Below, piece after piece: positions 1 to 64,000 of a DNA stretch of 64,000 nucleotides. The notes under the pieces were generated by a model that worked only from the letters and a program-made list of their open reading frames with translations, was not told the DNA's origin and ran no database searches. Each line of letters starts with the position of its first letter. Positions within the stretch are counted from its first letter, which is position 1. Source of the stretch: Dyella silvae (GTDB lineage Bacteria > Pseudomonadota > Gammaproteobacteria > Xanthomonadales > Rhodanobacteraceae). The stretch spans positions 124,001 through 188,000 of the forward strand of contig NZ_JAPJBQ010000005.1 of NCBI RefSeq assembly GCF_026421305.1, in the 5' to 3' direction. A program made the position numbers and the translations under genes.

Positions 1-1187
1 TCGGCCCAAGCTGGCAGGCGCTCTATGGCAGCGGCGAAGTGCTGCCACCGGCGGCTTCGTGGTGGCGCGAAGAGCGTCGTGCCGACCTGCTCAAGTTGGG
101 TGCGGACGCCACGCCGCGCTACGTCTACCATCTGCCGACCGTGCGTCAGCAGGCGCGTGATCTGAAAACGCTGGCGGCAGTGGATCGCCTGCATTACGCG
201 GTGAAAGCCAACACGCACCCCGCCATCCTCAAGGCGCTGGCCGAAGAAGGCTTCGGTTTCGAGTGCGTGTCGCCGGGTGAACTGAAGGCGGTGATGGCCG
301 TGGTGCCGGAGTCCGCGCCTCTGCTCTTCACCCCCAACTTCGCACCACGCGAAGACTACGAGTGGGCCCTGACCACGCGCGCCACGCTCTCGCTGGATTC
401 GCTATACCAGCTGGACCAGTGGGGCGAGCTGTTCCGCGGCCGTGAAGTCGTGTTGCGTCTTGATCTCGGTCGTGGCCTCGGTCACCACGAGAAGGTGCGC
501 ACCGGCGGCAGCGGCAGCAAGTTCGGTCTGCCGGTGGAGCAGTTGGACACCTTCCTGCGGCTTGCCGATACGCATGGGGTGACCGTGCGTGGCCTGCACG
601 CGCACCTGGGCTCGGGCATCCTCGACGATGGCCACTGGGGCGAGGTGTACGGGCAGCTTGCCAGTCTTGCCGAACGCATCGGCAGCGTGACCTTCCTGGA
701 CATCGGCGGCGGCCTCGGCGTGCCCTCGCATCCGGGCGAGGCGCGTCTGGATATCGCGGCGCTCGACCGGGTGCTGCGTGAGGTGAAGGCGGCCTATCCA
801 CACTACAAGCTGTGGATGGAGCCGGGCCGGTACCTCGTCGCGGATGCCGGTGTGCTGCTCACCAAGGTCACCCAGACCAAGGGCAAGGGGAACAACCAGA
901 TCCGTTACCTCGGTGTGGATACCGGCATGAACAGCCTGATCCGCCCCGCGCTGTACGAGGCCTGGCACGAGATCGTGAACCTCACGCGCCTTGACGAGCC
1001 GGCCACCGGGCTGTTCCAGGTGGTCGGCCCGATCTGCGAAAGCGGCGACGTGCTGGGTACCGACCGCCGCCTGCCGGAGCCGCTGGAAGGCGACGTGATG
1101 CTGGTGGCGCAGGCCGGCGCGTACGGCAAGGTGATGTCCTCGCCGTACAACATGCGCGATGAGGCTGAGGAGATCATTCTCGAGTAA
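1..1187 (+). CDS. lysA: Diaminopimelate decarboxylase domain, 3' part of a probable lysC-lysA fusion (5' truncated by window)
   Basis: Makes L-lysine by decarboxylating meso-diaminopimelate with PLP. The reading frame is open from base 3 with no start or stop before the window edge, and the codons before the first possible start (GTG at 39) already read as a linker into PPAASWW. This fits the C-terminal half of the bifunctional aspartate kinase/DAP decarboxylase known in Xanthomonadales. Visible motifs are AVKAN with the PLP lysine (codon near 204), the glycine-rich GGGLGVP, EPGRYLVADAGVL, and CESGDVLG, the last being typical of DAP decarboxylase rather than arginine or ornithine decarboxylase. 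The fusion is inferred; the kinase half lies outside the window. A stand-alone lysA starting at 39 is less likely because no ribosome binding site precedes that GTG. Confidence 0.85.
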   Translation, partial: GPSWQALYGSGEVLPPAASWWREERRADLLKLGADATPRYVYHLPTVRQQARDLKTLAAVDRLHYAVKANTHPAILKALAEEGFGFECVSPGELKAVMAVVPESAPLLFTPNFAPREDYEWALTTRATLSLDSLYQLDQWGELFRGREVVLRLDLGRGLGHHEKVRTGGSGSKFGLPVEQLDTFLRLADTHGVTVRGLHAHLGSGILDDGHWGEVYGQLASLAERIGSVTFLDIGGGLGVPSHPGEARLDIAALDRVLREVKAAYPHYKLWMEPGRYLVADAGVLLTKVTQTKGKGNNQIRYLGVDTGMNSLIRPALYEAWHEIVNLTRLDEPATGLFQVVGPICESGDVLGTDRRLPEPLEGDVMLVAQAGAYGKVMSSPYNMRDEAEEIILE

Positions 1188-1204
1188 ACCTCAGTCCCCC
1201 ACTT

Positions 1205-1255
1205 CTCCCTCTCCCCTTCGGGGGAGAGGGCTGGGGTGAGGGGCGGGTGCTCGCG
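1205..1255. repeat. REP-like palindromic repeat, family A, copy 1
   Basis: A short palindrome (CTCCCTCTCCCC / GGGGGAGAGGG) is followed by a tail reading GGGGTGAGGGGCGGGTGCTC. It sits 18 bases after the lysA stop. An inverted copy lies at 1621-1661, so the two bracket the DUF559 gene. Further copies are at 19377-19416 and inside hrpA (22282-22319 and 22388-22483). Confidence 0.85.
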
Positions 1256-1283
1256 ATAACGTACCAACCAAGGACGCTCACGG

Positions 1284-1664
1284 ATGAAGCGTTTGAATGT
1301 CGATAGGGCTCGCGGCATGCGAGGTGCCCAAACGGACGCGGAACAATTGCTCTGGCATCACCTGCGCAATCGCCGCCTGCAAGGCTGGAAATTCCGGCGC
1401 CAGCACGAAATCGGTCGTTACATCGTTGATTTTGTCTGTCCGGACGCTGGCCTGATCGTGGAGCTGGACGGCGGCCAACATGGCGATCAGTTGATTTATG
1501 ACGAGCGCCGTACCGTGGAGCTGGAAGCAATGGGCTACAGGGTCCTGCGTTTCTGGAACAATGACGCATTGAAGAACGTGGAAGGCGTGCTTGAGGTGAT
1601 CCTGCAGGCTTTGGCCAGCCCGGCCCCTCACCCCAACCCTCTCCCCGAAGGGGAGAGGGAGTAG
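1284..1664 (+). CDS. DUF559 domain protein (PD-(D/E)XK / Vsr-like endonuclease fold), repeat-boxed
   Basis: A 126-residue protein of the DUF559 family, which is related to very-short-patch-repair endonucleases; the cellular function is not established. Family features are RGAQTDAEQLLWHHLRNRRLQGWKF at its start (only part cited), RRQHEIGRYIVDFVC, then LIVELDGGQH, whose D/E-x-D/E pattern looks like the nuclease core, and YRVLRFWNNDAL. The start is ATG at 1284 after AAGGAC. The last 13 residues, APHPNPLPEGERE, are encoded by the inverted family A repeat at 1621-1661, and the stop lies just past that repeat. The gene therefore occupies a cassette between two inverted repeats, wedged between lysA and murL. 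Domain identity is fairly sure; activity and mobility are inference. Confidence 0.8.
   Translation: MKRLNVDRARGMRGAQTDAEQLLWHHLRNRRLQGWKFRRQHEIGRYIVDFVCPDAGLIVELDGGQHGDQLIYDERRTVELEAMGYRVLRFWNNDALKNVEGVLEVILQALASPAPHPNPLPEGERE
1621..1661. repeat. REP-like palindromic repeat, family A, copy 2 (inverted)
   Basis: Reads CCCCTCACCCCAACCCTCTC then CCCGAAGGGGAGAGGGAG, the reverse complement of the 1205 copy with few differences. It forms the 3' end of the DUF559 reading frame and ends 22 bases before the murL start, so it also lies in the murL leader. Confidence 0.85.
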
Positions 1665-1683
1665 CGTCGACGGAGACTTGAGA

Positions 1684-3027
1684 GTGACGACCAACATCAA
1701 CCCCCGCCTGACCCAGGTATTCCGCTTCGTGCGCTGCAGCTACGCCGATGGCGTGGCCGAGCTGGTGTACGGCTTCGATCACGGTGAAGAGCTGATCGAG
1801 CGCGTGCGTTTTCCGAATGCGCCGGCTATCCCGTCCAGTCATCAGGCAGCGTTCGATCAGGCGCTGAAACTGCTGCACCTGATCGCCGGCGTCAGCTACT
1901 ACAAGGCCGGCGTGCCGCCGCGCATCGACGTGGCCAGTGGCCCGCTCGATGACGCCACGGCGGATCTGTTGGACGCGCTCTATCTGCACGGCCTCGCGGA
2001 GTTTGCCTATCGCAATGGCCTCGATCTGCGCGGCCGCATCAACTTCCCGCGTGGCAGCGCCAAAGCGCCCGAGGCGAAGGCACTGAATCTGCCGCACCGC
2101 ACGCTGGTACCCATCGGCGGCGGCAAGGACTCGCTGGTGGCGGTGGAAGCCATCAAGTCCATCCATGGTGACGCCACGGCCGTGTGGGTCGGCAATTCGC
2201 CGCTCATCGCCGCCTGCGCCGAGCGCACCGGTCTGCCGATGCTCAACATCCAGCGCGAACTCGCGCCGGGCCTGTTTGAGCTCAACCGCCTGGGTGCGTG
2301 GAATGGCCATATCCCGGTGACGGCCGTGAACTCCGCCATTCTCGCCGTGGCCGCCATCCTTTACGGCTTCGACAGCATCGCCTTTGCCAACGAACGCTCC
2401 GCCTCGGCTGCCACGCTGGAGTACGAAGGCCAGCAGGTGAACCATCAGTGGAGCAAGGGCTACACGTTCGAACAGTTGCTGGGTGACTGGCTGCATCAGC
2501 ATGTGGCTGCCGATCTCACCTATTGCTCGTTGCTGCGCCCCTATTCGGAGCTGGCCGTAACGCGTGCGTTCTCCAAACTCACGCCGTACTTCGATGCCTT
2601 CTCCAGCTGCAACCGCAACTTCAAACTGCTCGGCCCCAAGCCGGCCGATCGCTGGTGCGGACAGTGTCCGAAGTGCCACTTCGTCTTCCTCGCGCTGGCG
2701 CCATTCCTGGCTAAGCCGCGTCTGCTGTCGATCTTTGGCCGTAACCTGTTGGACGACGAGAACCTCGCGCCCGGTTTCGATGCGCTGTTGGAATACCAGA
2801 ATCACAAGCCGTTCGAATGCGTGGGCGAGGGTGCCGAGGCACGGGCCGCGATGTATGCGCTGAGCCAGCGTTCGGAGTGGCAGGAAGACGCCCTGGTGGC
2901 ACGTTTCATCAGCGAGATACAGCCGCAGCTCGACGTGAAGGAGCTGGCCCTGGAGCCGTGGCTGCAACCTTCGGGTGAGCAGCGTATTCCTGCCCGTCTG
3001 CAACCGGCGCTGGCGTTCTTCGCGTGA
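1684..3027 (+). CDS. murL: UDP-MurNAc-L-Ala-L-Glu epimerase MurL
   Basis: Epimerises the terminal L-Glu of UDP-MurNAc-L-Ala-L-Glu to D-Glu in an ATP-dependent reaction, in the cytoplasmic stage of peptidoglycan synthesis. This replaces free D-glutamate supplied by glutamate racemase; the route is known from Xanthomonas oryzae. The protein is 447 residues. An ATP-pyrophosphatase-like loop GGGKDS is at residues 145-150 and a CxxCxxC cluster (CGQCPKC) at 325-331, both typical of the family. GTG at 1684 is preferred because GGAG at 1672-1675 sits 8 bases upstream; the TTG at 1678 would be too close to it. The stop overlaps the murD2 start by 4 bases, so the two are translationally coupled. Assignment rests on the sequence pattern plus the murD2 neighbour. 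Confidence 0.88.
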   Translation: MTTNINPRLTQVFRFVRCSYADGVAELVYGFDHGEELIERVRFPNAPAIPSSHQAAFDQALKLLHLIAGVSYYKAGVPPRIDVASGPLDDATADLLDALYLHGLAEFAYRNGLDLRGRINFPRGSAKAPEAKALNLPHRTLVPIGGGKDSLVAVEAIKSIHGDATAVWVGNSPLIAACAERTGLPMLNIQRELAPGLFELNRLGAWNGHIPVTAVNSAILAVAAILYGFDSIAFANERSASAATLEYEGQQVNHQWSKGYTFEQLLGDWLHQHVAADLTYCSLLRPYSELAVTRAFSKLTPYFDAFSSCNRNFKLLGPKPADRWCGQCPKCHFVFLALAPFLAKPRLLSIFGRNLLDDENLAPGFDALLEYQNHKPFECVGEGAEARAAMYALSQRSEWQEDALVARFISEIQPQLDVKELALEPWLQPSGEQRIPARLQPALAFFA

Positions 3028-4394
3028 CGCAGGCGCCGCCGCTGCGCATCGCCGATCTCGACGGCAAGCGTGTTGCCGTGTGGGGTTTCGGGCGGGAAGG
3101 GCGCGCTGCCATCAAGGCCATCCGCTCACGCCTGCCGCAGCTGTCGCTCACGTTGTTCTGCAGCGATGCCGAAGTGGCATCGGCGTGCGCCTTCGATGCC
3201 ACGCTGGATGTGCGTGGACACGAGCCCGATGCGACGGCGCTGGCCGTATTCGATGTGGTGGTGAAGTCGCCGGGCATTTCCGCTTACAAACCGGCACTGC
3301 AGGCAGCACGCGAAGCGGGTGCCTGCATCACGTCAGGCACCGCATTGTGGTTCGCCGAAAACCCCGATGCCCGTGTGATCGCCGTCACCGGCACCAAGGG
3401 CAAGAGCACCACCACGGCGATGCTGGCGCATCTTGCGCGCAGTCTTGGCGTGCGTACCGCGCTGGCTGGCAATATCGGCATGCCCTTGCTGGAACTACTG
3501 GACGTATCCGCCGATCTGTGGGCCATCGAACTTTCCAGTTTTCAGACGAGCGAGGCGGGTTCGGTGGAGCTGGGTGTCATCACCAGTCTCTATGAGGAAC
3601 ACCTCGACTGGCATGGTTCGCGCGAGCGTTATATCGACGACAAGCTCAAGCTGGCCGATGTCTCAAAGCAGCTGTTGGTGAATGCCACGCAAGGGTTTCT
3701 CCTCAAACGCACTGCGCGGCATCCGCATCGCATCGTGTTCGGCCATGTCGACGGCTGGCACGTGGCGGGCGGTTCTATTCGCCGGGGCTCGCAGCCCGTG
3801 TTCGAGATTACGAATCTGCGTGCGCCGGGTGCGCACAATGCGCTCAATGCCTGTGCGGCGTTGGCGGCGCTCGAGGCGATGGGCTTCGACGCGCTGAAAG
3901 CGGCTGCAGCGCTCGCCACCTTCCGCCCTCTGCCGCATCGTTTGCAGCCGCTGGGCGAGCACGATGGCTTTCACTGGGTCAACGACTCCATCAGCACCAC
4001 GCCACTGGCGACATTGGCGGCGCTGGGTAGCCTGCAGGGCAAGGCCGTGACCGTGATCGTGGGCGGGCATGACCGCGGTCTGGATTGGAGCGAGTTTGTC
4101 TTTGCGATGAAGGCGCACGCGCCACACGCCATCGTCGCGCAAGGTGCCAACGGTCCGCGTATTGCGCGCGTGCTGCGCGAAGCGGGTGTGGTGGTGGAGG
4201 AAACGGGTGATCTTGCAGCGGCGGTCGAACGTGCCCGTGCCATCACGCCTGCCAGCGGCACCATCCTGCTGTCGCCGGGCGCTCCCAGTTTCGATCAGTT
4301 CCACGATTACGCCGATCGCGGCCGTCATTTCGCTGAGATGGCCGGCTTTGATGTGCACGAGATTGTCGGCATCGAGGGCCTGGGTATCGCCTGA
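3024..4394 (+). CDS. murD2: UDP-MurNAc-L-alanine--L-glutamate ligase MurD2
   Basis: Mur ligase that adds L-glutamate (rather than D-glutamate) to UDP-MurNAc-L-Ala using ATP, producing the substrate of the adjacent epimerase. The 456-residue protein has the Mur ligase ATP loop GTKGKSTT at about residues 123-130, the central-domain signature LYEEHLDWHGSRERYIDDK, and NDSISTTPLATLAAL before the C-terminal domain. It starts with GTG at 3024 inside the GTGA overlap with the murL stop. Sequence alone cannot separate MurD2 from MurD; the murL overlap is the deciding argument. A canonical murD would be expected, if at all, in the division/cell-wall cluster elsewhere. Confidence 0.85.
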   Translation: MTQAPPLRIADLDGKRVAVWGFGREGRAAIKAIRSRLPQLSLTLFCSDAEVASACAFDATLDVRGHEPDATALAVFDVVVKSPGISAYKPALQAAREAGACITSGTALWFAENPDARVIAVTGTKGKSTTTAMLAHLARSLGVRTALAGNIGMPLLELLDVSADLWAIELSSFQTSEAGSVELGVITSLYEEHLDWHGSRERYIDDKLKLADVSKQLLVNATQGFLLKRTARHPHRIVFGHVDGWHVAGGSIRRGSQPVFEITNLRAPGAHNALNACAALAALEAMGFDALKAAAALATFRPLPHRLQPLGEHDGFHWVNDSISTTPLATLAALGSLQGKAVTVIVGGHDRGLDWSEFVFAMKAHAPHAIVAQGANGPRIARVLREAGVVVEETGDLAAAVERARAITPASGTILLSPGAPSFDQFHDYADRGRHFAEMAGFDVHEIVGIEGLGIA

Positions 4395-4447
4395 CGGACG
4401 TCCGGCTGTGGGAGCGCACCCTGCGTGGCTTGACGAGTCACCCAAAT

Positions 4448-4482
4448 AAAAAAGCCACGCCTCGTGAGAGGCGTGGCTTTTT
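4448..4482. terminator. Bidirectional intrinsic terminator between murD2 and the M13 peptidase gene
   Basis: A perfect 14-bp stem (AAAAGCCACGCCTC, loop GTGA, GAGGCGTGGCTTTT) is flanked by A-rich and T-rich runs. It sits between the convergent stops at 4394 and 4505, so it can end transcripts from both sides. Confidence 0.9.
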
Positions 4483-4504
4483 ATTTCGTCGCGTCAGTGG
4501 TGCG

Positions 4505-6586
4505 TTACCAGATCTTCACGCGATCTGCCGGAGCGAGATACAGCGTTTCGCCCGCCTTGGACTGGGAGGCGTCGTACCAGCCGTCGAGGTTGCGCACAGT
4601 CTGGGCGCGGAAGCGGCCCGGCGAATGCTCGTTGCCGATCACGCGCTGGCGCATCGCCGCGTCGCGGACCTTCTCGCGCCAGCTCTGGCCGAAGGCGAGG
4701 AAGAAACGCTGATCGCCGGTGAGGCCGTCAATCACCGGTGCCGGCTTGCCGTCGAGCGACTTGTGATACGCGATGTAGGCGATGGTCAGGCCCGACACGT
4801 CGGCAATGTTTTCGCCCAGCGTCTGCTGGCCGTTCACGTGCAGGCCTGGCAGTGCTTCATACGCGTTGTACTGCGCGACCAGCTTCTGGCCGGCGGCCTT
4901 GAAGTGCGCCTGATCTTCCGGCGTCCACCAGTTGGCGAGGTTGCCCTGGGCGTCGAACTCCGCGCCAAGATTGTCGAAGCTGTGGCTGATCTCATGACCG
5001 ATGATCGCGCCGATGGAACCGTAGTTCGTGGCCGGGTCGGCCTTCGGATCGAAGAACGGCGCCTCGAGAATCGCTGCGGGGAAGTTCAGTGCGTTCTGCA
5101 GCGGCAGGTTCACGGCATTCACCGTCTGCGGCGTCATCCACCACTCGCCGCGGTCCACCGGCTGGCCGAGCTTGGACAGCTGGTGCTCGTACTCGTACTT
5201 CTCGGCGCGCTGCTGATTACCCAGCGCGTCGTCGGCGCGGATCTCCAGCTTGCCGTAGTCGCGCCAGGTTTCCGGATAACCCACGCTCACGCGGATGCTG
5301 GCGATCTTGGCCTTGGCCTTCTGGCGCGTGGACGGCGTCATCCAGTCGATGTCGTTCACGCGCTCATCGAATGCGGCGAGGATGTTCTTCACCATCTGCT
5401 CGACCTGCGCTTTGGACGATGCAGGGAAGTACTTCTTCACGTAGATCTGGCCGACCGCGTCGCCCAGCGCGACGTTGGTGCTGGCTACTGCGCGCTTCCA
5501 GCGATCACGCTGTTTGGGCGTACCCGACAGCGCCTGGCCGTAGAAGCCGAAGCTGAGATCGGCATACGCCTTGGGGAGCAGCGCGGCACTCTCGTTGAGT
5601 GCGTGGAAGGTGAGGTAGTCCTTCCAGGTCTGCAACGGTTCGCTGGCGGTCAGCGCGGAAAGCGCCTTGATCGCCGGCACCTGCCAAACGTCGACGACCT
5701 TCTGCTGGTCGAGGCCGGCGGCCTTGAAATAGTCATTCCAGTCGAGACCAGGCGCATTCTTGGCGAACGACGCCAGCGGCCACGGATTGTTGGCCTTGTG
5801 GACGTCCTGGCTGTCGATGATGTCGACCTGTGCCTTGGCGATCTTGGTTTCCAGCGCGAGGATGGCCTTGGCTTTAGCATCGGCATCGGCCACGCCGGCC
5901 TGCTTCAGAAGTGCTGCCATGTAGGTCTGGTACTTGCCACGCGTTTCCACCATCGCCTTGTCGTCGGACAGGTAGTAGTCGCGAGTGGGCATGCCAAGGC
6001 CGCCCTGCAGCAAGTAAGGGATATTGCGCGAAGCGTCTTCCAGGCCATGCGAGACAAACAAGCCGAACAGATGTTCCGTGTGGAAGTTGGTGGCGTTCAC
6101 CGGGTCCACGTCGGCACGCAGGCCTTCGCCGAGCACGCGGGCGAGGTCAGCCTGGCTCTTGATGGCGTCGATGCTCTTCAGTTCGGGCGCAAGCGGTTCG
6201 AGCCCGCGCTTCTCGATGGTGGCCTCGTCCATGAACGCGGCGTAGTAGTCGGCAATCTTGCGCTCGTTGCTGCCCGCGGCTGGCTTGCTGTTGCCGGCGG
6301 CCTGAATCAGCTCCGCGTTGCGCTTCTCCGCCTTCTGAAACACTTCCAGGAACACGCCGGTGCTGGAGCGGTCTGCCGGAATCTCGGCCGTCTTCTTCCA
6401 GGTACCGTTGGCGTAGTTATCGAAATCGTTGCCCGGGAGCACGCTGTGGTCGATGCCCGCCAGATCGATGCCGCTGGCACTGCGGGCGAGGGCATGGGCC
6501 GCTGCGGGTTCGGTCGGGGCGGTGGTCGCCAATGCACAGGTGCTGGTCAGCGCTGCTGCCGTGAGAATCCAACGAAATTGCCGCAT
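4505..6586 (-). CDS. M13 family zinc metallopeptidase (PepO/neprilysin-like), exported
   Basis: An endopeptidase of the neprilysin/endothelin-converting-enzyme family that cleaves short peptides, predicted to be outside the cytoplasm. ATG at 6586 is chosen because AGGAG lies 8 bases upstream and the protein then opens with a clear signal peptide (MRQFRWILTAAALTSTCALA); 12 extra upstream codons are probably untranslated. Mature sequence begins with the M13_N hallmark PGNDFDNYANGTW. The zinc motif HEISH is at about residues 531-535 and the third ligand ENIAD at about 592. The length (693 residues) is normal for the family. It is convergent with murD2 and has no obvious operon partner. The substrate is unknown. 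Confidence 0.92.
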   Translation of the reverse strand: MRQFRWILTAAALTSTCALATTAPTEPAAAHALARSASGIDLAGIDHSVLPGNDFDNYANGTWKKTAEIPADRSSTGVFLEVFQKAEKRNAELIQAAGNSKPAAGSNERKIADYYAAFMDEATIEKRGLEPLAPELKSIDAIKSQADLARVLGEGLRADVDPVNATNFHTEHLFGLFVSHGLEDASRNIPYLLQGGLGMPTRDYYLSDDKAMVETRGKYQTYMAALLKQAGVADADAKAKAILALETKIAKAQVDIIDSQDVHKANNPWPLASFAKNAPGLDWNDYFKAAGLDQQKVVDVWQVPAIKALSALTASEPLQTWKDYLTFHALNESAALLPKAYADLSFGFYGQALSGTPKQRDRWKRAVASTNVALGDAVGQIYVKKYFPASSKAQVEQMVKNILAAFDERVNDIDWMTPSTRQKAKAKIASIRVSVGYPETWRDYGKLEIRADDALGNQQRAEKYEYEHQLSKLGQPVDRGEWWMTPQTVNAVNLPLQNALNFPAAILEAPFFDPKADPATNYGSIGAIIGHEISHSFDNLGAEFDAQGNLANWWTPEDQAHFKAAGQKLVAQYNAYEALPGLHVNGQQTLGENIADVSGLTIAYIAYHKSLDGKPAPVIDGLTGDQRFFLAFGQSWREKVRDAAMRQRVIGNEHSPGRFRAQTVRNLDGWYDASQSKAGETLYLAPADRVKIW

Positions 6587-6716
6587 GGACGCGTACTCCT
6601 GAGGATAAAAAAGGCACCACAATAGCCCGTGGCGCGGGCATGTGGGGCATGACCAATGGGCTACGATGCTGTCTCGCGACTATTTGCGACAGAGGCGTGG
6701 GCCAAGGGAGTGCGGA

Positions 6717-7100
6717 GTGATACGGAACAGGCGGCGATCAGGCGTATGGGTGGCGTTGTGGGCCGGTGCCAGCATGTGGTCCATGAGCGCGCAGGGCGCA
6801 CTGGATGCGAACGCGCAGCGAGAGGTGAGTGCGCTACTTGCCTTCGTAGGCAACAGCCATTGCACGTTTATCCGCAACGGCAGCCCGTATAGCTCCACGC
6901 AGGCGCAAGCGCATCTGCAAGACAAGCTGGACTATCTCTTGCGCAAGGACAGGGTGAACTCCGCCGAGCAGTTCATCGAACGCGCGGCCAGCGAGAGCAG
7001 CTTCAGCGGCAAGCCATACAAGGTGATTTGCGACGGCAAAGAACAGTTGTCGGCTGACTGGTTGAAAGACGAGCTGCAGCGGATTCGGCAAGGTCATTGA
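6717..7100 (+). CDS. DUF5329 family exported protein
   Basis: A small exported protein (127 residues) of unknown function. GTG at 6717 is chosen because AAGGGAG lies 6 bases upstream and the product then starts with a basic segment and a hydrophobic export signal (VWVALWAGASMWSMSAQG). The DUF5329 pattern is visible: SHCTFIRNGSPY, then AQAHLQDKLDYLL, SAEQFIERAASESSFSGKPY, and a second cysteine in KVICDG that could pair with the first. The first in-frame ATG (6642) has no ribosome binding site and would bury the signal peptide. Confidence 0.8.
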   Translation: MIRNRRRSGVWVALWAGASMWSMSAQGALDANAQREVSALLAFVGNSHCTFIRNGSPYSSTQAQAHLQDKLDYLLRKDRVNSAEQFIERAASESSFSGKPYKVICDGKEQLSADWLKDELQRIRQGH

Positions 7101-7233
7101 ACCGGCGCTTATGCGCCCTGGGCGCAGATGCCGAAGACCAATGCTACTTCAGAGGCAGGGCTATGCTTCAAAGCCATCGCCGAGAAGGCACCCCATATCA
7201 CGCTGATGCAGCGATGCTTCCTGCCCCTGAATA

Positions 7234-7815
7234 TCAGTGCATGTCGTGCACCTCGATCCATGCGTTGGGATCGACGAAGATGAAAGTCACGCAAATGATG
7301 AAATAGACCAGGGCGATGACGCCATGGATTCGCCGTGGACTGAAGAAGGCCGCCATGGGAAGAACGGCCAGCGTTACCGGGACTATGGCCGTCCAACCAT
7401 CGGGGGTGATTTCCCAGTAGAGGGCGTTCTCCACGAGCATTTCCAGAAAGTAGCCGCTGATGGCTAGCAGCGCCCAATGTCCATGGCGGTCATAGAGTTC
7501 GCGATAATTCTCGCCGATCTTCAGCTCCGTGGAAGGCAGCACCAAGACCGCTGCAAAAAAGATCAGAAGGGGCTGGATGAGGAGCATCAGAAAGACGGCG
7601 AACGTCCACTCCTTGACCGCTGCCACGGCATCGTGAAGCGACCACCATAAATCCAGTTCCATGATGAAGATGCTGGCGGCCCATACCAACGAGATCCAGT
7701 CCGGGCGTGACACGTTCCGGGAGCGCACAACAGCCGCTAAGCAGGTGAGAATTCTCGCGATGCCAAGGCCAATCATCATGCCGATGACGGCCAAAACCCA
7801 TTGGAACTGAGGCAT
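7234..7815 (-). CDS. Hypothetical multi-pass membrane protein
   Basis: A 193-residue, strongly hydrophobic protein with about five or six membrane segments (around residues 5-30, 42-60, 70-95, 118-135, 143-160 and 166-182). Short charged loops include KIGENYRELYDRHGHW between segments. I recognise no catalytic motif and no named family. ATG at 7815 is the only good start, though it lacks a clear ribosome binding site. It lies alone between the DUF5329 gene and the DUF4344 gene; the latter shares its strand but is 100 bases away. Confidence 0.6.
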   Translation of the reverse strand: MPQFQWVLAVIGMMIGLGIARILTCLAAVVRSRNVSRPDWISLVWAASIFIMELDLWWSLHDAVAAVKEWTFAVFLMLLIQPLLIFFAAVLVLPSTELKIGENYRELYDRHGHWALLAISGYFLEMLVENALYWEITPDGWTAIVPVTLAVLPMAAFFSPRRIHGVIALVYFIICVTFIFVDPNAWIEVHDMH

Positions 7816-7915
7816 AGAAGTATTCTGTGTATGAGCCTGATTCAGTGCGCCGTCGCGAAGCCGATCCGAGCCGCCGCCTCGCTGAAGCCTGTCGAACTAC
7901 CGTCGGAGGTCCACG

Positions 7916-8857
7916 TCAGCGCACGTATAGATCGGCGTTCTTGTCCTGCGCCGCGCGCCCGTTGAGGTTCTGCTGCATCCATTCTTCGTGACTTAACTGA
8001 AACTCAGGAACCGAATGCGGATAAAGCAGATCGCCCCACGTCGACCTGACCCTGGTGGCGTACGTCGGGCATGTGTCCGCCCGTTCCTCGGGAAGGCCCA
8101 TTTTTGTCACGACGCTGAGGAAGTCGGCTGGGGCACTGCCATACAGGATGCAGAGCAGGTTGAAATGGCGTTGTTTGCCTATTTCGTGTTCATCGGCAAA
8201 CACAGCCAGATCGTATTTGCCGTCATCTTCTGCCAAAAAGGTGCCCGCGTAATTCAGGCTGTTCTCCACCGTGCCGCGGACTTCGTTATGGTCGATGTAT
8301 TGCAGCAGCATCACCGCGGCGAACTCGTCGGCGGCGGTTTCCTCGCGACCGGTGATTGGCAGCTTCAATTGATCGATTAACGCGTGTCCGAGTTCATGCA
8401 GAAGAATGAAGCGGAGGGCGCCGATCAGGTATTCCTGGGGAAAATCCTTGCTCAGCTGTTCTTCCCGCGCCATCTTCTTACCCGTGGAGAGAATATCGTT
8501 GGCTAGCTCGTAGCAGAGCACAAGCTCTGCCTTGGGCGCGAAGTAGTACGCATTGGTATCGCCGCATTCCGCTGCGACAAAATGGATCGGCTGAGGTAGT
8601 AGAAACGTACCGTCGATGGCCTGGATTTCCGTCAGCTGATGAAACAGATCCAGGTTGCGCAACATGTCATACGCGGGCACGAGCTTGGGGTCGTGAGGGG
8701 GTACGTATTCGTATGTGAACGGCACTCCCTGCGGTTCGTCTTGATCTGCAGTGTGCTCAGCATGATGCTTAGCCCACCAGACGATTGCCGCAGTGCCAAG
8801 AAGAAGGCAAGCGCAGATAAAAGCTGCGAATTTGCGGCTTTGTCCTTTTTCGTTCAT
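7916..8857 (-). CDS. DUF4344-type putative metallopeptidase, membrane anchored
   Basis: A predicted zinc metallopeptidase of 313 residues with one N-terminal membrane anchor (KFAAFICACLLLGTAAIVWW), so the catalytic part probably lies outside the cytoplasm. The HELGH zinc motif is in ILLHELGHALIDQLKLPITG and is followed by REETAADEFAAVML, where EE/D residues can supply the third ligand; this arrangement is the DUF4344 signature. ATG at 8857 is chosen because AAAGGAA lies just upstream and the protein then starts at the anchor. The longer frame to 8977 adds an unlikely arginine-rich tail. Substrate unknown. Confidence 0.8.
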   Translation of the reverse strand: MNEKGQSRKFAAFICACLLLGTAAIVWWAKHHAEHTADQDEPQGVPFTYEYVPPHDPKLVPAYDMLRNLDLFHQLTEIQAIDGTFLLPQPIHFVAAECGDTNAYYFAPKAELVLCYELANDILSTGKKMAREEQLSKDFPQEYLIGALRFILLHELGHALIDQLKLPITGREETAADEFAAVMLLQYIDHNEVRGTVENSLNYAGTFLAEDDGKYDLAVFADEHEIGKQRHFNLLCILYGSAPADFLSVVTKMGLPEERADTCPTYATRVRSTWGDLLYPHSVPEFQLSHEEWMQQNLNGRAAQDKNADLYVR

Positions 8858-9091
8858 GAAAGTTTCCTTTGACGCCTTTTCTTTGCCATTGGGAGACGGC
8901 GCGATTCGTCGCCGGTACCGGCTGGCGCAAGGGATATCGAGCGGCCGGCGCATCAGGCGTGATCGCCCTGCGGTCACACTCGAACGGGCATGCTAAGAGC
9001 GAGCTTGGCGCCAAACCATGAGAAACGTCTGATTGCGTCGGAAGGCGCATGGCCGGATGGGGCCGGTTCTGGTGCGGGCGTTCCGTCGGCG

Positions 9092-12000
9092 CTATTTCTC
9101 GATGCGGTAGTTCAGCGCGGCGCGGCTGAAGTCCGTAGCGTTTTGCGCTTCGAAATTCCAGCGCGCATTGAAGTGATAGCGCAAGGTGATGACCTGGCCC
9201 GGATCGAACAGGCCCACGCCGTAACTGATGTACAGGCGTGGCGAGAGATATTTGCCCACGGTAAACGCCGAGCCGCCATTGAGCGCGTCGCTGTTGCTCA
9301 CGCCGATATCATCGATGCCCAGGCGCGAGCCGATGTTCTTCGCCAGCAAGTTGCCGGCGGCGGAACCCAGTGCCTGCGCGGCCGCATTCACCTTGCTGGT
9401 ATCGCCGCTCTTCACCTGGTTCAGAGGCTTGCCTGTGACCAGATAAGAGAGCGCATCGGACTGGTCCATCACTGGCTGCGAGAACACCGTGAGCACCGGC
9501 CGCTTGGCCGTGCCGGTGACATTGAGACCTACTTGCTGGCCATCGTCGACGGTGGCGTTGGGGTTGATCTTGCGGACAGCGCGAATATTGAGGCCGGGAT
9601 TGTCGATGGGGGTGGTCGCAAACAACAGCTGACCGCGATCGATCTGCAGGTTCTGGCCGTAGGCTTTGTAAGTGCCGTCAACCAGAATCTGGCCCTGTCC
9701 GGTCGTGACGTGCCCCGGGCGTTCGCTGACCACCAGCTGGCCGCGCAGATGGCCATCCAGGCCCATGCCTGCCAGATGGGTCTTGTCGCCGAGATTGACC
9801 GTGACCGTGGCGGTGATCGGCGTGCGGCTGGCTTGTTCCTGCGCTTGCTTGTCGTCCACCACCACGATGTCAGGCGATGCCTTGGTGGCGCCGGCGCCTG
9901 GCAATTTGTCCAGGTTCACATCGGCACTGTCGACGGTGATGCTGCCGGTGAGGTCCAGCCCATCGACACTGTGGCGCAATGCCAGGTCGGGCGAAACAGC
10001 CACCTTGGCTGATGGAATGTCGACTGCAGTGACCTTGCTGCCCTTCACCGTCAGCACGTTCTGTGCATCGGTGCCCAGCGATGCACTGCCTTGCAGTGCA
10101 AGGCTGCCTTCACCCGAGCGCACGGCGCCGTCAATCTGGAAATGCTGTGCATCGGTCGTGCGCACGGTGACATGGCCCTGATTGAGCTTGAGGCCCATGG
10201 CGGGGATTTCCGCAGCGAAATCGCTAATGCCGGCCTGGCCGTTGATGGCGGGCTGCGAGACTGTGCCGCCGAGCTCGAAATCGCCGTTGATGGCGCCTTT
10301 GGGGCTCACCACCGAGGTAGTGAATATTTCAAGCAGCGCGAGGTTGCTCGTGTGCACAGCGACGCGTCCGTTGAGCGCTTGCTGTGCACCGCTGATGGTG
10401 GCCTGGCCATCCAGCCGCCCCTGGTTGGTTAGTCCAGCGTGCAGCTCGATGCGCTGATTGGCGGGGCTTAGCTGTGCGTTGAGCGTGAGATTGTTGTACG
10501 TGATCAGCGGCTCGTCGGGACGGTCGGCATAAGCGATGGCGCCTTTTGCCGAGGTGATCGACGCGGTGCCGTTCAATGCACCGGCCGTGTTGCGACGAAC
10601 CTGACCATCACCTTCGAGCGTGCCTGCCACGCGCATCGGTACCTTGCTGCTGCTGACCGCGCTCAGCAGCAGCGCGATGGGCATGTTGCGCAGGCGATAG
10701 CTGGCATCGAGATTACCGGCCTTATCCTGTTTGGCTGCAGCGCACAGCAGCGGATCGCCGGCGGTGAGGCACAGTTCCGACAGGTTCATGGCGCCATCGT
10801 TGTACGACAGCGATGTGGGCTGCTGAAGCCGCCAACGCGGCAGTCCGGCAAGATCGACATTGAGCGCGGACAGCGAGCCATTCCATGCGGAACCCTTCAG
10901 GCTGCCGCTGATGGCAAGGTCGGTGGTGAGTGGCGAGCCGTGGGCGCTCAGCGTGAGATGGTGGCGTTCAGCCGTGCCATCACCACGCACATCGACCTGG
11001 CTGAAGTTGAGTCCGCCTGCGTTGACGCCACCGGCGCGCAGGTCGAGTTTGCCGCCGGGATGACTGATGTCGGGCACGTCCGCGAGCAGACGCAGGCTGT
11101 CGATATGTTGTCCCGCATAGCTCAGCGCTTGTCCTTGCAGGTTCGCATCGACGGCGAGCTTCGGGTGCTTGCCGCGAACCTGGATGTTGCCTTGCAGTCG
11201 GCCGGCGGCGTCAGGCAACCAGTCGCCAAGCGTGGCGATGGCGAGTTTGATGGTGACGTCGTTGCTGTTGCCGGGGCGAGCTTCGATCACCGCATCACTG
11301 CTACCGGACATCAGATGCAGCTTGCCCTCGACGACACCTTCCGGCGGCAGGTGCAGCTTGCCGTCGCCGCGCACGGTACGGTCGCGCAGGCGGCCGTCCA
11401 GTTTGCGGATCTCCAGCGTGACGTCGGGATGGTCTTGTGGCAGCGAGCCCTGCGTGGCGATATCGAAATCCAGCGAACCGTTCCACCTGGCCAGCAGATG
11501 GCCGGGGTCAAACTTCTTGGCAGTCGCTTCGAGTTGCCAGGCCAGGGCAGGCTGCAAGGTGATGGTGCCGTTAGTCTGCAGTTCGCCCTGCGGTTGCTTG
11601 ACGGTGAGTTCGTTCAGATGGAGCAGCTTCTGCGTGCCGTCGAGATTGAGCTTGATGTCGGCCAGCTGATCCGGTGGGCCAATGGCCAGTGCGCTTTCGG
11701 CGTGGAACTGATCGGGGCTGCCGCTTGCGTGAAGATGGCCGTGACTAAGCAGCAGCTGCCCAACCATCTGCTCGGGCAGTTCGATCGCTTTCCAGTCGAC
11801 GGCAAGGTCGGCAGTCAAAGGCTGCTTGCCGAGTTGCACCGCGCCGCGCGCGGCAACGTTGCCTTTGAACTGCGCGGAGCTCAGGCCAAGCTGCTCTAAC
11901 GTCAGCGTGTTGAAATCGTCACTGAAGCGCGCGCTCAAGGGCTGCAGTTGCAGCTGATAGTCGTTGAGGCCGAGCTGGCCGGTGAGCGTGCCGCTGCGCC

Positions 12001-12877
12001 GATCGCCCTGGCCACTCACGGCGATAGCGAGGCCAGTCAGCGAGCTGTCGCCCAGCAGCGGTTTCGGGTTGAAGCGCGGTGCATCGAGGCGAGCGGTCCA
12101 CGCGTAGTTGCCGCTCTGTGCAAGTTGCAGTTGCAGATGTGCGGCCATGGGCTGCGCGAGCTGCAGATCGAGATGGGCCTGCTTGCCGTCGCCGCGCGCC
12201 TGCAGTTCGCCCGCGTATTCGGTGCCGCTAACGGTCCATGAAAAGTCGACCTTGCCATCGCCGCGGTAGTTGCCACCGACGATGATGCTACCGGTGAGAT
12301 CCGCATGGCCGTCCGGCGCGCGCAACGCCAGCTGACGCAGTTCGATGCCGCGGCCGGTCCATCGGCCGACCACATCGAGCGAATCGGAAGCGAACAGGGG
12401 CTGGCCTTCCTGCGCGATCTTCACCGTGCCCACATGGGCGCGATCGAGCACCATGTTGATCGGCGGCTGCCATGAAAAACTGCTTTTTGATTGGTCAGGT
12501 TCGCTCTTAGGTAGCTCTACTTCTACGCCATCCGCATTGAGGCCGAGCACGTGCAGCCGTTTGCGCAGCAGCGATCGCGCACGCAAATCCAGATGAGCCT
12601 TCGCCACTTTGACATCGAGACCGCTGCCGTCGGCGTAACGCAGGCCGGTGAGATCGAGTGGACCCACCAGACGGCCCTGCGCCGATTGCACCGTGAGTGC
12701 ACCGTTGGTGAGTGCCTCGGCACGAGCCAGCGCGAAGCGCAAACCGGGCGCCGTGCCCAGTAGCCAGACGACGAAGGCCGCCAGCAACAGCACCAGTGTG
12801 GCCAGTGTCAGTAGCGTCCAGCGTAGCCAGCGGAAGCGCGGTCGGGGCGCGGAGGGGGAGGGTGTGGCGGCAGTCAT
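9092..12877 (-). CDS. tamB: Translocation and assembly module inner-membrane protein TamB (DUF490)
   Basis: A large (1261-residue) periplasm-spanning protein that works with TamA in outer-membrane assembly and, as a bridge-like AsmA-clan protein, in phospholipid transport to the outer membrane. One N-terminal membrane anchor (WTLLTLATLVLLLAAFVVWLL, partial) is followed by long beta-rich repeats, and the C-terminal DUF490 domain ends with LNYRIEK. Length matches E. coli TamB (about 1259). It starts 10 bases after the tamA stop and is surely co-transcribed with it. Confidence 0.93.
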   Translation of the reverse strand: MTAATPSPSAPRPRFRWLRWTLLTLATLVLLLAAFVVWLLGTAPGLRFALARAEALTNGALTVQSAQGRLVGPLDLTGLRYADGSGLDVKVAKAHLDLRARSLLRKRLHVLGLNADGVEVELPKSEPDQSKSSFSWQPPINMVLDRAHVGTVKIAQEGQPLFASDSLDVVGRWTGRGIELRQLALRAPDGHADLTGSIIVGGNYRGDGKVDFSWTVSGTEYAGELQARGDGKQAHLDLQLAQPMAAHLQLQLAQSGNYAWTARLDAPRFNPKPLLGDSSLTGLAIAVSGQGDRRSGTLTGQLGLNDYQLQLQPLSARFSDDFNTLTLEQLGLSSAQFKGNVAARGAVQLGKQPLTADLAVDWKAIELPEQMVGQLLLSHGHLHASGSPDQFHAESALAIGPPDQLADIKLNLDGTQKLLHLNELTVKQPQGELQTNGTITLQPALAWQLEATAKKFDPGHLLARWNGSLDFDIATQGSLPQDHPDVTLEIRKLDGRLRDRTVRGDGKLHLPPEGVVEGKLHLMSGSSDAVIEARPGNSNDVTIKLAIATLGDWLPDAAGRLQGNIQVRGKHPKLAVDANLQGQALSYAGQHIDSLRLLADVPDISHPGGKLDLRAGGVNAGGLNFSQVDVRGDGTAERHHLTLSAHGSPLTTDLAISGSLKGSAWNGSLSALNVDLAGLPRWRLQQPTSLSYNDGAMNLSELCLTAGDPLLCAAAKQDKAGNLDASYRLRNMPIALLLSAVSSSKVPMRVAGTLEGDGQVRRNTAGALNGTASITSAKGAIAYADRPDEPLITYNNLTLNAQLSPANQRIELHAGLTNQGRLDGQATISGAQQALNGRVAVHTSNLALLEIFTTSVVSPKGAINGDFELGGTVSQPAINGQAGISDFAAEIPAMGLKLNQGHVTVRTTDAQHFQIDGAVRSGEGSLALQGSASLGTDAQNVLTVKGSKVTAVDIPSAKVAVSPDLALRHSVDGLDLTGSITVDSADVNLDKLPGAGATKASPDIVVVDDKQAQEQASRTPITATVTVNLGDKTHLAGMGLDGHLRGQLVVSERPGHVTTGQGQILVDGTYKAYGQNLQIDRGQLLFATTPIDNPGLNIRAVRKINPNATVDDGQQVGLNVTGTAKRPVLTVFSQPVMDQSDALSYLVTGKPLNQVKSGDTSKVNAAAQALGSAAGNLLAKNIGSRLGIDDIGVSNSDALNGGSAFTVGKYLSPRLYISYGVGLFDPGQVITLRYHFNARWNFEAQNATDFSRAALNYRIEK

Positions 12878-12887
12878 CGTAGCGTTC

Positions 12888-14648
12888 TCACAAATCCGGT
12901 CCGATCACTACGTGGAGTTCCACGCCGTGGTCATCCGGGTTGTGTACCGGCGTGGCGACATCTACCCGGATCATACCCACCGGCGACAACCAGCGTACGC
13001 CCAGGCCGGCGCCGACCTTGGGCCGGTAATCGGTGCCGTCAAAGGCGTTGCCGGCGTCGACAAACGCGGCCATGCCCCATTGCTTCGTGAAGTAATGCTC
13101 CACCTCGGAGCTGCCGACAAGCAGATTCTTGCCGCCGATCACGCGGCCGTAGGCGTTCTTGGGGCCGATGCTCTGGTAACCGTAGCCGCGCACGGAACGA
13201 TCGCCGCCGGCGAAGAATCGCAATTGCGGTGGCAGGGAGCTGAAGTCGTTGGTCCACGTGACGCCCGCCGAGCTGCGCAGAATCAGGCGATTGTTGCCCC
13301 AGAAGCTGTCGATCCACTTGCCGTCGGCGGTGACCTGGCTGAAGGCAGCGTTGGACAGTAACCCACCGACGGTACTGCGTGCGCTGAACGTGAGCGACCA
13401 GCCATTGCGAACGAACACGGGGTTGTCGCCGGATTTGCGCGACAACGATGCCTCTGGATAGAACAGATTGCTGCTGCCGTGTTCAATGCCCGGTGCATCG
13501 GCGGACTCACCGTTCTTCTGTCCCACCGTGAAGGTGCCATCGAGCGCATGGACACCCATGGTGCGTACCCAGCCGTGCCACTGGCGGGTTTCATTGGCGA
13601 CCAATTCCAGTGTCTTTGATTTCGAGGTATCGGTATTGGAGTCGCGATACGTCGCGCCATAGTTGAAGCTGCGCTGGTTGGAACCGGGCAGGGGGACGGA
13701 GTAGAGCGTGGCGATCGTCTTCAGGTTCTGCGAGATCACCAGCTCGTTCTTCCACTTGTGACCGCGGCGATTCACCCAGCGCTGTTCGTTGCCAATGCGT
13801 ACGCCAATGCCGGTGTCGGTGCCGTAGAAGGGGCCGCCGGTGTAGACGCTGCGTTTGGCGGGCGCAAGCTCCACCTTCACATCGACGACGCCGTTCTTCT
13901 TGTCGTCGATATCGGGCAGTACGTTCACCACCGAGAAGTAGTCGGCGCCGTTCAAAGCCTGTTGCAGTTGCAGCAGCTTTTCCTGCGAAAAATAGTCGCC
14001 CGGCTTGAAGGGCACGTAGCGTTGCAGGAAACCTTCGCGGAACTGCGAGCCGTCAAAGTGCACCTGGCCGAAGCGGTAGCGCGAGCCCACTTCCCAGGCG
14101 AGATGAATCACCGCGCTGCGTTCCCCGCGATTCACTTCCACACGGCGGGTGACCAGCCGCGCGTCGAGAAAGCCGTTTGCGGTGAGCGCGCCGCTCAGGG
14201 CGTCGCGTGCCGAGTCGTAGTCACCGTCATTGAGCGTCTGCCCCTTGAAGTTCTCGATGGCGCGCCTGGCCCGGCGGATGGCCGGAATCGCGGCCGCTTG
14301 CGCGTCGAGCTTGATATCCACGGCCGTCACTGTGACCGGCTGGCCGGGCGTCACGTGTAGCGTCACCCGCCAGTTGTTACCCACCGGTTCGAGCTGCCCC
14401 TGCACGTTGGCTTCGTAGTAGCCATAAGGCTGCAGTGAGCTCCTGGCCTGGTCGAGTGCCTGGCTATAGAGGCGGCGCATCTGCGCTTCGGTCACTTCGC
14501 GATTGGCGTAGGCAGCAACATCGACGCCTGAAGCCACCGCAGTCTTGAGCGGATCGTCAACGCCATCCACCACCAGCTGTACGCCCGCATGCGCAAGCAT
14601 GGGGAGCAGCCACAGCAGCAGTAGTGTCAGGCGTCGAAGTCGGCGCAT
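12888..14648 (-). CDS. tamA: Translocation and assembly module outer-membrane protein TamA (Omp85 family)
   Basis: Omp85-family beta-barrel partner of TamB. ATG at 14648 gives 586 residues and a clean signal peptide (LTLLLLWLLPMLAHAG); the open frame runs further upstream but without signal features. POTRA-like repeats occupy roughly residues 20-260 and a 16-strand barrel the rest, with the Omp85 RF/RGY element in GGDRSVRGYGYQSIGP and a barrel end at LHVVIGPDL. It is the first gene of tamA-tamB, downstream of the terminator at 14670-14706 that ends the preceding glucan synthase transcript. Confidence 0.92.
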   Translation of the reverse strand: MRRLRRLTLLLLWLLPMLAHAGVQLVVDGVDDPLKTAVASGVDVAAYANREVTEAQMRRLYSQALDQARSSLQPYGYYEANVQGQLEPVGNNWRVTLHVTPGQPVTVTAVDIKLDAQAAAIPAIRRARRAIENFKGQTLNDGDYDSARDALSGALTANGFLDARLVTRRVEVNRGERSAVIHLAWEVGSRYRFGQVHFDGSQFREGFLQRYVPFKPGDYFSQEKLLQLQQALNGADYFSVVNVLPDIDDKKNGVVDVKVELAPAKRSVYTGGPFYGTDTGIGVRIGNEQRWVNRRGHKWKNELVISQNLKTIATLYSVPLPGSNQRSFNYGATYRDSNTDTSKSKTLELVANETRQWHGWVRTMGVHALDGTFTVGQKNGESADAPGIEHGSSNLFYPEASLSRKSGDNPVFVRNGWSLTFSARSTVGGLLSNAAFSQVTADGKWIDSFWGNNRLILRSSAGVTWTNDFSSLPPQLRFFAGGDRSVRGYGYQSIGPKNAYGRVIGGKNLLVGSSEVEHYFTKQWGMAAFVDAGNAFDGTDYRPKVGAGLGVRWLSPVGMIRVDVATPVHNPDDHGVELHVVIGPDL

Positions 14649-14669
14649 CCGATCCTGGTTCCGTCCTGG

Positions 14670-14706
14670 AAAAAGGGGCGCACGTGTGATGAAACACGTG
14701 CGCCCC
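14670..14706 (-). terminator. Intrinsic terminator of the glucan synthase gene
   Basis: A perfect 13-bp stem (GGGGCGCACGTGT with ACACGTGCGCCCC, 6-base loop) is followed on the minus strand by TTTTT. It lies between the glucan synthase stop (14765) and the tamA start (14648), so tamA must have its own promoter downstream of it or depend on read-through. Confidence 0.85.
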
Positions 14707-14764
14707 AAGCTTAGCCGATCATGTGGCGGGCGCTGGTGAAGGGCGTCCCGCTGAAGGTCGGATA

Positions 14765-17389
14765 TCAGCCCGCCTTGTCGCCGGCCTTGTGCGCAATCCA
14801 CGCGCCGATAACGGCCGACACGTACGGAATGGACTGCGCTGCCAGGATGAACATCCACAGCGTGCCTTCGATGTACTGCGTGCCGAAGCGCATCCCCATG
14901 CCGATGATGCAGCCGAGCAGGGCGATGGCCATGAGGAACTCTTCGCGCACCGGAGCGAAGGCCGCAAAATTGCTGCCGCCAAGGCGGCGGCTCTTGGCCG
15001 TCACCACGAACGACGTCTTCTCACGCGTCAGGCCATGCAGGATGCCGCGCGCGATGGCGTGCGACAGGCCCATGCTGGCCAGTGACGCCATCAACGTGTC
15101 GTACCAGCCGCATGGGACGCGGGCGCGGTACAGCACGATGCCGAAAATGGCTTTGGCAAAGAAGAAGCCGATCACCGGAATCAGGAACAGCTGCATCGGC
15201 AAGCTGAACAAGGTCGGGAACGCCACCATGCCCGCGGTCCAGAAGAGCGCCATCATGGTGAAGATCAGGTGCAGCGCATCGGCAAACCAGCTGAACCAGC
15301 CGGTGAGGAAGTGGAAGCGCTGACCGCCGGAGAGCGGACCCCTCTTGGTCATCCAGTCCCAACGGCCCTTGAGGATCTGCATGGCGCCGAAGGCCCAGCG
15401 GTAGCGCTGGCTCTTGTACGCCTTGAAGTCGGCCGGGGTGAGGCCCACGCCCATCAGCTCATCGACGTACACCAGCTCGTAGCCGGCGTGCATCAGGCGC
15501 AGGCCGAGCTCGGCGTCTTCGCAGATGGTCCACTCGGACCAGCCGCCGGTGCCTTCCAGCGCCGAGCGGCGCACCATGGTCATGGTGCCGTGCTGGATGA
15601 TGGCATTGCGCTCGTTGCGATGGTGCATGCCGATGCGGAAGAAGCCGTCGTACTCCCACGCGGTCATGCGGCGGAAGCGGTTGTGTTCGAAGTCGCGATG
15701 CGCCTGCGGGCACTGCACCACGGCCACCTTCGGGTCGTGGAAGTAGCCGGTAAGCGAGGCGAGCCAGTCTTCGCGCACCACGTAGTCGGCATCGATCACC
15801 GCCACCACGTCGGCGCTCGGGTCGGTTTCCTTCAGGCCGAAGTTGAGCGCACCGGCCTTGTAGCCCGGCCACGGCTCCAGATGGAAGAAGCGGAACTTGC
15901 TGCCGAGCTTTTCGCAGTATTCCTGCACCGGCTTCCAGATCGCCGGGTCCTTGGTGTTGTTGTCGATCACCAGGACTTCGTAGTTTTCATACTTGAGCGC
16001 GGCCAGCGAATCGAGCGTGACGATCACCATCTCCGGCGGCTCGTTGTAGCAGGCCAGGTGGATGGATACGAACGGCTGTTTCTCCACCGGGTCGGGCTGC
16101 AGCATGCCGGCATGGCGTACCCAGTTGCGGCGCCACAGCACTTCGGTGAACTCGAAGCCGTTGATGAGAAGGATGGCGAGAATGGCGATCTGGGCCGGGA
16201 ACAGCAGCACCAGCATGGTCCAGTCGACCCAGCTCAGGTAAAAGTTGAACGGCAGTGTGGCCGACCACACGATCAGGCCGCAGGCGAGCTGGATCAGCGC
16301 GCAGAAGAAGAAGCGGCCCATCAGCTTGAAGCGGCTATAGCGGCTGGCGAACCAGATCATCGGGATCAGCGCCAGCAAGCTGGCAGCCAGCGCCTTCCAC
16401 GGCCAGCCGGTGTCTTCCGTTACCGGGCCGGTGAACGGGAACTTCGGCTGACGGTCGGCATTGAACATGCCCCAGTACGCTTCGGTGCGGCCCGACAGCG
16501 CCTCTTTCCAGGGCTGGTCGAAGGCTTCCATGACGTAGTAATCGATGTTGCGCTTCTTGGCTTCGTTGAACCAGGTGCGCAGGAAGATCGCTTCGTTGGA
16601 CACCGATGGGTCGGCGTACTTGAAGCGGTCACCGTTCGAGGGCCAGCCGATTTCGCCGATCACGATGGGCTTGCCGGGGAACATCTTCTGCAGCGATTCG
16701 TAACTGCCCAGCACATCCGCCACGGCCGGGAACGCATCCAGCCCTCTGCCAGGGCCGGTCACCGGAATGCCGTTCCAGTACGGGAACAGATGCACGGTGA
16801 TGAAGTCGACGTGCTCGGCCAGTTCGGGATACTTCAGCCACATGCCAATGGGCTCGGCAATCGACACCGGCTGGTGGATCGCCGCGCGCACGCGGTCGGC
16901 ATAGGCCATCAGCTGTTCGGGCGGCACGTCGTTGCGAAACAGCACCTCGTTGCCCACCAGTACGCGATTGATCGTGCCGCTGTAGCGGCGCGCCTGGGCG
17001 ATGAGCGTGTCGAGTTCCTGCTCGTTTCTGTCGAGACGGCGATCGATCCATGCGCCAGCCATCACCTGCAGGCCTTCCTTCTCGGCCAGGCGGGATACCT
17101 GCGGATTTTCCAGCATCGAATAGGTGCGGATGCGCGGGCTGTACTGGTGAATCAGCTTGAGGTCGTCGGCGATTTCGTCCTCAGAGGGGAAATTCTGTTT
17201 CAGCGGGCTCTGGTAACGCTGGAACGCCGACAACGCAAAGCCGCCGATGGGACCTTTCCAGTCCTCGGGACCATGCGGCAGATTGCTCCACCACCAGAGG
17301 CCGATGTTCATGGCAGCCACGATCAAGGCAAGCAGAGTAGCGGTGAGCAGCGGATGCCGGCTGTCGTGGTGGGTTGATGCGATGCTCAA
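14765..17389 (-). CDS. GH17-GT2 fusion, beta-glucan synthase of the NdvB type
   Basis: An inner-membrane enzyme expected to polymerise beta-(1,3)-linked glucan from UDP-glucose and remodel it, as for Pseudomonas NdvB-type proteins of similar size. The 874 residues show an N-terminal membrane anchor (15-35) and a GH17 domain with the two catalytic glutamates in VGNEVL (E148) and GEIGWP (E246). Two membrane segments follow (about 335-405), then a processive GT2 domain with DAD (533-535), ED (624-625) and QRYRW (661-665), and four or more C-terminal membrane segments. The minus-strand gene has a perfect palindrome in its leader (17427-17442) and a LuxR gene just upstream. It may supply periplasmic or biofilm glucan; the exact linkage is not readable from sequence. 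Confidence 0.85.
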   Translation of the reverse strand: MSIASTHHDSRHPLLTATLLALIVAAMNIGLWWWSNLPHGPEDWKGPIGGFALSAFQRYQSPLKQNFPSEDEIADDLKLIHQYSPRIRTYSMLENPQVSRLAEKEGLQVMAGAWIDRRLDRNEQELDTLIAQARRYSGTINRVLVGNEVLFRNDVPPEQLMAYADRVRAAIHQPVSIAEPIGMWLKYPELAEHVDFITVHLFPYWNGIPVTGPGRGLDAFPAVADVLGSYESLQKMFPGKPIVIGEIGWPSNGDRFKYADPSVSNEAIFLRTWFNEAKKRNIDYYVMEAFDQPWKEALSGRTEAYWGMFNADRQPKFPFTGPVTEDTGWPWKALAASLLALIPMIWFASRYSRFKLMGRFFFCALIQLACGLIVWSATLPFNFYLSWVDWTMLVLLFPAQIAILAILLINGFEFTEVLWRRNWVRHAGMLQPDPVEKQPFVSIHLACYNEPPEMVIVTLDSLAALKYENYEVLVIDNNTKDPAIWKPVQEYCEKLGSKFRFFHLEPWPGYKAGALNFGLKETDPSADVVAVIDADYVVREDWLASLTGYFHDPKVAVVQCPQAHRDFEHNRFRRMTAWEYDGFFRIGMHHRNERNAIIQHGTMTMVRRSALEGTGGWSEWTICEDAELGLRLMHAGYELVYVDELMGVGLTPADFKAYKSQRYRWAFGAMQILKGRWDWMTKRGPLSGGQRFHFLTGWFSWFADALHLIFTMMALFWTAGMVAFPTLFSLPMQLFLIPVIGFFFAKAIFGIVLYRARVPCGWYDTLMASLASMGLSHAIARGILHGLTREKTSFVVTAKSRRLGGSNFAAFAPVREEFLMAIALLGCIIGMGMRFGTQYIEGTLWMFILAAQSIPYVSAVIGAWIAHKAGDKAG

Positions 17390-17426
17390 AACGATCCCCG
17401 TGGCTGCCTCACACGAGGCCGAAAAG

Positions 17427-17442
17427 CGTTAAGAGCTTAACG
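17427..17442. promoter_or_regulatory. Palindrome CGTTAAG-AG-CTTAACG upstream of the glucan synthase
   Basis: A perfect 7-2-7 inverted repeat 38 bases upstream of the glucan synthase start codon. Position and symmetry suit a dimeric regulator; the neighbouring LuxR gene is an obvious but unproven candidate. Confidence 0.45.
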
Positions 17443-17528
17443 AGGGAGCGCATTTGGCTCAATGCAAGGCCGGGAGCATGGTCAGCACTAGGTCAGGCCT
17501 TACCCGTCTCGGGTGCCCCTGTCACCGC

Positions 17529-18179
17529 TCAGCGGCAGGGCCCTGCGATCCGGCACAGCTCCGCTACCAGAGCGGACTGACTGTGTTTCACCGTTTTCTC
17601 GAACACGTGCTTGAGGTGGTTGCGGGCCGTGCCTTCCCCCATCAGCAACAGGCGCGCGCAATCGCGCAGCTCGTGCCCCTCGGCCAGCAGACCTGCCAGC
17701 GCAGCTTCCCGTGGCGTCAGTCCGAAGGCCTCGGTGATGGCTTCGCGCGGCACCGGCGGCGAATGTTCAGGCGGTGTGATGAAGATGGCCGCCCGCGGTG
17801 GTGCGCTCGGCAAGGGCGACAGTCGCAGCAGCAGCGGCCGGCCCTGTGGCGAGCGCCTGGGCAAAGCCAGGTAGCGGGTGGGCAGTGCGGGGATACCGGC
17901 ATGGGGGGCGGCCATCAGGGCCAGCGCGTGGCGCAGCCGGCGAGTATCACGGGCGCTGGCCGCGCCAAGCCCGGCGGGACCCAGCACCAGGCTGTCGTGC
18001 TCTGCCAGCAATTCTTGCGCCCGACGATTCGCATAGCACAGCTGCGCCGAGGCGTCGGCCAGCATCACGCCGATCAGCAGCTGATCCAGCAGTTCGGACA
18101 ACAACGTGGCGTCGCAAGCGGCCGGCAAGGCAGTTGCGTGAGGTTCCCGCGCGGCCGGATGCCGGGGTGGCTCTCGCAT
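17529..18179 (-). CDS. LuxR-type transcriptional regulator with PAS-like N-terminus
   Basis: A 216-residue DNA-binding regulator. Residues about 25-130 resemble a PAS sensor (LLDQLLIGVMLADASAQLCY and CYANRRAQELL), and residues about 148-210 form a LuxR helix-turn-helix (FGLTPREAALAGLLAEG, then GTARNHLKHVFEKT). There is no receiver aspartate, so it is not a classical response regulator. It lies upstream of the glucan synthase on the same strand, with 139 bases between them, and diverges from the methyltransferase gene. The ligand and targets are unknown. Confidence 0.8.
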   Translation of the reverse strand: MREPPRHPAAREPHATALPAACDATLLSELLDQLLIGVMLADASAQLCYANRRAQELLAEHDSLVLGPAGLGAASARDTRRLRHALALMAAPHAGIPALPTRYLALPRRSPQGRPLLLRLSPLPSAPPRAAIFITPPEHSPPVPREAITEAFGLTPREAALAGLLAEGHELRDCARLLLMGEGTARNHLKHVFEKTVKHSQSALVAELCRIAGPCR

Positions 18180-18300
18180 GGCGGGCTCCAGCCATCGCTC
18201 TAGTGCTTTCGCGCTGTCCGGTTTGGGAGAGGCGTGAAGGCGCGCGGTGGCGTATGCAGGGTTATTTATCCTACTCCACCGTCACTGCGGAGCATGTGCC

Positions 18301-19353
18301 ATGGCAATCGACGAACAGCGACTGCAGGCGTTTCTGGGCAAGGCCGTGGGCGACCTTGGGGCAGCCATCAGCGCGACGCTGATCGAAATCGGCGACGAGC
18401 TGGGCTTTTATCGGGCGTTGGCGGCGGAACGTCTGGACCCCGCCGGCCTTGCCAAGCGCACCGGCACCAACGAGCGCTACGTGCGTGAGTGGCTCGGCAA
18501 TCAGGCGGCTGGCGGTTATGTCGAATACGACGAGGCCAGTGGCACCTACGGATTGAGCGAGGAGCAGGCGTTGTGCCTGGCCGATCCGAATGGCCCGGTG
18601 GATCTTCCGGGCGCCTACGGCATCGTCGAGGCGATCTTCCACGCCAAAGACCGCACCCTGGAACATTTCCGCAATGGCGAGGGGATGGAGTGGGGCGAAC
18701 ACCATCCCTGTCTGTTCCGCGGTACCGAACGATTCTTCCGTGCCGGCTACAACGCCAACCTGATTGGCGCATGGTTGCCCGCGTTGGATGGGGTGGTGGA
18801 TAAGTTGCGGCACGGCGGCCGCGCGGCCGACGTCGGGTGCGGCCATGGTGCCAGCGCGATTCTCATGGCGCAGTCGTTCCCTGAGTCGGAGTTTGTGGGC
18901 TACGACTATCACGCGCCCTCGATCGACGTGGCGCGCGAGCGCGCCCGTGCGGCGGGCGTCAACAACGTGTCATTCGAGGTGGCCGATGCGGCTGGCTACC
19001 AGGGCAAGGATTTCGACCTGATCGCCTTCTTCGACTGCCTGCACGACATGGGCGACCCGGAGGGCGCCGCACGGCATGCGTGTGCGGCATTGAAGGAGGA
19101 TGGCAGTTGCATGATTGTGGAGCCGTTTGCCGGCGACAGCGTGAAAGACAATCTCAATCCGGTTGGCCGGGTGTACTACGGCGCGTCATCGCAGATCTGC
19201 GTACCGGTGTCGCTGGCGCGTCATGGGCCAGCGTTGGGGGCGCAGGCAGGGGAGGCGAGATTGCGCGAGGTTGTGGTGAAGGGTGGCGGCTTCCGCCGAT
19301 TCCGGCGGGCGGCGGAGACGCCGTTCAATATTGTGTTGGAGGCGAGGCCGTAG
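18301..19353 (+). CDS. Class I SAM-dependent methyltransferase with N-terminal winged helix
   Basis: Methylates an unknown small molecule with S-adenosylmethionine. The 350-residue protein has an N-terminal winged-helix-like segment (LAKRTGTNERYVREWLGNQ) as in Rv2258c-type methyltransferases, and the SAM loop ADVGCGHGASA at about residue 178, followed by FVGYDYHAPSID and DLIAFFDCLHDMGD. ATG at 18301 is chosen for GGAG 8 bases upstream. The product and pathway cannot be deduced; it diverges from the LuxR gene and stands alone. Confidence 0.85.
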   Translation: MAIDEQRLQAFLGKAVGDLGAAISATLIEIGDELGFYRALAAERLDPAGLAKRTGTNERYVREWLGNQAAGGYVEYDEASGTYGLSEEQALCLADPNGPVDLPGAYGIVEAIFHAKDRTLEHFRNGEGMEWGEHHPCLFRGTERFFRAGYNANLIGAWLPALDGVVDKLRHGGRAADVGCGHGASAILMAQSFPESEFVGYDYHAPSIDVARERARAAGVNNVSFEVADAAGYQGKDFDLIAFFDCLHDMGDPEGAARHACAALKEDGSCMIVEPFAGDSVKDNLNPVGRVYYGASSQICVPVSLARHGPALGAQAGEARLREVVVKGGGFRRFRRAAETPFNIVLEARP

Positions 19354-19376
19354 CGTTCAGGGGCCGCGTGCTCCTG

Positions 19377-19416
19377 CTCCCTCTCCCCTCCGGGGAGAGG
19401 GTTGGGGTGAGGGGCC
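19377..19416. repeat. REP-like palindromic repeat, family A, copy 3 (single)
   Basis: Same palindrome plus GGGGTGAGGGG tail as the copies around the DUF559 gene, but unpaired. It sits between the convergent methyltransferase and dps genes, a usual location for REP elements. Confidence 0.85.
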
Positions 19417-19512
19417 AATCTAGCGATGCGGCTAGTATTTGGGCGGATTTTTGCGAACGCCCCTGCACACCGTGCGCCCAATTCCTATTTGAAACGCCAC
19501 CCACTGCGCCAC

Positions 19513-19980
19513 TCACTTAAGCAGCGAACGCAACATCCAGGCCGTCTTCTCATGCTCCTTCAGGCGGCCAGTCACCATATCGGCCGTACCTTCATCACCA
19601 GCGGCGTCCGCCACCTTGATGACCTGCCGCGCGGTGTGTGCCGCGATCTCATGGCCTTCGACCAGCTGGCCCACCATGTCCTTCCAGTCCGGCACGCCAG
19701 CTTCTTCCTTGATCGTGGTGAGCTTGCCGAACTGGCTATACGAGCCCGGCGCAAATACATCCAGCGTACGGATACGTTCGGCCACTTCGTCGGCTGCCAG
19801 CCACAGCGCGTTGTATTGCGTCTCGAACATCGCGTGCAGGCTGTTGAAGTGCGGGCCGGTGATATTCCAGTGGAAGCTGTGCGTCTTCAGATACAGCGAA
19901 TACGTGTCCGCCAGCAGCTTGGAAAGATCCTGCCCGATCTGTTCCCGGTCCTTCTGGGTGATGCCGATGGAAATGGCCAT
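19513..19980 (-). CDS. dps: Dps family DNA-binding ferritin-like protein
   Basis: Dodecameric iron-storing protein that protects DNA from peroxide by oxidising Fe(II). The 155-residue sequence has the Dps ferroxidase signature ([18 protein letters not shown], then [19 protein letters not shown]) with the inter-subunit His, Asp and Glu ligands in place. ATG at 19980 is chosen because AGGAG lies 7 bases upstream. The leader contains an OxyR-like operator (20049-20085) just before a plausible promoter (TTCACT, 17 bases, TAAGCT on the minus strand). Confidence 0.95.
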
Positions 19981-20048
19981 AACGTGCTCCTGTGAATGTG
20001 GGCGGTGAACCATGGACCCAGCTTAGGGAGGCGGTACGCCGTAGTGAA

Positions 20049-20085
20049 ATGAATGCTTCCGATGCCGGCGATAGGTGGAAGCTAT
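20049..20085 (-). promoter_or_regulatory. OxyR-type operator upstream of dps
   Basis: ATAGGTGGAAGCTAT at 20071-20085 matches the OxyR half-operator ATAGnTnnnAnCTAT at every defined position, and its arms extend to 9 bp (CGGCGATAG/CTATCGCCG, 20066-20090). Seven bases away, 20049-20063 (ATGAATGCTTCCGAT) is a weaker second half with the correct phase. The pair ends next to the predicted -35 of dps. OxyR control of dps is well known in other proteobacteria. Confidence 0.7.
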
Positions 20086-20163
20086 CGCCGTAAGCCGCCC
20101 GCATGGGCTGTCGGGCAGCGCAGCCGCTATCATGTGCGGTCCCATGACCCAGCCCACTACTAG

Positions 20164-20428
20164 GAGCCTGTCCTCATAGTCCAACAACGCCGCGCCGGGA
20201 GCTGTTTGCCTGCGGGGCAAGGAAGAGGGAGGGAATGTATGTCGATACATGACCGAGCGATGACGCCGCCCCGTGGGCAAACAGACCCGGCCCTTCGGGT
20301 TGCCCTGCGGCGGCCGCCATGCGGCAGCCCGCGGCTTGCCCATGCCGCCAGCATGGGCTGCACCACGGTCCACCACCTGACAGCCGCCGCAGGGCAACGC
20401 GGCATTGTTGGACTATGAGGACAGGCTC
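20164..20428. mobile_element. MITE-like element with 31-bp terminal inverted repeats at the hrpA start
   Basis: The ends match as inverted repeats over 31 bases with one mismatch (20164-20194, starting GAGCCTGTCCTCATAGTCC, against 20398-20428). The 265-bp unit carries no credible gene, and its GC-rich interior has further hairpins (for example GCCCATGC/GCATGGGC). No clear target duplication is visible. Its right arm contains the ATG used for hrpA (20415). It fills most of the 434-base space between dps and hrpA. Confidence 0.75.
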
Positions 20429-23400
20429 TAAGGCCGCCCCCGCGCAGGACTCGCGGCTACGTCCGCTGCGCGAGGCGCTCGATCATGTCACCAGCCGCGA
20501 TTACGGTCGCTTGCTGGGGCGTTGGCGCGAGCTCACGCGCCGCTTCGACGACAAGAAGCTGGCGGCGCTCACTGCCGATATCGATGCGTCCAGCGCGAAA
20601 CGACGGGCTCGCGCGCAAGCCAAGCCCGCGATCACGTTGGATGAGTCGCTGCCCATCACCGCACGCGCCGATGAAATCGTCGAGCTGATCCGTAAGCATC
20701 AGGTCGTGGTGATCGCCGGCGAAACCGGTTCCGGCAAGACCACGCAGCTGCCCAAGCTGTGTCTGGCGGCTGGCCGTGGCGAGGCGGGCATGATCGGTTG
20801 TACGCAACCACGCCGGCTGGCCGCTCGCTCGGTGGCGCGGCGTGTGGCGGAGGAACTGGGTACGCAGCTCGGCGACCAGGTGGGTTTCCAGGTGCGCTTC
20901 AACGACCAGGTGTCCGAGCGCAGCCTGATCAAGTTCATGACCGACGGCATCCTGCTTGCCGAAACGCAGGGCGATCCGTGGCTGAGTGCGTACGACACGC
21001 TGATCATCGACGAGGCCCACGAGCGCAGCCTCAACATCGATTTCCTGCTGGGCTACCTCAAGCAGCTGGCGGTGAAGCGCCCGTCGCTCAAGATCATCGT
21101 CACCTCCGCCACCATCGATACGGCGCGTTTTGCCGAACACTTCGATGGTGCGCCGGTCGTGTCCGTGGAAGGCCGTACCTATCCCGTGGAAGTGCGCTGG
21201 CGCTCCGTCGATGAGGTGGCCGCGCGTCGCGGTCAACGTGCCGGCGATCTGCAGCAGGGCGGTGCCGATCATGTAGCGGCGGTGCTGGACGAGATTACCC
21301 ATGACGATCCGCGCGGCGATGTGCTGATCTTCCTGCCGGGTGAACGCGAGATCCGCGACGCGCACTTGCTGCTGTCGCGTCGTCAGTATCGCGAAACGGA
21401 AGTGCTGCCGCTGTACGCACGCCTCTCCGCCGGCGATCAGGATCGCGTATTCAAACCGGGGCCGAAGCGCCGCGTGGTGCTGGCTACCAACGTGGCCGAA
21501 ACCTCGCTCACCGTGCCGCGCATCCGCTACGTGATCGACACGGGACAGGCCCGCGTCAAACGCTACAGCCAGCGTAGTCAGCTGGAACGCCTGCATGTGG
21601 AGCCCATCTCGCGTGCCGCGGCCGATCAGCGCAAAGGCCGTTGCGGCCGTGTCGGACCCGGCACCTGCTATCGCCTGTACGACGAAGCGGATTACGAAAG
21701 CCGCGCCGCTTATACCGACCCCGAGTTGCTGCGCTCGTCGCTGGCCAATGTGATCCTGCGCATGCTGTCGCTGCAGCTGGGCGAGGTGGATCAGTTCCCG
21801 TTCCTTGAAGCGCCGGATCCGCGCGTGGTGGCGGATGGCTATCGCCGTCTGGCAGAAATTTCCGCCATTGACGATGCACGGCGACTCACGCCCATCGGCC
21901 GCACCGTGGCCAAGTTGCCAATCGATGTGCAGCTGGCGCGCATGCTGGTGGAGGCTGAGAAGCAGCACAGCTTGCGTGAGCTGCTGGCCATTGTGTCGTT
22001 CCTCAGTATCCAGGACCCGCGCGAACGTCCCGCCGACGCACGCCAGCAGGCCGATACCGCGCATGCGGCGTTTGCCGATCCGAAATCAGATTTCGTGGGC
22101 GTGCTCAATCTTTGGCGTGATTACGGCAAGGCGCATGAAGATCTGACGCAATCCAAGTTGCGCGATTGGTGCTCGCGTCATTTCCTTAGCTTTATGCGTA
22201 TGCGTGAGTGGCGCGAATTGCATCGGCAGTTGTTGCTGGTGGTGCAGGAGCTCGGGTGGAAACTGGACGCTGCCGTGACTACTCCCTCTCCCCTCCGGGG
22301 AGAGGGCCGGGGTGAGGGGTCAACCTCGCGGCAAGCTACAAAGGCAGGCGCTGTTGCCGTTCAAAAGAAGAGCGACAAGAAGCCTTTCCGCGAGCACCCA
22401 CCCCTCACCCCAACCCTCTCCTCGCTCCCCAAAGACGGGGCCATCCATGGCCCCTCTCCGCGTGCCCCGGAGGGGAGAGGGAGTAAAGACGATGAGGCCG
22501 CCAAGCAATACGAAGCCATCCACCGCAGCCTCCTCGCAGGCCTGCCCACGCAGGTAGGCCACAAAGACGAGAAGGGCATCTACCGCAGCACGCGCGAGCG
22601 TCGCTTCCAGGTGTTTCCGGGCTCGGCCTTGTCGAAGGTGCCGCCCAACTGGATCTTCGCCGCGCAGATTCTCGACGTCGGCGGACGCGTGTGGGGCATG
22701 ATGTGCGCCCGCATCGAGCCGCTGTGGATCGAACAGCAGGCGGCCCATTTGTTGCGCTCGTCGTGCCGCGATGCGCATTGGTCGCGCAAGCGTGGTCATG
22801 TGGTGGCCTACGAACAGGTCAGTCTGTTCGGCCTGACGCTGGTCGAGCGCCGCCCGGTGACCTTCCAGCAACAGGACCCGGCGCTGGCGCACGAGATCTT
22901 CCTGCGCGAAGCGCTGGCACGCTGCGATATCGATGCGCGCGCCGACTTTGTGCGCGCCAACCAGCGCGTGCTGGAAGACGCCCGGGGCATCGAGGCCAAG
23001 CAACGCCGCGAAGGTCTGCTGCGTCACGAAGAGGAGCTGGTCGGATTCTTCGAAGGCAAGCTGCCGCAAGACATCGCCGACAGCCGCGCACTGGATGCGT
23101 GGTATCGCAAGGCGCGTCCCGCCGAGCAGGCGGCGCTGCGCTGGTCGCTGGCGGATGTGATGAGCGGCGGCGCCGGGCTCGATCCCAAGGCATTTCCGGC
23201 CTCACTGGAAGTGCCACCGCAGAAATACCGCCTCGAGTACCGTTTCGTGCCTGGCGATGATGCCGATGGCGTCACGTTGCATCTGCCACTGGCCATGTTG
23301 AATGCCTTGCCCGCGGCGCGTTGCGAGTGGCTGGTGCCGGGCTTGCTGCCGGAAAAAGTAGCGGAATTGATTCGCGGTCTGCCCAAGGCACTGCGGCGCA

Positions 23401-24524
23401 ACTTCGTGCCTGCACCGGATTTTGCGCGCGCCTTTGTGGAAGCCGAAGCACCGCGTGACGAATCGCTGACCAAGGCGCTTGCCGCCTTTCTCAAGCGAGC
23501 GACCGGCGTCGACATCGCCGCGGCGGAGTTCGATGCGGTGGCGTTGCCTGCGCATTTCCGTATGCGTTACCGCCTGCACGACGAGAACGGCAAGACGCTG
23601 GCCACCGGCCGCGACCTTGCCGCCATACGCGCGCAATGGGAAGGGCAGGCGCGTGAGGCGTTCTCCCGCAAAACCGATATCGAGCTGACGCGTGAAGACA
23701 TCGCCAGCTGGGATTTCGAAGAGATTCCCGCACAGGTGCGATCCGCGGGCGGGTTGATGGCTTATCCCGCGCTGGTGGACCTGGGCGATGCCGTTGCCTT
23801 GCGGGTGTTTGAGCGCAGCGACGAAGCGCGCGAAGCCCATGTGCAGGGCGTGGTGCGCCTGTTGCGCAAAGCGATAGCCACCGATATGAAGCAGGCGCGC
23901 CGCCGCCTGCCTGTCAGTAATCCGTTGGCGCTGAAGTACGCGCCGCTCGGCGGTGTCGATGGCCTGCGCGAGGATCTGGTGGAGGGCGGTTTCAGCGATC
24001 TGCTGGAGCGTCACGCGCTGGACGTACGCACCGCCGGCGCTTTCGAAGCCTTGCACACGCAGGCATCGCGCGAATTGTTCGGCGCGGCAGTGGAACGCCT
24101 GAAACTGGCCGAGCCGATCATCGAAGCGCAGGCCGATCTCAAGCCCTGGCTGGATCCGCCGCTGATGGGTTTTGCGCGTGCCAGCTACGACGATTTGCGC
24201 GAACAACTCGACGCGATGTTCACGCCGGCTTTCCTGCGCGAACTGCCTACCTCACGCCTGCAGCACTATCCGCGCTATCTGAAAGCCATGCGGCTACGCG
24301 CGGAGCGGTTGCGACAGGACCCGGCCAAGGATCAGCAGCGTCTGCTGCAGGTGCTGCCGTTCTGGCGCGAATACCTCAAGCATCGCGCCGCAGGTACTGA
24401 AGGGCTGGACGAACTGCGCTGGCTGATCGAGGAATGGCGCGTGTCGCTGTTCGCGCAGGAGTTGAAGACGGCCGAGCCGGTGTCGGCGAAGCGTCTCACG
24501 CGCGCACTTGAAAATCTTACCTGA
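20415..24524 (+). CDS. hrpA: ATP-dependent RNA helicase HrpA (DEAH box)
   Basis: A DEAH-box RNA helicase; in E. coli HrpA helps rescue stalled or collided ribosomes. The sequence shows GETGSGKTT (102-110), DEAH (199-202), SAT in TSATIDTARF, and QRKGRCGR (motif VI). The HA2/OB region and the long C-terminal DUF3418 domain follow (about 750-1360), ending in RWLIEEWRVSLFAQEL. ATG at 20415 gives 1369 residues; it lies inside the right arm of a MITE-like element, and more upstream in-frame codons (to 20319) read as element sequence. Compared with E. coli HrpA there is an extra 70-80 residues at about 620-695, made largely of family A repeats, without breaking the frame. The native start may have been altered by the element. 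Confidence 0.9.
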   Translation: MRTGSKAAPAQDSRLRPLREALDHVTSRDYGRLLGRWRELTRRFDDKKLAALTADIDASSAKRRARAQAKPAITLDESLPITARADEIVELIRKHQVVVIAGETGSGKTTQLPKLCLAAGRGEAGMIGCTQPRRLAARSVARRVAEELGTQLGDQVGFQVRFNDQVSERSLIKFMTDGILLAETQGDPWLSAYDTLIIDEAHERSLNIDFLLGYLKQLAVKRPSLKIIVTSATIDTARFAEHFDGAPVVSVEGRTYPVEVRWRSVDEVAARRGQRAGDLQQGGADHVAAVLDEITHDDPRGDVLIFLPGEREIRDAHLLLSRRQYRETEVLPLYARLSAGDQDRVFKPGPKRRVVLATNVAETSLTVPRIRYVIDTGQARVKRYSQRSQLERLHVEPISRAAADQRKGRCGRVGPGTCYRLYDEADYESRAAYTDPELLRSSLANVILRMLSLQLGEVDQFPFLEAPDPRVVADGYRRLAEISAIDDARRLTPIGRTVAKLPIDVQLARMLVEAEKQHSLRELLAIVSFLSIQDPRERPADARQQADTAHAAFADPKSDFVGVLNLWRDYGKAHEDLTQSKLRDWCSRHFLSFMRMREWRELHRQLLLVVQELGWKLDAAVTTPSPLRGEGRGEGSTSRQATKAGAVAVQKKSDKKPFREHPPLTPTLSSLPKDGAIHGPSPRAPEGRGSKDDEAAKQYEAIHRSLLAGLPTQVGHKDEKGIYRSTRERRFQVFPGSALSKVPPNWIFAAQILDVGGRVWGMMCARIEPLWIEQQAAHLLRSSCRDAHWSRKRGHVVAYEQVSLFGLTLVERRPVTFQQQDPALAHEIFLREALARCDIDARADFVRANQRVLEDARGIEAKQRREGLLRHEEELVGFFEGKLPQDIADSRALDAWYRKARPAEQAALRWSLADVMSGGAGLDPKAFPASLEVPPQKYRLEYRFVPGDDADGVTLHLPLAMLNALPAARCEWLVPGLLPEKVAELIRGLPKALRRNFVPAPDFARAFVEAEAPRDESLTKALAAFLKRATGVDIAAAEFDAVALPAHFRMRYRLHDENGKTLATGRDLAAIRAQWEGQAREAFSRKTDIELTREDIASWDFEEIPAQVRSAGGLMAYPALVDLGDAVALRVFERSDEAREAHVQGVVRLLRKAIATDMKQARRRLPVSNPLALKYAPLGGVDGLREDLVEGGFSDLLERHALDVRTAGAFEALHTQASRELFGAAVERLKLAEPIIEAQADLKPWLDPPLMGFARASYDDLREQLDAMFTPAFLRELPTSRLQHYPRYLKAMRLRAERLRQDPAKDQQRLLQVLPFWREYLKHRAAGTEGLDELRWLIEEWRVSLFAQELKTAEPVSAKRLTRALENLT
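22282..22483. repeat. Inverted pair of family A repeats inserted in frame in hrpA
   Basis: Copy 4 (22282-22319) and copy 5 (22388-22483, inverted) face each other across 68 bases, the same arrangement that brackets the DUF559 gene near 1.2-1.7 kb. Copy 5 is split by 47 extra bases (22422-22468). All are translated within hrpA, giving peptides such as TPSPLRGEGRGEG and HPPLTPTLS. Copy 5 shares the longer tail CGAGCACCC with copy 1. Confidence 0.85.
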
Positions 24525-24567
24525 GCGGCTGTCCAACCCCTCGCGTTGCTCCAACGCATACAAGCGC

Positions 24568-24653
24568 GTCATCCCCGCGAAAGCGGGGATCCAGTGACTG
24601 TCGGTTGCCCTCCGCGATGAAAGGCGCTGGATCCCCGCTTTCGCGGGGATGAC
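24568..24653. repeat. REP-like inverted pair, family B, copy 1
   Basis: GTCATCCCCGCGAAAGCGGG (24568 onward, continuing GATCCAG) and its inverted partner (24627-24653) flank a short spacer. Each half is itself a hairpin. The whole unit, spacer included, resembles 30441-30564, so it is a bipartite REP-type element. It lies between the convergent hrpA and the secreted protein gene. Confidence 0.85.
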
Positions 24654-24716
24654 GGTGAGGGAATAACGACGTTATGCGGGGTTTTTGAAAAGTCTCTGAG
24701 TGAGAGCATTTTCAGC

Positions 24717-24739
24717 AGGAGCGCACTGCGTGCGCTCCT
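24717..24739. repeat. Hairpin after the secreted protein gene
   Basis: AGGAGCGCA and TGCGCTCCT form a perfect 9-bp stem with a 5-base loop, 15 bases past the minus-strand stop at 24754. There is no T-run, so termination by this hairpin alone is doubtful. Confidence 0.4.
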
Positions 24740-24753
24740 CTATAGAGCAAGCA

Positions 24754-25230
24754 TTACTTCGTCCGCACCATGCTGGTGTTGTCGTTGCAGCCATCCACTG
24801 AAGCCATCCAGTTGCCGGCCAGAGAGCGGCGGATGGTGACCTTTGCGTTGGTGATGGTCATGCAAGGAATCTTGGTGGTGTCGGCCTGTTTCCACACCTG
24901 TCCGTTGTCCAGGGTGAGTTCGCTATGGCCATTGAAGCCTGCGAACTGGCCCTGGATGTGCGCCTGCACCGGGCCGGGCTTCTCGCCGGTCGTATAGAAC
25001 ACCGGCTTGCCGCCCGCGTCGACCATCTTGGTGACCACCTTGCCGTGTCCACTCAGCCAGGTGTCCAGATTCTTCAGCTCGTCGGGAGAGAGCTTGTCCA
25101 GGCCGGCGGCCTTGAACTCTTCCGGCGTCATGCGCTGCTGCACGGGCACGTACTGGTCTGAGGCGAAAGACAGCGAAGGCATCACGAAAGCGGCGCTCAC
25201 AAGCAACGGCAGCAGGCGGGTCAGACGCAT
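24754..25230 (-). CDS. Hypothetical secreted protein
   Basis: A 158-residue protein with a signal peptide (RLLPLLVSAAFVMPSLSFAS). After it, residues about 30-62 read MTPEEFKAAGLDKLSPDELKNLDTWL in the gene, a helical motif recurrent in small exported proteins of Xanthomonadales. The C-terminal half is beta-rich, with two cysteines (IPCMT and DGCND) that may form a disulfide. No named family or function is recognised. ATG at 25230 has AGAGGA 7 bases upstream. It is separated from relA by the 288-bp palindromic element. Confidence 0.7.
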   Translation of the reverse strand: MRLTRLLPLLVSAAFVMPSLSFASDQYVPVQQRMTPEEFKAAGLDKLSPDELKNLDTWLSGHGKVVTKMVDAGGKPVFYTTGEKPGPVQAHIQGQFAGFNGHSELTLDNGQVWKQADTTKIPCMTITNAKVTIRRSLAGNWMASVDGCNDNTSMVRTK

Positions 25231-25264
25231 GGGGCAATCCTCTCAAACGGGGAAGAAATGTCTA

Positions 25265-25552
25265 AGGGCAACACTGATCAAGTATCGCCGTCGTCACCGT
25301 CCCTGTCTGCCTGCAGATCATAGGGGCGTCGGCGAAGGCAGACTGGCCGTCTGTCGAGTCGACGCCCCGAAGAGATGCGGGCAGACAGGGACGGCCCCAC
25401 CTATAAATTTCAATGAAAGGGGTGATGCCTGGAAGGCCCACAGACAGAGGCGCGCGGCTTGGCAAGACGGCCAGTCTTCCCTGCGCCGCGCGCCTCTGTC
25501 TGTGGGCCTTCCAGGCATCATGACGACGGCGATACTTGATCAGTGTTGCCCT
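25265..25552. mobile_element. Nested palindromic, MITE-like element upstream of relA
   Basis: A 288-bp unit with perfect 32-bp terminal inverted repeats (25265-25296, beginning AGGGCAACACTGATCAAG, and 25521-25552). Inside are a 15-bp pair (25297-25311 with 25380-25394), a 9-bp pair (25323-25331 with 25360-25368), and a perfect 36-bp pair (25423-25458 with 25485-25520, 26-base loop). The inner arms abut the outer ones. There is no coding capacity and no clear target duplication. It fills most of the 393 bases between the secreted protein gene and relA, ending 71 bases before the relA start. Confidence 0.8.
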
Positions 25553-25623
25553 GTCGCAGCATACACGGCATGAATCGCTGGTTCATACGGTGCTCCGACC
25601 CTGCTGCACTAGAATGGTCCCCT

Positions 25624-27759
25624 ATGGTCCAAGCCACCCTCCATCCAAGCCCGGGTCTCGCCCAGTGGCGCGAACGCGCCGGCAGCACGCTGCCCGTGCT
25701 TGGCGACGTGCTTGATGTCTGTGGGCAGCTGCCGCTCAACCAGGCTGAGTGCGCCGATGTGCTCGACCTGCTCGGCATGCTCGGTTGTGACGCGCAAACT
25801 CAGGCGGCAGCGCTTTGGTTCGAGGTGGCGCGTGCAGACCCGGCGCTGTGGGCGCAGCGCGAGGCGGCCCTGCCGGCGGAGCTGCAGCGGCTGGTCGCCG
25901 GGCAGCTGGCGGCTGAGCGGGTGTGGGCCTTGCACGCGCAGCATGGCGGCGATCATGGCGCGGAAGGTCTGCGACGCTTGCTGCTGGCCATCATTCGCGA
26001 CTTGCGTGTGGTGTTCATTCTGCTGGCGAGGCAGCTGGCGCGCATGCGTGCCGCGGGGAGCCTGCCCGAGACCGAGCGCCAGGAGCTGGCACGCCTCACG
26101 CAAGACATCCACGCACCGCTCGCGAACCGGCTGGGTATCTGGCAACTGAAGTGGGAGCTGGAGGATCTCAGCTTCCGCTATCTGCAGCCCGATACCTATA
26201 AGCGCATTGCGCGTCTGCTCGACGAGCGGCGTGTCGATCGCGAAGAGTTCATCCGCGAATCGCTCACGGTGCTGCACAACGCGCTTGAGGCTGCCGGCAT
26301 CAAGGCGGATCTCGCCGGCCGGCCGAAGCACATCTATTCGATCTGGAAGAAGATGCAGCGCAAGTCGCTGGAGTTCTCCGATCTGTACGACATACGCGCG
26401 GTGCGCGTGCTGGTGGACAGCGTTGCCGATTGCTATGGCGCGCTCGGCGTAGTGCATACGTTGTGGCCGCATCTGCCGGGCGAGTTCGATGACTACATCG
26501 CCCGTCCCAAGGGCAACGATTACCGCTCGCTGCACACCGCGGTGGTGGGTCCGCGCGGCAAGACGCTCGAGGTGCAGATACGCACGCACGAGATGCATCG
26601 CATCAACGAATTGGGCGTGGCCGCGCACTGGCGCTACAAGGAAGGCGGCAGCGCCGACAGCGAATTCGAGGCGAAGATTGCCTGGATGCGTCGCCTGCTC
26701 GAGCCGCGTCCCGACAGCGAAGGCGATCTGGCCGCTGAGCTGCAGACGGAGCTGCTGGAAGATCGCGTCTACGTGCTCACGCCCAAGGGTGAGGTGGTGG
26801 ACTTGCCGCACGGTGCCACCGTGCTGGACTTTGCCTATCACGTGCACACCGAAGTCGGTCATCGCTGCCGCGGCGCCAAGGTCAACGGACGCATCGTGCC
26901 GCTCACCTTCCAGCCATCCAGCGGCGATCGCGTCGAAGTGCTTACCGGAAAAGTGGCGGAGCCCAGCCGCGACTGGCTGTCGACGCACCACGGTTATCTG
27001 CATACCTCACGTGCCAAGGAAAAGGTACGCACCTGGTTCCGGCGCATTGCACACGACGCCAACCTGGCGGCAGGCCGTGCCATCTTCGAAAAGGAGATCA
27101 AGCGTCTGGCTTTGCCGGCAGCCGACATCGGCAAGCTGCCTGCGCACTTCCATCTGAAGACCCACGACGAACTGCTGGTTGCACTGGCACTGGGCGAAGT
27201 CGCGCCGGGGCAGATCGCTCGCGTGCTGCAAGAAGCGGCCGCGCCAGCGCCCGCCATTACGCAGTCGGCGGCACCCACCACGTCCCGTCAGACGCTGCGC
27301 GACCATAGCGCGCTGAGCATCGAAGGCGTCGGCAACCTGCTGACCACACTGGCGCGTTGCTGCCAGCCGCTGCCGGGCGATCCGGTGCGCGGATTCGTCA
27401 CCCGTGGGCGGGGCGTGTCGGTCCATCGCGCCGATTGCCCCAGCCTGATGCGGTTGGCCAAGCGCGATCCGGATCGCGTCATCGAAGTGGAGTGGGGCAA
27501 GGCCGCTGCCAGGGCGTACGAGGTGGATATCGAACTCCACGGCTACGACCGCAAGGGCTTGCAGAAGGACGTGACCAGCCTGATCAGTAACGCCAGCGCC
27601 CACATCATCGCCTCGTCCAGCCGCGTGTTCACCCAGTCCGGCGAGGTGGAAATGCGTTTCACCTTGCGCGTGCGCGACTTCGAACAGCTTTCCAGTCTGC
27701 TGGCCCGGTTGGTGGCCCTGCCCAACGTGGTCGACGCGCGGCGCGTCAGCGGCGGCTGA
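25624..27759 (+). CDS. relA: RelA, (p)ppGpp synthetase
   Basis: Makes the stringent-response alarmone pppGpp from ATP and GTP on stalled ribosomes. The 711 residues show a degenerate N-terminal HD region (no HD pair in LLLAIIRDLRVVFILLARQL), so it should be synthetase only, followed by the synthetase domain (about 225-345) with YDIRAVRVLV and EFDDYIARPKGNDYRSLHT. A TGS domain follows (about 380-440, VYVLTPKGEVVDLPHGATVLD), then a zinc-finger-like ARCCQPLPGD and a C-terminal ACT domain. ATG at 25624 is chosen; upstream in-frame codons run into the palindromic element. A separate bifunctional SpoT is expected elsewhere. Confidence 0.92.
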   Translation: MVQATLHPSPGLAQWRERAGSTLPVLGDVLDVCGQLPLNQAECADVLDLLGMLGCDAQTQAAALWFEVARADPALWAQREAALPAELQRLVAGQLAAERVWALHAQHGGDHGAEGLRRLLLAIIRDLRVVFILLARQLARMRAAGSLPETERQELARLTQDIHAPLANRLGIWQLKWELEDLSFRYLQPDTYKRIARLLDERRVDREEFIRESLTVLHNALEAAGIKADLAGRPKHIYSIWKKMQRKSLEFSDLYDIRAVRVLVDSVADCYGALGVVHTLWPHLPGEFDDYIARPKGNDYRSLHTAVVGPRGKTLEVQIRTHEMHRINELGVAAHWRYKEGGSADSEFEAKIAWMRRLLEPRPDSEGDLAAELQTELLEDRVYVLTPKGEVVDLPHGATVLDFAYHVHTEVGHRCRGAKVNGRIVPLTFQPSSGDRVEVLTGKVAEPSRDWLSTHHGYLHTSRAKEKVRTWFRRIAHDANLAAGRAIFEKEIKRLALPAADIGKLPAHFHLKTHDELLVALALGEVAPGQIARVLQEAAAPAPAITQSAAPTTSRQTLRDHSALSIEGVGNLLTTLARCCQPLPGDPVRGFVTRGRGVSVHRADCPSLMRLAKRDPDRVIEVEWGKAAARAYEVDIELHGYDRKGLQKDVTSLISNASAHIIASSSRVFTQSGEVEMRFTLRVRDFEQLSSLLARLVALPNVVDARRVSGG

Positions 27760-27836
27760 ACAACGCGCATGTCGTTCCGGGAGCTGGCGTGGCGCAATGC
27801 TAAGCTGGCGCCGATAAATCCTTCCCTCGAGAACCC

Positions 27837-29546
27837 ATGAACGGACGCAAAGACCAGCACGAGCACGGGTCGCAGGGCCGCACCGAGCCCACTATGGGCA
27901 ACCTCGACAACCTGGACACGCCGGCGCAGGCCCCCAGGAACGACGACGGGTTGCCGCCGCTCACACTCGATCCGGATATGCGTCGCGCCGCATCGGCCCG
28001 GCCGGCGGCGTCGCGTCCGCGCAAGCGCGGCTGGCTGGTACCGCTGGCTTTGCTGGTCGTCATTGGCGTGGGCACGACGCTGTGGATGCAGCAGGACAAA
28101 CTGCGCGGCCTGGTGCCCAGCACCGAACTTGACGGCGTGCTCGGGCGCGCGGAAACGGCGTTGGAGCAGGACCATCTGGACGGCAATGACGGCACCAGCG
28201 CTCGCGAACTGTTCGAAGCCGCGCGTGCGTTGCAGCCGGATAACGACCGGGCCCGCGATGGCCTGCGCAAAGTGGGGCAGGCCGAAATTGCCCGCGCCGA
28301 TGCAGCGCTGCAGGCCCACAAGCTGGACGAAGCGGATCAGGCGCTGGCCACCGCCCGCGAGCTGCTGGGCGGCGGCAGCGATGTCGATCGCCTGACTCAG
28401 GCGCTGGCCAGCGCACGTAACGGCTCGGTACCGACCGATCGTCTGATCGAGCAGGCGCAACAGGCATTCGATGCCGGCAAGCTGGATGGCGACGATGGCG
28501 CGGGCGCGCTGTATCGCAAAGTGTTGAGCGCCGACCCGAATAACGCGGTGGCCTCGCATGGCCTGGACAAGGTCGGCGATGCGTTGGCCAGTCAGGTACA
28601 CAAAGCGTTGGACGCCGGTGATCGCAGCACCGCCTCCGCGTTGGTCGACAAGCTGGCCGCGTTGCTGCCGAACTACGGCGAACTACCCGCGTTGCGCGCG
28701 GCACTGGTGCAGGCGGACCAGCAGAACAACGGCGCACTGGCCGACGCGTTGCAGCAGGGACAAGACGCGTTGCGTGCTGGCCGCATCACCGGACCCGGCG
28801 ATGACACCGCGCTGGTGCATTACAAGGCAGTACTCGCGATCGCGCCCGACAATGCCGATGCCAAAGCGGGACTGGGTCAGGTGGCGCAGGCGTTGATCGT
28901 GCAGGCCAATGCCGCGCTCGATGGCGGCGATGCAGCCCACGCACGCCAGCTGCTGGATCAGGCGGCGGAACTGGCGCCGCGTTCGGCCGAACTGGCCGCC
29001 GCTCGCGCCCGCATGGGCGAGACACGCAAGTCCGCTTCTGCGTCGGTCGCGAGCGATGTTGCGCAGGACAACGCCGAATCCATGCAGCATCCCGCACTCA
29101 CGCCGCAGCAGAGCGCCGAACTCACACGCACCATCCAGCGTGCCGACGCCGCGGCCCGCGAGGGCAAGCTGATGCTTCCGCCCGGCGACAGCGCTTACGA
29201 CCTCTATCGTCAGGCGTTGGCGGTGGACGGCAACAACGAAGCCGCGCGCCATGGTCTGGAAGGGCTGTCCAACCTCGCCGTCAGCCAGTTCAACCAGGCC
29301 ATTGCCAGCGGCAACCTTGCTGCGGCCGGCAACCGCCTCGCCGATCTGAGTGACCTTTCGCCGGGCGGCACGGCGCAGGGCGCGCTGCGTCAGCGGCTTG
29401 CCAGCGCCTGGATGGATCAGGCCGAGCAACAGCTGCAGAGCGGCGATCGCGCGGGCGCAGCGCAGTCGCTGGACAGCGCACGCAAACTGGCGCCGGGCAA
29501 CCCGCGCCTGACGACATTGATGGCGCGGCTGCAGTCGGGCTCCTGA
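27837..29546 (+). CDS. Membrane-anchored tetratricopeptide-like repeat protein
   Basis: A 569-residue protein with a polar N-terminus, one membrane segment at about residues 65-83 (GWLVPLALLVVIGVGTTLWM), and a long helical extracytoplasmic part built from TPR-like repeats. Repeated patterns are ALYRKVLSADPNNAVASHGL, VHYKAVLAIAPDNADAKAGL and DLYRQALAVDGNNEAARHGL, about 100-160 residues apart and alternating with ALDAGD-type helices. Such architecture serves as a scaffold; the partner is not evident. It starts 77 bases after relA on the same strand and is followed 10 bases later by the epimerase-like gene, so the last two are probably co-transcribed. Confidence 0.75.
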   Translation: MNGRKDQHEHGSQGRTEPTMGNLDNLDTPAQAPRNDDGLPPLTLDPDMRRAASARPAASRPRKRGWLVPLALLVVIGVGTTLWMQQDKLRGLVPSTELDGVLGRAETALEQDHLDGNDGTSARELFEAARALQPDNDRARDGLRKVGQAEIARADAALQAHKLDEADQALATARELLGGGSDVDRLTQALASARNGSVPTDRLIEQAQQAFDAGKLDGDDGAGALYRKVLSADPNNAVASHGLDKVGDALASQVHKALDAGDRSTASALVDKLAALLPNYGELPALRAALVQADQQNNGALADALQQGQDALRAGRITGPGDDTALVHYKAVLAIAPDNADAKAGLGQVAQALIVQANAALDGGDAAHARQLLDQAAELAPRSAELAAARARMGETRKSASASVASDVAQDNAESMQHPALTPQQSAELTRTIQRADAAAREGKLMLPPGDSAYDLYRQALAVDGNNEAARHGLEGLSNLAVSQFNQAIASGNLAAAGNRLADLSDLSPGGTAQGALRQRLASAWMDQAEQQLQSGDRAGAAQSLDSARKLAPGNPRLTTLMARLQSGS

Positions 29547-29556
29547 GGAAACACAA

Positions 29557-30399
29557 ATGAGTGTGGTGGTTTTCGGAGCCAGCAGTCAGATTGGCCACTT
29601 CCTGCTGCCGCGCCTGAGGGCACGTGGCGAGCCCGTGTTGGCGTTGAGCCGCAAGCAGCATGCGAGCAGCCCCGGCGTGGACTGGGTAAAAGGCGAGTTG
29701 CCGGCCCGACTGCCTTCATTGGGGCAGCCATCGGCCGTCGTCAGCTTTGGCCCCTTGTTGCTGCTTGCTCAATGGCTGGCGGCCACGGGCTTGCCGCCGG
29801 GGACCCGGGTGATCGCCACCAGCTCGATGAGCGCCGAGTCCAAGCAGGCCTCGGATGTGCCTGCCGAGCGTGCCGTTTCGCAGGCACTACGCGACGGTGA
29901 GGCGGCGCTGGCTGAGGTGTGCGGCAAGCTGGGTTACCTCTGGACCGTGTTTCGTCCCACGCTTATCTATGGCGCCGGGCTGGATAAAAGCCTGACGCCC
30001 ATCGCTCAGCGGGCCATGCGCACACGGGTATTTCCGCTGCCTGCAGGCCGGGGCATGCGTCAGCCCGTTCACGCCGACGACATTGCGGCGGCGGTGGTGG
30101 CGGCCATGGATCGCCCGGCATCGGCGGGCCATGTGTTGCCGCTGGGTGGTGGCGAGCGGCTCACTGCGGGTGAGATGTTCGCCCGGGTGCGCAACAGCCT
30201 GCCGGTACCGACGGTGCCGGTGCCGATACCGGCGCCATTGCTGCGCCTGAGCCGCCGCTTGGTGCCGCGGGTGCGCGGCCCGCTGACGCGGCTCGAGGCC
30301 AATCTGATTGCGGATAACAGCGAGCTTCAGCGGCTGCTGGGGTTGGAGCAACGGCCGTTCCGGCCGGATGCCAGCTGCTGGGTGCCACCTTCTGCCTAG
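29557..30399 (+). CDS. NAD(P)-binding epimerase/dehydratase-like protein
   Basis: A 280-residue Rossmann-fold protein of the extended short-chain dehydrogenase/NAD-dependent epimerase clan. The dinucleotide loop is VVVFGASSQIGHFL near the N-terminus. A conserved arginine-rich turn FRPTLIYGAGLD and the QPVHADDIAAAVVAAM segment match sugar-epimerase-like proteins; a canonical YxxxK is not clearly visible, so enzymatic activity is uncertain. ATG at 29557 lies 10 bases after the TPR-like gene. Confidence 0.75.
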   Translation: MSVVVFGASSQIGHFLLPRLRARGEPVLALSRKQHASSPGVDWVKGELPARLPSLGQPSAVVSFGPLLLLAQWLAATGLPPGTRVIATSSMSAESKQASDVPAERAVSQALRDGEAALAEVCGKLGYLWTVFRPTLIYGAGLDKSLTPIAQRAMRTRVFPLPAGRGMRQPVHADDIAAAVVAAMDRPASAGHVLPLGGGERLTAGEMFARVRNSLPVPTVPVPIPAPLLRLSRRLVPRVRGPLTRLEANLIADNSELQRLLGLEQRPFRPDASCWVPPSA

Positions 30400-30440
30400 A
30401 AAGGGGCCGATCGAGATCCTCGAGACTCCTGCTATTACCT

Positions 30441-30564
30441 CACCGTCATCCCCGCGAAGGCGGGGATCCAGCGACTTTCGGTTTCCCTCAACGCCTTAAA
30501 GGCACTGGATGACCAACCTTCGGCTGTTGTGAAGCTCTTCCCGCCTTCGCGGGGATGACGGTGG
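30441..30564. repeat. REP-like inverted pair, family B, copy 2 (right half interrupted)
   Basis: CACCGTCATCCCCGCGAAGG (30441 onward, running to the GATCCAG at about 30471) faces an inverted partner ending at 30564. The spacer resembles that of the 24568 copy. In the right half, CACTGGAT (about 30502-30509) is separated from CCCGCCTTCGCGGGGATGAC by about 29 unrelated bases, so this copy carries a small insertion. It lies in the 334-base gap before mrcB, where I see nothing else. Confidence 0.85.
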
Positions 30565-30733
30565 GGGAGACTACGCCGCGCGCAGGTCTTGAGGGGCATT
30601 AGCAAGGCGTGGTGGTCCCGAACACGCCCCACCCGAGCCCGCTCCAGGCCACAAATCGTCGCAGGCGTTCAGATGCCCGCCGGTAAGCAGGCCCTATGAT
30701 CCCGGAGCCTTCCTGTTTCGGGGTCACCCCTAC

Positions 30734-33061
30734 TTGTCCTTCTTCGCCCGCCTCCGTTCGTTCCTCAGCGCCATCTGGCCCTGGGTCCGCATCCCGTTCT
30801 GGGTCTGTGTGGGTTTGCTGTTCGGCTTCGTGCTGCCTTACACGCTGGTGTTGAACAAGCGCGTGCAGGATCGCTTCAACGACCTGGTCTTCGCGGTGCC
30901 CACCCGTATTTACGCGCGGCCGCTGCCGCTGGCATCCGGTACGCCGATGACGTCCGGGGCGCTGGAGCTGGAGCTGACCTTTGCCGGCTACAGCAACGAC
31001 GGGCACGGCCAGGTGGCCGGTACCTGGGCGAAGGACGGCAGCAATTACACCATCGCCTCGCGTGGCTATGCCGGCCCCGACGGTGGCGAGGTGCCCAAAC
31101 GCATTCGCGTCGCGCTGGGCAAGGGGCAGGTCGCCGGCGTGAAGGACGTCAGCACCGGCAAGCCACTGGAACTGACCCATCTCGATCCCGCACGCATCGC
31201 CACGGTGTATGGCTCGCAGCAGGAAGAGCGCCGCATCGTGCGCCTGAATGATGTGCCGCCGTTGTTGCTGAGCGGTTTGCAGGCCGTCGAAGACCGCGAC
31301 TTCAAGCATCACTTTGGCATCGATGTCTTCGCCATCATTCGCGCCTCCTTCGCCAACCTGCGTGCCGGCCACACGGTGCAGGGCGGTTCGACGCTGACCC
31401 AGCAGCTGGTGCGCAACCTGTTCCTCGATCGCGAGCAGAACCTCACGCGCAAGTTCAACGAAGCGCTGATGTCGATCCTGATCGAAGCGCACTACGACAA
31501 GAGCCGCATCCTCGAGGCGTACGTCAACGAAGTGTTCCTGGGGCAGCAGGGCAGCCAGGCGGTGCACGGTTTTGCCGCCGCGTCGGAGTTCTACTTCGGC
31601 CGCCGCATGGAGGACCTCAAGCCGCAGGAGATGGCGCTGCTGATCGGCATGGTGAAGGGGCCGAGCTACTACGAGCCGCGTCGCTACCCTGATCGCGCGA
31701 TGTCGCGCCGAAACCTGGTGCTGGATCAGTTTGTCGAGACAGGCCTGATCTCGAAGGAAGATGGCGAAAGCTTCAAGGCGACGCCGCTCGGCATCGTCAC
31801 CAACGGGCAGTTGCCGCATAACCGCTTCCCCGCCTTCATGCAGCTGGTGCGCGATCAGATCACCAGCGACTTCGATGACGAAACGCTTTCCAACGGCAAC
31901 CTGAGCATCTTCACCACGCTCGATCCCGCCGCCCAGGTGTACGCCGAGCAGGCCATCACCACCACGACGAACAGTCTCGGCAAGCGAGGCGAGGCCGCGC
32001 AGGCCGCTGCGGTAGTGACTGAAGCGCAGACGGGCGCCGTGCTTGCCATCGTCGGCAGCAAGGTGCCGGGCGATCAGGGCTTCAATCGCGCGCTCGACGC
32101 ACGCCGTCCGATCGGTTCGCTGGTGAAGCCGCTGGTGTACCTGGTGGCGCTGGCCAACCCCGAGCGCTGGAACCTTGGCAGCCCGGTGGAAGACTCGCCG
32201 ATCAGCATGCGCCAGCCCGATGGCAGCTTCTGGACGCCGAAGAACGATGAGGGCGACTCGCACGGCGCCGTGCCGATGGTCGATGCGCTGGTGCACTCGT
32301 GGAACCTGGCCACCATCAATCTCGGCATGACGGTGGGCGTGCCGCGCATCAAGGCGTTCCTTGAGTCGTTCGGCCTTACTGATGTGAATCCCAGCCCATC
32401 GCTGCTGATCGGCGCAGTGGATATGTCGCCGCTGCAGGCGGCGCAGCTTTATCAGTACATCGCTGCGGATGGACACGCCTTGCCGCTGCTGGCCGTGCGC
32501 GGCGTGGTCGATAGCAAGGGTCAGACCATCAAGCGTTATGAAGTGAAGACCGGATCGGGCGAGTATCAGTCTGCGGTGCGTCTGGTGACCTGGGCGATGC
32601 AGCAGGTGGCGCGCTCGGGCACGGCGGCGTCGATCGGCACTTCTGGTCTGTCGTATCTCAACGCGGCCGGCAAAACCGGCACCAGTAACGACATGCGTGA
32701 CAGCTGGTTCGCAGGTTTCACCGGCGATCACCTGGCGCTGTTCTGGATGGGCCGTGACGACAACAAGCCCAGTGGCTTGTACGGCGCCACCGGCAGTCTG
32801 CGTGCATGGCAGGAGTTGTTCCGCAAACTGCCGACGCGTCCGCTGTCGGCAGCGCCGGGGCAGGGCCTGGAAATGGCCTGGATCAACACCTCCAGTGGCC
32901 GTCGTTCGGAACAGGGGTGCGAAGGAGCGCGTCAATTGCCGGTAGTCGCCGGTACACTGTCGCAGGACGCCGAAGGCTGCTTCTGGCAGCACGTCGGCAA
33001 CCTTTTCGGCGGCGGTGATGCCCCTCCCGCGCCGGTCCCCAGTGCCCCAACGCGAGAATGA
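30734..33061 (+). CDS. mrcB: Penicillin-binding protein 1B, bifunctional peptidoglycan synthase
   Basis: Class A PBP that polymerises lipid II and cross-links peptidoglycan in the periplasm. The 775 residues show a short cytoplasmic tail and membrane anchor (about 20-40), a UB2H-like domain (about 70-160), GT51 with EDRDF (catalytic E186) and GGSTLTQQLVRN, and a transpeptidase domain with SLVK (S462), SWN and KTG (647-649). The start appears to be TTG at 30734: no ATG or GTG in frame precedes the anchor, and only a weak GGGG lies 10 bases upstream. The stop overlaps the next gene by 4 bases, which points to the PBP1b activator lipoprotein. Confidence 0.92.
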   Translation: MSFFARLRSFLSAIWPWVRIPFWVCVGLLFGFVLPYTLVLNKRVQDRFNDLVFAVPTRIYARPLPLASGTPMTSGALELELTFAGYSNDGHGQVAGTWAKDGSNYTIASRGYAGPDGGEVPKRIRVALGKGQVAGVKDVSTGKPLELTHLDPARIATVYGSQQEERRIVRLNDVPPLLLSGLQAVEDRDFKHHFGIDVFAIIRASFANLRAGHTVQGGSTLTQQLVRNLFLDREQNLTRKFNEALMSILIEAHYDKSRILEAYVNEVFLGQQGSQAVHGFAAASEFYFGRRMEDLKPQEMALLIGMVKGPSYYEPRRYPDRAMSRRNLVLDQFVETGLISKEDGESFKATPLGIVTNGQLPHNRFPAFMQLVRDQITSDFDDETLSNGNLSIFTTLDPAAQVYAEQAITTTTNSLGKRGEAAQAAAVVTEAQTGAVLAIVGSKVPGDQGFNRALDARRPIGSLVKPLVYLVALANPERWNLGSPVEDSPISMRQPDGSFWTPKNDEGDSHGAVPMVDALVHSWNLATINLGMTVGVPRIKAFLESFGLTDVNPSPSLLIGAVDMSPLQAAQLYQYIAADGHALPLLAVRGVVDSKGQTIKRYEVKTGSGEYQSAVRLVTWAMQQVARSGTAASIGTSGLSYLNAAGKTGTSNDMRDSWFAGFTGDHLALFWMGRDDNKPSGLYGATGSLRAWQELFRKLPTRPLSAAPGQGLEMAWINTSSGRRSEQGCEGARQLPVVAGTLSQDAEGCFWQHVGNLFGGGDAPPAPVPSAPTRE

Positions 33062-33588
33062 CCATGTTCCGTCGCTCCCTTCCTGTTGTTGCGCCTGCCG
33101 TGCTGGCCGTTCTGCTCGCCGCATGCGGCCAGCCCAATGCACCCGCGCAGGCGACCCGCCCTACCGTGTCCGATGAGCAGATGCTGACGGCCATTCACAC
33201 CGCCGGTGAGCAGGAAAAGTCTTCGATTGACGTGAATCCCTTGCGCGATCCCGGCGTGGCCGCGCTGCAAGACGCCGCCGACGGCGACGTGCGCGTGGGC
33301 AAGTACAACGACGCCGCGACCAAGCTCGATCAGGCGCTGAAGATCAGCCCCGACTCGCCGGACCTGTTGCAGGACCGCGCCGAGCTGGCCATTCGCCTCA
33401 AGGATTACGCCAGTGCCGAAAAGCTGGCGCATCGTTCGTGGGAACTCGGCCCGCGCCTGGGCCCGTTGTGCGCCCGCAACTGGCAGACCATCGTTGAAAT
33501 GCGACAGCACGCGGGCGACGACGCCGGTGCGGCCAGCGCCGCCAAGTGGGTGTCGCAGTGCCACAAGGAAGGCCTGCAGCGTTACTGA
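33058..33588 (+). CDS. Lipoprotein with TPR-like repeats, probable LpoP-type PBP1b activator
   Basis: A 176-residue outer-membrane lipoprotein candidate: signal peptide with lipobox LLAAC (Cys 23), a short linker, then TPR-like helices (DVRVGKYNDAATKLDQALKI and DYASAEKLAHRSWEL). It overlaps the mrcB stop by ATGA (33058-33061); a second ATG at 33064 is possible. In Pseudomonas aeruginosa, LpoP is a TPR lipoprotein encoded next to PBP1b and activates it. The same arrangement here makes this role likely, though unproven by sequence alone. Confidence 0.75.
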   Translation: MTMFRRSLPVVAPAVLAVLLAACGQPNAPAQATRPTVSDEQMLTAIHTAGEQEKSSIDVNPLRDPGVAALQDAADGDVRVGKYNDAATKLDQALKISPDSPDLLQDRAELAIRLKDYASAEKLAHRSWELGPRLGPLCARNWQTIVEMRQHAGDDAGAASAAKWVSQCHKEGLQRY

Positions 33589-33617
33589 TGCAGCGCGGGG
33601 CGGCCTGTTTGGTCGCC

Positions 33618-33998
33618 TCAGTTTTCAGCGAGTAATTGAACCAACGCCGCGCGCCGGCGCGCGTTGAGCCGCCGCATGGCGGCGATGACGGCGCGCTCCT
33701 CGCTGGTCAGCGACTTGTAGGCCGCGCCGGGTTCGCGCAACTGGCCGCTGGCGGGCAGGCGGCCCAGCACCAACCAATCCAGGCTGCACTCCAGTTCCTC
33801 GGCGATGTCGGTCAGCCGCGAGGTCTCGGGCATGGATTGCCCTTTCAGCCATTGCCGCGCCGACTCTGTCGACACCCCAAAGTGCGCTGCCACGGTCGAG
33901 ACGCGCGCGCGGCCGCCCGGAATGTCGGCGGCATCACAGGCTTGCTGCAGGCGATCTGCAAAGCCGGCGTAGGGGTTGACTGTTTTCTTGGTAGGCAA
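33618..33998 (-). CDS. Small XRE-family (phage-repressor-like) DNA-binding protein
   Basis: A helix-turn-helix protein with FADRLQQACDAADI and RVSTVAAHFGVSTESARQWLKGQ as the DNA-binding core, then a tail TSEERAVIAAMRRLNARRRAALVQLL. The open frame extends to 34199, but the upstream part looks non-coding. TTG at 33998 (AGG 6 bases upstream) gives 126 residues starting just before the helix-turn-helix; TTG at 34031 is the alternative. Three short dyads in the leader (33996-34075) suggest autoregulation. There is no neighbouring prophage gene, so it is probably a domesticated regulator. Confidence 0.65.
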   Translation of the reverse strand: MPTKKTVNPYAGFADRLQQACDAADIPGGRARVSTVAAHFGVSTESARQWLKGQSMPETSRLTDIAEELECSLDWLVLGRLPASGQLREPGAAYKSLTSEERAVIAAMRRLNARRRAALVQLLAEN

Positions 33999-34075
33999 GT
34001 TAAACCTGGATTTGATGAACCCAATGTCCAAGCCATTCTTGGGTTTTGGCCCGGGGATGTTCCAAGTTTGACTTG
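33996..34075. promoter_or_regulatory. Three CAAG-type dyads in the XRE leader
   Basis: CAAGT-TTG-ACTTG at 34063-34075 and CCAAG-CCATT-CTTGG at 34028-34042 are perfect dyads, and CAAGT-TAA-ACCTG at 33996-34008 is a degenerate one. Their centres are roughly 33-34 bases apart, about three helical turns, as in autoregulated repressor operators. The binding protein is inferred, not shown. Confidence 0.45.
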
Positions 34076-34231
34076 TTTTGCAGGCCGTGATTGTTTCTCT
34101 CCAGGCGCGAGGCGTCCTCGGTCGAGTCGGGACGTCCTGATCGCCAACGGCTGCCCCCGTGCCCATCGGGGGAGGTTCCTGCGCCGGCACTCCACTCACC
34201 CGTGAGTCCGGCCATGGAATGCGCGGGTACC

Positions 34232-34284
34232 TACCGGATCCGCAAGGGCGGTGCGCGCCAGGCTAGGCTGGCGCGCATCCGGTA
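34232..34284. repeat. Nested hairpin downstream of the VOC gene
   Basis: TGCGCGCCAG and CTGGCGCGCA form a perfect 10-bp stem (34252-34277, 6-base loop), enclosed by TACCGGAT (34232-34239) and ATCCGGTA (34277-34284). It follows the minus-strand stop at 34294. There is no T-run, so it may be a structural repeat rather than a terminator. Confidence 0.5.
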
Positions 34285-34293
34285 TCTACAGCC

Positions 34294-34689
34294 TCAGGCT
34301 GGGGATGGCGGTGTGTGCCGGCGTTCTTCCATCAAGCCGACAAGGTTGCCATCCGGGTCACGCAGAAACGCCAGCCACAAGGTGTGATCGGAAAGCTCGG
34401 CGGTGGCACGCGGCTCGTGTTCGCCCTTGGCGCCGCGCTCGAGCATCGTCTGGTACGCCGCATCGATAGGGCTGACCTTGAAGTACAACACCGAGTTGCC
34501 GCCCACACTGCCTGCACCTTGCGGGGTGGTTAGCATGAGGCGGATGCCGCCAGTGTTCAGAAAGGCCAGCTGCGGGGCAGGGCGGAACAGGAGCGGCAAT
34601 TCCAGAATATCGCGATAGAACGCGAGCGCCGTATCGACATCGCTGACGGTGATGGCGATCTGGCCGATGCCTGCGATAGATGAAGCCAT
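34294..34689 (-). CDS. VOC family protein (glyoxalase/bleomycin-resistance fold)
   Basis: A 131-residue vicinal-oxygen-chelate protein: IGQIAITVSDVDTALAFYRDI opens the first beta-alpha-beta-beta-beta module and FLRDPDGNLVGLMEE closes the second, the latter carrying the usual metal-binding glutamate. Substrate unknown. ATG at 34689 is chosen for GGAG 7 bases upstream. It diverges from the YoaA-type helicase gene with 71 bases between the start codons. Confidence 0.8.
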   Translation of the reverse strand: MASSIAGIGQIAITVSDVDTALAFYRDILELPLLFRPAPQLAFLNTGGIRLMLTTPQGAGSVGGNSVLYFKVSPIDAAYQTMLERGAKGEHEPRATAELSDHTLWLAFLRDPDGNLVGLMEERRHTPPSPA

Positions 34690-34760
34690 GGCAGCACTCC
34701 GCACGGAGACTTGGCGAGTATAGATTCACGACGATGGTCCGGCTCCGCCATACTTGGCGG

Positions 34761-36695
34761 ATGATCGATCACGAGGACGTTGCAGCGCTGCTGGGCACGG
34801 AAGGCCCCTTCGCTCGCGAGCTACCCAATTTCGCACCCCGCGCCGCGCAACAGGAAATGGCGCGCGCCGTGCAGCACGCCATTGCCGAGCGCGAGACGCT
34901 GGTGGCCGAGGCGGGCACCGGCACCGGCAAGACTTTTGCGTACCTGGTGCCCGCATTGCTCTCTGGCGAGCGCGTGATTATTTCCACCGGCACCAAGGCG
35001 CTGCAGGATCAGCTGTACTTTCGCGACTTGCCGCGCGTGCGCTCGGTGCTGAATGCGCGCCTGAAAACCGCGTTGCTGAAAGGGCGCGCCAACTACCTGT
35101 GCCTGTACCGGCTGGATCAGACCGTGCGCGAAGGCGCCACCTTTGATCGCACACAGGCGGCGCAACTGGCGGCCATCCGCACCTGGTCGGCACGCACGCG
35201 CCGTGGCGACCGCATGGAGCTGGCCGAGGTGCCGGAAGAATCGCCCATGTGGCCGCGCGTCACGTCCACGCCAGAGAACTGTCTGGGCGTGGAGTGTCCG
35301 TTCTACGACGACTGCCACGTGATCAAGGCGCGGCGTGAAGCGCAGGAAGCGGATCTGGTGGTAGTCAATCACCATCTGCTGTTTGCCGATCTGGCGCTGA
35401 AGCAGGAAGGCTTCGGCGAAATTCTGCCGGGTGCACACGCTTTCATTCTTGACGAGGCCCATCAGATTCCCGAACTCGCGGGCCAGTTCTTTTCGCAAAG
35501 CATCAGTGCGCGGCAGCTCAGCGATCTGGCGCAAGACAGCCTGAGCGAGTGCAACGGTGTCACTGGTGCCATCGGGTTGGTGCTGGAGCCGGTCGAGGCC
35601 ATGCAGGACGCACTGCGCAAACTGCGTCTGGCGATGGATGGGCTGCCGGAACGCGGGCCCTTCAACCAACTGGAAGGCAGCGGCACTATCCAGAGCGCAT
35701 TGCATGAACTACGCGAAGTGCTGGCGGCGTTCACCGACGTGCTGGCCTCGCAAGCGGAACGTTCGCGCGGTTTCGCCAATGCGCACGAACGTGCCGCCGT
35801 GCTGAGCGAACGCCTTGACCGCATTGCCGAGCGCGAGAGCGAACGGGATGTGCGCTGGTATGAGCTGTTCCCGCGTGGTTTTGCCCTTCACGCGACACCA
35901 CTCGATCTCGCCGCGCCGTTGCGCGCCACGCGCGAGCAGACGCAGGCGGCGTGGATACATACCTCCGCCACCTTGTCGGTGGCGGGCAGCTTCGATCACT
36001 TTTCACGCCAACTGGGTCTGGAAGATCCGCAGACGTTGCAGGTGGAGAGTCCGTTCGACTACGCCACACAAGCACTCTGCTATCTGCCGGCGGGGCTTCC
36101 CGATCCTTCGGCGCGTGATTACACCGATCGCGTGCTCGATGCCGTGTTGCCGGTGTTGCATGCCTCGCATGGCCGCGCCTTTCTGCTGTTCACCTCGCAT
36201 CGCGCGCTGCGCCGCGCGGCCGAGCTGCTGCAGGAGAAAGTGCCGTGGCCACTGTTTGTGCAAGGCACCGCGCCGCGCCATCGCCTGCTTGAGGAATTCC
36301 GTGCCAGCGGCCATGGCGTGCTGCTTGGCGCTGCCAGTTTCTGGGAAGGCGTGGATGTGGCTGGCGAAGCGCTCAGCGTGGTGGTGATCGACAAGCTGCC
36401 CTTCGCCGCACCCGACGACCCGGTACTGCAGGCGCGGCTGGAAGCGCTGGAGCACGCCGGCATCAACCCGTTCATGGGTTGGCAGGTGCCCAGTGCCGTG
36501 ATTGCGTTGAAGCAGGGCGCCGGCCGCCTGATTCGCGACGTGCGCGATCGCGGCGTGCTGGTGCTGTGCGACCCGCGCCTCACCACCAAGGGGTACGGAA
36601 AGCTGTTCCTCAAGAGTCTTCCCGAGATGCCGCGGACGCGAGAACTGGCGCAGGTGCAGGCGTTCTTTGACGATGAAGTGACATCACTCGCCTGA
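34761..36695 (+). CDS. yoaA: DinG/YoaA-type ATP-dependent DNA helicase
   Basis: An iron-sulfur superfamily 2 helicase related to XPD; E. coli YoaA acts with HolC in repair of blocked replication forks. At 644 residues it matches YoaA (about 636) better than DinG (about 716). It shows AGTGTGKTF (Walker A), four cysteines for an Fe-S cluster (NYLCLY, then ENCLGVECPFYDDC), VVNHHLLFADL, DEAH in ILDEAHQIPE, and the C-terminal QGAGRLIRDVRDRGVLVLCD. ATG at 34761 sits after GGCGG; an ATG at 34734 is an alternative with no ribosome binding site. Confidence 0.87.
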   Translation: MIDHEDVAALLGTEGPFARELPNFAPRAAQQEMARAVQHAIAERETLVAEAGTGTGKTFAYLVPALLSGERVIISTGTKALQDQLYFRDLPRVRSVLNARLKTALLKGRANYLCLYRLDQTVREGATFDRTQAAQLAAIRTWSARTRRGDRMELAEVPEESPMWPRVTSTPENCLGVECPFYDDCHVIKARREAQEADLVVVNHHLLFADLALKQEGFGEILPGAHAFILDEAHQIPELAGQFFSQSISARQLSDLAQDSLSECNGVTGAIGLVLEPVEAMQDALRKLRLAMDGLPERGPFNQLEGSGTIQSALHELREVLAAFTDVLASQAERSRGFANAHERAAVLSERLDRIAERESERDVRWYELFPRGFALHATPLDLAAPLRATREQTQAAWIHTSATLSVAGSFDHFSRQLGLEDPQTLQVESPFDYATQALCYLPAGLPDPSARDYTDRVLDAVLPVLHASHGRAFLLFTSHRALRRAAELLQEKVPWPLFVQGTAPRHRLLEEFRASGHGVLLGAASFWEGVDVAGEALSVVVIDKLPFAAPDDPVLQARLEALEHAGINPFMGWQVPSAVIALKQGAGRLIRDVRDRGVLVLCDPRLTTKGYGKLFLKSLPEMPRTRELAQVQAFFDDEVTSLA

Positions 36696-36775
36696 CGGCG
36701 TCCATGGGCACTGGCGTTCTGTTTACGCGGGATCGACCATAACGCGAGTGTCCCATCCATCGAGGAGACGGCAGC

Positions 36776-37147
36776 ATGGCTAAGGTCACCGGTCTGGGCG
36801 GCATCTTCTTCAAGTCACGTGACCCAAAGGCGCTGGCGGACTGGTACGCCCGCCATCTGGGGCTACCCGTCGACGATTGGGGTGGCGTGCGTTTCGACGA
36901 GGATGCGTCGCGCCCGGGTTACACCTTGTGGTCGCCCTTCGGGGCGGATACGGAGTACTTCGGCCCGGGCCCACATCCGTACATGGTCAATTTCCGCGTG
37001 GACGATCTTCACGCGTTGCTGGCGCAGCTGCGCGCTGCCGGCATCACGGTGGATGAGCGTGTCGAGGAAAGCGAATACGGCCGTTTCGGCTGGATCACCG
37101 ACCCGGAAGGTACGCGCGTCGAACTGTGGCAGCCACCCTCGAAGTAA
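36776..37147 (+). CDS. VOC family protein
   Basis: A 123-residue vicinal-oxygen-chelate protein. GGIFFKSRDPKALADWYARHLGLP forms the first module (part quoted), MVNFRVDDLHALLAQLRAAG and GWITDPEGTRVELWQP the second, with the metal-ligand glutamate in VELWQ. ATG at 36776 follows GAGGAG closely. It is unrelated in sequence detail to the VOC gene at 34294. Substrate unknown. Confidence 0.82.
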   Translation: MAKVTGLGGIFFKSRDPKALADWYARHLGLPVDDWGGVRFDEDASRPGYTLWSPFGADTEYFGPGPHPYMVNFRVDDLHALLAQLRAAGITVDERVEESEYGRFGWITDPEGTRVELWQPPSK

Positions 37148-37152
37148 GGCGG

Positions 37153-37965
37153 CTAACCGGCATCGCCTGCCAGTTCACGCAGGCGTCGCGCGGTGGCTTC
37201 ATCGGCGGGCACAAACGCTTCCAGCGCCAGCTCGGCGAGCGTGATGTCCATGGGGGTGCCGAACACTGTGGTTGTGCTGAGCATCGATAGCACGGTGTCG
37301 CCGAGCGCCAATTCCATCGGCACGGCGATGGCGCCGTGTGTGCCGCCTGCGTCGTGCGCTGGCGCGTCGTCGCCACCGGGATAGTTGCGTAACTCCTGCA
37401 GCAGCGACAGCAATTCGGGATCTTGCGTGGTGTCTGCCTGCCGGCGCAGGCGATCGAGCAGATGCGCGCGCCATACCGGAAGGTTGTGGATGTAAGGCGC
37501 GAGGCCCGATGGGTGCAAGCTGAGCCGAAGCACATTGATCGGCGGTTCCAGCCATTGCGGCACCAACCCTGCCAACAGACGCTGGGTGGCCTGGTTGCTT
37601 TCCACCAGATTCCAATGGCGATCCACGGCCAGCGCCGGGTAAGGTTCAAGGCCCTTCAGCAGCAGCCGGATGGTGCCGCGCACGGTGGACAATGCTGGAT
37701 CCTCGAAAGTGCGTTCGCGGTAGGCCGGCGCAAATCCTGCCGACACCAGTAACTGATTTCGTTCGCGCAAGGGAATATCCAGGTATTCGGCAAGCCGCAG
37801 GATCATGTCGCGGCTGGGTTGCGAACGGCCCGACTCCATGAAGCTGAGGTGCCGCGTGGAGATCTCGGCGCCGCTGGCGAGGTCGAGCTGACTCAGCCGG
37901 CGATGGCGCCGCCATTCGCGCAACAGATCACCCACGGGACGTTGCTGCACAGCCACAGCATTCAT
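37153..37965 (-). CDS. XRE-family regulator with MmyB-like ligand-binding domain
   Basis: A 270-residue transcription factor: helix-turn-helix at about residues 10-66 (LLREWRRHRRLSQLDLA, then RHLSFMESGRSQPSRDMIL), followed by the MmyB-like domain (about 95-260) with LAVDRHWNLVESNQA, which in this family binds small or fatty-acyl-like ligands in a PAS-like fold. It is last of three minus-strand genes (SnoaL-like, alpha/beta hydrolase, regulator) and may control them. A strong hairpin at 38006-38036 separates it from the hydrolase. Confidence 0.85.
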   Translation of the reverse strand: MNAVAVQQRPVGDLLREWRRHRRLSQLDLASGAEISTRHLSFMESGRSQPSRDMILRLAEYLDIPLRERNQLLVSAGFAPAYRERTFEDPALSTVRGTIRLLLKGLEPYPALAVDRHWNLVESNQATQRLLAGLVPQWLEPPINVLRLSLHPSGLAPYIHNLPVWRAHLLDRLRRQADTTQDPELLSLLQELRNYPGGDDAPAHDAGGTHGAIAVPMELALGDTVLSMLSTTTVFGTPMDITLAELALEAFVPADEATARRLRELAGDAG

Positions 37966-38005
37966 GCACTGGCTCCTGGCCTGAAACGATGGGGCCCCGG
38001 TCGGC

Positions 38006-38036
38006 CCGCCGCACCGATGATCCCATGGTGCGGCGG
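38006..38036. repeat. Strong GC hairpin between hydrolase and XRE regulator genes
   Basis: CCGCCGCACC and GGTGCGGCGG pair perfectly around an 11-base loop, 20 bases after the hydrolase stop. No T-run follows on the minus strand, so termination is possible but not typical. Confidence 0.4.
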
Positions 38037-38055
38037 CCTTGCCGTGCGCCGGGAG

Positions 38056-38874
38056 TCATGCATCCGCGTGCGGGCTGATAAATGCCTGCATGTCGCGTAG
38101 CAAAGAGCGCTGATGGGTGTGAAACATGCCATGCGGCGCATCGTCGTACTCCAGGTACTGGCATGCCGGCACCATGCTGGCGATGTCGCGCCCAAAGGCG
38201 ACGAGTTCGCTGACGTCACGCTGTCCATGAATAACCAGCATGGGAACGTCGATGCGGCGCAGCTCGTCGCGGAGATCGGCGGTCACGCGGGTGCGGAAGC
38301 ATTCGGTCGCCGCATGCAGTGACGTGTTCAGCATGATATCGATGGTGCGGCGGATAACGCCTTCGGACGTGTTGGTCTCGGCAGGCAGGTAGAACCCATC
38401 CGCGCCATCGGCAAGCCACTGGGGAAAATCGGCATGGATCGCGGCCAGTGCCGGATCGAACGTCGATACAGGAAGTGGCTTGCCCTCGGCGTCGAGATAA
38501 CACGGCGCTACCGGTGAAAGCAGGACCACGCGTGCTATGCGATCGCTGCCGTGGCGCGAAAGCAGGCGCACACATTCGCCAGTGCCCATGGAATGGCCGA
38601 TCAGGGTCAGTTCGCGCAGGTCGAGATGTTCGATCAAAGCCGCCAGATCGTCGGCGAGGCGGTCATAGTCGTAGCCGCTGCCGGGCCGTTCAGAGCGGCC
38701 GTGGCCGCGACGGTCCATCGCAATGGTGCGCATGCCCAGCGCATTGAAGTGAAGCATGTGTGGCGCCCACATTTGTGAATCCAGCGCCCATGAGTGGACG
38801 AACAACACAGGTTTGCCGTTGCCCCAGTCTTCATAAGCCAGGGTGACGCCGTCGCGGGTGGTGAAATTTGGCAT
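38056..38874 (-). CDS. Alpha/beta-fold hydrolase
   Basis: A 272-residue serine hydrolase resembling chloroperoxidase/esterase proteins. It has the oxyanion HSWALDSQMW region, the nucleophile elbow GHSMG, an acid in VIHGQRDVSEL, and the catalytic histidine in DDAPHGMFHTH. There is no signal peptide, so it is cytoplasmic. ATG at 38874 follows GGAG in the leader. It lies between a SnoaL-like gene and an XRE regulator on the same strand, suggesting a small detoxification or catabolic unit; the substrate is unknown. Confidence 0.85.
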   Translation of the reverse strand: MPNFTTRDGVTLAYEDWGNGKPVLFVHSWALDSQMWAPHMLHFNALGMRTIAMDRRGHGRSERPGSGYDYDRLADDLAALIEHLDLRELTLIGHSMGTGECVRLLSRHGSDRIARVVLLSPVAPCYLDAEGKPLPVSTFDPALAAIHADFPQWLADGADGFYLPAETNTSEGVIRRTIDIMLNTSLHAATECFRTRVTADLRDELRRIDVPMLVIHGQRDVSELVAFGRDIASMVPACQYLEYDDAPHGMFHTHQRSLLRDMQAFISPHADA

Positions 38875-38922
38875 GGTGATAGCTCCGGTGAGCGCGGGCG
38901 GCAGGCCGCCCGCGCGGGTGAG

Positions 38923-39294
38923 TCAGATGACCTGGGGGACCTTGTCGAGAAAGCCGAACACCTGGCGGATGCGGCCCTCTTCCATGGCGGCGACGTCGAA
39001 GCCGATCACCAGGGGTTCGGCAGCACCGGGCGTTGCCAGATGCCACTGAAAGCGCAGCGTGTCGTGGTGCGCATCGACCACGCCGGCGAGCTGGAAGCGA
39101 TGGCCAGGAAACATCTCCTGCACGGCGACGATGGTGGCGTCGATGGCCTGCCAGCCTTTCGCGTCCACCATCGGGTCGGTGTAGCGGGCATGTTCGGTAT
39201 AGACATCTTCGATCATGCTGCGGCGGCGCAGTGCGTCGGTTTCGTTCCAGCTGGCGATATAGCGTTCGGCGAGGGTGTGGGCAGCGTGCGTCAT
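38923..39294 (-). CDS. SnoaL-like / NTF2-fold protein
   Basis: A 123-residue NTF2-like protein (LAERYIASWNETDALRRRSM, YTEHARYTDPMVDAKGWQAI, and FDVAAMEEGRIRQVFGFLD), the fold of SnoaL polyketide cyclases and ketosteroid isomerases, and widely used for unrelated small-molecule roles. ATG at 39294 is chosen; the upstream extension to 39396 is not credible. First gene of the minus-strand trio and adjacent to the palindrome at 39356-39372. Confidence 0.78.
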   Translation of the reverse strand: MTHAAHTLAERYIASWNETDALRRRSMIEDVYTEHARYTDPMVDAKGWQAIDATIVAVQEMFPGHRFQLAGVVDAHHDTLRFQWHLATPGAAEPLVIGFDVAAMEEGRIRQVFGFLDKVPQVI

Positions 39295-39355
39295 GGCGTA
39301 TGTCCTTCGGTTCGTTGGTGTGCGTGCAGCTTGCGGCCCGAGCCGCACACAAGCG

Positions 39356-39372
39356 ATTACCTGCGAGGTAAT
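39356..39372. promoter_or_regulatory. Perfect operator-like palindrome ATTACCT-GCG-AGGTAAT
   Basis: A 7-3-7 inverted repeat in the 190-base space between the divergent SnoaL-like and creD genes, 62 bases before the former. TTACCT/AGGTAA dyads are typical of winged-helix regulators such as HxlR-type proteins; no such gene is adjacent, so the regulator is unidentified. Confidence 0.5.
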
Positions 39373-39484
39373 GGATCGAGGCCCGCCTTTCGCCACAAGT
39401 AAGTCGTGGGATGACCGATGTATGCCCTGCGGTTTGCCCGCATCGCCGTTCTCATGTGAACTCCACTACGAGGAGTTCCGGATC

Positions 39485-40834
39485 ATGGGAAGCTGGCTGC
39501 GAGGCTGGACCGCGAAAGTGCTGGGTGTCGGTGCTCTGGCGTTGCTGATGTTGTTACCGCTGTGGAAAGTGCAGTCGTTGGTCGACGAGCGGCAGGGCAT
39601 GCGTCAGGCCGCGGTGGATCAGATTGCGCAGGGTTGGGGTGGACAACAGGTGCTCGGTGGCCTGGTGCTCGCGGTGCCCACACGCGAACCGATGACGCTT
39701 TCCAACAACGAAGTACGCGAGATTTCCGATACAACCTACGTACTACCGGATTCCGTCGCGACCGATGTGACGATGTCAGTCGACAAGCGACGCTATGGCA
39801 TTTACGAGGCACCTGTATTTGCCTCGACCGTGCTGATGCAAGGTCGCTTCGCGTCGGTTGATATCGATCAGTTACGGCAGAAGGACGACGCCAATTGGGT
39901 GGACGGCAAAGCGGAATTGCGCCTTGTGTTAGGCGATCTGCGCGGTCTGCAGGAAGTCAGCGAACTGCTGATCAATGGCAAGCCCCAGCGTTTTGAATCG
40001 TCGGCGGCAACGCTCGGTGGAGGTTCATCGATCGTTACCGTGCCCCTGGATCTCAGTGCGATGAGCGGTCAGCCGATCGAGTTCTCGGTGAAGTTGCGCC
40101 TTGCGGGTACGCAGTCGCTGCAGTTGTTGCCGCTGGCTCGCACCACCGATGTGAAGATAAGCGCACCATGGGCGGATCCAAGTTTCATCGGAGCAGCTTT
40201 GCCCGTGGAAAGAACCGTAAGTGCGGAGGGCTTTTCCGCGCGCTGGCACATCCTGGATCTGAACCGGAAGTTCGGTCAGTCGTGGCATGCGAATGAACCG
40301 CGCGTCGATGCCGCGGTGCATGATGCGGCCTTTGGCGTCGCACTGTTTCAGCCCGTCGACGTCTATCAGCGCAATGTGCGCGCAGGCAAATATGGTTTGC
40401 TGTTCATCACGATGACGTTTGTAGCGTTCTTCCTGTTCGAAGTGCTCAAGCGCTTGCGCGTGCATCCCGTGCAATACCTGTTGGTCGGCGCGGCGCTGAC
40501 GTCGTTCTATGTGTTGTTGCTGGCCTTGTCCGAGCAGATCGGGTTTGGCGGCGCGTATGCCATCGCGGCGTCGTCGGTTGTGCTGATCATTGCTGGCTAC
40601 GCGAGCGTGGTGCTGGGTGAGCGCCGGGCCGGCCTGTTGCTGGGCGGCGCGCTGGGCCTTGTCTACGCCATGCTGTATGTCGTGCTGGCGGCGGAACAGT
40701 ACGCGTTGTTGATTGGCGCCATCGTGCTGGTGATCACCGTGGGCCTGCTGATGTATCTGACTCGCCGTATCGACTGGTATGCCGGCATGCCGAGCGCAGC
40801 CGAGCCGGCACCGGCTATCATGGAGCAGCCATGA
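39485..40834 (+). CDS. creD: CreD family inner-membrane protein
   Basis: An inner-membrane protein of unknown biochemical role; in enterobacteria it belongs to the CreBC regulon and affects envelope stress and colicin tolerance. The 449 residues match E. coli CreD (about 450): an N-terminal membrane segment (VLGVGALALLMLLPLW), a large periplasmic part with the CreD patterns RRYGIYEAPVF and HDAAFGVALFQPVDVYQ, and five or so C-terminal membrane segments. ATG at 39485 has AGGAG 9 bases upstream. No creB/creC is visible here, and the stop overlaps tsaB by 4 bases. Confidence 0.9.
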   Translation: MGSWLRGWTAKVLGVGALALLMLLPLWKVQSLVDERQGMRQAAVDQIAQGWGGQQVLGGLVLAVPTREPMTLSNNEVREISDTTYVLPDSVATDVTMSVDKRRYGIYEAPVFASTVLMQGRFASVDIDQLRQKDDANWVDGKAELRLVLGDLRGLQEVSELLINGKPQRFESSAATLGGGSSIVTVPLDLSAMSGQPIEFSVKLRLAGTQSLQLLPLARTTDVKISAPWADPSFIGAALPVERTVSAEGFSARWHILDLNRKFGQSWHANEPRVDAAVHDAAFGVALFQPVDVYQRNVRAGKYGLLFITMTFVAFFLFEVLKRLRVHPVQYLLVGAALTSFYVLLLALSEQIGFGGAYAIAASSVVLIIAGYASVVLGERRAGLLLGGALGLVYAMLYVVLAAEQYALLIGAIVLVITVGLLMYLTRRIDWYAGMPSAAEPAPAIMEQP

Positions 40835-41520
40835 ATCTGCTTGCCCTCGAAACCTCCACCGAAGCCTGCTCCGTCGCCCTTATTCACGGTGACGAAGTGA
40901 TCGCGCGCAGCGAAATCGCGCCCCGCCGCCACGCCGAACTGGTGCTGCCGATGGCCGATGCCCTGCTGGCTGAAGCCGGGTTGGGGCGCCATGCGCTCGA
41001 TGTGATCGCCGTGGGCCGTGGCCCCGGCGCCTTCACCGGTGTGCGTCTGGGCATCTCGCTGGCGCAGGGTATGGCGCTGGCGCTGGATGTCCCGGTGGTG
41101 ACGGTCTCCTCGCTGGCGGCACTGGCCCTGGAAGCGCCGGAAGACGATGCCGCCATTCTTGCTGTCATCGACGCCCGCATGGGCGAGGTCTACGCAGCGA
41201 GCTATCGCCGCGACGACAACGGTGGCCTGGTGGCACTCGATGAGGAGCGCGTCTGCACGGCTGACGCGCTGGCGTTGCCAGCAGCGAACCGCTGGCACGT
41301 CGTCGGCACTGGCTGGACGACGTATAGGGATGTCGTGCGTAGCCACCTCACCGGTGAGCTGCTTTCGGCGGAAGGCGCCTGCTATCCGCAGGCACGCCAC
41401 GTGGCTGAGCTTGCCGCACAGGAGTTTGCGGCCGGCCGCGCCACAGCGCCGGAGCTCGCCCTGCCGATCTATCTGCGCGACAAGGTGGCATTGACGCTGG
41501 TGGAGCAGGGCAAGGCTTGA
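40831..41520 (+). CDS. tsaB: tRNA threonylcarbamoyladenosine biosynthesis protein TsaB
   Basis: Partner of TsaD in forming t6A at position 37 of ANN-decoding tRNAs. The 229 residues show the ASKHA-type LLALETSTEACSVAL opening, RRHAELVLPMADALL, and the family signature GRGPGAFTGVRLGIS. It overlaps creD by ATGA, so it is translationally coupled to an envelope protein gene, and ends at a hairpin shared with the convergent ArsR gene. Confidence 0.93.
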   Translation: MNLLALETSTEACSVALIHGDEVIARSEIAPRRHAELVLPMADALLAEAGLGRHALDVIAVGRGPGAFTGVRLGISLAQGMALALDVPVVTVSSLAALALEAPEDDAAILAVIDARMGEVYAASYRRDDNGGLVALDEERVCTADALALPAANRWHVVGTGWTTYRDVVRSHLTGELLSAEGACYPQARHVAELAAQEFAAGRATAPELALPIYLRDKVALTLVEQGKA

Positions 41521-41526
41521 CCCGTT

Positions 41527-41563
41527 AAACGCCGTCCGGCCTCACGTGGTCTGGACGGCGTTT
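41527..41563. terminator. Hairpin between tsaB and arsR-type gene
   Basis: AAACGCCGTCC and GGACGGCGTTT form a perfect 11-bp stem around a 15-base loop, flanked by short A and T runs. It sits between convergent stops and could terminate both directions; it touches the last base of the ArsR stop codon. Confidence 0.65.
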
Positions 41564-41946
41564 CAGCCAACCTTCGCCTGGGCCGCAGCAGGTTTGCGTT
41601 TCGCGGCAGGCTTGCGTGCTGCCTGTTGAAGCGTGTGCGCTTGCAGGATGGCGGGCAGCAACCCCGGAAAGCGCTCCTGGATCTCAGCGCAGCGTGTGCT
41701 GTTGAACATCTCCACACCGCGCCGCTCGCTGCGGATCAGCCCTGCCTCGCGCAAGGCACGGAAGTGCTGGGACAGCGTGGATTTGGGGATGCTGCGGTCA
41801 TCTATCTGCAGAAAGGCGGAACAGGTGTTGGCGCTTTCCGCGCAAGCCAGCTGGGCATAGATCGCCGCACGCACAGGGTCGGAGAGCGCATGCAGGATGC
41901 CCTCTACAGTGATGTCGTCGATGGACGGGTGGGTCAACGGCCTCAT
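41563..41946 (-). CDS. ArsR-family winged-helix regulator
   Basis: A 127-residue repressor-like protein with ALSDPVRAAIYAQL, then SIPKSTLSQHFRALREAGLIRSERRGVEMF as the winged helix (part quoted). Two cysteines, C35 and C42 (LACAESANTC), could sense redox or thiol-reactive compounds; this is inference. The C-terminus is a basic, alanine-rich tail (AARKPAAKRKPAAAQAK). It diverges from the SDR gene, the usual arrangement for a repressor of its neighbour. Its own start lacks a ribosome binding site, and TAAAAT lies 7 bases upstream, so a leaderless transcript is possible. Confidence 0.82.
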   Translation of the reverse strand: MRPLTHPSIDDITVEGILHALSDPVRAAIYAQLACAESANTCSAFLQIDDRSIPKSTLSQHFRALREAGLIRSERRGVEMFNSTRCAEIQERFPGLLPAILQAHTLQQAARKPAAKRKPAAAQAKVG

Positions 41947-41965
41947 GGCGCCATTTTAGCAGCCC

Positions 41966-42001
41966 TTGAAAACTAGTTCTTAAGTTCGTATGTTGCGAAC
42001 T
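41966..42001 (+). promoter_or_regulatory. SDR promoter with overlapping inverted-repeat operator
   Basis: TTGAAA (41966-41971), a 17-base spacer and TATGTT (41989-41994) form a good sigma-70 promoter for the SDR gene. The inverted repeat AGTTCG-N7-CGAACT (41983-42001) covers the -10, and the palindrome AACTAGTT (41971-41978) lies in the spacer. A repressor bound here would block polymerase; the adjacent ArsR protein is the likely one. Confidence 0.6.
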
Positions 42002-42053
42002 ATTGAATTTAAAACTTTCCGGGTATTCCCCTCAACCTCAAGCAGGAACTGTC

Positions 42054-42800
42054 ATGAGCAAGCTCAAAGGTAAAGTGGCTGTTGTTACGGGCGCCTCCAA
42101 GGGCATTGGCGCCGCCATCGCCAAGTCGCTGGCCGCCGAAGGCGCGTCGGTCGTGGTCAATTACGCCTCCAGCAAGGCCGGCGCCGATGCCGTGGTAGCG
42201 GAGATCAGCAAAGCCGGCGGCAAGGCCGTGGCAGTGGGTGGCGACGTCTCCAAGGTGGCCGACGCCCAGGGCATCGCCGATGCCGCCGTGAAGCATTTCG
42301 GTCGCCTGGACATCCTGGTGAACAATTCGGGCGTGTACGAGTTTGGCGCCCTCGACAACATCACCGAAGAGCACTTCCACAAGCAGTTCAACGTGAACGT
42401 GCTGGGCTTGCTGCTGACCACGCAGGCCGCCGCGCGCCACATGGGCGAGGGTGGCAGCGTGATCAATGTCAGCTCGCTGGTGACACGTATCGTGCCGCCG
42501 GAAAGCGCGGTCTACACCGGCACCAAGGGCGCCGTGGATGCGATTACCGGCGTGCTCTCGCGCGAGCTCGGTGCCCGCAAGATTCGCGTCAATGCGGTGA
42601 ACCCCGGCATCGTCGAAACCGAAGGCACGCATGCGGCTGGCTTTATTGGCTCGGAGTTCGAACAGCATGCGGTTTCGCAGACGCCGCTGGGCCGCATCGG
42701 TCAGCCGAACGATATCGCTTCGATTGTCACCTTCCTGGCATCGGACGATTCGTATTGGCTGACCGGCGAGAAGTTGTTTGCCGCTGGCGGCTTGCGCTGA
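42054..42800 (+). CDS. SDR family oxidoreductase (FabG-like)
   Basis: A 248-residue NAD(P)-dependent short-chain dehydrogenase. Cofactor loop TGASKGIG, NNSGVYEFG, catalytic serine in INVSSLV, and Y-x-x-x-K in YTGTKGAVDA, then the loop VNPGIVETEG. ATG at 42054 has AGGA 7 bases upstream; the frame to 42003 overlaps the promoter. It resembles glucose-dehydrogenase-like or quinone/aldehyde-reducing SDRs often paired with an ArsR or HxlR regulator. Substrate unknown. Confidence 0.85.
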   Translation: MSKLKGKVAVVTGASKGIGAAIAKSLAAEGASVVVNYASSKAGADAVVAEISKAGGKAVAVGGDVSKVADAQGIADAAVKHFGRLDILVNNSGVYEFGALDNITEEHFHKQFNVNVLGLLLTTQAAARHMGEGGSVINVSSLVTRIVPPESAVYTGTKGAVDAITGVLSRELGARKIRVNAVNPGIVETEGTHAAGFIGSEFEQHAVSQTPLGRIGQPNDIASIVTFLASDDSYWLTGEKLFAAGGLR

Positions 42801-42819
42801 TCAGATCGGAAGCTTGAGC

Positions 42820-42845
42820 ACGCGCCCCGTTTGAACGGGGCGCGT
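42820..42845 (+). terminator. Hairpin after the SDR gene
   Basis: ACGCGCCCCGTT and AACGGGGCGCGT form a perfect 12-bp stem with a 2-base loop, 19 bases after the SDR stop. Only two T bases follow, so it is a weak intrinsic terminator candidate. Confidence 0.5.
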
Positions 42846-42925
42846 TGCATGCGCGGGCTTGACGGCAGGGAGTGGATCATTTTCTCCCGGATCCGGTCGT
42901 GGCCGGACATCATGGAGCTACCGTC

Positions 42926-43324
42926 ATGCCCAGCACACCGTTGGACAGAGGAGTGGTGACTATCCGCTCCGCCTACGATGTTCCCGACACCGTCAACAAG
43001 CTCACTGAAGTGTTGGAATCGCACGGCGCTGTGATCTTTGCGCGCATCGATTTCAGTGGCGACGCCGCACGTGCCGGTTTGACCATGTTGCCGGAGCAGA
43101 TGCTGATCTTCGGTAATCCCAGATCCGGCACGCCGCTGATGCAGGTGGAGCCGCGGATCGGGCTGGATCTCCCACTCAAGGTACTGGTGTGGGAGGACGA
43201 TCAGGGCTCAACGTGGTTGGCCTATAACACGCCGGACTACATCATGAATCGCCATGGCTTGCCGGTCGCAATGGGGGCGCAGCTGGCTGGCGCCCTGAAG
43301 TTGCTGGAGCAGTTCGAACGCTGA
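42926..43324 (+). CDS. DUF302 domain protein
   Basis: A 132-residue cytoplasmic protein of the DUF302 family (function unknown; a fold with two similar halves). Family pattern: YDVPDTVNKLTEVLESHG, then FARIDF, LLIFGNP-type LIFGNPRSGTPLM, and VWEDDQGSTWLAYNTPDY. ATG at 42926 is chosen because GGAG lies 8 bases upstream. It has its own promoter region after the SDR terminator. Confidence 0.85.
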   Translation: MPSTPLDRGVVTIRSAYDVPDTVNKLTEVLESHGAVIFARIDFSGDAARAGLTMLPEQMLIFGNPRSGTPLMQVEPRIGLDLPLKVLVWEDDQGSTWLAYNTPDYIMNRHGLPVAMGAQLAGALKLLEQFER

Positions 43325-43355
43325 CCGTCGAAACACGTTTGCGCTGTCCGCGCGG

Positions 43356-43787
43356 TTAGCCGGTGCCTTCAACGATTTCGACCTGACCAATCCAGTGACG
43401 TTTGCGCCGCGCGAGGCGCGATGCCTGATCCTCGCCATCAAAGCTTGCCGTGGCGCGTCTGAAAAGCGTGGGGTCGACGCCTTCCATCGCGTTGACGCTC
43501 ACCACTGCGAAGAGGTGGCCGTCGATCAAACTTGTTGCCACCGGGACCACACCGCACTGTGTGCAGGTCAGGAAATCAGCCGTGCGCGTACCGAAGCTGT
43601 AGCGCGAAACCTGTGCCGGGTTTCGCAACGTCACTTTCAGTTGGCCATCGGGATAAGCCGTCCATACACCGCCGTGCTTCTGGCAGAACGAGCAATCGCA
43701 GGCGCGGGCCGGAATCTCGACAGGGTCAGGTTCCCAGTTCAGTGCGAACGCGATGTTGCCGCAATGGCATTGGCCGTGAATAAGCAT
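43356..43787 (-). CDS. GFA family zinc-binding protein (CENP-V/glutathione-dependent formaldehyde-activating fold)
   Basis: A 143-residue zinc protein: CHCGNIAFAL and CDCSFCQKHGG near the start and CTQCGVVP in the middle supply seven cysteines that bind two zinc ions in this family. Some members act on S-hydroxymethyl-glutathione, but most have unknown roles. ATG at 43787 is chosen since the protein then starts at the zinc fold; the longer frame to 43883 would overlap the yeiH end. Confidence 0.85.
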   Translation of the reverse strand: MLIHGQCHCGNIAFALNWEPDPVEIPARACDCSFCQKHGGVWTAYPDGQLKVTLRNPAQVSRYSFGTRTADFLTCTQCGVVPVATSLIDGHLFAVVSVNAMEGVDPTLFRRATASFDGEDQASRLARRKRHWIGQVEIVEGTG

Positions 43788-43825
43788 GGCGGTGTCTGGC
43801 AGGGTGGTTGCGCCAAGCGTAGCTG

Positions 43826-44851
43826 TCAGAGCTGCCCGATCACCAGTTGCACCAGCAGGCTGCTCACGGACACCGCCGCCCATACACCCAGGCCGAGCAG
43901 GATCGGACGTACACCGGTCGATGCCATCTTGCGCAGGTTGGCAGAGAGGCCGATGGCAGTCAGCGCCACGATGATCAGGAACTCAGCTGCCACGTGCAGC
44001 GCAGGCTGGATAGCCGCTGGTACCAGGCCCATGGTGCGAACACCCGATGCCACCAGAAACCACAGGATGAACCAGGGGAAGATGCGGCGCAGGCTGAAAT
44101 CACTCGCACCTTGCTTCTTCTGCTTCCACGCCACGGCGAACGCAAGCGCGAGTGAGATGGGGATGATGAGCGTGGCGCGGGTGAGCTTGACGATGGTGGC
44201 GTAGTCACCGGCTTCCTTGCTGAAGCTGTAGCCAGCCGCCACCACCGATGAGGTGTCATTGATGGCCGTGCCAGCCCACAGGCCAAAGCCCAGGTCGGAC
44301 AGGTGCAGCAGATGGCCGAGCAGCGGGAACAGCAGTACCGCCACCAGGTTGAACAGGAAGATGGTGGAAATCGCGAAGGCGGTGTCGTGCTCGTCCGGCT
44401 TGATGATCGGCGTGATCGCGGCAATCGCCGAACCGCCGCAGATGGCCGTGCCGACGCCAATCAGGATCTTCAGCTTGTCGTGCACTTTCAGCATGCGACC
44501 CAGCAGCCATGCGGTCAGAAAGGCGACGGTGATGGTGACCAGGGTGACCGACAGCGATTCCAGGCCGGTTTTCGCCACCTGATCCAGGCTCAGGCCAAAG
44601 CCCAGCGCGATGATCGACCACTGCAGCACCTGCTTGCCGGCGAACTGGATGCCGGCCGTATAGGTGCCGCCGGGAGCCACCAGGTTGCGCACCAGAATGC
44701 CCAGCACGATGCCGAACACTGGCCCGCCGATCAGCGGAGCTACCTTGCCTAGCGCCAGCGCGGCCAGGGCGATAGCCACGGATAGCAACAAGCCCGGCAA
44801 GCGTTGGGCGAGGGTGGGGGTGGTAACGGCGGATACGGCGGTGGCGTTCAT
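43826..44851 (-). CDS. yeiH: YeiH family putative sulfate/sulfite exporter
   Basis: An inner-membrane transporter of the UPF0324 family (341 residues; E. coli YeiH about 349) with about ten membrane segments. Family motifs are ALGFGLSLDQ, GVGTAICGGSAIAAITPIIK and GLWAGTAINDTSSVVAAGY. ATG at 44851 has AAGGAGA 7 bases upstream. It diverges from a YeiE-like LysR gene, the same pair as in enterobacteria. The substrate is proposed rather than proven; anion efflux is the best guess. Confidence 0.87.
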   Translation of the reverse strand: MNATAVSAVTTPTLAQRLPGLLLSVAIALAALALGKVAPLIGGPVFGIVLGILVRNLVAPGGTYTAGIQFAGKQVLQWSIIALGFGLSLDQVAKTGLESLSVTLVTITVAFLTAWLLGRMLKVHDKLKILIGVGTAICGGSAIAAITPIIKPDEHDTAFAISTIFLFNLVAVLLFPLLGHLLHLSDLGFGLWAGTAINDTSSVVAAGYSFSKEAGDYATIVKLTRATLIIPISLALAFAVAWKQKKQGASDFSLRRIFPWFILWFLVASGVRTMGLVPAAIQPALHVAAEFLIIVALTAIGLSANLRKMASTGVRPILLGLGVWAAVSVSSLLVQLVIGQL

Positions 44852-44893
44852 GACGTTCTCCTTCAATGGCGTGATTGTCCGCCTCCTTGACTA

Positions 44894-44908
44894 TCAAAAA
44901 AATTTTGA
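44894..44908. promoter_or_regulatory. AT-rich dyad TCAAAA-AAA-TTTTGA between yeiH and yeiE
   Basis: A perfect 6-3-6 inverted repeat in an 86-base AT-rich stretch between divergent start codons, in a GC-rich genome. It suits a LysR-type operator, and a TATAAG (44924-44929) nearby could be the -10 of the yeiE gene. Confidence 0.45.
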
Positions 44909-44937
44909 ATAATTGATCTGTGATATAAGCGTAGCTG

Positions 44938-45816
44938 ATGATCAACATTAGCCCACGCCAGCTTCAGGTGTTCGTACAGATCGCACGGCTGGGCAGCGTG
45001 CGGGCCGCAGCGGAAGAGCTGCATCTCACCCAGCCGGCTGCCAGCATGGCGTTGGCGGAAATGGAGCGGCAGCTCGACGCGCCGGTGTTCGCGCGCGAAC
45101 GTGGCCGGCTGAGACTGAATACGCGAGGCCGCGAGCTGTTGCCGCTGGCGCAGGAATTGTTGGAGCGCTACGCCGAATTCGGCCGGATCGGCAGCGGCAG
45201 TGCCGACGAACTGAGTGGCGAGCTGCGCGTGGGCGCCAGTAACACCGTGGGCAACTACCGCGTGGGCGAACTACTGGGCGACTTCGTTCGTGCTCACCCT
45301 TACGTATCGGTACGCCTGCGCGTATCCAACACGGCGGAGATCGTTGCCTCCATGCTCGATCACGCGCTGGAGCTGGGGTGTGTGGAAGGCCCGGTGGCGC
45401 ATCCGTCACTGGAAGTGCGTCCATGGCGCGACGACGCTCTGGTGGTATGCGCGCCACCCGATCACCCGCTGGCACGCAAACGCCGGCTGCAGGCGGAAGA
45501 TTTCGCCGGAGCGCGCTGGGTATTGCGTGAACCGGGCTCGGCGACACGTAGCCTGAGCGAGCGGGCCTTGTCCGTGTTGCCCGCTGGCGAAACCGTGCTG
45601 GAACTGGATCAGGCCGAAGCGATCAAGCAGGCCGTTATCGCGGGCCTCGGCATTGCCTGTTTGCCACAGGTCGCAGTGATCGACGCCGTGGCCGCCGGTC
45701 GCCTGAAAGTGCTCAGGACGCCCTTCCTCGACCTTCGACGCAAGTTGTCATTGCTGCTGCATCGGCAGCGCTATCGTGGTGCGTTGATCGAGGCCTTTCT
45801 GGCCAGGGCCGGATAG
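44938..45816 (+). CDS. yeiE: LysR-family regulator, YeiE-like
   Basis: A 292-residue LysR-type regulator. The winged helix is at residues 4-63 (LQVFVQIARLGSVRAAAEELHLTQPAAS, part), followed by a periplasmic-binding-like sensor domain (about 90-290) with ELRVGASNTVGNYRV and EAIKQAVIAGLGIACLP. Genetic linkage to yeiH matches enterobacteria, where YeiE is linked to sulfite-related control. Autoregulation through the dyad at 44894-44908 is likely by family custom. Confidence 0.85.
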   Translation: MINISPRQLQVFVQIARLGSVRAAAEELHLTQPAASMALAEMERQLDAPVFARERGRLRLNTRGRELLPLAQELLERYAEFGRIGSGSADELSGELRVGASNTVGNYRVGELLGDFVRAHPYVSVRLRVSNTAEIVASMLDHALELGCVEGPVAHPSLEVRPWRDDALVVCAPPDHPLARKRRLQAEDFAGARWVLREPGSATRSLSERALSVLPAGETVLELDQAEAIKQAVIAGLGIACLPQVAVIDAVAAGRLKVLRTPFLDLRRKLSLLLHRQRYRGALIEAFLARAG

Positions 45817-45841
45817 CCCCAGCCGCTCCTGCAGAAAGCCT

Positions 45842-47572
45842 TCAACCCACGATCTGGGTCAGCAGTGCCTCAGCTTCCTCATGCGTACGTGCACGCAGAA
45901 TGCGCGATGCATGCGCACGTAGAAGCGCGTGATCGAGCGTCGCTACGCGGTCGCGCACGTGCAGGAGCTGGCTCGGGTGCATGCTGAACTCGTTGAGTCC
46001 AAGCGCGAGCAGCAGCGCAGTGAAGCTGACATCACCGCCGATTTCGCCGCACAGGCTCACCGGCTTTTTGGCACGGCGTCCTTCTGCAATGACGTAGGAG
46101 AGCAGACGCAGCAGTGCAGGCTGTAGCGGGTTGTAGATGTTGTCCAGCGCATCGTTGCCGCGATCGGCCGCGAGCACGTACTGCGCAAGATCGTTGGTGC
46201 CGATGGCGAGGAAGTCGGCATGTTCCAGCAGGGCCCGCACGTTGATGGCAGCGGCGGGTACTTCGATCATGGCGCCAAGCGCAAGCTTCTCCGGCAGATC
46301 GACGTTCTCGCGCTTGAGTTCCTGACGTGCCAGCTTGAACAGTGTGCGCACAGCGATCAGTTCGTCCGGCTGCGTCACCATGGGTACCAGCACGCGCACC
46401 GGGCCGTAGCAGGCGGCGCGCAAAATGGCGCGGATCTGCGTGGTGAACACCGCCGGGTAGCGCAACGACAGACGCACGCCGCGCACGCCCAAGGCCGGGT
46501 TGTCCTCGCCGCGCAGCACCAGGCCCGCGGCATCGGCCTTGTCGGCGCCCAGATCCAGCGTGCGAATCGTGACCGGCAGACCGCCCATGCCGAGCACCAG
46601 GTCGCGATAAGCGATGAACTGCTCGTCTTCGGTGGGCAGGCCTTTCTGACGCAGGAACAGGAATTCGGTGCGATACAGACCGACGCCATCCGCGCCACGC
46701 GCTCGCGCCATGGCGATGTCGGCGGGCATCTCGGCATTGGCGAGCAGGCGGATATCCACGCCATCGGTGGTGCGTGTGGGAGCGTTGGCCAGGGTGGCCA
46801 GGCGCCGACCTTCCTGTGCCGCCTCGCGCTGCCAGGCGCGATAACGGGCCAGATCCTGCGCAGTGGGATGCACCACGGCTTCGCCGCGCTCGGCATCGAG
46901 CAGAATCAGGTCGTCGTCATGAATGGTCGACAGCGCATCGCGCACACCCACCAGCATGGGCAGGTCCAGACTGCGCGCGAGAATCGCACTGTGCGAGTAC
47001 GCGCTGCCTGAGCTGGCCACGACGCCGAGCAGGCCGCTGCCAGCCAGGTGCGCCATATCGGCCGGCGCAATGGTGTCGGCGACCAGAATTTCGCCCACGC
47101 GCGCGGCGAGCTTGCGCTCCTCGCGGCTGGTCTGGCGTTGCAGGGCGGAGATGACGCGGCTGATGACCTGGTCGACGTCTTCCTTGCGCGAACGCAGGTA
47201 CGGATCGTCCATGGCCTCGAACACGGCAGCAATGCGATCGCGCTGCTTCTTCAGTGCGGCGCCCGGACGGTAATGGCCGATACGCACCAGGTCGTCGAGG
47301 CCGCGCAGCAATTCGGGATCGTCCAGCAGCAGGCTGTGCGCGTCGATGAACTCGTTGACCTCGCGGGCCAGGGCACCGTGCAACTTGCCGCGCAGTTCGC
47401 GCAGTTCCTGGCGCGCGGTTTCGAGCGCGCGATGCAGACGCGCCAATTCCACATCCACTTCGTCTTCATTGAGCGGACGCGTGTCGACCAGGTAACGACT
47501 GGGCTGCACCAGACGCGCGCGACCGAGGGCCATGCCCTTTGCCGCCGTCGTGCCTGTCAAAATGTGTCTCAT
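45842..47572 (-). CDS. ptsI: Phosphoenolpyruvate-protein phosphotransferase, PTS enzyme I
   Basis: Takes phosphate from PEP and passes it to HPr. At 576 residues it is a standard EI without an N-terminal GAF domain. The HPr-binding domain is about residues 20-145; the phosphohistidine is in SGSAYSHSAILARS, where the usual GGxTSH is replaced by GSAYSH. PEP-binding parts are GIGLYRTEF-type VGLYRTEFLFL, MIEVPAA, FLAIGTNDL and SLCGEIGGD with the conserved cysteine. ATG at 47572 follows GGAAGG. Last gene of the regulatory PTS block, 155 bases after HPr. No sugar permease gene is present nearby. Confidence 0.93.
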   Translation of the reverse strand: MRHILTGTTAAKGMALGRARLVQPSRYLVDTRPLNEDEVDVELARLHRALETARQELRELRGKLHGALAREVNEFIDAHSLLLDDPELLRGLDDLVRIGHYRPGAALKKQRDRIAAVFEAMDDPYLRSRKEDVDQVISRVISALQRQTSREERKLAARVGEILVADTIAPADMAHLAGSGLLGVVASSGSAYSHSAILARSLDLPMLVGVRDALSTIHDDDLILLDAERGEAVVHPTAQDLARYRAWQREAAQEGRRLATLANAPTRTTDGVDIRLLANAEMPADIAMARARGADGVGLYRTEFLFLRQKGLPTEDEQFIAYRDLVLGMGGLPVTIRTLDLGADKADAAGLVLRGEDNPALGVRGVRLSLRYPAVFTTQIRAILRAACYGPVRVLVPMVTQPDELIAVRTLFKLARQELKRENVDLPEKLALGAMIEVPAAAINVRALLEHADFLAIGTNDLAQYVLAADRGNDALDNIYNPLQPALLRLLSYVIAEGRRAKKPVSLCGEIGGDVSFTALLLALGLNEFSMHPSQLLHVRDRVATLDHALLRAHASRILRARTHEEAEALLTQIVG

Positions 47573-47727
47573 GCATGCCTTCCGTGGTGGAGCGACCGGT
47601 CGGGTCGGTGTTGGCGCCGGCATCCGTCCAGCGCGTCGAATCCCGAAACCGAACCATCGCATGGCGCAGCCCACCGGGCCGTGAATACGGCCTCAAGGCG
47701 AGACATGCGGGCGATGGTTCGTAGCAC

Positions 47728-47997
47728 TCAGGCTCCTTCGTCGAACTTGCGATCGAACAGTGCGACCACGGCGGTGAGGGCGGACTCTTCGTCCGGACCT
47801 TCGGCACGCACGGTCAGCGGCGTACCAATGCCTGCGGCCAACATCATCACGCCCATGATGCTCTGCGCGTTGACTTCACGACCTTTGCTTACCAGCCACA
47901 CGGTGGATTTGAAACCCTGCACCAGTTGCACCAGCTTGGCCGATGCGCGGGCATGCAGGCCCAGCTTGTTGGAAACGACAATCTCTTGTTCACGCAT
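47728..47997 (-). CDS. ptsH: Phosphocarrier protein HPr
   Basis: An 89-residue phosphocarrier. His15 in GLHARASA accepts phosphate from EI, and Ser46 in AQSIMGVMML is the HPr kinase site, matching the hprK gene upstream. ATG at 47997 overlaps the EIIA stop by 8 bases, so translation is coupled; the GGAGG-rich stretch 13 bases upstream may help. This is a regulatory HPr in a block with no transport components. Confidence 0.93.
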   Translation of the reverse strand: MREQEIVVSNKLGLHARASAKLVQLVQGFKSTVWLVSKGREVNAQSIMGVMMLAAGIGTPLTVRAEGPDEESALTAVVALFDRKFDEGA

Positions 47998-48382
47998 GAT
48001 CGATGAAAATTCCTCCGCGGCCACCGCTGGCGGCAATTTCCGCCAATTCGTCTAACGGCTTTTCCGCGTAATTGAGTACACGCAACAGCATGGGCAGGTT
48101 GAGCCCGGAAACGCAGCGCAACCGTACGCCGAGCGCGGCCAGCGACAGCCCGATGTTGCAAGGCGTGGCGCCATAAAGATCGGCGAGGACGAGTACGCCG
48201 TCGCCCTGATCGAGTTCCCGTGCGTGCTTGGCCGTGAGCGTGCGCATCACATCCGGGTCCGCCTGCGGGGGCACCTCGACGGCCTCCACGCGCAGCGGCA
48301 GCTTGGGCAGCACGTGGTGGGCGGCTGAAATCAGCGCCTGACCCACCGCCTCGTGCGTCATCAACATCACGCCGACGCTCAT
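47990..48382 (-). CDS. PTS EIIA component, mannose family
   Basis: A 130-residue EIIA(Man)-type protein: VGVMLMTHEAVG with the phospho-accepting His10, DGVLVLADLYGATPCNIG, and SGLNLPMLLRVL. In proteobacteria with HPr kinase, such EIIA proteins act as the terminal phosphate acceptor of a regulatory PTS. It replaces the EIIA(Ntr) (ptsN) gene found at this position in enterobacteria. ATG at 48382 is 43 bases after rapZ. Confidence 0.9.
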   Translation of the reverse strand: MSVGVMLMTHEAVGQALISAAHHVLPKLPLRVEAVEVPPQADPDVMRTLTAKHARELDQGDGVLVLADLYGATPCNIGLSLAALGVRLRCVSGLNLPMLLRVLNYAEKPLDELAEIAASGGRGGIFIDHA

Positions 48383-48425
48383 GACGGCGTACCGGTCCGT
48401 AGTGTTGCCTTGAACTGCATGGCCA

Positions 48426-49325
48426 TCACTCGAGTTCTCGGTGGAAGGTAAGCACGCCATTACGCAGCGCGCGATAGTGAGCCGCCAGCTTCTCCACCAG
48501 ATAGACGGAGCGGTGGCGACCGCCGGTACAGCCGACGGAGATGGTGACGTAGCTGCGATCGTCGACTTCGAAACGTGGCAGCCAGGTATCGAGCCACCGC
48601 GCCGTGTCGGCAAAGTATTCGGTCACCATCGGCTGCGCATCGAGGTAATTGCGTACGGCAGCATCCTTGCCGGAAAGCGGGCGCAGCGTGGGATCCCAGT
48701 GCGGATTGGGCAGGCAGCGTGCATCGAATACGAAATCCGCATCGAGCGGCAATCCGCGGCGAAACGCGAACGACTGGAACATCAGCGTCAGCCCCTCGGT
48801 CGCTTCGGCGTAGCCAGTGGCAATCAGGCGACGCAGTTGATGCACGTTCATGTCGCTGGAATCGATCACCTTGTCCGCGATCGAGGAGAGCGGGCGCAGC
48901 ACGCGGCGCTCTTCGGCAATCGCATCGGCCAGTGACAGGCCTTTCAGCGACAGTGGATGACGGCGTCGCGTTTCCGAGTAACGCTTGATCAATACGTCAT
49001 CGCGGCAGTCGAGGAAGATCATGTGCGCATGCACGCCAGCGCTCGCCAGCTCGGAAAGGATCGCCGGCATGCGCTGCAGATCTTCGCCGGGATTGCGCAC
49101 GTCGACGCCCACCGCCACGTTGCGGCGCTTGCCTTCCACATCGCAGCCAGCCGCCGCCACCAGTTGTGGGAGCAGGGCGGTGGGAAGGTTGTCGACGCAG
49201 TAGAAATCCAGGTCCTCCAACGCACGCAGGGCGACCGTCTTGCCGCCGCCAGACATGCCGGTGAGGACGATCAGATGGACCGCGTCGGGATCACGAAGCT
49301 GAAGCGTGGATGTCGTTTCGCTCAT
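48426..49325 (-). CDS. rapZ: RNase adapter protein RapZ
   Basis: A nucleotide- and RNA-binding adaptor; in E. coli it directs RNase E to the GlmZ small RNA and so controls amino-sugar synthesis. The 299 residues show Walker A GMSGGGKT (23-30), the DCRDDVLIKRYSETRRRHPL segment, and the C-terminal RNA/metabolite domain with ISVGCTGGRHRSVYLVEKL. It lies 3 bases from hprK. Whether the GlmZ-type target exists in this lineage is unknown. Confidence 0.92.
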   Translation of the reverse strand: MSETTSTLQLRDPDAVHLIVLTGMSGGGKTVALRALEDLDFYCVDNLPTALLPQLVAAAGCDVEGKRRNVAVGVDVRNPGEDLQRMPAILSELASAGVHAHMIFLDCRDDVLIKRYSETRRRHPLSLKGLSLADAIAEERRVLRPLSSIADKVIDSSDMNVHQLRRLIATGYAEATEGLTLMFQSFAFRRGLPLDADFVFDARCLPNPHWDPTLRPLSGKDAAVRNYLDAQPMVTEYFADTARWLDTWLPRFEVDDRSYVTISVGCTGGRHRSVYLVEKLAAHYRALRNGVLTFHRELE

Positions 49326-49328
49326 GGT

Positions 49329-50279
49329 TCACCACGGGGGAAGCCGGCGCATCTGGTGCGCCTGGCGATCGATGAAGGTCTGAGCCGGGTCGATGCCCTT
49401 GCTCTTGAGCACATGATTACGCACCGCAGCCTCCACTAGCACCGCGAGGTTGCGGCCGGGCGCGACGGGAATGGTAATCATCGGAATGGGCACCTCGAAA
49501 ATCTCGCGGTGTCCGATGTCGCCGGTGAGCCGGGTAAGCCCGTCGGTGTCTTCCCCTTCGCGCAACGGTTTCAGATGCACGACGAGGCGAAGGTACTTGG
49601 ACGGCTTGACTGCAGTGTGGCCGAACATTTCGCGCACATTGAGCACGCCCAGACCGCGCACTTCCAGCAGATCCTGCAACAGCTCAGGGCAATTGCCGTC
49701 GATCACGTCCGGTGCGATCAAGGTGAATTCGGTGGCGTCATCGGCCACCAGTCGATGGCCACGGCTGATCAGTTCCAGCGCCAGTTCGCTCTTGCCCGAA
49801 CCCGATTCGCCGGTGATCAGCACGCCGATGGAAAACACCTCCAGAAACACGCCATGCAGCGTGATCTTGGGGGCCAGCATGCGTGCCAGGTGGTATTGCA
49901 TCCAGGTGAGCAGCTCGTGGCCGCGCTTGGAGCTGATCCACAGTGGCGTGTTGGTTTCCTCGGCCACCTCACGCAGGTCGGTGGGGATGGCCTGATCCTT
50001 GGTCACGATCATCGCTACCGGCTGGTAGGCGGCGATCTTATTGATCGCTTCCCAGCGCTGGCGGGACTCGAGGCTGTCGAGAAAGTTCAGCTCCTCGGTG
50101 CCGATGATCTGGATCTTGTTGGGGTAGATGACGTTGAGGTAGCCGATCAGCGATGGACGCCGCGTGGTGGTGGCAGCCTGCTCCAGCACGCGGGACTCTC
50201 CGCGCATGCCGGATACCCAGCGCAGCGCCATGCGCTCGTGGACACTGTCATAGAGTTGTCGGGCGGTGAGCCGATCCAA
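49329..50279 (-). CDS. hprK: HPr kinase/phosphorylase
   Basis: Phosphorylates and dephosphorylates HPr on Ser46. The 316 residues have a DRTGG-like N-terminal domain, then the catalytic part with GESGSGKS (157-164), [11 protein letters not shown] with the capping aspartates, and the family signature [17 protein letters not shown]. Found beside HPr in many alpha-, beta- and some gammaproteobacteria. It is preceded by a strong hairpin (50378-50400), so transcription from hpf into hprK may be partly blocked and hprK may have its own promoter. Confidence 0.93.
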
Positions 50280-50377
50280 GCCTGTTCCTTTGCGCTACCG
50301 AAAAAAGGGCGGTCGCATGGACATTGTGCCAGTTCACACCGGCGGATGCCTTGGAAAGGGGGCGGGGGGAGCGGAAA

Positions 50378-50400
50378 GGCCCGCCCGGAGCGGGCGGGCC
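50378..50400 (-). terminator. Strong hairpin after hpf
   Basis: GGCCCGCCCG and CGGGCGGGCC form a perfect 10-bp GC stem with a 3-base loop, 9 bases past the hpf stop, followed on the minus strand by TTT. It could terminate or attenuate transcription before hprK. Confidence 0.65.
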
Positions 50401-50408
50401 GGGGTGGG

Positions 50409-50732
50409 TCAGCCGTAGAGGCGTTCTTCGCGCGCGGCGCGCTGGTGCTTGTCGCAGACCTTCTCTCGGTGCTTGCGCAGCTGAGTCACCAGTTTGTCAA
50501 ACAGGACGTCAATGGAAACGTACATATCGTTTTCGAGGGCTTCGCCATGCAGGGTGGCACCCGATACGGTGAGCGTGCCTTCGGCACGTTGCTGCAGCTT
50601 ATTTACCGAAAGCACGATGCTAAGAGTGATGATTCGATCATCGAGGCGGGTGAGGCGGTCGAGCCGGCTATTCACGTGATCTCGAAGAGCCTGGGTGACT
50701 TCAATCTGCTGACCGCTGATCTGAACTTGCAT
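50409..50732 (-). CDS. hpf: Ribosome hibernation-promoting factor
   Basis: A 107-residue protein that binds the 30S A/P-site region and stabilises idle ribosomes. Short-form HPF family traits: VQISGQQIEVTQALRDHVNSRL (part), ATLHGEALENDMYVSIDVLFDKL and a basic end. ATG at 50732 follows GAGGAGG by 6 bases. The 294 bases between it and rpoN hold no gene I can support; only weak frames and no clear terminator are visible. Order rpoN-hpf is the standard proteobacterial one. Confidence 0.93.
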   Translation of the reverse strand: MQVQISGQQIEVTQALRDHVNSRLDRLTRLDDRIITLSIVLSVNKLQQRAEGTLTVSGATLHGEALENDMYVSIDVLFDKLVTQLRKHREKVCDKHQRAAREERLYG

Positions 50733-51026
50733 GTTGCGCCTCCTCTGGTACTCGCCGCGGACGCGGCTGGGGTCGATGCGCCGGTCGCTTATGTCGTGGC
50801 CGACACACCTTCAAAAACCCGGGGGTTTGTCTCGATCCGCTTTGCCGGCCTCCTCACCAAGTCGGGATAGTCACTATGCGCTTCTGACGTTTGCTTCGCG
50901 TTATGAAGACCTTCACGCCTTCGACATGGCAGGTAACCCATCGGATCGACTTACTACGATTATGGGGACGCCTTTTTCGCTGCCAAGTTCCCGAGACGCT
51001 TTGCCACAGGCGATGGGCAATGTCGT

Positions 51027-52490
51027 TCAGCCTGCGCGTTGACGCTCACTGGAGCTGGGAATACGCATGGCTTCGCGATACTTGGCGACGGTGCGGCGGG
51101 CAACCTGAATGCCCTTGCGGTGCAGTTCCTCCGCGATGGCCTGATCGGACAGCGGTTTGCGCGGGTCCTCGGCATCGACCAGCTTGCGCAGCATGGCCTG
51201 GATGGCGGTGGCCGACGCGCTGCCACCGTCTTCGGTGGACACGCCGCTGGAGAAGAAATGCTTGAGCTCGAACGTGCCGCGCGGCGTGTGGATGTATTTG
51301 CGCGTGGTGACACGGGAGATGGTGGATTCGTGCATGCCCACTTCCTCCGCCACTTCGCGCAGCACCAGCGGGTGCATCGCTTCGGGGCCGTAGTCGAGGA
51401 AGGCGCTTTGCCGGCGCACGATGGCTTCAGCCACCTTGAGCAGGGTTTCCGCGCGCGACTCCAGGCTCTTGATCAGCCAACGCGCCTCCTGTAGCTGGCC
51501 ACGCATCCAACTGGCGTCGGTACCGCGGGCCTGCGCAATCAGGCCGCAATAGTGCTGGTTAAGCCCCAATCGCGGCTGGCAGTCGGGATTGAGACTGACG
51601 CGCCAGCGCCCGGTTTCTTTGCGCGCGTAGACATCAGGCGCCACGTATTCCACGGGCGTGACATCCAGGGCCGCACCGGGACGTGGATCGAGGCTGCGGA
51701 TCAGCACGGCTGCGGCGGCGGCATCGTCTTCGCTGGCTTTCAGCTTGCGAGCCAGGCGGGCGATGTCGTTGCGTGCGAGCAGCTCAAGTTCGCTGTCGAC
51801 AACGCGCAAGGCAAGTTCGCGATGCGGCGTATCCAGATCAAACTGCTCGAGCTGCACACGCAGGCAGTCGCGCAGATCGAGGCTGGCCACACCGGTGGGG
51901 TCGAAACGCTGCAGCATGCGCCGCACGTGTTCCACCTCGGCCGCACTCGCCTTGAGATCAGCCGGAAGCGCGCCGATGAGCGACTCCATGCTTTCGACGA
52001 GATAACCGTCTGGGTTGAGCGCATCAATCAGCACAGCGGCGATGGTGCGATCGCGAACGCTCATGTGCGTGAGATTGAGCTGCCACAGCAGATGCTCTTG
52101 CAGTGTTTCCTGCGCGGCGCTCTGTGGCTCGAAACTGTCATCGTCGGCGTTGGAATTGTTGCGCGACGAAGCGCTGCTGCTGGAGAAATCGATCGGATCT
52201 TCGGCCGTGCCACCGCCGTCGCTCCACTCGGATGGGTCGGCGTCGTCGCTGGTGTCGGTGCTGCTGGCGCTGTTGCTCGGGATCGGCAGCGGCTCGATGG
52301 CTTCGCGCTCTTCGCCGTCAACGTCTTCGGGGTTGTCGTCGGAGAACTCGAGCAACGGATTGCTTTCTGCGATCTGACGCAGTTCAGCCTCGAGCTCCAG
52401 CTGCGACAGCTGCAGAAGGCGGATGGCCTGTTGCAGCTGAGGGGTCAGCGTAAGCTGCTGATTGAGACGAAACTGCAGTCCGGGTTTCAT
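51027..52490 (-). CDS. rpoN: RNA polymerase sigma-54 factor RpoN
   Basis: Alternative sigma factor for -24/-12 promoters, dependent on AAA+ activators. The 487 residues show the glutamine-rich activator region at the N-terminus (LTLTPQLQQAIRLLQLSQLE), an acidic serine-rich linker (about 55-120), the core-binding domain, and the C-terminal RpoN box ARRTVAKYRE. Set 209 bases after lptB, a gap that includes the lptB terminator, so it probably has its own promoter. Confidence 0.95.
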   Translation of the reverse strand: MKPGLQFRLNQQLTLTPQLQQAIRLLQLSQLELEAELRQIAESNPLLEFSDDNPEDVDGEEREAIEPLPIPSNSASSTDTSDDADPSEWSDGGGTAEDPIDFSSSSASSRNNSNADDDSFEPQSAAQETLQEHLLWQLNLTHMSVRDRTIAAVLIDALNPDGYLVESMESLIGALPADLKASAAEVEHVRRMLQRFDPTGVASLDLRDCLRVQLEQFDLDTPHRELALRVVDSELELLARNDIARLARKLKASEDDAAAAAVLIRSLDPRPGAALDVTPVEYVAPDVYARKETGRWRVSLNPDCQPRLGLNQHYCGLIAQARGTDASWMRGQLQEARWLIKSLESRAETLLKVAEAIVRRQSAFLDYGPEAMHPLVLREVAEEVGMHESTISRVTTRKYIHTPRGTFELKHFFSSGVSTEDGGSASATAIQAMLRKLVDAEDPRKPLSDQAIAEELHRKGIQVARRTVAKYREAMRIPSSSERQRAG

Positions 52491-52629
52491 GCCAGCCGGT
52501 CGGGATGAACGTGAGGGTCATCCTACCTCCTGACCTGAACGCGAGGCCATAGGTCAAACGCCGAATCGCGTACTACCTCAGGTTTATCGCCTGTAACGGA
52601 GGCGCTATAGACGCCTATGCCAGGCACGC

Positions 52630-52674
52630 GAAAACACCGCCATCCCGACAGAAGAGCTTTTTGCCGGAATGGCG
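52630..52674 (-). terminator. Candidate terminator of the kds-lpt transcript
   Basis: CGCCATCCCG (52638-52647) and CGGAATGGCG (52665-52674) pair with one mismatch, and the minus strand continues GTGTTTTC. It lies 26 bases after the lptB stop. Confidence 0.5.
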
Positions 52675-52699
52675 AACCGATGGCAGCTTGCGCGCCTCG

Positions 52700-53419
52700 T
52701 CAGAGGCGGAATTCGCGGCCCAGATAAACCTCGCGGACCTTTTCGTCAGCAAGGATGTGCGCGGGTGTGCCGCGGGAAAGCACTTCGCCATCGTTGAGGA
52801 TATAGGCGCGGTCGCAGATGCCCAACGTCTCACGCACGTTGTGGTCGGTGATGAGCACGCCGATGCCGCGTTCCTTGAGATGACGCACGATGCGCTGGAT
52901 TTCACCCACCGAGATCGGATCCACGCCCGCGAACGGTTCGTCCAGCAGCATGTAGCGGGGGTGAGCGGCCAGCGCGCGCGCAATTTCCACACGGCGGCGT
53001 TCACCACCGGAAAGACTGATGCCTTTCTGATCGGCGATGTGCGAGATCTTCAGTTCGTCGAGCAGGCTTTCCAGCTCGTTGGCGCGGCGCTTCTCGTCCC
53101 AGCCTTCACGCAATTCCAGCACCGCCATGATGTTGTCGGCGACGCTGAGGCGACGGAATACCGAGGCTTCCTGCGGCAGGTAGCCAATGCCCAGCTTGGC
53201 GCGCTGGTGCATGGGCAGGCCGGTGATGTCCTGCTTGTCCAGCTTGATGGTGCCGGCATCGGCCTCGATCAGGCCCACCACCATGTAAAAACAGGTGGTT
53301 TTACCGGCGCCGTTCGGGCCGAGCAGGCCAACCACTTCGCCTTCGCGAATGGAGAACGCGAAGTCGCGCACGACCTGACGCGCCTTGAAACTCTTTTGCA
53401 AACCTTCAGCAGAAAGCAT
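52700..53419 (-). CDS. lptB: LPS export ABC transporter ATP-binding protein LptB
   Basis: ATPase of the LptB2FG complex that extracts LPS from the inner membrane. The 239 residues show Walker [10 protein letters not shown] (about 34-42), Q-loop YLPQEASVF, signature [10 protein letters not shown], Walker [14 protein letters not shown], and the switch histidine in LITDHNVRE. Three bases separate it from lptA, and lptF/lptG are expected elsewhere, as usual. Confidence 0.95.
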
Positions 53420-53422
53420 CGA

Positions 53423-54028
53423 TCAGTTGCCCTCGGGCTTGCCGGCCGGCGTCGTAGCGGGTGGCGTCGCCGGCTTGACCGGTGCAGCGCCCGGCTTGGG
53501 CTTGGGCAGAATCACGCCGTGCACCATGCCTTCGCCGCCCGATTCGCCGGTGATCAGGCTGGTGTCGGTGTTGTAGGTGAGCTTGTCGCCGTGGAATTCG
53601 CCGCGGCCCTGCTGGCGCACCACGGCATTGGTGGTGAGCACGGCAATGCCGTTGAGGTTGTCGTAGTCCAGCGTCTGCGCGTCGCCCTGCACGAGGTTGT
53701 TGGCCTCGTCCAGCTGCTGGATGTGCGCCGGGTTACCGGTCACCACCACGCGGGCGATCTGCTGATCGGCGTCGAGGTAAATCTTGGCCACGTCACCGGT
53801 GAGCACCATGGTGCCCTGGGTCACCTTCACGTTGCCCTTGAGCGTGCTGATGGTGTTGGGTGCGTTGAACGCCTCGGTGTACTTGGCGTCGTAATTCATG
53901 GGCTGCTCGCGGTCCGACTTCTTGGCGAACGCCAAGGCGGGCAGCAGGGCGAGCAGGCCCAGTGCGAGGAGGCCGACGGAAAGCTTAGGACTTGTGTTTG
54001 CGCGGCGGGTAGGTGCCGTGGCTTTCAT
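53423..54028 (-). CDS. lptA: LPS transport periplasmic protein LptA
   Basis: Periplasmic bridge protein that carries LPS from LptC to LptD. The 201 residues have a signal peptide (SVGLLALGLLALLPALAFA), an OstA-like beta-jellyroll domain (about 45-175; STLKGNVKVTQGTMVLTGD), and a long proline/alanine tail (KPKPGAAPVKPATPPATTPA), which E. coli LptA lacks. ATG at 54028 has GGAG 8 bases upstream. The start lies 44 bases inside lptC, an unusually long overlap. Confidence 0.92.
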   Translation of the reverse strand: MKATAPTRRANTSPKLSVGLLALGLLALLPALAFAKKSDREQPMNYDAKYTEAFNAPNTISTLKGNVKVTQGTMVLTGDVAKIYLDADQQIARVVVTGNPAHIQQLDEANNLVQGDAQTLDYDNLNGIAVLTTNAVVRQQGRGEFHGDKLTYNTDTSLITGESGGEGMVHGVILPKPKPGAAPVKPATPPATTPAGKPEGN

Positions 54029-54587
54029 CGAGCAGCTCCAGGTGATTGGTGTTGAGGTTGGCTCTCATGCCTACCCCGCTAAGTTTACTGTCGCCTTGCA
54101 CCATCTGCGCCGGGGCCGCTGTCTCCATGCGGTTCTCCTTGGGCCAGCTGGTCACATCGGAGGTGTGGATCTCGGCGGCGGCCGTCTGGTTGAAGGCGGC
54201 GCGGTGCATGTATACCGACCCCTGCAGCTTCAGCAGGCTACCGCTCTTGTCGACCCAGGCATACAGCGATTCGCCCAGCCAGGGCGGCGCGCCTTCCCGA
54301 TTGGAGGGCAGCTCGAACTTGGGCGTGTTGATGTACAGGGATTCGTCGTTCTCGCGGCGCTCCAGATGCGGGGCGACCATGCGGAAGCTTGGCTGGCCGT
54401 CCGTATCGAAGGACCACAGCCTGAAGTTGGTCAGGGTGTAGCCCGAACGCGGCGGGCCCACGAACTCGTTGACCTTCGGCGTGGGGGCCAGCCACCAATA
54501 AACCGCCTGGGCGCCGGCTGTCGCGAGGCCGACCAGGACGATCGCCACCGGCAAGCCCCGGTCGCGCAAGTAGGTGCGCAAACTCAC
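53985..54587 (-). CDS. lptC: LPS export protein LptC
   Basis: Bitopic inner-membrane protein linking LptB2FG to LptA. The 200 residues comprise one membrane segment (LPVAIVLVGLATAGAQAVYWWL, about 12-33) and a periplasmic OstA-like domain. Conserved pattern: YTLTNFRLWSFDTDGQPSFRM. Its 5' end overlaps kdsC by 4 bases and its 3' end overlaps lptA by 44 bases, so all three are tightly coupled. Confidence 0.92.
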   Translation of the reverse strand: MSLRTYLRDRGLPVAIVLVGLATAGAQAVYWWLAPTPKVNEFVGPPRSGYTLTNFRLWSFDTDGQPSFRMVAPHLERRENDESLYINTPKFELPSNREGAPPWLGESLYAWVDKSGSLLKLQGSVYMHRAAFNQTAAAEIHTSDVTSWPKENRMETAAPAQMVQGDSKLSGVGMRANLNTNHLELLDESHGTYPPRKHKS

Positions 54588-55123
54588 TGCCAGCGACCCC
54601 GCTCGGCGGCCGTCTTGTTCTGAGCGTGCAGGATCATGTCGGCCACTTCACGCGCCGCGCCCATGCCGCCGCTCTGGCGGGTGCGCCAATGCGCCGCTTC
54701 GACGACCCAGGGGTGGGCATTGGCCACGGCGACAGCCAACCCGGCTAAGCGCATGGGCGGCAGGTCGGGCAGGTCGTCACCCACAAAGGCAGCTTGCTCG
54801 GGTGTCAGCGCCAGTGCTTCCAGCAGCTGCTGCAGGCAGGCGCGCTTGTCGCCCTGACCCTGGTAGACGTGGGCGATGTCCAGCTCTTCCGCGCGCAGCG
54901 CCACCGGGTGACTGATGCGCGCCGACATGATGGCCACCTGCACCCCGTTGGCCATCAGCAGCTTGAGGCCCAGGCCGTCGTGCACGTGGAACACTTTGGT
55001 TTCGTGGCCGTCCTCGGCGTACCACAGCCGGCCATCGGTCAGGGTGCCGTCCACGTCGAACACGACGAGGCGGATCTTGGCGGCGCGGGCAAGGACGTCA
55101 GCAGGGATATCAGCCAGATACAT
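54584..55123 (-). CDS. kdsC: 3-deoxy-D-manno-octulosonate 8-phosphate phosphatase KdsC
   Basis: HAD-family enzyme removing phosphate from Kdo-8-phosphate during inner-core LPS synthesis. The 179 residues show DVDGTLTDG (nucleophile and acid aspartates), IMSARISHPVALRAEELDI, and FVGDDLPDLPPMRLAGL, the last two being KdsC-specific. Located between kdsD and lptC, the canonical order. Confidence 0.95.
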   Translation of the reverse strand: MYLADIPADVLARAAKIRLVVFDVDGTLTDGRLWYAEDGHETKVFHVHDGLGLKLLMANGVQVAIMSARISHPVALRAEELDIAHVYQGQGDKRACLQQLLEALALTPEQAAFVGDDLPDLPPMRLAGLAVAVANAHPWVVEAAHWRTRQSGGMGAAREVADMILHAQNKTAAERGRWQ

Positions 55124-55224
55124 GGGTAAGTTCGGCAGGAGGGCGGGGTAGCGATACCGTCAAACGCGGCGTGGCGCGGACGGTGGACGCGGTCAGTATC
55201 ACTAGTAGCAGCCGAGCCTTTCGA

Positions 55225-56232
55225 TCAGACCACACGGGCGCGGAGCAGATCGTGAATGTTCAGGGCGCCCACCACCTGCTGCTCGTCATTGACCACCAGC
55301 AGGGCGTGAATCTGATGCTTCTCCATCAGCTGGGCGGCTTCAATGGCCAGCTTGTCCGCACCGATGGTCTTGGGGCCGCGCGTCATCAGCTCGGCCACGG
55401 TGGCGCCGCGCAGGTCCACATCGTCGTCATCCAGTGCGCGGCGCAGGTCGCCGTCGGTGAACACGCCGAGCAGGTGCCTGTTGCCGTCGATCACCGCGGT
55501 CATGCCCAGGTGCTTGCGGGTCATTTCCATCAAGGCCTGGGTAAGCGTGGCGTTCGGCGGCACCGTGGGAATGCCGTCACCGGTGTGCATCACGTCGCTG
55601 ATATGCAGCAGCAGGCGGCGGCCAAGGCTGCCGGCCGGGTGCGAGCGGGCGAAATCTTCCGAGGTGAAGCCACGGGCTTCCAGCAGGGCAATGGCCAGCG
55701 AATCACCCATCACCAGCGCGGCCGTGGTGCTGGCGGTAGGAGCCAGGCCCAATGGGCAGGCTTCGGCGGCGATGCTGGCATCCAGGTGCACGTCGGCCTG
55801 ATCGGCCAGCGAGGACTGGGCGTTGCCGGTGATGGCAATCAGCGGAATCCCCTGCCGCTTGATCACCGGCAGGATAAACAGCACTTCGTCGGTCTCGCCC
55901 GAATTGGAAAGGGCCAGCACCACGTCCTGCGGCAGGATCATGCCCAGGTCGCCATGGCTGGCCTCGCCGGGATGGACAAAAAAGGCCGGGGTGCCCGTGG
56001 AGGCGAGGGTGGCGGCAATTTTCCGCGCCACATGCCCGGACTTGCCCATGCCAGTCACAACCACGCGTCCGGCACAGCCCAGGATGAGCCGGCATGCCTC
56101 GACGAATTCAGGCCCGATGCGGGATTCCAGCGCCCGGATGGCGGCCGCTTCGGTGGCAATCACCGTGCGGGCGCTGCGCATGATGGCATCAGCGTTGATC
56201 GCGTTCTGGCTGGTGGCGGCGTGGGCGTTCAT
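55225..56232 (-). CDS. kdsD: Arabinose-5-phosphate isomerase KdsD
   Basis: Converts ribulose-5-phosphate to arabinose-5-phosphate, the first committed step of Kdo synthesis. The 335 residues show a SIS domain (about 40-180) with VVTGMGKSGHVARKIAATL, HPGEASHGDLGM and SNSGETDE, followed by two CBS domains (about 205-330). ATG at 56232 has GAGGA just upstream. First gene of the kds-lpt block, divergent from ibaG-murA. Confidence 0.95.
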   Translation of the reverse strand: MNAHAATSQNAINADAIMRSARTVIATEAAAIRALESRIGPEFVEACRLILGCAGRVVVTGMGKSGHVARKIAATLASTGTPAFFVHPGEASHGDLGMILPQDVVLALSNSGETDEVLFILPVIKRQGIPLIAITGNAQSSLADQADVHLDASIAAEACPLGLAPTASTTAALVMGDSLAIALLEARGFTSEDFARSHPAGSLGRRLLLHISDVMHTGDGIPTVPPNATLTQALMEMTRKHLGMTAVIDGNRHLLGVFTDGDLRRALDDDDVDLRGATVAELMTRGPKTIGADKLAIEAAQLMEKHQIHALLVVNDEQQVVGALNIHDLLRARVV

Positions 56233-56294
56233 GTGTCCTCGGGAGCTGGTGCCGGAATCTCGCCACCATCCTGAATGACGGTGGTTGGGCGGGA

Positions 56295-56390
56295 TTTTCC
56301 GTTAAATCATGGGCTTGGAGGCTCGCAGCCTCCGATGGGGGAGCGGCGGCGCCATCACGTGTCGTTTCTGCGACAGAGGTTTTCCATTAA
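56295..56390. promoter_or_regulatory. Divergent kdsD/ibaG control region with a direct repeat and a hairpin
   Basis: TTTTCCGTTAA (56295-56305) recurs as TTTTCCATTAA (56380-56390), 85 bases apart, each followed by an ATCATGG or CATGG sequence. Between them is a perfect hairpin GGAGGCT-CGC-AGCCTCC (56317-56333). The stretch is AT-richer than its surroundings. The 259-base gap holds no gene; the repeats look regulatory, but I cannot assign a -35/-10 with confidence. Confidence 0.4.
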
Positions 56391-56491
56391 CATGGCATAT
56401 TCGCATTTTAACGTCATAGTCGACGGCGATGGGTTCCACCTGTGTTTGGGATCTGCGGCGTTGACGAGACCCCAAGCAAGTGGAACAACCC

Positions 56492-56731
56492 ATGGACGCT
56501 GCCGCCATCCAGGCAATGATCGAACAAGGCCTGCCGGGTGCGCAGGCGGCCGTGAGCGGCGACGACGGCGTGCACTTCGAGGCTGAAGTGGTGGCTGATC
56601 AGTTCGCAGGCAAGCTGCCGCTGGCGCGGCATCGCCTGGTCTATGCCACGCTGGGGGATCTCATGGGTGGCGCAATCCACGCGCTTGCCCTGAAAACACT
56701 GACTCCCGCAGAAGCCGCAGCGCGCCGATAA
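56492..56731 (+). CDS. ibaG: BolA-family protein IbaG
   Basis: A 79-residue BolA/IbaG protein, which binds monothiol glutaredoxin through an iron-sulfur cluster and works in iron-sulfur handling and acid response. It shows the BolA core (VHFEAEVVADQFAGKLPLARHR, part) with the conserved histidine, and VYATLGDLMGGAIHALALKT. ATG at 56492 is preferred over the GTG at 56480. The ibaG-murA order is conserved in gammaproteobacteria. Confidence 0.9.
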   Translation: MDAAAIQAMIEQGLPGAQAAVSGDDGVHFEAEVVADQFAGKLPLARHRLVYATLGDLMGGAIHALALKTLTPAEAAARR

Positions 56732-58033
<1,302 letters not shown>

Positions 58034-58055
58034 TATCGCGTGATGCATGCGCATG

Positions 58056-58084
58056 AAAAAGGCCGCGAAAGCGGCCTTTTTTTT
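58056..58084 (+). terminator. Intrinsic terminator of murA
   Basis: AAAAAGGCCGC, loop GAAA, GCGGCCTTTTTTTT, 22 bases past the murA stop. A GNRA loop and eight T bases make it a strong terminator. Confidence 0.92.
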
Positions 58085-58115
58085 GGGGGCATGTTATGCC
58101 TTGCGCTCTATGTGT

Positions 58116-58171
58116 CGCCATCCCAGCGAGGCGTTTTTCAACAGCCGCAGGCTGGTCAAGCTGGGATGGCG
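58116..58171. repeat. Long dyad between murA and the DUF3108 gene
   Basis: CGCCATCCCAGC (58116-58127) and GCTGGGATGGCG (58160-58171) pair perfectly over 12 bases around a 32-base loop that itself contains CAGCC-GCA-GGCTG. It follows the DUF3108 stop on the minus strand (58189), where it may mark the transcript end, but no T-run follows. Confidence 0.5.
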
Positions 58172-58188
58172 AGCAATTAAGGTGCGCC

Positions 58189-58908
58189 TCAATTGCCGCC
58201 TTTGTAACTCACCAACTGCAATTCCAGATTGCCGCCATCGCTCTGCGCCAGCTTCACCGGCACGGGATATTTCTGCGGGGCGTACCACGCATTGAAGGCC
58301 GCATCATTGTCGGTGCGAACCACGCGTTCGGCCTGGAAGCTGCCGGCGGGCACCTTCACCGCTTCCTTCGCGGCGACCTTGAACTGCTGCGTTTCCACAT
58401 TGCGCTTCACGGCAACCGGTAGGGCAATGGCCTGCTTGCCAGCACGCAAGGCCAGCCCGATGGCATAGGGGGCGGTGTTGCGATCCACCATGCCCGGCGC
58501 GGTGACGTAAGTCATCGGGCCTTTGCCTTCGTCCACGGTGACCTGATTGGTGCTCCAGTTCACGTCAGTATGGCGCTGCTTGCTCTTGATGGCCGCGTTC
58601 ATGCGGTAGTCGTAACTCACGGTTTCCGGCGCGCCGTTGTTCCAGCGGAAGCGGGTGACTTCGCTGGAGTTGGCGCCGAGCGCGGCGGCGATACCGCCGG
58701 TACCGGTGGTCTGGTTGCTGTATTCCCACTGGCCGTTGGCGGCGGGTTTGAGCGTCACCACAGCCTGGCCGATCACCTGGCCGCCTTGCGATACCTGATA
58801 GGTCGCGGTGAACGGCGCCGGCGCTGGCGTGGCGGCAGATGCCATCGTCGCTGAAAGGGCCAGCACAAGGCCGGCGGTGAATGTGCGGAGCGTGTTGGAT
58901 GCGGTCAT
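58189..58908 (-). CDS. DUF3108 domain exported protein
   Basis: A 239-residue protein of unknown function. A signal peptide (FTAGLVLALSATMASA) leads into a beta-rich DUF3108 domain: FTATYQVSQGGQVIGQAVVTL, then EVTRFRWNNGAPETVSYDYRM, and the end pattern FNAWYAPQKYPVPVKLAQSDGG. DUF3108 genes often lie beside purN-purM in Xanthomonadales and Pseudomonas relatives, as here (55 bases after purN). Confidence 0.85.
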   Translation of the reverse strand: MTASNTLRTFTAGLVLALSATMASAATPAPAPFTATYQVSQGGQVIGQAVVTLKPAANGQWEYSNQTTGTGGIAAALGANSSEVTRFRWNNGAPETVSYDYRMNAAIKSKQRHTDVNWSTNQVTVDEGKGPMTYVTAPGMVDRNTAPYAIGLALRAGKQAIALPVAVKRNVETQQFKVAAKEAVKVPAGSFQAERVVRTDNDAAFNAWYAPQKYPVPVKLAQSDGGNLELQLVSYKGGN

Positions 58909-58963
58909 GGGGATCGCAGTCTACGCGCTGATCCTGAACGACTTGTAGAGACGCCGCCCGGGC

Positions 58964-59632
58964 TCAGTCAACCAATGTGCCGTTGCGCAGTTGCAGCGGC
59001 GCATCCATCAGCTTTCCATCCAGCGCCACGCGATCGGGCGCGATCAGATCGAGGCGTTGCGCGGCCATGAGCCTGAGTACGGCAGGAAACAGCTGGTGTT
59101 CGAAAGCGAGCAGGCGCTGGGCCAGCCGTTCCTCGCTATCACCTGGAAGGATGTCGATGCGCGCTTGCGCAATCACCGGGCCGCCGTCCAGTTCCGCTGT
59201 TACGTAGTGCACGCTGGCGCCGTGTTCCTTGTCGCCCGCTTCCAGTGCGCGGCGATGGGTGTGCAGGCCACGGTACTTTGGTAGCAGGGAAGGGTGGATA
59301 TTGATCATGCGGCCCACCCACGGCTTAAGTGCTTCGCCGTCGATGATGCGCATGAACCCCGCCAGCACCAGCACCTGGGCGCCGGTGGCATCCAGCTGGC
59401 GGAACAGCTCGAAGTCGAAGTCGCGGCGGCTGGCGAAGGCCTTCGGATCGAGCGTGAAGGTGGGAATGCCAGCGTCCTTCGCCAGCTGCAAGGCACCGGC
59501 GTTGGCCTTGTCGCTACCGACCGCGACGAACTCGACCGGCAACGCACCGGCGTCGCGCGCAGCGATCAGTGCCTGCAGATTGCTGCCGCGCCCGGAGGCG
59601 AGCACGGCGACGCGAAGGAGCGGTGCCGACAC
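58964..59632 (-). CDS. purN: Phosphoribosylglycinamide formyltransferase PurN
   Basis: Formylates GAR with 10-formyl-tetrahydrofolate, step 3 of purine synthesis. The 222 residues show VLASGRGSNLQAL, GFMRII, the catalytic NIHPSLLPKYRG (Asn and His) and ELDGGPVIAQ (Asp). It starts 4 bases after purM, forming a two-gene operon. Confidence 0.95.
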   Translation of the reverse strand: MSAPLLRVAVLASGRGSNLQALIAARDAGALPVEFVAVGSDKANAGALQLAKDAGIPTFTLDPKAFASRRDFDFELFRQLDATGAQVLVLAGFMRIIDGEALKPWVGRMINIHPSLLPKYRGLHTHRRALEAGDKEHGASVHYVTAELDGGPVIAQARIDILPGDSEERLAQRLLAFEHQLFPAVLRLMAAQRLDLIAPDRVALDGKLMDAPLQLRNGTLVD

Positions 59633-59636
59633 AGGC

Positions 59637-60665
59637 TTAGCCGATGTGCACGCGCTCGTCGCCCTTGGCGGGCACGATTTCGCCGATCACCGAGCTGGCC
59701 AGGCCATGCTTGGCCAGCAGGGCCGAGGCGCCGCTGACGGCATCGCGCGGCAGGATGATGGTGAAGCCCACGCCGCAGTTGAAGGTGCGCCACATTTCCT
59801 CGCGCGCCACATTGCCTTCGCGCATCAGCCATTCAAACACTGGCGGCAGCACGATGGTGGAGGCGTCGATCGCGATGCCCAGGTTTTCCGGCACCACGCG
59901 GATGATGTTCTCCTTGAGGCCACCACCCGTGATGTGCGCCATGCCGTGTACCGGCTGGTTCTTCATCAGTTCCAGCATCGGCTTCACGTAGATCGTGGTC
60001 GGCGCCATCAGCGCATCGGCCAGCTTCACGCCGCCCACGTCGAGGTCCAGCGGGTTGCCGGCGCGCTCGAGGATCTTGCGGATCAGCGAATAGCCATTGG
60101 AATGCGGGCCTGACGAGGCCACGCCCAGGATGACGTCGCCAGCGACGATCTTTTCACCACTGAGCAGCTGCGATTTCTCGACCGCGCCCACGGTGAATCC
60201 GCCCAGGTCGTATTCGCCCGGCGGGTACATGTCCGGCATTTCAGCGGTTTCGCCGCCGATCAGTGCGCAACCGGCCAGCTCGCAACCCTTGGCGATGCCG
60301 CCGACAACGGCGACCGTGGTGTCGACGTCCAGCTTGCCGGTGGCGAAGTAGTCGAGAAAGAACAGCGGCTCGGCACCCTGCACCAGCACGTCATTGACGC
60401 ACATGCCGACCAGATCGATGCCGATCGTGTCATGGCGGCCCAGCTGCTGGGCGAGCTTGAGCTTGGTGCCCACGCCGTCGGTGCCTGAAACCAGCACCGG
60501 CTCCTTGTACTTGCCGGACAGGTCAAACAGGCCGCCAAAGCCGCCCAGGCCGCCCATCACTTCGGGGCGGGATGTGCGCTTGACCAGCGGCTTGATGCGT
60601 TCGACCACGGCATTGCCTGCGTCGATATCGACGCCAGCGGCGCGGTAGGTGAGGGCGTCGGACAT
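59637..60665 (-). CDS. purM: Phosphoribosylformylglycinamidine cyclo-ligase PurM
   Basis: ATP-dependent closure of the AIR imidazole ring, step 5 of purine synthesis. The 342 residues begin [14 protein letters not shown] and include [33 protein letters not shown]-type family blocks and [14 protein letters not shown] at 60665 gives the family's usual N-terminus; the longer frame to 60830 is leader. TACAAT at 60696-60701 (minus strand) is a plausible -10 about 35 bases before the start. Confidence 0.95.
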
Positions 60666-60835
60666 GGGGGGCAACCCGGCGTGGAGAAACGTTGAATTGT
60701 AGCAGCGTAGGGGCGCACTTTCCTGGGTGGATGGCAGAGGCATGAACCCGGGTGACGTGGAATCGGGATGCCTTCGATGGACGCTGCCGGGCGGATTGGG
60801 CAGACTTTCCGTGCTTCCCACCGGATTCACTCCCC

Positions 60836-61819
60836 ATGCGTCTGTCCCGCTTGCTGCTCATCTGTTTCGTGCTGGGCTTAGCCCCGCTGCTGTCTGCGCA
60901 TGCGCAGGGGCAGGTATCGCCCTATACCGTAGTGGTGTCGGTGGCTGACACCAGTGATGCCGCGCGCAATAGCGCCTTCAGCGACGCGCTGGCTCAGGTG
61001 CTGGCCCGAACGTCGGGTGGGCAGGATTTGAGCACCAAGCCGGGCTACGCCGACGTCCTCAAGGGCGCCAGCGGCATCGTGCAGCAGTACCAGTACCAGC
61101 GGGCAGCGGCCGGCATGGCCCTGCAGGTGACCTTTGATCAGGCAGCGGTGCAGCGCGCCGTGGCCCAGATGGGTGTTTCCGGCAGTGCGGGCTCCCGTCC
61201 GCCGGTATTGCTGGTGGTGCGTGACGAGGACGGCAGCGTACTGACACGAGAAGCACTGACCACGCTGACGCAGCTCCTGGCCGGCAAGGGGTACAGCACC
61301 GTGTTGGCCGACCCGGTGAAGACCGGCGACACCCCGAACCTGACCACTGCCGATCCCGAGCAGCTGGCTGCATTGGCTCGCCAGTACAAGACCGGCCTGA
61401 TTGTGCTGGGCCAGATGCATGGCAGCAACGCGGACTGGATGCTGGTGTCCGGCGGCCCGCAGCAGCGCTGGAGCAATCAGGGCACCAGCGCGGCGGCCGT
61501 GCTTACTGACGCCGGCAATGGTCTGGTGGATCGCCTCGGGAAGCAGCTGAACGTGATCGGCTCGGCCACGGTCGACGGCAAGCTGTGGGTTTCCCAGGTC
61601 AACTCGGCCATGGATTACGCCAATCTGGTGGCGGTGTTGCGCGCCGATCCTTCCGTGCGCCAGGTCACCACCCTCAGTGCACATGGTGACGGCATGTTGT
61701 TCGCGGTCAAGGCGAGCCTGCCCATGGACGCGCTGGCCAACAGCCTGGCTGCAAGCGGACGCCTGTTGCGCGGCGATGCGCACAGCGATGCCGATGCCAG
61801 CCTGCGCTGGGTCCACTGA
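60836..61819 (+). CDS. DUF2066 domain exported protein
   Basis: A 327-residue exported protein of unknown function. ATG at 60836 opens a signal peptide ([21 protein letters not shown]). The DUF2066 part follows: [23 protein letters not shown], then [16 protein letters not shown] and [13 protein letters not shown]. It sits between purM (divergent) and perM, an arrangement conserved in gammaproteobacteria, but its role is undefined. Confidence 0.87.
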
Positions 61820-61844
61820 CCCTCTCTTGCCGATAGGGCGAGCC

Positions 61845-63032
61845 ATGACCATGACCCAAGACACCTCCCGCCGCTGGCAGATGCTCGCCATCACCGCGGC
61901 GATCTTTTACGTACTCTGGCTGATGGCGCCGGTGCTGGCGCCATTCGCCGTTGCCGGCATGCTGGCCTATTTGGGCGATCCGCTGGCGGACCGCCTGCAG
62001 CGTCTGGGTATGGGCCGCACGGTGGCGGTGAGCATCGTGTTCGTGGTGCTGCTGTTGCTCACGGTCGGGGCGCTGTTGTTGCTGATCCCTCTGATCTCGC
62101 GCCAGGTCGGCAACCTCGTTCAGAACCTGCCGTATTACGTGGATTGGGTGCGTAATGTCGCGCTGCCCTGGCTGCAGTCCACGCTGCACCTCGACCCCAG
62201 CGCGTTCGACACGGACCGTCTGATCGGGCAGGTCAAAGAGCACATCGGTTCCATTGGCGATGCCGCCTCGACCGTGCTCGGCAAGATTTCACGCTCAAGC
62301 ATCGGCGTGGTTGCCTGGCTGACGAACCTGGTGCTGATTCCGGTGGTGGCGTTCTATCTGCTGCGCGACTGGGACCGCATGGTGGCGTGGATCGACGGCA
62401 TGCTGCCGCGCTCCATCGAGCCCACCATCGCCCATCTGGCGCGCGAATCGGACAGCGTGCTCGGCGCCTTCGTGCGTGGTCAGTTGCTGGTGATGCTGGC
62501 GCTGGGCATTTTCTATGGCGCCGCGCTCACCATCATGGGGCTGTCGGTGGGGCCGTTGATCGGTATGATCGCCGGTTTGCTGAGTTTCGTGCCGTATCTC
62601 GGCTTCATCGTGGGCTTCGGGTCGTCGCTCATCGCAGCACTGGTGCAGTACGGAGACTGGAACCACGTACTTATCGTCGTGGGCATCTTCACCGCCGGCC
62701 AGTTGCTGGAAGGCTATGTGCTGGTGCCGCGGCTGGTGGGCGAAAAGATTGGCTTGCATCCGGTGGCGGTGATCTTTGCCGTGCTGGCAGGCGGCTATCT
62801 GTTCGGCTTCCTTGGCGTGCTGCTGGCATTGCCGGCCGCGTCGGTGATCCTTGTGCTGCTGCGCTACCTGTCTGAGCGCTACAAGCAAAGCGATCTCTAC
62901 AAGGACCATGGCGGCGGCGATCCCGTGCTTGCCGAAGTCGAGGTGGTGGTGACCACGGCGCAAGGCACGGTGGAAACCAATACAGTGATCGGCCAACGCG
63001 ACGAAAAGAAGGACGCAGTACCCCCTACATGA
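61845..63032 (+). CDS. perM: PerM/AI-2E family transporter
   Basis: A 395-residue inner-membrane protein of the AI-2 exporter family, with about eight membrane segments and a central soluble loop (about 95-150). Family motifs: YLGDPLADRLQRLG, LIPLISRQVGNLVQNLP, VAFYLLRDWD, and LSVGPLIGMIAGLLSFVPYLG. The cargo of PerM members is unsettled. ATG at 61845 is chosen; its stop overlaps hda by 4 bases. Confidence 0.87.
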   Translation: MTMTQDTSRRWQMLAITAAIFYVLWLMAPVLAPFAVAGMLAYLGDPLADRLQRLGMGRTVAVSIVFVVLLLLTVGALLLLIPLISRQVGNLVQNLPYYVDWVRNVALPWLQSTLHLDPSAFDTDRLIGQVKEHIGSIGDAASTVLGKISRSSIGVVAWLTNLVLIPVVAFYLLRDWDRMVAWIDGMLPRSIEPTIAHLARESDSVLGAFVRGQLLVMLALGIFYGAALTIMGLSVGPLIGMIAGLLSFVPYLGFIVGFGSSLIAALVQYGDWNHVLIVVGIFTAGQLLEGYVLVPRLVGEKIGLHPVAVIFAVLAGGYLFGFLGVLLALPAASVILVLLRYLSERYKQSDLYKDHGGGDPVLAEVEVVVTTAQGTVETNTVIGQRDEKKDAVPPT

Positions 63033-63733
63033 TTCCGCAGTTGCCGCTCGCTTTGCGCTGGCCTCGCCGCCAGCGCTTTGAACATTTCCACCCTGGCGCT
63101 AACGCCGCGACGCTCGCTGCCGTGGAGCTGCTGGCGCGTGAGCCTCGCACGCCATGGCTTTACCTGGCCGGCCCAACCCGCAGTGGCAAAAGCCACCTGC
63201 TGATGGCTGCGTGTCAGGCGGCGATTGAAGGTGGCCGCACCGTGCAATACCTGCCGCTCGCCACTTTGGCCGACAAGGCTGCCGCCATTCGTGGCGTGGC
63301 GGGCAGCGAGTTTCTGGCACTGGACGACCTGGGAGCCATTGCCGGCGATCCCGAGGCAGAGCACGCGCTGTTCGACGTCTACAACCAGGCGAAGGCCGAG
63401 GGCGCTGCACTGTTGTTTGCCGCCGAGTCGCTGCCCTCGCAGTTGGGTCTGATGCTGCCGGATCTGCGCTCCCGGCTCGGCGCTTGCCAGCAGGCGCTGC
63501 TGAAACCGTTGGACGACGTCGAGCGTCGGGATGTGCTGCGCCGGCAGGCCTCCTCTCGCGGCATCGAGCTGGACGACACCGTGCTCGACTGGCTGTTCGC
63601 CCGCTATGCGCGAGATCTTGGCGCTCTGCTGGATCTGCTCGATCAGCTGGACAAGGCGTCGCTGGCGGCGCGCCGGCGCATTACGGTGCCGTTCCTGCGG
63701 GACTTCCTGCGCGACGCCGGGTCGGGCGCCTGA
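63029..63733 (+). CDS. hda: DnaA regulatory inactivator Hda
   Basis: AAA+ protein that, bound to the DNA-loaded sliding clamp, promotes hydrolysis of DnaA-ATP and prevents re-initiation. The 234 residues begin with a clamp-binding motif (QLPLAL) and show GPTRSGKSHL (Walker A), ALDDLGAI (Walker B) and the AAA+ sensor region LPDLRSRLG. It overlaps perM by ATGA, the conserved order. Confidence 0.93.
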   Translation: MIPQLPLALRWPRRQRFEHFHPGANAATLAAVELLAREPRTPWLYLAGPTRSGKSHLLMAACQAAIEGGRTVQYLPLATLADKAAAIRGVAGSEFLALDDLGAIAGDPEAEHALFDVYNQAKAEGAALLFAAESLPSQLGLMLPDLRSRLGACQQALLKPLDDVERRDVLRRQASSRGIELDDTVLDWLFARYARDLGALLDLLDQLDKASLAARRRITVPFLRDFLRDAGSGA

Positions 63734-63778
63734 CCCTCCGCTGCGTTCCTGCAGATGGCATGTGGGGCCTTGGCCACA

Positions 63779-63807
63779 AAAAAAAGCGCCCGAGAGGGCG
63801 CTTTTTT
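63779..63807. terminator. Bidirectional intrinsic terminator after hda
   Basis: AAAAAAGCGCCC, loop GAGA, GGGCGCTTTTTT between the convergent hda stop (63733) and the next minus-strand stop (63828). A- and T-runs on both sides allow termination both ways. Confidence 0.92.
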
Positions 63808-63827
63808 CATTCGAAGGACGATGGCCC

Positions 63828-64000
63828 TTACGCCATCAACAACCGCGGAGTGGCGTTGGCGCTGATGGCATCGACCATCGCCTGCGTCACGTTGAGGTTG
63901 CCGGCAACAATATTGCCGCTCTCGGGAATGCCCTCGCGGCCGGCGAAGTCGCAATAGCGGCCACCTGCCTCCCGCACCAGCAGCGCGCCGGCGGCCATGT
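63828..64000 (-). CDS. suhB: Inositol monophosphatase family protein, C-terminal fragment (5' end outside window)
   Basis: The last 57 codons of a minus-strand gene that runs off the window. They read MAAGALLVREAGGRYCDFAG, then REGIPESGNIVAGNLNVTQAMVDAI and a TAA stop at 63828-63830. MAAGALLVREAGG is the hallmark C-terminal helix of SuhB-type inositol-1-monophosphatases, normally preceded by WD. It is convergent with hda. Naming it suhB rather than another family member is tentative because most of the protein is absent. Confidence 0.8.
   Translation of the reverse strand, partial: MAAGALLVREAGGRYCDFAGREGIPESGNIVAGNLNVTQAMVDAISANATPRLLMA

What the first reader, a model, noticed from the sequence alone, without database searches (positions are those of the whole stretch)
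22282..22483. Repeat pair inserted in frame in hrpA
Seen: inverted copies 4 and 5 of the same repeat family lie inside the hrpA frame, and the reading frame continues through about 75 extra residues absent from the E. coli protein at this point (after VQELGWKLD and before the EAIHRSLLAG segment). The spacing mimics the DUF559 cassette with its cargo deleted. Repeats that stay open in the coding direction may be a route to new protein segments.
Basis: partly seen in the sequence, partly recalled or inferred. Interest (0 to 1): 0.7.

Follow-up and report, generated by a model that had tools for sequence, protein, structure and literature searches.

The report
Triplex repeat pair inside HrpA helicase
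A common bacterial repeat that can fold into triple-stranded DNA sits in frame inside an RNA helicase gene, where most related species have kept its DNA structure for a long time, and its relatives in many bacteria flank a small gene for a probable DNA-cutting enzyme that may be what spreads them.

Summary
Window 22282-22483, in frame in hrpA, is an inverted pair of REP-like repeats with a 69-nt spacer; a 45-nt piece interrupts the right copy. It fills the HA2 to OB-fold linker (79 residues; 4 in E. coli HrpA). It is not recent: repeat arms are recognisable in 16 of 18 same-genus genomes scored and in five other genera. It is not a DUF559 cassette with its cargo deleted. The repeat is the published Box C / PIT / intrastrand-triplex motif. 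In 13 genus members with intact arms, these are 87-91% identical while the spacer (59%) drifts like 4-fold sites (62%), and coordinated changes keep triplex base triads; in five others the arms are decayed or replaced. The DNA structure, not the peptide, is conserved. The genome has about 150 copies and no detectable Y1 (RAYT) transposase. Such repeats instead flank DUF559 (Vsr-like nuclease) genes: 62 of 80 loci from several phyla against 2 of 296 shifted controls, with repeat types following DUF559 clades, and Box C borders E. coli ycjD. I propose that DUF559 nucleases spread or maintain Box C elements: a strong association, biochemically untested, and undecided by phylogenetically independent contrasts.

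The parts
20319..24524 (+). hrpA open reading frame (ATP-dependent RNA helicase HrpA). Homology to E. coli HrpA begins at about residue 49; the first codons overlap a separate inverted-repeat element (20164-20428), so the true start is probably further in.
   Evidence: (TIGR01967)
22282..22319 (+). Left Box C / triplex arm (pyrimidine stem, purine stem, purine tail), inner tail of the CAAYCTNGC type; read as PSPLRGEGRGEG
22320..22388 (+). Spacer between the arms; drifts at about the rate of 4-fold degenerate sites of hrpA
22389..22483 (-). Right Box C arm (inverted copy, inner tail GGGTGCTCGCG type), read in hrpA as REHPPLTPTLS...PEGRGS
22422..22466 (.). 45-nt (15-codon) piece inside the stem of the right arm, itself holding a palindrome; its 21-nt core found only in G000 and G007 among loci then held
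1207..1243 (+). Box C copy upstream of the DUF559 gene
1284..1664 (+). DUF559 (PF04480, Vsr-like) gene, the candidate partner nuclease; its last residues (about SPAPHPNPLPEGERE) are encoded by the downstream Box C copy
1624..1659 (-). Inverted Box C copy overlapping the 3' end of the DUF559 gene
19379..19414 (+). Single Box C copy between hrpA and the DUF559 cassette

Best explanation
The insert is a doublet of Box C / PIT / intrastrand-triplex elements (REP-like units in inverted orientation with unlike inner tails). It entered the flexible linker of HrpA, between its HA2 and OB-fold regions, in an ancestor of the genus and probably of several genera of the family. It stayed because the linker tolerates length changes and the frame was kept. 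Since then the spacer has drifted neutrally, while in most lineages the arms have been kept as DNA triplex motifs by structural constraint and/or by exchange with the genome's other copies; in some lineages, several of them with few copies, they have decayed. Inferred step: these elements are spread or maintained not by a RAYT transposase but by the DUF559 protein, a Vsr-like PD-(D/E)XK nuclease whose gene is bracketed by matching copies. I suggest it cuts or nicks at the hairpin/triplex and triggers copying repair, a homing-like process. Shown: anatomy, wide distribution, pattern of conservation, absence of a detectable Y1 transposase, and the DUF559-repeat association with type matching. Inferred: single old insertion, nuclease action, copying mechanism, lack of benefit of the peptide.
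For: Anatomy and family; motif as TM_ECO / Box C (PMC4666352: abstract, passages, Table 1). Linker position. Age. Arms against spacer, 13 genus members with recognisable arms, 78 pairs: arm identity 0.874 and 0.906, spacer 0.593, 4-fold sites 0.624 on a codon alignment; arms above 4-fold sites in 78 of 78 pairs, spacer in 25 of 78 (0.619 and 27 of 78 without realignment). Hairpin covariation score reached by 1 of 500 shuffles; triplex register 146 of 160 canonical triads, 91%, against 41-61% in six other registers. Three-strand covariation in seven genomes: 93 of 93 CCTTCTCCC stems carry A in the third strand; 4 of 150 listed (of 292) CCCTCTCCC stems do. No Y1_Tnp in the own genome, control genomes ring. 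DUF559 flanks: 20 of 30 loci against 4 of 640 control windows; 62 of 80 loci of several phyla against 2 of 296 shifted windows; repeat type on the DUF559 tree 7 changes against 22.9 shuffled, 0 of 200 as low; one genome can carry several DUF559 genes, each with its own repeat type. At least 10 copies: 19 of 20 genomes with type-A DUF559 against 6 of 41 without; Y1_Tnp 16 of 40 against 9 of 21. E. coli ycjD, a DUF559 gene, has Box C 167 nt from its 3' end. DUF559 profile matches PDB 3hrl (endonuclease-like) and, weakly, 3r3p (mobile intron protein).
Against: Over all 18 genus members scored, decayed and replaced arms included, mean arm identity is only 0.737 and 0.742 and arms exceed 4-fold sites in 100 and 94 of 153 pairs. 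In one search two of the five measures are not unusual (pairs changed on both sides 62 of 500, further pair types 493 of 500). G002 (93 copies) and G019 (26) have no full DUF559, and G004 (77 type-A copies) has full-length DUF559 of other types only. Within the genus DUF559-A presence does not predict copy number (P 0.67), and phylogenetically independent pairs are too few (1.5 the same way, 0.0 the other, median p 0.5). G032 and G056 have DUF559 without recognisable repeats; 18 of 80 distant loci fall below the threshold, and in the cross-locus control 68 of 400 pass because the repeats resemble each other between taxa. The 80 loci are the nearest of 579 in a capped scan, so a subgroup. Arm score and copy number correlate in the insert clade (rho 0.54, p 0.008, n 23, no correction for phylogeny) but not significantly in the genus (rho 0.42, p 0.08, n 18). 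The triple variant joined to the CAAYCTNGC-type tail occurs only in hrpA in G014 and G016, which fits in-situ change better than simple gene conversion. The recognisable insert needs 5 changes on the tree, so repeated insertion or loss is not excluded. No activity of any DUF559 protein on these repeats has been shown.
Confidence: 0.6

Rival explanations
1. Ordinary RAYT-mobilised REPIN: the pair was spread by a Y1 tyrosine transposase now lost from this genome, and DUF559 is a passenger gene that happens to sit between repeats.
For: Doublet architecture with two inverted units is that of REPINs (PMC2817692 passages; PMC3116915 seen in the search listing only). 11 of 20 genus genomes hold Y1_Tnp matches.
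Against: No Y1_Tnp match in the own genome and in eight other genomes with at least 10 copies (G002, G003, G010, G012, G013, G014, G016, G026). Presence of Y1_Tnp is unrelated to copy number (P 0.84). The consensus unit lacks GTAG and CGTC ends. A passenger would not be expected between matching repeats in several phyla with type matching. Whether any Y1_Tnp gene is flanked by these units was not tested.
Confidence: 0.15
2. The arms persist because the DNA or mRNA structure does something for hrpA (translation pausing, co-translational folding of the two halves, mRNA stability).
For: In the 13 members with recognisable arms these are conserved above 4-fold sites in 78 of 78 pairs, with structural covariation.
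Against: The structure has decayed in G019 and G017, the right arm is missing in G012, another repeat variant stands in G004, G018 and G036, and no repeat is recognisable in most other relatives. The same three-strand covariation is seen in copies elsewhere in the genomes, so it is a property of the family, not of hrpA.
Confidence: 0.15
3. The insert is a useful new protein segment selected at the peptide level.
For: Frame is kept in 48 of 50 loci; a similar in-frame doublet occurs in uvrD.
Against: The spacer drifts like 4-fold sites. In the triple stem change, two of the three changes are synonymous and the third turns Gly to Asp, which makes sense as a base triad (my reading of the sequences). 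Linker length runs from 48 nt to over 280 nt among relatives.
Confidence: 0.08

Closest known systems
Box C / PIT element / intrastrand triplex motif TM_ECO (PMC4666352)
   Same: Same sequence architecture: CCCTCTCCC stem, loop, GGGAGAGGG, two variable bases, GGGGTGAGGG third strand; many copies per genome, some as inverted pairs (Table 1 and passages read).
   Different: That paper reports the E. coli K-12 copies as always intergenic and no mobility gene near them. Here a pair lies in frame in hrpA (another in uvrD), and copies flank DUF559 genes, with one next to E. coli ycjD.
REPs and REPINs with RAYT transposases (PMC2817692 passages; PMC3116915 listing only)
   Same: Palindromic units in inverted doublets; a gene bracketed by two inverted units; several gene types, each with its own unit type.
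   Different: No GTAG or CGTC end in the unit, no detectable Y1 transposase in this genome, a third strand that covaries with the stem, and a nuclease gene of another superfamily.
Intragenic REPs and Rickettsia palindromic elements (PMC3733652, section 15 and passages)
   Same: Palindromic repeats inside genes in frame, often as dimers, many in repair genes and helicases (UvrD/Rep helicase, RNA helicases).
   Different: Those are GTAG or CGTC families or RPEs. Here the family is the triplex type, and distribution, neutral spacer and structural conservation were measured.
DUF559 / YcjD / VsrA family of Vsr-like PD-(D/E)XK nucleases (PMC12907096 and PMC1189080, passages)
   Same: The window's DUF559 gene belongs to it (PF04480; nearest NCBIfam model PRK09767, below its curated cut-off; PDB 3hrl).
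   Different: The role proposed in PMC12907096 is putative very-short-patch repair. My searches of the held library found no paper that links the family to palindromic repeats (mostly listings).

Membership tests
Box C / PIT / TM triplex motif | Pyrimidine stem, purine stem and purine third strand of 34-37 nt | tested here: met
   146 of 160 canonical triads in the hrpA left arms of 16 genomes chosen for ungapped arms; Table 1 for comparison
Box C / PIT / TM triplex motif | Many copies per genome | tested here: met
   152 copies, control 0
Box C / PIT / TM triplex motif | Forms a triplex physically | not testable with these tools
   Shown by others in vitro for the E. coli motif (PMC4666352, abstract and passages)
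REPIN of a RAYT | Two REP units in inverted orientation with a short spacer | tested here: met
REPIN of a RAYT | GTAG or CGTC end tag of the unit | tested here: not met
   Consensus of 34 copies
REPIN of a RAYT | Y1 tyrosine transposase in the genome | tested here: not met
   No PF01797 match at E 0.001 in the 99.98% complete genome, E. coli control rings
REP-partner nuclease (proposed, DUF559) | Gene bracketed by inverted repeat units | tested here: met
   20 of 30 against 4 of 640; 62 of 80 against 2 of 296
REP-partner nuclease (proposed, DUF559) | Repeat type follows the clade of the gene | tested here: met
   7 changes against 22.9 shuffled, 0 of 200 as low; near-copies help the clustering, and two mixed D/C labels were counted as C
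REP-partner nuclease (proposed, DUF559) | Gene presence predicts copy number | tested here: inconclusive
   Strong without correction (19/20 v 6/41), none within the genus, independent pairs too few
REP-partner nuclease (proposed, DUF559) | Cleaves or moves the repeats | not testable with these tools
   No activity data
DUF559 / Vsr-like nuclease | PF04480 domain with known nuclease-like structure | tested here: met
   (PDB 3hrl, E 8.5e-40); model mean pLDDT 84, its fold search could not be run

The most novel reading that the evidence does not exclude
DUF559 (YcjD/VsrA-like) proteins are the long-missing mobility or maintenance enzymes of Box C / triplex repeats across bacteria: a second, transposase-free class of REP system in which a Vsr-type nuclease and a DNA triplex replace the RAYT and its hairpin. 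Insertion of such doublets into helicase linkers (hrpA, uvrD) is one of its outcomes.
Probability: 0.5. Interest if true: 0.87.

Novelty: new variant of a known kind. Interest (0 to 1): 0.7.

Why it matters
[quoted passage not shown] coli found nothing near them that could move them (PMC4666352). A nuclease gene of one family sitting between matching copies in several phyla, with a copy next to it in E. coli K-12 as well, makes that open question directly testable in a laboratory strain. It would also give DUF559, for which I found only a putative role in mismatch repair, a defined substrate. For hrpA itself, the case shows an old repeat insertion in which, in most species examined, the DNA structure and not the peptide has been conserved inside a coding sequence.

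Tried and rejected
Rejected: deletion derivative of the DUF559 cassette (spacing and left inner tail differ). Recent insertion. RAYT as present mobiliser. Simple gene conversion from copies with the same inner tail as the sole cause of arm conservation: the triple-change variant with that tail is rare outside hrpA, although the T-variant stem itself is common in G010 and G014 (63 and 37 copies), so partial conversion stays possible. Frame loss in G001: its linker holds Ns and is not interpretable; G013 also holds Ns; both were left out. G023 is also out of frame in my extraction and was not followed. In G002 the hrpA frame downstream is shorter (968 codons); not followed.

Rows dropped before counts: one search used 13 of 18 scored genus members (G004, G012, G017, G018, G019 left out as decayed or other-variant); one search gives both sets. 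Searches used 16 arms without gaps (G007, G028, G036 and the decayed ones left out). Searches used the 51 of 67 DUF559 matches with E below 1e-25, and the tree 50 (one identical row dropped).

Led nowhere: counting Box C in E. coli strains with and without ycjD (records not held). Fold search of the DUF559 model (not completed). Exact target site: uvrD empty sites exist but no clear target duplication was seen. The first triad table used a register one base off and was corrected. The DUF559 segments were partly translated on the wrong strand and were redone. The 0.8-1.1 kb pieces between some repeat pairs hold nested palindromes; I recognised no gene in the six read, not pursued. PADLOC gave only weak partial matches for the DUF559 protein.
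Full report
Where it is. The window is G000:C18:124001-188000 of a 4.45-Mb draft genome. A same-genus genome, G012, has a contig of the same length (1,403,469 bases) as Dyella sp. RRB7, which one search returned, so the genus is probably Dyella (inference).

Check of the observation. The repeat core occurs five times in the window, none expected, and 152 times in the genome with 0 in the control. Two inverted copies lie in the hrpA ORF. The protein aligns to E. coli HrpA at residues 49-649 and again from 729 to 1400, where E. coli has only 4 residues between 638 and 643. The extra segment lies between the HA2 match (to residue 592) and the OB_NTP_bind match (from 734), that is, in an interdomain linker. 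The right copy carries a further 45-nt piece that also keeps the frame.

Anatomy. 34 distinct copies of the own genome aligned on the core show a constant unit, CTCCCTCTCCCC-loop-GGGGAGAGGG-YY-GGGGTGAGGGG, mostly followed by one of two inner tails, YCAATCTTGCG-like or YGGGTGCTCGCG-like. The hrpA pair has the first kind on the left and the second on the right; the doublet in L059 also pairs the two kinds. Spacing, 103 nt, is that of five doublets seen in the listed part (84-115 nt), not of the DUF559 cassette (402 nt). One end of the cassette has the GGGTGCTCGCG tail, the other a tail of its own, and neither matches the left hrpA tail.

Age and distribution. The linker was extracted from 50 hrpA loci of 48 genomes. 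It is in frame in 48 of 50; the exceptions are G001, which contains Ns, and G023. Repeat arms score above shuffled sequence (z of about 3 or more) in 21 of 46 genomes scored (G001 and G013 skipped for Ns): 16 of 18 genus members scored and five other genera. G004, G018 and G036 carry a different repeat variant. None of the 11 genomes scored outside the family reaches z 1.3; 5 of these 11 have linkers of only 48-57 nt. In G021 (and, judging by the peptide, G035) another kind of repeat appears to fill the same linker (read by eye). On a tree of HrpA without the linker the recognisable insert needs 5 changes, so one old insertion followed by decay is the simplest reading, but repeated insertion is not excluded.

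What is conserved. In the 13 genus members with recognisable arms (78 pairs) the arms are 0.874 and 0.906 identical, the spacer 0.593, and 4-fold degenerate sites of the hrpA flanks 0.624 (codon alignment; 0.619 without realignment). Arms exceed 4-fold sites in 78 of 78 pairs, the spacer in 25 of 78. With the five members whose arms are decayed or replaced (153 pairs), arm identity falls to 0.737 and 0.742 and exceeds 4-fold sites in 100 and 94 of 153. So the spacer drifts as if neutral, and the arms are held in most lineages but not all. The left stems of 16 genomes show paired changes: covariation score reached by 1 of 500 shuffles, though the number of pairs changed on both sides (2) is reached by 62 of 500. 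With the tail as an antiparallel third strand, 146 of 160 triads are canonical (C.G*G, T.A*A, T.A*T) in one register and 41-61% in six others. Five genomes show the full change C.G*G to T.A*A; a sixth, G015, has T and A but a C in the purine strand, and G024 has a broken pair. The stem state needs at least three changes on the HrpA tree. Two of the three base changes are synonymous and the third turns Gly into Asp (my reading of the sequences), so the peptide does not explain the pattern. The same rule holds in seven genomes: 93 of 93 stems with CCTTCTCCC have A in the third strand, against 4 of 150 listed (of 292 counted) with CCCTCTCCC.

Is it special to be open? A single unit has no stop in 5 of 6 frames in all eight variants tried, and the hrpA insert is open in 2 of 3 forward frames. 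Staying open is cheap. A second case lies in uvrD of the same genome (L037; PRK11773 above its cut-off): a doublet in frame in G000, G008 and G013, decayed in G018, of another repeat type in G024, and with empty sites in 16 of the 20 genus genomes. Of 34 distinct copies examined (30 loci out of 152 copies, plus the window), six lay under a long coding-like frame; on reading, hrpA and uvrD are the two clearly inside a gene, the others being at gene ends or run-on frames (for four of the six, uvrD included; the window's DUF559 copy).

What the repeat is. A search for the stem sequence in papers led to PMC4666352 (abstract, passages and Table 1 read): the Box C / PIT / intrastrand triplex motif TM, in more than 260 genomes, 23 copies in E. 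coli K-12, stated there to be always intergenic and never near mobility genes. PMC2869309 (passages) reports 100 such palindromes in Enterobacter sp. 638. REPs inside genes are known for other families, many in repair genes and helicases (PMC3733652, section 15).

What moves it. The expected partner, a Y1 transposase, is not found in the genome (PF01797) or in eight other genomes with at least 10 copies. What does sit between the repeats is DUF559. Of 30 DUF559 loci of own genome and relatives, 20 have a strong flanking inverted repeat against 4 of 640 control windows. Of 51 loci classified (all matches below E 1e-25, of 67 listed), 40 have a repeat of a recognised type on both sides, 9 on one side (one of them cut by a contig end), 2 on none; this score threshold had no control of its own. 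The types follow the DUF559 tree: 7 changes, 22.9 in shuffles, 0 of 200 as low. One genome can carry several: G008 has types A, B and C; G013 A, C and D; G036 A, B and D. G004, whose hrpA arms resemble type B, holds a type-B DUF559. The type-A gene lies 16.5-20.5 kb from hrpA in 13 of the 16 genus members that have it, like a resident gene; in G009 it is far away and in G005 and G014 on another contig.

Beyond the family. 62 of these 80 have a flanking inverted repeat within 250 nt, against 2 of 296 shifted windows; pairing flanks of different loci gives 68 of 400, because the repeats resemble one another across taxa. By record title, many of them metagenome bins, the 62 include Alpha-, Beta- and Gammaproteobacteria, Desulfobacterales, Nitrospiria and Candidatus Kuenenia. 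In E. coli K-12 the DUF559 gene ycjD (L249 3408-3761) has Box C at 3206-3240, and a degenerate copy, read by eye, overlaps its 3' end. ycjD is in 3365 of 5426 E. coli genomes. The DUF559 profile matches PDB 3hrl (E 8.5e-40) and, weakly, 3r3p, a mobile intron protein (E 8e-4). The window protein is modelled at mean pLDDT 84, but its fold search could not be run. A DUF559 protein of Caulobacter, VsrA, is described as Vsr-like and linked to an SOS response (PMC12907096, passages).

Copy number. Over 61 genomes, 19 of 20 with type-A DUF559 have at least 10 copies against 6 of 41 without (Mann-Whitney P 1.9e-8 on counts); for Y1_Tnp 16 of 40 against 9 of 21 (P 0.84). Within the genus there is no relation for DUF559-A (P 0.67), and independent pairs on the tree are too few to decide. 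G002 keeps 93 copies without a full DUF559. The association is therefore strong in architecture and undecided in phylogenetically corrected numbers.

Most likely mechanism. A Box C doublet was copied into the hrpA linker long ago. The linker tolerates it. The arms persist in most lineages as triplex-forming DNA through structural constraint and perhaps exchange with other copies: arm score and copy number correlate in the insert clade (rho 0.54, p 0.008, n 23), not significantly in the genus alone (p 0.08, n 18). The DUF559 nuclease is the best candidate for the enzyme behind spreading or upkeep. Everything about its action is inference.

Literature check for the DUF559 link. Searches that showed no such statement: DUF559 with repetitive and palindromic, 0 papers; DUF559 alone, 14 papers, listing read and one opened for passages; REPIN/RAYT/endonuclease/Vsr, 5 listed; ycjD, 8 papers, two opened for passages; palindromic repeats with homing endonuclease terms, 12 of 36 listed. 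The library lacks most subscription journals, so this is not proof that the link is unpublished.

Changes made on checking: the uvrD empty sites are 16, not 15, of 20; the arm comparison was repeated on a codon alignment and with all 18 members, and the weaker result is given.

Noticed in passing
L037 nt 2-2353 (G000:C2, about 19,300-20,300): uvrD of the same genome carries an in-frame Box C doublet; empty sites exist in 16 of 20 genus genomes, and a different repeat kind sits at the same site in G021.
   Followed up: yes
L031, L034, L038, L040, L053, L057 (own genome): 16 pairs among the 100 listed copies enclose 0.8-1.1 kb; the six read hold nested palindromic repeats without a recognisable gene, a composite element of unknown nature.
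   Followed up: partly
window 24567-24654: CGTC-type palindrome pair (CGTCATCCCCGCGAAAGCGGGGATCC) just downstream of hrpA; CGTC REPs are said to lack a dedicated transposase in PMC3733652.
   Followed up: no
window 20164-20428 and 25265-25552: Two elements with 31-41 nt terminal inverted repeats about 205 nt apart, holding further nested inverted repeats; the first overlaps the 5' end of the long hrpA ORF, so the ORF start there is doubtful.
   Followed up: partly
window 1284-1664: The C-terminal tail of the DUF559 protein is encoded by the downstream Box C copy.
   Followed up: no
L249 3040-3840 (E. coli K-12 fabI-ycjD-sapF): ycjD with its Box C stands where the eef efflux operon lies in other E. 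coli lineages (PMC12817139 passages; eight loci), possibly a replacement linked to the repeat.
   Followed up: partly
L061 (G001 hrpA): The hrpA linker of G001 holds Ns and reads out of frame; an assembly gap at the repeat is the likely cause.
   Followed up: no
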